Shown here in pieces: positions 1-11,917 of a stretch of DNA of 11,917 nucleotides. Position 1 is the stretch's first letter. The number at the start of each line of letters is the position of its first letter. The notes beneath the pieces are model-generated. The model saw nothing but the letters and a program-made list of their open reading frames with translations. It was not told the origin of the DNA and did no database searches. Origin of the DNA: an uncultured bacterium (GTDB lineage Bacteria; Patescibacteriota; Patescibacteriia; Patescibacteriales; Patescibacteriaceae). Both the position numbers and the translations under genes were made by a program. Where the stretch lies: assembly GCA_937868555.1 (NCBI GenBank), contig CALMNI010000112.1:1-11917 (forward strand), in the 5' to 3' direction.

Positions 1-56
1 TCTTTTTTTGAATAAAGCAAACGCCTTGGTGCCGGGCGATTACCTCAAGACAAGGT
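1..56 (-). other. Start of an unidentified transcript (5' leader or non-coding RNA) leaving the window
   Basis: This short gene-free end lies just downstream, on the minus strand, of the promoter at 63-91. Transcription would start near 55-57 and run off the left edge. The few start codons here are quickly followed by stops: ATG AAG TAA at the -10 region, and TTG codons before TGA or TAA. No protein clearly begins inside the window. The stretch is therefore either the leader of a gene further left or the beginning of a structured RNA. A short possible stem, CGCC with GGCG, lies around 20-40. The identity cannot be decided from the visible bases. Confidence 0.3.
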
Positions 57-89
57 TACTTCATAGTAACCGCTCTTTACACCCTTGTC
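49..89. repeat. Nested inverted repeats over the left-edge promoter
   Basis: The outer arms are GACAAGG (49-55) and CCTTGTC (83-89). The inner arms are GGTTAC (54-59) and GTAACC (66-71) around a six-base centre. The outer pair brackets the promoter and the inner pair covers the -10 box and likely start point. The arrangement could be a repressor operator or a hairpin at the end of the upstream operon. There is no T-run after the hairpin on the minus strand, so it is not a standard intrinsic terminator. Confidence 0.4.
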
Positions 90-91
90 AA
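63..91 (-). promoter_or_regulatory. Strong sigma-70-type promoter reading off the left edge
   Basis: On the minus strand a perfect -35 box TTGACA (91-86) is followed by a 17-bp spacer (85-69) and a -10 box TACTAT (68-63), which keeps the most conserved first, second and last bases of TATAAT. The tract upstream of the -35 box (about 92-120) is almost pure A/T, with AATATT occurring three times, and resembles an UP element. The promoter lies only 27 bp beyond the stop of the RNHCP gene, so it probably starts a separate unit to the left. Strong promoters with AT-rich upstream tracts often drive stable RNA genes, but that is inference only. Confidence 0.6.
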
Positions 92-118
92 CCTAATATT
101 GTAATATTTTCTCTAATA

Positions 119-418
119 TTAAGTTAATTTGTTTAACTTAAGAAGCATTGAAGCATCGTCATTCTGAGCCACTTTATTTCGACGTTCAAAACCACACTTC
201 ACACAGTGGTGGACAAGCATCCAATCTTGACCGCGCATTTCCACGCGAAGCGGTTCCATCAAAGCTCCGCAGGCCGATGCCCTATCACCGGGATGAACGT
301 CAACATGTCGGCTATACAAACACGCAGGGCAATGATTAGTATAGCCATTGCCAATAATGCTTTGTCCGCAGTGTCCGCATATAAAATTTTCAACAGTCCG
401 ACGAAATTGGAGAGACAT
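119..418 (-). CDS. RNHCP-domain zinc-ribbon-like protein
   Basis: This is a 99-residue protein of the RNHCP family, named for its conserved motif; the family's biochemical function is unknown to me. The signature is clear: two CxxC-type knuckles at C14/C17 and C30/C33, the motif N-H-C-P-x-C-L-x-S-x-H-V-D at 28-40, P-G-D-R at 43-46, and a third CxxC at C72/C75 followed by G-F-E-R-R-N. The cysteine pairs probably bind zinc, suggesting a small cytoplasmic nucleic-acid- or protein-binding module (inference). It starts 5 bp after the murJ stop. AGGGGA about 11 bases before its ATG is the best Shine-Dalgarno-like site in the run, and the start context is CATATG. It is the last gene of the operon and no clear terminator follows it. 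Confidence 0.85.
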   Translation of the reverse strand: MSLQFRRTVENFICGHCGQSIIGNGYTNHCPACLYSRHVDVHPGDRASACGALMEPLRVEMRGQDWMLVHHCVKCGFERRNKVAQNDDASMLLKLNKLT

Positions 419-423
419 ATGCT

Positions 424-2049
424 TTAAATTCCCCTAGCCTCACTTTGATCATCCGCCTTAAATTTCTTCCACGGCTTGAGCAGGCGGGTTTTTGCCGCCG
501 TCCATAATTCAAGAAATTCTTCACTTCGCAACAATGAACAAGTACCTAAGTATACAAGAGTACCGAATCCGCCAGCGCTGATGGCTTGCAATGCTACGCC
601 CCAAAAACGTGTTAAATCGGTGTATGGCCAAACCAAGAGCTTCATTGCCTGGATAGCCAACGCGGCCAGAATAGCAGCGGCAGAATATTTTGCTACTGCC
701 TTAAAAATTTTGAATTCATCAAGCGCTCCAAGTTTACGACGCAAGAATACGAACAACAATATAAAATTAAGAATACTGCTTAAAGAAAATCCCAAAGCTA
801 ACCCGGGCGCTCCCCACTTGCGGGCAAAATAAATAGAAAGGGTTACATTAGCTGCCTCAGCTGCAAGTCCAGTGTACAAAGGCGTACGAGAATCATGCTG
901 AGCATAGAAAGACCGAGTAAGCAAAGGCAACGCGGCTTGAGCAAAAAGTGACAGAGCAAAAAATGCCAGCGTATCCATGGTTAATGTTGTTGCATTCCAA
1001 TCAAATTTTCCACTTCCCAAAATAAGCCGAACAATTTGTGCACGCAAACTAACAATCACAACCATTGCTGGGATAATAAAAAATAAAATATGTCGAAATG
1101 TCCGAGAAAATAATTCGATTATTTTTTCGTTAGTTGGCGCTGCGGCCATTAAAGGAAAAACAGCCAGCGCGAAAGAAATGCCAAAAATACTCACCGGGAA
1201 AGTCTGCAAATTATTTGCGAGATTGAAAACTGTTAAAGATCCGGCAGTTAATGTTGACGCGATAACGGTTATAACCATTAAGTTTATTTGGGTAACAGCT
1301 AAGCCAAAAGTTCTAGCACTCATCATTTTGAATATGGAAATAACACCCTTGTCTCTCCACTGAAAAAGGCGCTGGTAGCGGAATCCGAGCCCCCACAACG
1401 TTGGAATTTGAATCAACAAATGAGCAGCTGAACCCATTACAACACCCCATGCCAGGCCGATAATTCCATACTTGGGGGCGAGGAGCAAAGCCCCGACAAT
1501 AATGCCCATGTTATAAAAAATAGGAGAAAGAGAATACACAAAAAAGCGGCGCTGCGATTGAAGAACACTCCCTACAATGCTAGAAATGCCTAGTATAAAA
1601 GGCGATAAGAACATGATACGCGTGAGCTCTATCAATAAAGGACGGGATTCAATGGCAAATCCTGGCGCTATAAAACGTATGAGCCAAGGAGCAAAAATCA
1701 TTCCTAATCCGCAAAGCAAAGCCAAGCCGACCGACATGATATTGATAATATTGCTGGTTAACCGCCAGGCTCGTTCATGTTCGTTCTTGGCTATTAATGC
1801 CGAAAAAACAGGAATAAAACCGGCTGATAATGCACCTAAAACCAATAAATTAAAAATAAGGTCAGGGAACCGAAAAGCCGCATAATATAAATCGAGTGTC
1901 TGTCCGGCTCCAAAGGTTCCCGCTAAAATACGATCTCTCAAGACGCCTAATAACCGGCTAATAATCGATAATGCGGCAATTATCAATGCTGCTCCAGCAA
2001 CTGTTTCCGATGAATTAAAGATGGAAGATAAGATCCTTTTGGACTTCAT
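424..2049 (-). CDS. murJ: MurJ/MviN-family lipid II flippase
   Basis: This 541-residue polytopic membrane protein of the MOP superfamily is expected to move lipid II across the cytoplasmic membrane for peptidoglycan synthesis. The N-terminal hallmark S-R-L-L-G-V-L-R-D at 31-39 matches the first helix of MurJ, with R32 and R38 corresponding to E. coli R18 and R24. It is followed by G-A-G at 47-49 and an F-R-F-P-D-L stretch at 59-64. The helix around 275-299 (F-N-L-A-N-N-L-Q, then G-I-S-F-A-L-A-V-F-P) is the second family hallmark; here N280 stands where E. coli has the essential R270. Length and hydrophobic pattern fit about 14 membrane segments. The ATG overlaps the upstream stop as ATGA, implying translational coupling, and GGAAAG lies 5 bases before it. 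Family assignment is firm; the E. coli-type mechanism is less sure because of N280 and the loss of the R52 equivalent (F66). Confidence 0.93.
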   Translation of the reverse strand: MKSKRILSSIFNSSETVAGAALIIAALSIISRLLGVLRDRILAGTFGAGQTLDLYYAAFRFPDLIFNLLVLGALSAGFIPVFSALIAKNEHERAWRLTSNIINIMSVGLALLCGLGMIFAPWLIRFIAPGFAIESRPLLIELTRIMFLSPFILGISSIVGSVLQSQRRFFVYSLSPIFYNMGIIVGALLLAPKYGIIGLAWGVVMGSAAHLLIQIPTLWGLGFRYQRLFQWRDKGVISIFKMMSARTFGLAVTQINLMVITVIASTLTAGSLTVFNLANNLQTFPVSIFGISFALAVFPLMAAAPTNEKIIELFSRTFRHILFFIIPAMVVIVSLRAQIVRLILGSGKFDWNATTLTMDTLAFFALSLFAQAALPLLTRSFYAQHDSRTPLYTGLAAEAANVTLSIYFARKWGAPGLALGFSLSSILNFILLFVFLRRKLGALDEFKIFKAVAKYSAAAILAALAIQAMKLLVWPYTDLTRFWGVALQAISAGGFGTLVYLGTCSLLRSEEFLELWTAAKTRLLKPWKKFKADDQSEARGI

Positions 2050-3617
2050 ACGGTCTTTCCAGAAAAAAAACTTTTTCCTTTCATCAAGGGGGAAGTCGAA
2101 AGGCCTAAAAATGCCAAAATAGTGGGGGCGACATCAAACAAGGTTCCCGAACAAGGCACTGTACTTAAATCTCCCTCAACCGGTTGCGGCAAGTTAAGAC
2201 TATACCCAGCTAGATCATCACTTATAATTAATAAAGGAAGTGAATTGCTGTTTGAATTCAGATTTGACGCCTGATCATGTAAAGAAATATTTTCCGACCG
2301 GCTGTTACTAGCCGTTACTAACACCGCACCCCCAGCTGAAAGAGCAGCTGTTGTTATTTTTTTTAAATTAATATCTAAAGATGCAAACGCTTCTATAGCA
2401 CCCTCAATGCTTCCTTCAGCGGCTAGCCGATCCAATGCCGGGAAAGTGACAACGATAAAATCGTACTGCTTACTTTCAATTGCTCGTACAACTGAACGTG
2501 CTATTTCATCATTTACCATCGCCGGGTTTTCAGAATATTTTTCTTGAGGCGGAAGAGGAATTAAATCTCTTTCTTCTCCGTTATATGCCGACTCAACTCC
2601 GCCATTTAAAAAAACTGTCGCATCAGCAAAACCTTCACTATCAGAAACCCGTAATTGCCGCAAGCCGGCGCTAGCGATTATCTCACCTACAGATCGATCA
2701 TCCTTAAGCGGAGGCAATAAAGAAATGATATTATGAGCTCCATGAATAGGGCTCAGGCTAACGCAGTCGGCTCTACCGGCAACGGCGAGTTCAACTGAAC
2801 GGGCCAGAGGTGCGATCAAAGTCCCATTAAAGTTAAAAAAGAGCACGCAGTCTCCCTCTTGTACTACCCCCAAGGCCTCTCCCAGAGAATTGCAGAGAGC
2901 CGTTGGAGGAAATTCCTCATCATAAATCTTTTTAGCATATTGATCGCGAAGCGCCTCTTGCGCGGAAATAGCTTGATTTCCTAAACCATTCACAATAGAA
3001 GCGGAAGCCTTATTAATTCGCTCTTCACTGGCATGAGGATCAAGGGCATAAAAACGACCGCACAAGCTTGCTATAGTTACCGCTGAGCCATATTTCTCTT
3101 CAATAGCAGTAATCATAGACTGCGCCGCGTAAGAAGAGGTATCGCGGCCATCAAGAATAGCATGCAAAAAAATTGCACCCACCCCTTTTGTTTGTGCCGC
3201 CGTAATAAGTTGGTCAAGGTGTGCTAAGGAAGATTCTTTTTCAGCGGCCGATAATAAACCGATGAGATGAAGATGGCGCCCTTTTCTAATCATAGAATCA
3301 AAAATGCTTGAATGAAGAGAGCCATGAGCAGAAATATAATCATCAACACGATAACGCGGCACATATGAAGCATTTCCTGCTCCTATAATCGCATGCCCAA
3401 GTTCACTCGTCATAATCGTGCCAGAAGGCAATCCTAAATCTAGCGGGGAAGCGCTTAATGCAAGTGCAGGATAATGGCTTATTAAATGTGTAAGATATGC
3501 CGGCTTTGCCTCAGTAAAAGCATTGCCCGCGTGTGCGGGAGCAATCCCCCACCCTTCAAAAATAGCTAATATAAGAGGGCGAATTCGGGATTTTTTTTTG
3601 TTAGAAGAACGGGGCAT
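2046..3617 (-). CDS. gpmI: Degenerate cofactor-independent phosphoglycerate mutase homologue (probable pseudoenzyme)
   Basis: This 523-residue protein aligns along its full length with iPGM (alkaline phosphatase superfamily), which normally interconverts 3- and 2-phosphoglycerate using two metal ions and a phospho-serine. Retained landmarks are L-G-L-P-S-G (61-66), T-S-E-L-G-H with the phospho-acceptor serine at S71, I-I-G-A-G (77-81), L-D-G-R-D-T (155-160), F-L-N-G-G (336-340), and the end motif D-V-A-P-T-I-L (495-501). Key residues are changed. The first metal Asp (LDGWG) is E21; the Asp-His pair of TADHGN is S437-N438; the His of DMVGH is A400; the His of HTTNPVP falls in a Ser/Asn-rich run at S455. 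Only D396 remains of the other ligands. The substrate contacts corresponding to H123, R261, R264 and K336 are E128, N264, L267 and G329. The frame is open throughout, so this is not a frameshifted pseudogene. It starts 5 bp after pgk, context TATATG, with no close Shine-Dalgarno. Mutase activity is very unlikely. Confidence 0.85.
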   Translation of the reverse strand: MPRSSNKKKSRIRPLILAIFEGWGIAPAHAGNAFTEAKPAYLTHLISHYPALALSASPLDLGLPSGTIMTSELGHAIIGAGNASYVPRYRVDDYISAHGSLHSSIFDSMIRKGRHLHLIGLLSAAEKESSLAHLDQLITAAQTKGVGAIFLHAILDGRDTSSYAAQSMITAIEEKYGSAVTIASLCGRFYALDPHASEERINKASASIVNGLGNQAISAQEALRDQYAKKIYDEEFPPTALCNSLGEALGVVQEGDCVLFFNFNGTLIAPLARSVELAVAGRADCVSLSPIHGAHNIISLLPPLKDDRSVGEIIASAGLRQLRVSDSEGFADATVFLNGGVESAYNGEERDLIPLPPQEKYSENPAMVNDEIARSVVRAIESKQYDFIVVTFPALDRLAAEGSIEGAIEAFASLDINLKKITTAALSAGGAVLVTASNSRSENISLHDQASNLNSNSNSLPLLIISDDLAGYSLNLPQPVEGDLSTVPCSGTLFDVAPTILAFLGLSTSPLMKGKSFFSGKTV

Positions 3618-3622
3618 ATATA

Positions 3623-4684
3623 TTAAGTAATAATTCCTTTCAAGCCAGGCATGGGCGTATTGCTCAGAAATGATAATGAAGCTCCTCCTCCAGTGGAAAT
3701 CCAGCTAAAAGCTTTGGTGCGCTTAAAAAAGCGTATGGCTTCAATTGTTTCGCCACCACCCGCAACCGTAAAAGCACCGCGTGCATGAGCCGCTGCAATA
3801 GCAGTCACTATGCGCTCAGTACCGCGACGTGAATTTTTATTTTCAAAAATTCCCATTGGTCCATTCCAAAAAATAGTTTTGGCATGGGCGATAACTTCTT
3901 CATAGGCGGCAATAGTTGCATCATCTATGTCCGCTAACCGTCGAAGCCTTGAAAGCTGCGGAATTAAAACCTTATTTTTTGGTAAACCATGCCGGCTCGC
4001 CATCAAATCATTGGCCAAATCCCCTCCAACCAAAATGGCCCACGCAAGCGGCAAGAAAGCTTTTATTAAAGGAAGTTTGCTTTTAATTTTCGCTCCTCCG
4101 AAAATTACAACCAAAGGCTTTGCTCCTTTTCCAACTCTCAAAAGTTGTGTAACTTCTTGAGCTAACAAGGGACCGGCATAGGAGGGCAAACATTTTTTTA
4201 TCGCGCTCACCGATGCATGTGCGCGATGAGAAACCGCAAATGCATCATTGATATAGATATCGCCAAGAAGTCCGAGTTTTCGTGCAAAGGAAAGATTGTT
4301 CTTCGTTTCACCTGACCAAAAGCGGATGTTCTCCAAAAACATTATGTCTCCCGTGCGTAGACACTGAGACTGGTACTGTAATTCAGATAAGGTGCCAGAG
4401 GCAACAAATACTCGTCCCCCTAATAATTTCCGTACACGACTGGCAATAGGAGCAACTGAAAGAGCGGGGCTTACTTCATATTCGTCCCGAACAATAGGAT
4501 CGCCAATATGCGTCATAATAATTATTGACGATAGGCGGCGTAAGCGACGCAAGGTCGGAATTACCGCTTGGATCTTATAATCATCGACAATGTGTTTTTT
4601 TTTGAGAGGTACATTTAAGTCAAGGCGAATAAGCAAACGCTTCCCCTGTAATTTTTCGTCTTTGGGCAATAATTTTATCTTCAT
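3623..4684 (-). CDS. pgk: Phosphoglycerate kinase, shortened and with altered active-site residues
   Basis: PGK transfers phosphate from 1,3-bisphosphoglycerate to ADP in glycolysis. Family motifs are R-L-D-L-N-V-P (20-26), T-H-I-G-D-P (58-63), F-L-E-N-I-R-F (116-122), S-H-R-A-H-A-S (152-158), G-G-A-K with K199 and K203 (196-203), W-N-G-P-M-G-I-F-E (273-281) and S-T-G-G-G-A-S (330-336). At 353 residues it is shorter than the usual roughly 390-400. About 39 residues are missing between G-G-D-L-A-N (220-225) and W-N-G-P, in the nucleotide domain. The catalytic Arg of the D-x-R-I motif (R38 in yeast) is K37, the Arg of SHLGRP is D62, and the Asp of GGGDT is a conservative E312. The substrate residues R20, D22, N24, H59, R121 and R154 are kept. 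It may be a weakened kinase or another pseudoenzyme. It sits 6 bp after the PDZ gene and 5 bp before gpmI; start context TGTATG, no Shine-Dalgarno. Confidence 0.92.
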   Translation of the reverse strand: MKIKLLPKDEKLQGKRLLIRLDLNVPLKKKHIVDDYKIQAVIPTLRRLRRLSSIIIMTHIGDPIVRDEYEVSPALSVAPIASRVRKLLGGRVFVASGTLSELQYQSQCLRTGDIMFLENIRFWSGETKNNLSFARKLGLLGDIYINDAFAVSHRAHASVSAIKKCLPSYAGPLLAQEVTQLLRVGKGAKPLVVIFGGAKIKSKLPLIKAFLPLAWAILVGGDLANDLMASRHGLPKNKVLIPQLSRLRRLADIDDATIAAYEEVIAHAKTIFWNGPMGIFENKNSRRGTERIVTAIAAAHARGAFTVAGGGETIEAIRFFKRTKAFSWISTGGGASLSFLSNTPMPGLKGIIT

Positions 4685-4690
4685 ACAAAT

Positions 4691-5761
4691 TTATTTTTTT
4701 GGCACTTCATCAAGAACAACTGTTACTTCTTTGGTTTCATTCTGTCGAATAAATTTAATATGGAGAGAATCACCGGGTGTATATTCTTCTAATAGTCCCG
4801 AAAGATCAACCGACGGTCCTACGGCTACCCCATCCAAAGAAATAATCCTGTCGCCTGCGCGCAGGCCGGACTTATCCGCAGGACTTCCCTTTACAATAGC
4901 CGCTGAAGAGCCATTCCCTATTAACGCACCGGCGGCGGCGGCGTTTCCTTTATCGACATTAACATAGTAAATGCCCAAACGCGCTCGATTGATTTTATTA
5001 TCTGTCAAAAGTTTTGCCAGCATTGCTTTTACAGAATCCATCGCTATCACTACATGACCCCTGCTTATTCCAGCGATTCGGCCGTTGCCATCAAATAATG
5101 CGATGTTCCTTTCTCCTATACCAGAAACTGATAATTCCAGCGAAGCTTCCTCTGAAGAACGGTGGCCAAGAGATTGATGAGATAAAATCCCACGTTCTAC
5201 AACCCCCTGCCATTCTAAACCGTACAATTCTTGTCCTATTAATAAATCCTGACTTAAAATAAAATCACGAACGGTTAGTTTGTCAGCCTTAGCGATATGA
5301 ATAAAATTAAATTTTCCAGCCGCTCCGGTCAGCACCCTGTCAATTGAATATACGCGCCTATCGTTAGCGACAACTACCATATCAGACCATTGGCCATTTT
5401 TATCAACAGGAATATCGGTTACTGTCGCCAACCACCCATCGGCCGTTACGGTAATAGCTTGGCCTAGTTTGTCCTTGGGAAGATATAAAGGAGAATCACC
5501 AGGCACACGCTTAAAAATCCCGCTGAGACTGCTTTCCGCGTCAGCGACACTAAAAACTGGATTTATTACATTATTTTTTGGCCCTTGCCGAACAACAATA
5601 GTCCCAGCGTTAGGAGCGACTAAATAATTTCCAGCAGCAATACCATAATATTTATCAAGCAAATAAATAAAAATCCAATTGCCTAAAATACCTCCAATAA
5701 AACCAGCAAAAAGAATAAGGACAGTAATAAGCCAAAAAGTGCTTCGTTGCGAAATTTTCAT
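4691..5761 (-). CDS. Membrane-anchored HtrA/DegP-like protein with PDZ domain and lost catalytic triad
   Basis: This 356-residue protein has one N-terminal membrane segment (about 8-28), a linker, a trypsin-like beta-rich region (about 95-250) and a C-terminal PDZ domain (about 275-350, with G-S-P-A-D-K-S-G-L-R-A-G-D-R at 292-305). The order matches HtrA/DegP proteases anchored outside the membrane. The triad is not there. The His of the usual TNNHV motif is D116 in the run G-W-L-A-T-V-T-D; the Asp of the DxAVL strand is N152; the GNSGGPL nucleophile loop is replaced by G-E-R-N-I-A-L (216-222), with R218 at the Ser position and no oxyanion glycines. The following strand, G-R-I-A-G-I-S (227-233), still matches the family. 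It is probably a non-proteolytic binding or scaffold protein. It lies 8 bp after the membrane-protein gene; start context CCTATG, no Shine-Dalgarno. Confidence 0.8.
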   Translation of the reverse strand: MKISQRSTFWLITVLILFAGFIGGILGNWIFIYLLDKYYGIAAGNYLVAPNAGTIVVRQGPKNNVINPVFSVADAESSLSGIFKRVPGDSPLYLPKDKLGQAITVTADGWLATVTDIPVDKNGQWSDMVVVANDRRVYSIDRVLTGAAGKFNFIHIAKADKLTVRDFILSQDLLIGQELYGLEWQGVVERGILSHQSLGHRSSEEASLELSVSGIGERNIALFDGNGRIAGISRGHVVIAMDSVKAMLAKLLTDNKINRARLGIYYVNVDKGNAAAAGALIGNGSSAAIVKGSPADKSGLRAGDRIISLDGVAVGPSVDLSGLLEEYTPGDSLHIKFIRQNETKEVTVVLDEVPKK

Positions 5762-5769
5762 AGGCTATC

Positions 5770-6522
5770 TTAAAGCCAGCGCGCCGTTAAAAAAACAGCG
5801 AGCCAGGTAATAATTATGAGGCCGGCGAGAATTTGGAAACGCCGCGTATCAGCATTCCCGCCTTGTTGTTGTGAGATTAAAGAAACCGCAATGTAATAAA
5901 CCGTCACCACTAAAAAACCCAGGATTCTAAAATCAAGAGGAAAAAATCCCGCTACTAAAAATATTTCTAAGGTAACAAGGCTAACAATAAGCGCTGCCCG
6001 CCAACCCTGTGCCAAAGCTAACCGACTGTTCCACAGCCATTGCCATAATATTACAAAAATCAAGAAACAAAAGACTATGCCAATGAACCACGAAGGGACA
6101 TCAAGGAATGTTTTCAAGCCATAAGCGCCGGCTGCCAAAAAAAACACTGTTAAAAAATTTAAAGCAAAACAAAGACGCTCAAGGCTAAAAGGAATGTAGC
6201 TGCGGATATGACTCGTATATGCCAATGCATACTGCCAATATAAAAATTCTAAAGCAACCACTACTGCTAACAGCAGAATTGTTGATATTCCCTGAGGAAC
6301 CAAAAGGCAATAAATTAAAGTTGAAGCGCCTAATAAAAAAGGCGTAACGGCAAAGCGCCACCAATCATTACCATCAGTATCCAATCCTTGCGCGGCCAGC
6401 GCATAGATAAAAGCTAAAGCTAATACAATCCATCCGATATGATTCGGGGCAACATAGCACCAAGTGAACAAAGCAACACTCAATGCCAAAATAAAAGGAG
6501 AAATAAATAAACGTAGATTCAT
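5770..6522 (-). CDS. Polytopic membrane protein of unknown function
   Basis: The protein has 250 residues, almost entirely hydrophobic, with about eight or nine predicted membrane segments separated by short loops and few charged residues. I recognise no catalytic motif or transporter signature. A Trp/Arg-containing loop (near 54-58, D-W-W-R-F) and the Q-Q-Q-G-G-N loop (about 219-224) are the most polar parts. The ATG at 6522 was chosen because it lies 2 bp after the upstream stop and has the AGTATG context shared by its neighbours. A TTG at 6540 would add six residues and overlap the previous gene by 16 bp. Tight coupling to the 129-residue anchored protein upstream suggests the two may act together in the membrane (inference). 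Confidence 0.75.
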   Translation of the reverse strand: MNLRLFISPFILALSVALFTWCYVAPNHIGWIVLALAFIYALAAQGLDTDGNDWWRFAVTPFLLGASTLIYCLLVPQGISTILLLAVVVALEFLYWQYALAYTSHIRSYIPFSLERLCFALNFLTVFFLAAGAYGLKTFLDVPSWFIGIVFCFLIFVILWQWLWNSRLALAQGWRAALIVSLVTLEIFLVAGFFPLDFRILGFLVVTVYYIAVSLISQQQGGNADTRRFQILAGLIIITWLAVFLTARWL

Positions 6523-6524
6523 AC

Positions 6525-6914
6525 TTAAGATTTTAACCAAGGATAGCTCGCGTATAACTGAAAAAGAAGATTTTCTGCCGTGCCGTTCTTAGACTTAAGT
6601 GCATCAGCAATTTGCACTAAGCGAAAATGAAGATCGCGATTATCTTTAGTAACCAAGAGGGCTAACAGATGAGTTCGGCGGGCTTCTATATCTATTTCGC
6701 CTTCATTTTGAATCGCTGCCTCATAATCCCGCACGGCCGATCGCGCTTCTTCTCTATAATCGTCAGAAGTCGTAAGGGTCTCTGCGGTAATATTCTGAGC
6801 TGGCTCATCATGCCATATTAACCGGACGCTGACAAGACCGCCCATAATCACCAAAGCGATCAAAGCGGAATAGAAAAATTTCTTTCTGCTATTGAACAAT
6901 TTCGGTTTTAACAT
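6525..6914 (-). CDS. Small single-pass membrane protein with helical extracytoplasmic domain, unknown function
   Basis: The 129-residue protein has a positively charged N-terminus (R10, K11, K12) and one membrane segment at about 14-33, consistent with the inside-positive rule and an outward-facing C-terminal domain. Residues about 50-125 are rich in Ala, Leu, Glu and Arg and should be mostly alpha-helical, perhaps a small helical bundle. I recognise no family. It overlaps the end of the beta-propeller lipoprotein gene by 26 bp and stops 2 bp before the next membrane protein, so it is probably translationally coupled to both. The start context is CGTATG and no Shine-Dalgarno is visible. A role as a partner of the adjacent membrane protein or lipoprotein is a guess from position. 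Confidence 0.75.
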   Translation of the reverse strand: MLKPKLFNSRKKFFYSALIALVIMGGLVSVRLIWHDEPAQNITAETLTTSDDYREEARSAVRDYEAAIQNEGEIDIEARRTHLLALLVTKDNRDLHFRLVQIADALKSKNGTAENLLFQLYASYPWLKS

Positions 6915-9114
6915 ACGGAACTGCGGGCTGCACGGAATTTATTGATTGAATTGGAGCTGGCAAATTTAAGCTGCCCAAGGGAGCAAGCGTATCAAGCCGA
7001 CTGGATTTAAGCGTAGCCGGCGAGAACGAGTAGAGCACGTCACCAATAAAAGCATTACGCCGAACCGTATCATCAACATATAGTTGATTAGTACTGAATA
7101 GGGAAGGCAAGCGGAAAGCAACTCGTCCCCGTTCGCTCATAGCGCTTGCGCTTACTCTAAAAACTAAAACTCCCTGGAAATTAGTTTGATAATCGCTTGT
7201 TCCTTTAGCGGTTAAAGATGCGGGGATAGCCAAGAGACCTTTTTCTTTATCAAATAAGACTGCTTTATAATCATACAAAGCGGATGAATCACTGCCCCGG
7301 CCTCCTATAATCAGGGATGTGACTTCCTTGGGAGTGGAAGGATCCTTAACATCAAAAAGGCTTACTTTCAATCCGAGAGTGTCAACTCCCTGATCACCTT
7401 TATCAATGACATCTTTGCCGATTCCAATCAAGGTGTTTTCATCATAGGGATGAAGGTAACTTGAGAAACCAGGAATTTTAAGCTCTCCTAAAACCGCCGG
7501 CTTTTCTGGATTCTGTAAATCAATGGCAAATAGGGGGTCAGTTTGTTTAAAGGTTACCATATAGGCACGATTCCCCATAAATCTTACAGAATATATACGC
7601 TCTCCTTTTGCTAAATTTTCTACTGACCCTACCCGATTTAAAGCGGAATCAAGAACATACACATTATTAACAGAGGGAGCATCGGAAGAGGGGGCAAAAG
7701 CGGCATTGGCTGAAAACATAAAAGGTCGCATCCATGACTGCCCTCGGGTAGTTGCCAAACGCAAATAACCATTGTGCTCATCCAGGGAATACTGATTAAG
7801 CAAATGACCGCTTACTTCACCCGAAGCAACGAATGTCATATCGTCGCCGCTTAATGCGATTTTTTGAATTATTGTTTTCTCTAATTCATTTTCCAAATTA
7901 GGATGGCGCGATTTGAATTCTGCCTCCACTTCATCGCTTATATGTTTTTGTTCATCGGGAGATAATCGGGAAAGGTAGCCTTCGATGATTTGATTGATTT
8001 TAGCCAGCTTCTCGTCATCTGATAAAATAAAGGAATCAATGGCGCCTATAGACTCGATGCGCGAGCGCTCAATATCCAAAAAATGATTAGCCAATACCTC
8101 TCGCGCCACCGCCATGCGCAATTGATATTCGCTGAGATATTTAGTGTAGGCAAGATAGAGAGCATTGTTAGAAGCGTAGACTGTTTGTCCGGCCGGCATC
8201 ATATATACTTGCGAACGAAGAGGGGCGGCGACGTTATCAAGATCAAAGACACTAACGGTAGTTGCGTCTAAATTCGATGGCGAATCAATATAATATACGC
8301 TTGGATATATATACTTATCAGTTGTTTTGTCTGAGGAAATTACAGTGTCATTTTCCATGACGCGGGGTAGAGCAACACCGTCGAGCGGATAATACTGATA
8401 ATTAGCGGTAATAAAATATAATCGCCGGCCAATAAGGCGAGAAGAAGTATATCCTCCTTCAAGGCTCAATCGTCGCTGCAATTTTGGGGCAGCACGATCG
8501 GAAATATCATAAAAAGAAAGGAAGGTGTAATTCCCTCCGGGGCGCCACCTCAGGGATTCAATCATCTTAGGATTGTTTGGCTGGACTGTTTCATCATAGC
8601 CAAACACAATTAAAGTGCTTCCATTAACATAGAGTTCCTGAGGACGCGAATCTAAAACTGTTGTTGAGGCGATAGCCATTGAACCAGCTGTTTCTGCTTT
8701 TACAATAACTAAATTACGATCCGTAATAGCATATATGTAATTGCCGTCAGTTTTTAGAAGGTCCGATTCATCAACACCTTCAACCTGTATATTCGTTTTC
8801 GAAAACGAAGAAGTGGCATTGCCTCCGCCTAGACCCGCGGGCGCCATTGTAGGGGCGCTTTCTTTTACTGCCTCGTTACGCATTGCAGAGTCTATGGAAA
8901 CGGAGCCTGCCGACGAAGGCGATCGGTGTTCAAAAAAGCGTTTAAGCTCATCAGCGTTTTTAAATTCTTTCATGGTCGATTGAGCTGCTAGCACGCTTTC
9001 AAAACTGCCTTGCGTCGTTGACTGAGAAATTTTTGAAGTTTTGGTGCACCCTGTAAGTGCCAGTAAGCATACAGCCGAACTAATAAAAAAAATTTTTGCT
9101 GTTTGATTTTTCAT
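6889..9114 (-). CDS. Beta-propeller-domain surface lipoprotein
   Basis: This 741-residue protein has a lipoprotein signal peptide: hydrophobic core about 8-20 and lipobox A-L-T-G-C with the lipid-modified Cys at C23. After a Ser-rich low-complexity linker (about 66-105) comes the characteristic opening of the secreted beta-propeller family, T-N-I-Q-V-E-G-V-D-E-S-D-L-L-K-T-D-G (107-124). Repeated blade-like strands follow to the C-terminus, such as F-L-S-F-Y-D-I-S-D (198-206) and V-S-V-F-D-L-D (287-293). A charged helical insertion at about 327-420 interrupts the propeller. Such proteins are exported and probably bind ligands or other surface proteins; no enzymatic residues are recognised. It begins 6 bp after the 109-residue gene with context TGTATG, and its end overlaps the next gene by 26 bp. 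Confidence 0.85.
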   Translation of the reverse strand: MKNQTAKIFFISSAVCLLALTGCTKTSKISQSTTQGSFESVLAAQSTMKEFKNADELKRFFEHRSPSSAGSVSIDSAMRNEAVKESAPTMAPAGLGGGNATSSFSKTNIQVEGVDESDLLKTDGNYIYAITDRNLVIVKAETAGSMAIASTTVLDSRPQELYVNGSTLIVFGYDETVQPNNPKMIESLRWRPGGNYTFLSFYDISDRAAPKLQRRLSLEGGYTSSRLIGRRLYFITANYQYYPLDGVALPRVMENDTVISSDKTTDKYIYPSVYYIDSPSNLDATTVSVFDLDNVAAPLRSQVYMMPAGQTVYASNNALYLAYTKYLSEYQLRMAVAREVLANHFLDIERSRIESIGAIDSFILSDDEKLAKINQIIEGYLSRLSPDEQKHISDEVEAEFKSRHPNLENELEKTIIQKIALSGDDMTFVASGEVSGHLLNQYSLDEHNGYLRLATTRGQSWMRPFMFSANAAFAPSSDAPSVNNVYVLDSALNRVGSVENLAKGERIYSVRFMGNRAYMVTFKQTDPLFAIDLQNPEKPAVLGELKIPGFSSYLHPYDENTLIGIGKDVIDKGDQGVDTLGLKVSLFDVKDPSTPKEVTSLIIGGRGSDSSALYDYKAVLFDKEKGLLAIPASLTAKGTSDYQTNFQGVLVFRVSASAMSERGRVAFRLPSLFSTNQLYVDDTVRRNAFIGDVLYSFSPATLKSSRLDTLAPLGSLNLPAPIQSINSVQPAVPYVKTEIVQ

Positions 9115-9120
9115 ACAATG

Positions 9121-9450
9121 TTAGTTTGAGAATAAAGTACTATCGAATGGTTGCCATGATTCATTAGCGTCATCCCAGCGCCATACTTCTAAGCGCGATA
9201 CCATATCGGTTTCGCTGTAAATATTATCAACACGCACCTCAGATCCGATACGATTAGAATATTTTGTTTTTGTATTGAGCAAGACGGGGTGCGTTAAAAA
9301 TTCTAATTTAATTTTCCCTACCGGCCCCTTAAACACAATATATTCAATAGTGCTCCCCCCGTGCTCATCCGAACGATCGACTCCCGAGTCCTCTACTTCG
9401 AACGTACTGCGAACCTGTTCAACTATTTCTTGCCAGCGATCAGTAGTCAT
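9121..9450 (-). CDS. Small conserved-looking protein next to pilT, unknown function
   Basis: The 109-residue soluble, acidic protein has no signal peptide or membrane segment. It opens with a helical segment (M-T-T-D-R-W-Q-E-I) and continues with alternating beta-strand-like stretches: I-E-Y-I-V-F-K-G-P-V-G-K-I-K-L-E-F (about 36-52), R-I-G-S-E-V-R-V-D-N-I-Y-S (about 67-79), and L-E-V-W-R-W-D at about 87-93. This suggests a small beta-sheet domain. From memory it resembles short proteins found beside pilT in other Patescibacteria, but I know no function. The ATG at 9450 was chosen: it lies 4 bp after the pilT stop with context CGTATG. A TTG at 9516 would overlap pilT by 62 bp and add a basic, unconserved-looking extension. 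Confidence 0.7.
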   Translation of the reverse strand: MTTDRWQEIVEQVRSTFEVEDSGVDRSDEHGGSTIEYIVFKGPVGKIKLEFLTHPVLLNTKTKYSNRIGSEVRVDNIYSETDMVSRLEVWRWDDANESWQPFDSTLFSN

Positions 9451-9454
9451 ACGA

Positions 9455-10498
9455 TTAATAATACGAAGCTTGCGTCTCAAGGTTACGCTTCCGGCTTTCA
9501 GCGGTTGTTTGTTCAATCAAACCTCGTTCTAAGAGTTGATCAACGGATTTATTCATTGAAATCATGCCACTAGTAGCACTTGTTTGAATAATGGACATTA
9601 TTTGGCTGACTTGATTGCGGCGAATCAAGTTGGCAACCGCCTGATTATTGATAAGCACTTCAAAAGCGGCTATCAACCCTCCGCCTTTGCGCGGTAATAA
9701 CTGCTGGCTGATAATGGCTCGCAATGTCGAAGCTAACTGGTTAAAAACTTGAGCTTGCTGATAGGGAGGGAAGGAATCGACTACTCGAAAAATAGTGTCA
9801 GCGGCGGTAGCGGTATGCAACGTTGAAAGAACTAAGTGTCCAGTTTCAGCAGCCGTCAAAGCGGCCATCATAGTTTCCGCGTCGCGCATTTCGCCTACCA
9901 TAATAATATTAGGATCTTGCCGTAAAGAATACTTTAAAGCGCCAGCAAAACTCAAGGTATCGTTGCCTAATTCGCGCTGTTCTATTAGGCACTTTTTATT
10001 TTCAAACACATATTCAATGGGATCTTCGATAGTAATGATATGGGCATCGCGCTCTTCATTGATAATGTTAATCATCGCTGCCAGAGTTGTTGATTTTCCG
10101 GAACCCGAAGGTCCGGTAACTAAAATCAAACCGTCGCGCAATTTCGTTAATCCTTGCATGACATCAGTAAAACCAAGCGCTGAGGGATTTGGCGATAAGC
10201 CGGAAATAAGACGAGCCGCCAAGCCAATGCGGCTTTGTTGGAAATGCAAATTGATGCGGAAGCGCTTGGCAAAAAATTCATACGAAAAATCCAGCTCCCG
10301 TTCATCATTGAACTTTTTCCACTGCGAAGGGCTTATTAATTTTTCTATCTCCGAGGCTAAGAATTCATGCGTTACCTCTTCGGTGCCGGCGGCGGCCAAG
10401 CGTCCATTGCAACGAATCATTGGCAAAGCTCCCCCGACCAAATGGAGGTCCGAGGCTTGCTGGTCAATCGCTATCTTAAAGTAATCTCGCAGTATCAT
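9455..10498 (-). CDS. pilT: PilT-like type IV pilus retraction ATPase
   Basis: This 347-residue hexameric secretion ATPase of the PilT type is expected to power pilus retraction at the inner face of the membrane. The N-terminal domain opens with the typical A-S-D-L-H-L-V-G-G (15-23). The ATPase core has Walker A G-P-S-G-S-G-K-S-T (129-137), an Asp box I-I-T-I-E-D-P-I-E-Y (154-163), Walker B P-N-I-I-M-V-G-E-M-R-D (196-206, E203) and a His box H-L-V-L-S-T-L-H-T (221-229). I-S-Q-Q-L-L-P and a G-M-I-S-M region follow. All catalytic motifs are intact, and length is normal for PilT. The ATG at 10498 was chosen because the family begins here and a promoter lies only 11 bp upstream; longer in-frame starts such as 10645 would cross a terminator. 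It is the first gene of the run. No pilin or PilB gene is in the window. Confidence 0.95.
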   Translation of the reverse strand: MILRDYFKIAIDQQASDLHLVGGALPMIRCNGRLAAAGTEEVTHEFLASEIEKLISPSQWKKFNDERELDFSYEFFAKRFRINLHFQQSRIGLAARLISGLSPNPSALGFTDVMQGLTKLRDGLILVTGPSGSGKSTTLAAMINIINEERDAHIITIEDPIEYVFENKKCLIEQRELGNDTLSFAGALKYSLRQDPNIIMVGEMRDAETMMAALTAAETGHLVLSTLHTATAADTIFRVVDSFPPYQQAQVFNQLASTLRAIISQQLLPRKGGGLIAAFEVLINNQAVANLIRRNQVSQIMSIIQTSATSGMISMNKSVDQLLERGLIEQTTAESRKRNLETQASYY

Positions 10499-10509
10499 AT
10501 ATATAGTAT

Positions 10510-10538
10510 AGTATACCATAAAGAAAAAGCGCTGTCGT
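10510..10538 (-). promoter_or_regulatory. Promoter for the pilT-to-RNHCP operon
   Basis: On the minus strand a -10 box TATACT (10515-10510) is preceded by TGG, giving an extended -10 (TGnTATACT). After a 17-bp spacer there is a partial -35 box ACGACA (10538-10533, four of six matches). The -35 box lies inside the stem-loop of the upstream terminator. Only 11 bp separate the -10 box from the pilT ATG, so the start point near 10503 would leave a leader of about four bases, effectively a leaderless message. This fits the absence of a Shine-Dalgarno sequence. Confidence 0.6.
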
Positions 10539-10558
10539 TTACATACCGACAGCGCTTT
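10517..10558 (-). terminator. Intrinsic terminator after the 438-residue gene, possibly bidirectional
   Basis: A perfect 12-bp stem AAAGCGCTGTCG (minus strand 10558-10547) pairs with CGACAGCGCTTT (10537-10526) around a 9-base loop. It is followed on the minus strand by further T residues, a TTTTTCTTT-like tail to about 10521. It begins 25 bp after the TGA of the upstream gene. On the plus strand the stem is followed by TTTATTTTTT, so it could stop transcription in either direction. It insulates the operon from the upstream gene. Confidence 0.88.
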
Positions 10559-10583
10559 ATTTTTTACATTATTACAATTATTT

Positions 10584-11900
10584 TCATGGAAGAGCAATGA
10601 TTTCAGCACAGACCGCTTCGGCATTGCCATGGATTCGACCCTCACGAGCCTCTATAGAGGTCGTGGGTAATAAATTACGAATTCCGCCCAAGAACGCCAC
10701 TGTTTCACCGCTGAAGGCGAAAAAATTACGATCTATAAATGAATATTCCGTATCGGTATCAGAATTATGAATAGTAGGCACAGGAATCTCGGGCTGAAGC
10801 ACATAACCGCCTCGCTGCCTGATTCCAGCTCTTAGTGACTTGCGAAAACGGCCATCACTTAAAGAACCCCTGATATGTCCATAACATCCGTAAACACCTT
10901 TCATTGGCTTAGCGCGTAATTGAAGATTACCATTACGAATTGACTCAACGTCAATCTCCGATGCATTAAGAAAAGTTATAAATTTCTCATGCAAAGATTC
11001 GCCAATAAATTCTAGGTACGGTTTTCCTTTGCCTACATGATTAAGCATTTCCTCGGAAAATATATCAGCCTCAGAATAGACACTGAAGGCGCTTTTCATT
11101 ATAGGTAAATACTCTTTTGTATCATTAATCATGACATCAAAATTCCCTGTCGGCGGATCAATATTAATGGTTAACGTATTAGCTTTAATAATTTTTCTAA
11201 TTTTTCCATCCTGCAATAAAGGGTGCGAAATTTCTACAGCTGGATTCTTTAACTTATGCACGGGATTTGAGCTGCGCACAAATAAAAGATATTCACAGTT
11301 GTTTGAATTTTCTTTTAGGTGTTTTCGAAAATCTTCGGGCCCCATAAAAGCATCAAAACCCGATATTTCCAAAATTTCCTCATTACTAAGAGACTCTCCA
11401 TTTTCTTTTCCAAATTCACATTCTCTCATGCTGTAAAATTTTTCTTCAGTAACAGCTAATAAAGCTATGGGTTTACCGAATTTAGCTCTAACAGCAGATA
11501 AAACAGCACGAAAGCGAGACTTTAAGAAAGATTCTTCCCCACCAACATTTTGAATAATTTGGTAAGCACCAAAAGAGTTTTCGAATTCGAAAATTTTCCC
11601 ACGAAGTTTGGAAATTAAGTCATCTTCCGACAATTCCAAAGAGGCTTTTAGAAATTCTTTATCTAAACCAGCCATATCAATTCTAACTATGGGACTGACG
11701 TGGCCTGCAGGACCAACACAGTATTGATAATCAGACTCATGCTCTTTATTTTTATGAGTCAGAATGTCAAAAGCTTTATTATAGTCGAGACAAATTTGGC
11801 TTAGAGCATTAATAAGAGGTGTAGTGTAAATAACATTGTAGTGCGGCAGGGTTAAAAAAGCCCCCGATAGAAATTTGGAATAATTTTTTGGAACAATCAT
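10584..11900 (-). CDS. Unrecognised 438-residue protein, C-terminus possibly ATP-grasp-like; 5' end may be outside window
   Basis: I do not recognise this protein's family. It has no signal peptide or clear membrane segment and appears cytoplasmic. The middle has a strand-like run F-G-K-P-I-A-L-L-A-V (141-150) and long charged helices. The C-terminal 110 residues carry the most conserved-looking pattern: L-R-A-K-P-M-K-G (328-335), Y-G-H-I-R-G-S (340-346), Y-V-L-Q-P-E-I-P-V-P (366-375), F-I-D-R-N-F (388-393), G-G-I-R (405-408) and G-R-I-H-G-N (421-426). A Lys-Pro-Gly start, a Y-x-x-Q hinge and later Arg and Asn residues recall the C-terminal lobe of circularly permuted ATP-grasp ligases; this is a tentative inference. 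The ATG at 11900 is preceded by in-frame sense codons to the window edge, so the true start may lie further right. It is a separate unit, closed by the stem-loop at 10526-10558. Confidence 0.7.
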   Translation of the reverse strand: MIVPKNYSKFLSGAFLTLPHYNVIYTTPLINALSQICLDYNKAFDILTHKNKEHESDYQYCVGPAGHVSPIVRIDMAGLDKEFLKASLELSEDDLISKLRGKIFEFENSFGAYQIIQNVGGEESFLKSRFRAVLSAVRAKFGKPIALLAVTEEKFYSMRECEFGKENGESLSNEEILEISGFDAFMGPEDFRKHLKENSNNCEYLLFVRSSNPVHKLKNPAVEISHPLLQDGKIRKIIKANTLTINIDPPTGNFDVMINDTKEYLPIMKSAFSVYSEADIFSEEMLNHVGKGKPYLEFIGESLHEKFITFLNASEIDVESIRNGNLQLRAKPMKGVYGCYGHIRGSLSDGRFRKSLRAGIRQRGGYVLQPEIPVPTIHNSDTDTEYSFIDRNFFAFSGETVAFLGGIRNLLPTTSIEAREGRIHGNAEAVCAEIIALP

Positions 11901-11917
11901 TCCAAGCGCTTGTGATG

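Follow-up and report, generated by a model that had tools for sequence, protein, structure and literature searches.

A likely pseudoenzyme descended from the second gpmI copy in a pgk-murJ operon of an uncultured Patescibacteriaceae bacterium

P0001, a protein encoded between pgk and murJ in the window (the whole 11,917-nucleotide stretch of DNA analyzed here), is probably an iPGM pseudoenzyme: a separate gpmA probably released it from catalysis, and it was probably kept as a partner, without catalytic function, for the products of neighboring operon genes. It is the homologue of an enzyme, its catalytic residues have been lost, and its fold is predicted to be kept. Loss of metal ligands is shared with relatives, is recurrent across the order, and is tied to a tandem pair of gpmI genes, which goes beyond what the first-pass annotation of this DNA had described. 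In the window genome, the separate gpmA would have taken over the mutase step and thereby freed the iPGM copy; P0001 would then have been kept as a non-catalytic partner of PGK (and, in relatives, of enolase). The features of the locus are listed in Table 1.

Table 1. Position of P0001, its informative sites, and its neighbors within the window
Feature	Positions	Strand	Remarks
iPGM-derived protein P0001, likely pseudoenzyme, gpmI copy 2 descendant	2046..3617	-	523 aa
iPGM_N (transferase) domain	2829..3308	-	residues 104-263; present here, missing from the f8 short forms
E21 codon at metal ligand D12	3555..3557	-	conservative change
S71 codon	3405..3407	-	retained phosphoserine position S62
E128 codon at pocket H123	3234..3236	-	Glu in 4/4 genus members
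N264 to L267 codons at pocket R261 and R264	2817..2828	-
G329 codon at pocket K336	2631..2633	-
D396 (retained D403) to A400 (H407)	2418..2432	-
S437 and N438 codons at D444 and H445	2304..2309	-
Ser/Asn-rich loop replacing the H462 loop (S455)	2247..2279	-	residues 447-457
pgk, directly upstream of P0001	3623..4684	-	353 aa with internal deletion
murJ, directly downstream of P0001	424..2049	-
HtrA-like protein with PDZ domain	4691..5761	-	member of the conserved block
256-aa protein of the conserved block	5770..6540	-	without Pfam match

The P0001 gene runs uninterrupted from ATG to stop in the window DNA and encodes 523 aa. Both Pfam domains of the family scored above cut-off (iPGM_N, 123.3 bits; Metalloenzyme, 108.2 bits), and the protein has the iPGM architecture, i.e. 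a Metalloenzyme core with an inserted iPGM_N domain and a length of about 510 aa; the earlier description as a full-length iPGM homologue therefore stands. The NCBIfam model TIGR01307 matched residues 14-517 with 293.5 bits, below its equivalog cut-off of 330.65. Structure prediction returned a confident model with the iPGM fold, built with aligned intact relatives, which raise its confidence; pLDDT fell below 50 at residues 447-453 of the Ser/Asn-rich loop.

P0001 was aligned with 1EJJ, using the metal ligands and pocket residues described for that structure in the literature; the letters of P0001 themselves were checked. At metal positions 12, 62, 403, 407, 444, 445, and 462 it reads E, S, D, A, S, N, and S; at pocket positions 123, 153, 154, 185, 191, 261, 264, and 336 it reads E, R, D, R, P, N, L, and G. 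Only two of the seven metal ligands (S62 and D403) and three of the eight pocket residues (R153, D154, and R185) are retained, and P0001 departs from iPGM at both sites. The first-pass annotation had named E21, A400, S437, N438, and S455 as metal-site substitutions, E128, N264, L267, and G329 as pocket substitutions, and S71 and D396 as retained. The alignment bore out all of these, the stated codon positions of E21, S437, and N438 agreed with those derived from the ORF start, and R191 to P194 was added as a further pocket loss. No compensating Asp or His was visible at the metal positions in the sequence alignment. On the other side, D12E is a conservative change, and the retention of S62, D403, R153, D154, and R185 speaks against the pseudoenzyme reading.

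All 15 active-site columns (seven metal, eight pocket) were invariant in 56 of 56 aligned relatives, picked from 137 full-length ORFs in 80 loci. P0001 changed 10 of these 15 columns; of the other 50 columns with full invariance, it changed 14 (Fisher p = 0.013); the p-value was 0.044 when 95%-conserved columns were used and 0.057 with 90%-conserved columns. The excess of active-site loss is modest, since changes are frequent at other conserved columns as well.

The window genome, a draft of 1.016 Mb spread over 202 contigs, is 94.44% complete, and P0001 was the sole PF01676 gene found in it. A second mutase, which the first-pass annotation had suggested looking for, was located on contig C82: a canonical gpmA that encodes 236 aa and carries the motifs typical of this family. 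This bears on the idea that P0001 is still a mutase that tolerates its substitutions, perhaps with the site filled by residues from elsewhere. Full length, a kept phosphoserine position, part of the pocket, and the lack of any other iPGM-family gene found in the genome are in its favor, but three His ligands and one Asp ligand, invariant in 56 relatives, have become Ala, Asn, Ser, and Ser, and with a canonical gpmA at hand we consider it highly improbable. A GAPDH gene is also present, and the sole PGK of the genome is the one in the window. Enolase is represented only by a short fragment within a frame of 47 aa, which probably lies at the end of a contig, and eno is not part of the conserved block in the window's genus. 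For the HtrA-like protein, neither the catalytic His nor the GNSGG Ser motif was found.

A look for the same substitutions in close relatives had been proposed as a check; many of them are common to three further members of the genus (G001-G003). These carry Glu at D12, Glu at H123, and Ser or Thr at D444 and have lost R261, R264, and K336; they retain D403, H407, H445, and H462, residues that could, judging from the sequences, still bind metal. Glu at D12 and Glu at H123 occur in four of four genus members. Assembly error was rejected as the cause of the ligand loss, given the replacements common to G001-G003. A sequencing, assembly, or alignment artefact in general is hardly conceivable: the source is a draft MAG of 202 contigs, but the gene is a single clean frame, and the three other genus genomes have the gene order in common with it and share many of its replacements. 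Within the same family, G008 has an intact set of metal ligands, with H123, D154, R261, and R264 missing from its pocket; G011 has intact ligands in its C-terminal part, the only part visible. The metal ligands kept by G001-G003, G008, and G011 count against the pseudoenzyme reading. A further full-length protein, that of G005, has one of the seven metal ligands.

The genus members also bear on the question of a changed enzyme, whose site would have been rebuilt, e.g. into that of a one-metal sulfatase- or phosphatase-like hydrolase using E21, S71, D396, and N438. The four members share no common metal set, P0001 gave no match to a sulfatase domain up to E 1 in Pfam and thus does not classify as a sulfatase-type AlkP protein, and none of the order's 44 short forms described below retains more than four of the seven ligands. 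A changed enzyme is therefore very unlikely, even though S71 and D396 are retained, N438 lies at the position where sulfatases carry Asn, the two Glu residues recur throughout the genus, and one His-rich site is kept in G001-G003. Weak SGSH_C matches, below cut-off, were seen in some relatives of P0001.

Named relatives in the genome collection belong mostly to Candidatus Falkowbacteria, Magasanikbacteria, and other Patescibacteria. In the loci read, the typical block of the Falkowbacteria-type order is o256-htrA-pgk-eno-gpmI1-gpmI2, with local variation, often joined by pilT, a beta-propeller gene, and murJ. Both tandem gpmI copies were readable in 17 genomes and have all metal ligands; their pockets are complete except for copy 1 of G079 (alignment gap at R153/D154) and copy 2 of G016 (R153L). 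Two further genomes were only partly readable. Wherever gpmI1 was read complete it has all seven metal ligands, and none was found in the loci read from families f1 and f8. There, gpmI2 mostly persists as a ligand-poor protein, either full-length (the window's genus) or as a core of about 300 aa. Since the ligand-intact gpmI1 was no longer seen in f1 and f8 while the ligand-poor gpmI2 stayed, a second job for the gpmI2 line is suggested. The enolase of the locus is likewise eroding, in 11 of 42 rows of a table from which column S42 was omitted (Ala in canonical rows; anchor off by one).

Short forms without the transferase domain (262-365 aa) occur in 44 genomes of the order: (i) 37 of 39 in f8; (ii) G006, G007, and G010 in f1; (iii) G026, G041, and G049 in f15; and (iv) G081 in f13. 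None of the 44 has all seven ligands; six keep four and the others fewer, with the S62 call hinging on the alignment. A ligand-intact gpmI1 immediately precedes the short form in f15 and f13; in G040, the gene that follows an intact copy 1 is a copy 2 of full length in which most ligands are missing. Although pgk directly adjoins the gene in the window's genus, the short form of G062 is paired with an eroded eno-like copy at a distance from pgk, and the stretch read from G068 likewise shows no pgk; PGK may thus not be the partner. The order survey found no gpmI-type match in G074, G106, and G004, and the gene is therefore dispensable in some lineages. Within f1, a divergent match in G009 was left unread, and G012 was cut by a contig end. 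Outside the order, at least one short iPGM (G158) was present among the matches listed by a class search; with all seven ligands kept, it is a different case and was set aside.

P0001 descends from gpmI2, its closest match. Copy 2 was the better match than copy 1 for 51 of 51 rows (44 short and seven full-length, including G008). A careful tree of 35 rows, containing 14 of these 51 dead, short, or copy-2-like rows, grouped all 14 into one clade (96/94) inside the copy-2 branch (100/98). Within that clade, G008 comes out as sister of the window's genus (96/87); of the nine short forms, eight group together on their own (99/99) and that of G081 stands apart. This tree was built without the G005 row and without the short forms from G006, G007, and G010, and its branches are long, which makes such placements unsure. 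A quick tree of 78 rows concurs in showing one 26-row clade next to the rows of intact copy 2 (97), with mostly unresolved branching inside, including that of G007 and of the G006/G010 pair; it was computed without both pieces of the split G061 copy, the G043 and G012 rows cut by contig ends, and the incomplete G011 row. If the placement of the ligand-intact G008 as sister of the window's genus holds, metals were lost at least two times.

In most genomes, ligand loss is accompanied by another mutase. The search for gpmA covered 97 of the 111 genomes in the order survey and found it above cut-off in 12 of 13 f1 genomes (in two pieces in G005 and G011) and in 27 of 39 f8 genomes, including the two without a short form. 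Eight of the remaining 12 f8 genomes have a separate ligand-intact full-length iPGM, and G105 has a separate full-length iPGM whose ligands were unread. In f15, G026 and G049 have gpmA above cut-off. None of the 40 genomes of the order with full-length gpmI only, 19 of them with ligands read, has gpmA above cut-off. Exceptions to this replacement rule, which count against the pseudoenzyme reading, are G095, G098, and G104 of f8 (neither gpmA above cut-off nor a separate full-length iPGM), G040, G041, and G081 (no gpmA above cut-off, each with a ligand-poor copy 2 beside an intact copy 1), and G010 (no other mutase found). Because genomes within one family are not independent, the pattern amounts to few events, not some 90.

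The proposed dN/dS comparison was informative for some short forms only. Where dS was finite, dN/dS was 0.06 (G091/G053), 0.18 (G006/G010), and 0.18 (G019/G047, dS 1.9); dS was saturated in three of six short-form pairs. For the window gene against its genus members, dS is saturated or near saturation, and a dN/dS value is therefore not meaningful. P0001 is, in this count, 40, 34, and 36% identical to its counterparts in G001, G002, and G003; by a separate count, the closest relatives found are at most 38% identical. The corresponding values are similar for the HtrA-like neighbor (39, 38, and 40%), higher for pgk (45, 43, and 48%), and far higher for murJ (62, 63, and 60%). When drift was simulated from the G008 gene to 80% identity, the frame stayed open in 0 of 200 runs; selection therefore holds the frame of P0001, acting on the protein or on coupled translation.

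Slow decay, with P0001 as a relic whose frame is open mainly through translational coupling to murJ in a tight operon, would account for several observations. The murJ start and the P0001 stop share four bases, five bases separate pgk from P0001, identity within the genus is only 34-40%, terminal branches are long, G074, G106, and G004 have no match, and the locus enolase is eroding as well. We nevertheless regard it as unlikely, as the three short-form pairs whose dS is finite have dN/dS of 0.06-0.18, the f8 loci read have no murJ directly downstream, yet short forms occur in 37 of 39 f8 genomes, and simulated drift leaves no open frame. The structure model is also confident, though aided by aligned intact relatives. 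Stops in close relatives, which would have indicated simple decay, were not encountered: the frames of all four genus members are open. Together with the structure prediction and the ligand table, these open frames support the earlier proposal of a fold kept without the chemistry.

The pseudoenzyme that we favor may have a structural, regulatory, or ligand-binding role, and a job as scaffold or regulator appears plausible. A quite unlikely variant makes gpmI copy 2 an ancient structural subunit of a lower-glycolysis assembly (PGK and enolase) that outlasted the active copy. The operon's protease-dead HtrA/PDZ membrane protein would perhaps anchor this assembly. After gpmA or a second iPGM had taken the mutase step, the active copy would have been discarded and the subunit would have stayed, losing its metals at least two times and, in f8, being whittled down to its core. 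P0001 would then act in a prozyme-like manner, supporting a PGK that is without part of its nucleotide-binding domain.

For annotation, the Pfam domains alone would label P0001 gpmI. Several stages can be seen side by side, from the intact tandem pair through the pocket-eroded G008 and the partial metal loss of G001-G003 to the window gene. The company of another mutase in most genomes with ligand loss offers a natural test of selection once the chemistry is no longer needed. Jaffe et al. (2020; PMC7304191) described PGM as absent in several shallow Parcubacteria clades; possibly, this absence is due to forms too divergent for the threshold used there. Pseudoenzymes as such are known; for one derived from iPGM, no report was found in titles and abstracts of the open-access literature.

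Compared with iPGM/GpmI (1EJJ, 4MY4; TIGR01307), P0001 is alike in length, both Pfam domains, predicted fold, and phosphoserine position, but differs in the replacement of five of seven metal ligands and five of eight pocket residues and in its score under the TIGR01307 cut-off. With the gpmI2 descendants of about 300 aa in f8 it has in common the slot after pgk/eno, copy 2 as best match, and the loss of metal ligands. Unlike these short forms without transferase domain, P0001 is full-length, and the tree sets its loss apart, the ligand-intact G008 being its sister (96/87). Among published cases, the nearest are kinetoplastid PGK-like proteins and a trypanosome prozyme. The PGK-like proteins are predicted to be inactive and still retained (PMC7729029); they differ from P0001 in deriving from another enzyme, in eukaryotes, and in being separate genes rather than an operon slot. 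In cyanobacteria, an iPGM is regulated via protein-protein contact (PirC-iPGAM; PMC12077085), but there the iPGM is the active target and PirC the regulator. The model for the proposed working of P0001 is the AdoMetDC-prozyme of Trypanosoma brucei, described as a dead paralogue that regulates an active enzyme (PMC5201418). In contrast to the prozyme, P0001 has only a putative partner, and no gpmI1 was found in the window genome.

In the loci of the order, the conserved block o256-htrA-pgk-eno-gpmI1-gpmI2 carries a predicted protease-dead protein, because the HtrA-like member lacks the catalytic His region and the GNSGG Ser motif in all 32 aligned rows, the row of the window's protein included. 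The enolase copy of the block was altered at catalytic positions in 11 of 42 rows (L040, L042, L110, L119, L120, L121, and other loci of relatives). All 11 genomes with an altered locus enolase encode a second, better-scoring enolase elsewhere. The block of the window's genus contains no enolase.

Many genomes of the order harbor, behind eno, a tandem pair of full-length, ligand-intact gpmI genes (e.g. at loci L043, L044, L055, and L067); both copies of the pair were completely readable in 17 genomes. In genome G040, copy 2 has I, T, P, F, and N at the metal positions S62, H407, D444, H445, and H462 (1EJJ numbering) and, judged by these residues, is a further case of metal loss. A 311-aa iPGM core without the transferase domain was detected in G158, a genome of another order. 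It keeps all seven ligands and could be a phosphatase.

Coordinates of the features discussed
Feature	Position	Strand	Remark
PGK	3623-4684	(-)	sole one in genome
HtrA-like protein	4691-5761	(-)	PDZ domain; block member
Beta-propeller protein	6889-9114		741 aa; PF09826
438-aa protein	10584-11900		
G040 copy 2	L074:8133-9698		behind intact copy 1
G158 iPGM core	L235:4819-5751		

The beta-propeller gene was also found in the same block at several loci of families f1 (that of the window) and f8. For the 438-aa protein, Pfam and NCBIfam profile searches returned no match at the thresholds used.

The PGK of the window displays DIDDAT at the usual DIGPxT site. Compared with the PGK of T. maritima, it is ~45 residues shorter; the shortening lies near T. 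maritima residues 222-293, where about 72 residues correspond to 27 in the window. Within the genus, the same stretch is also shortened in G003 and unshortened in G001 and G002.
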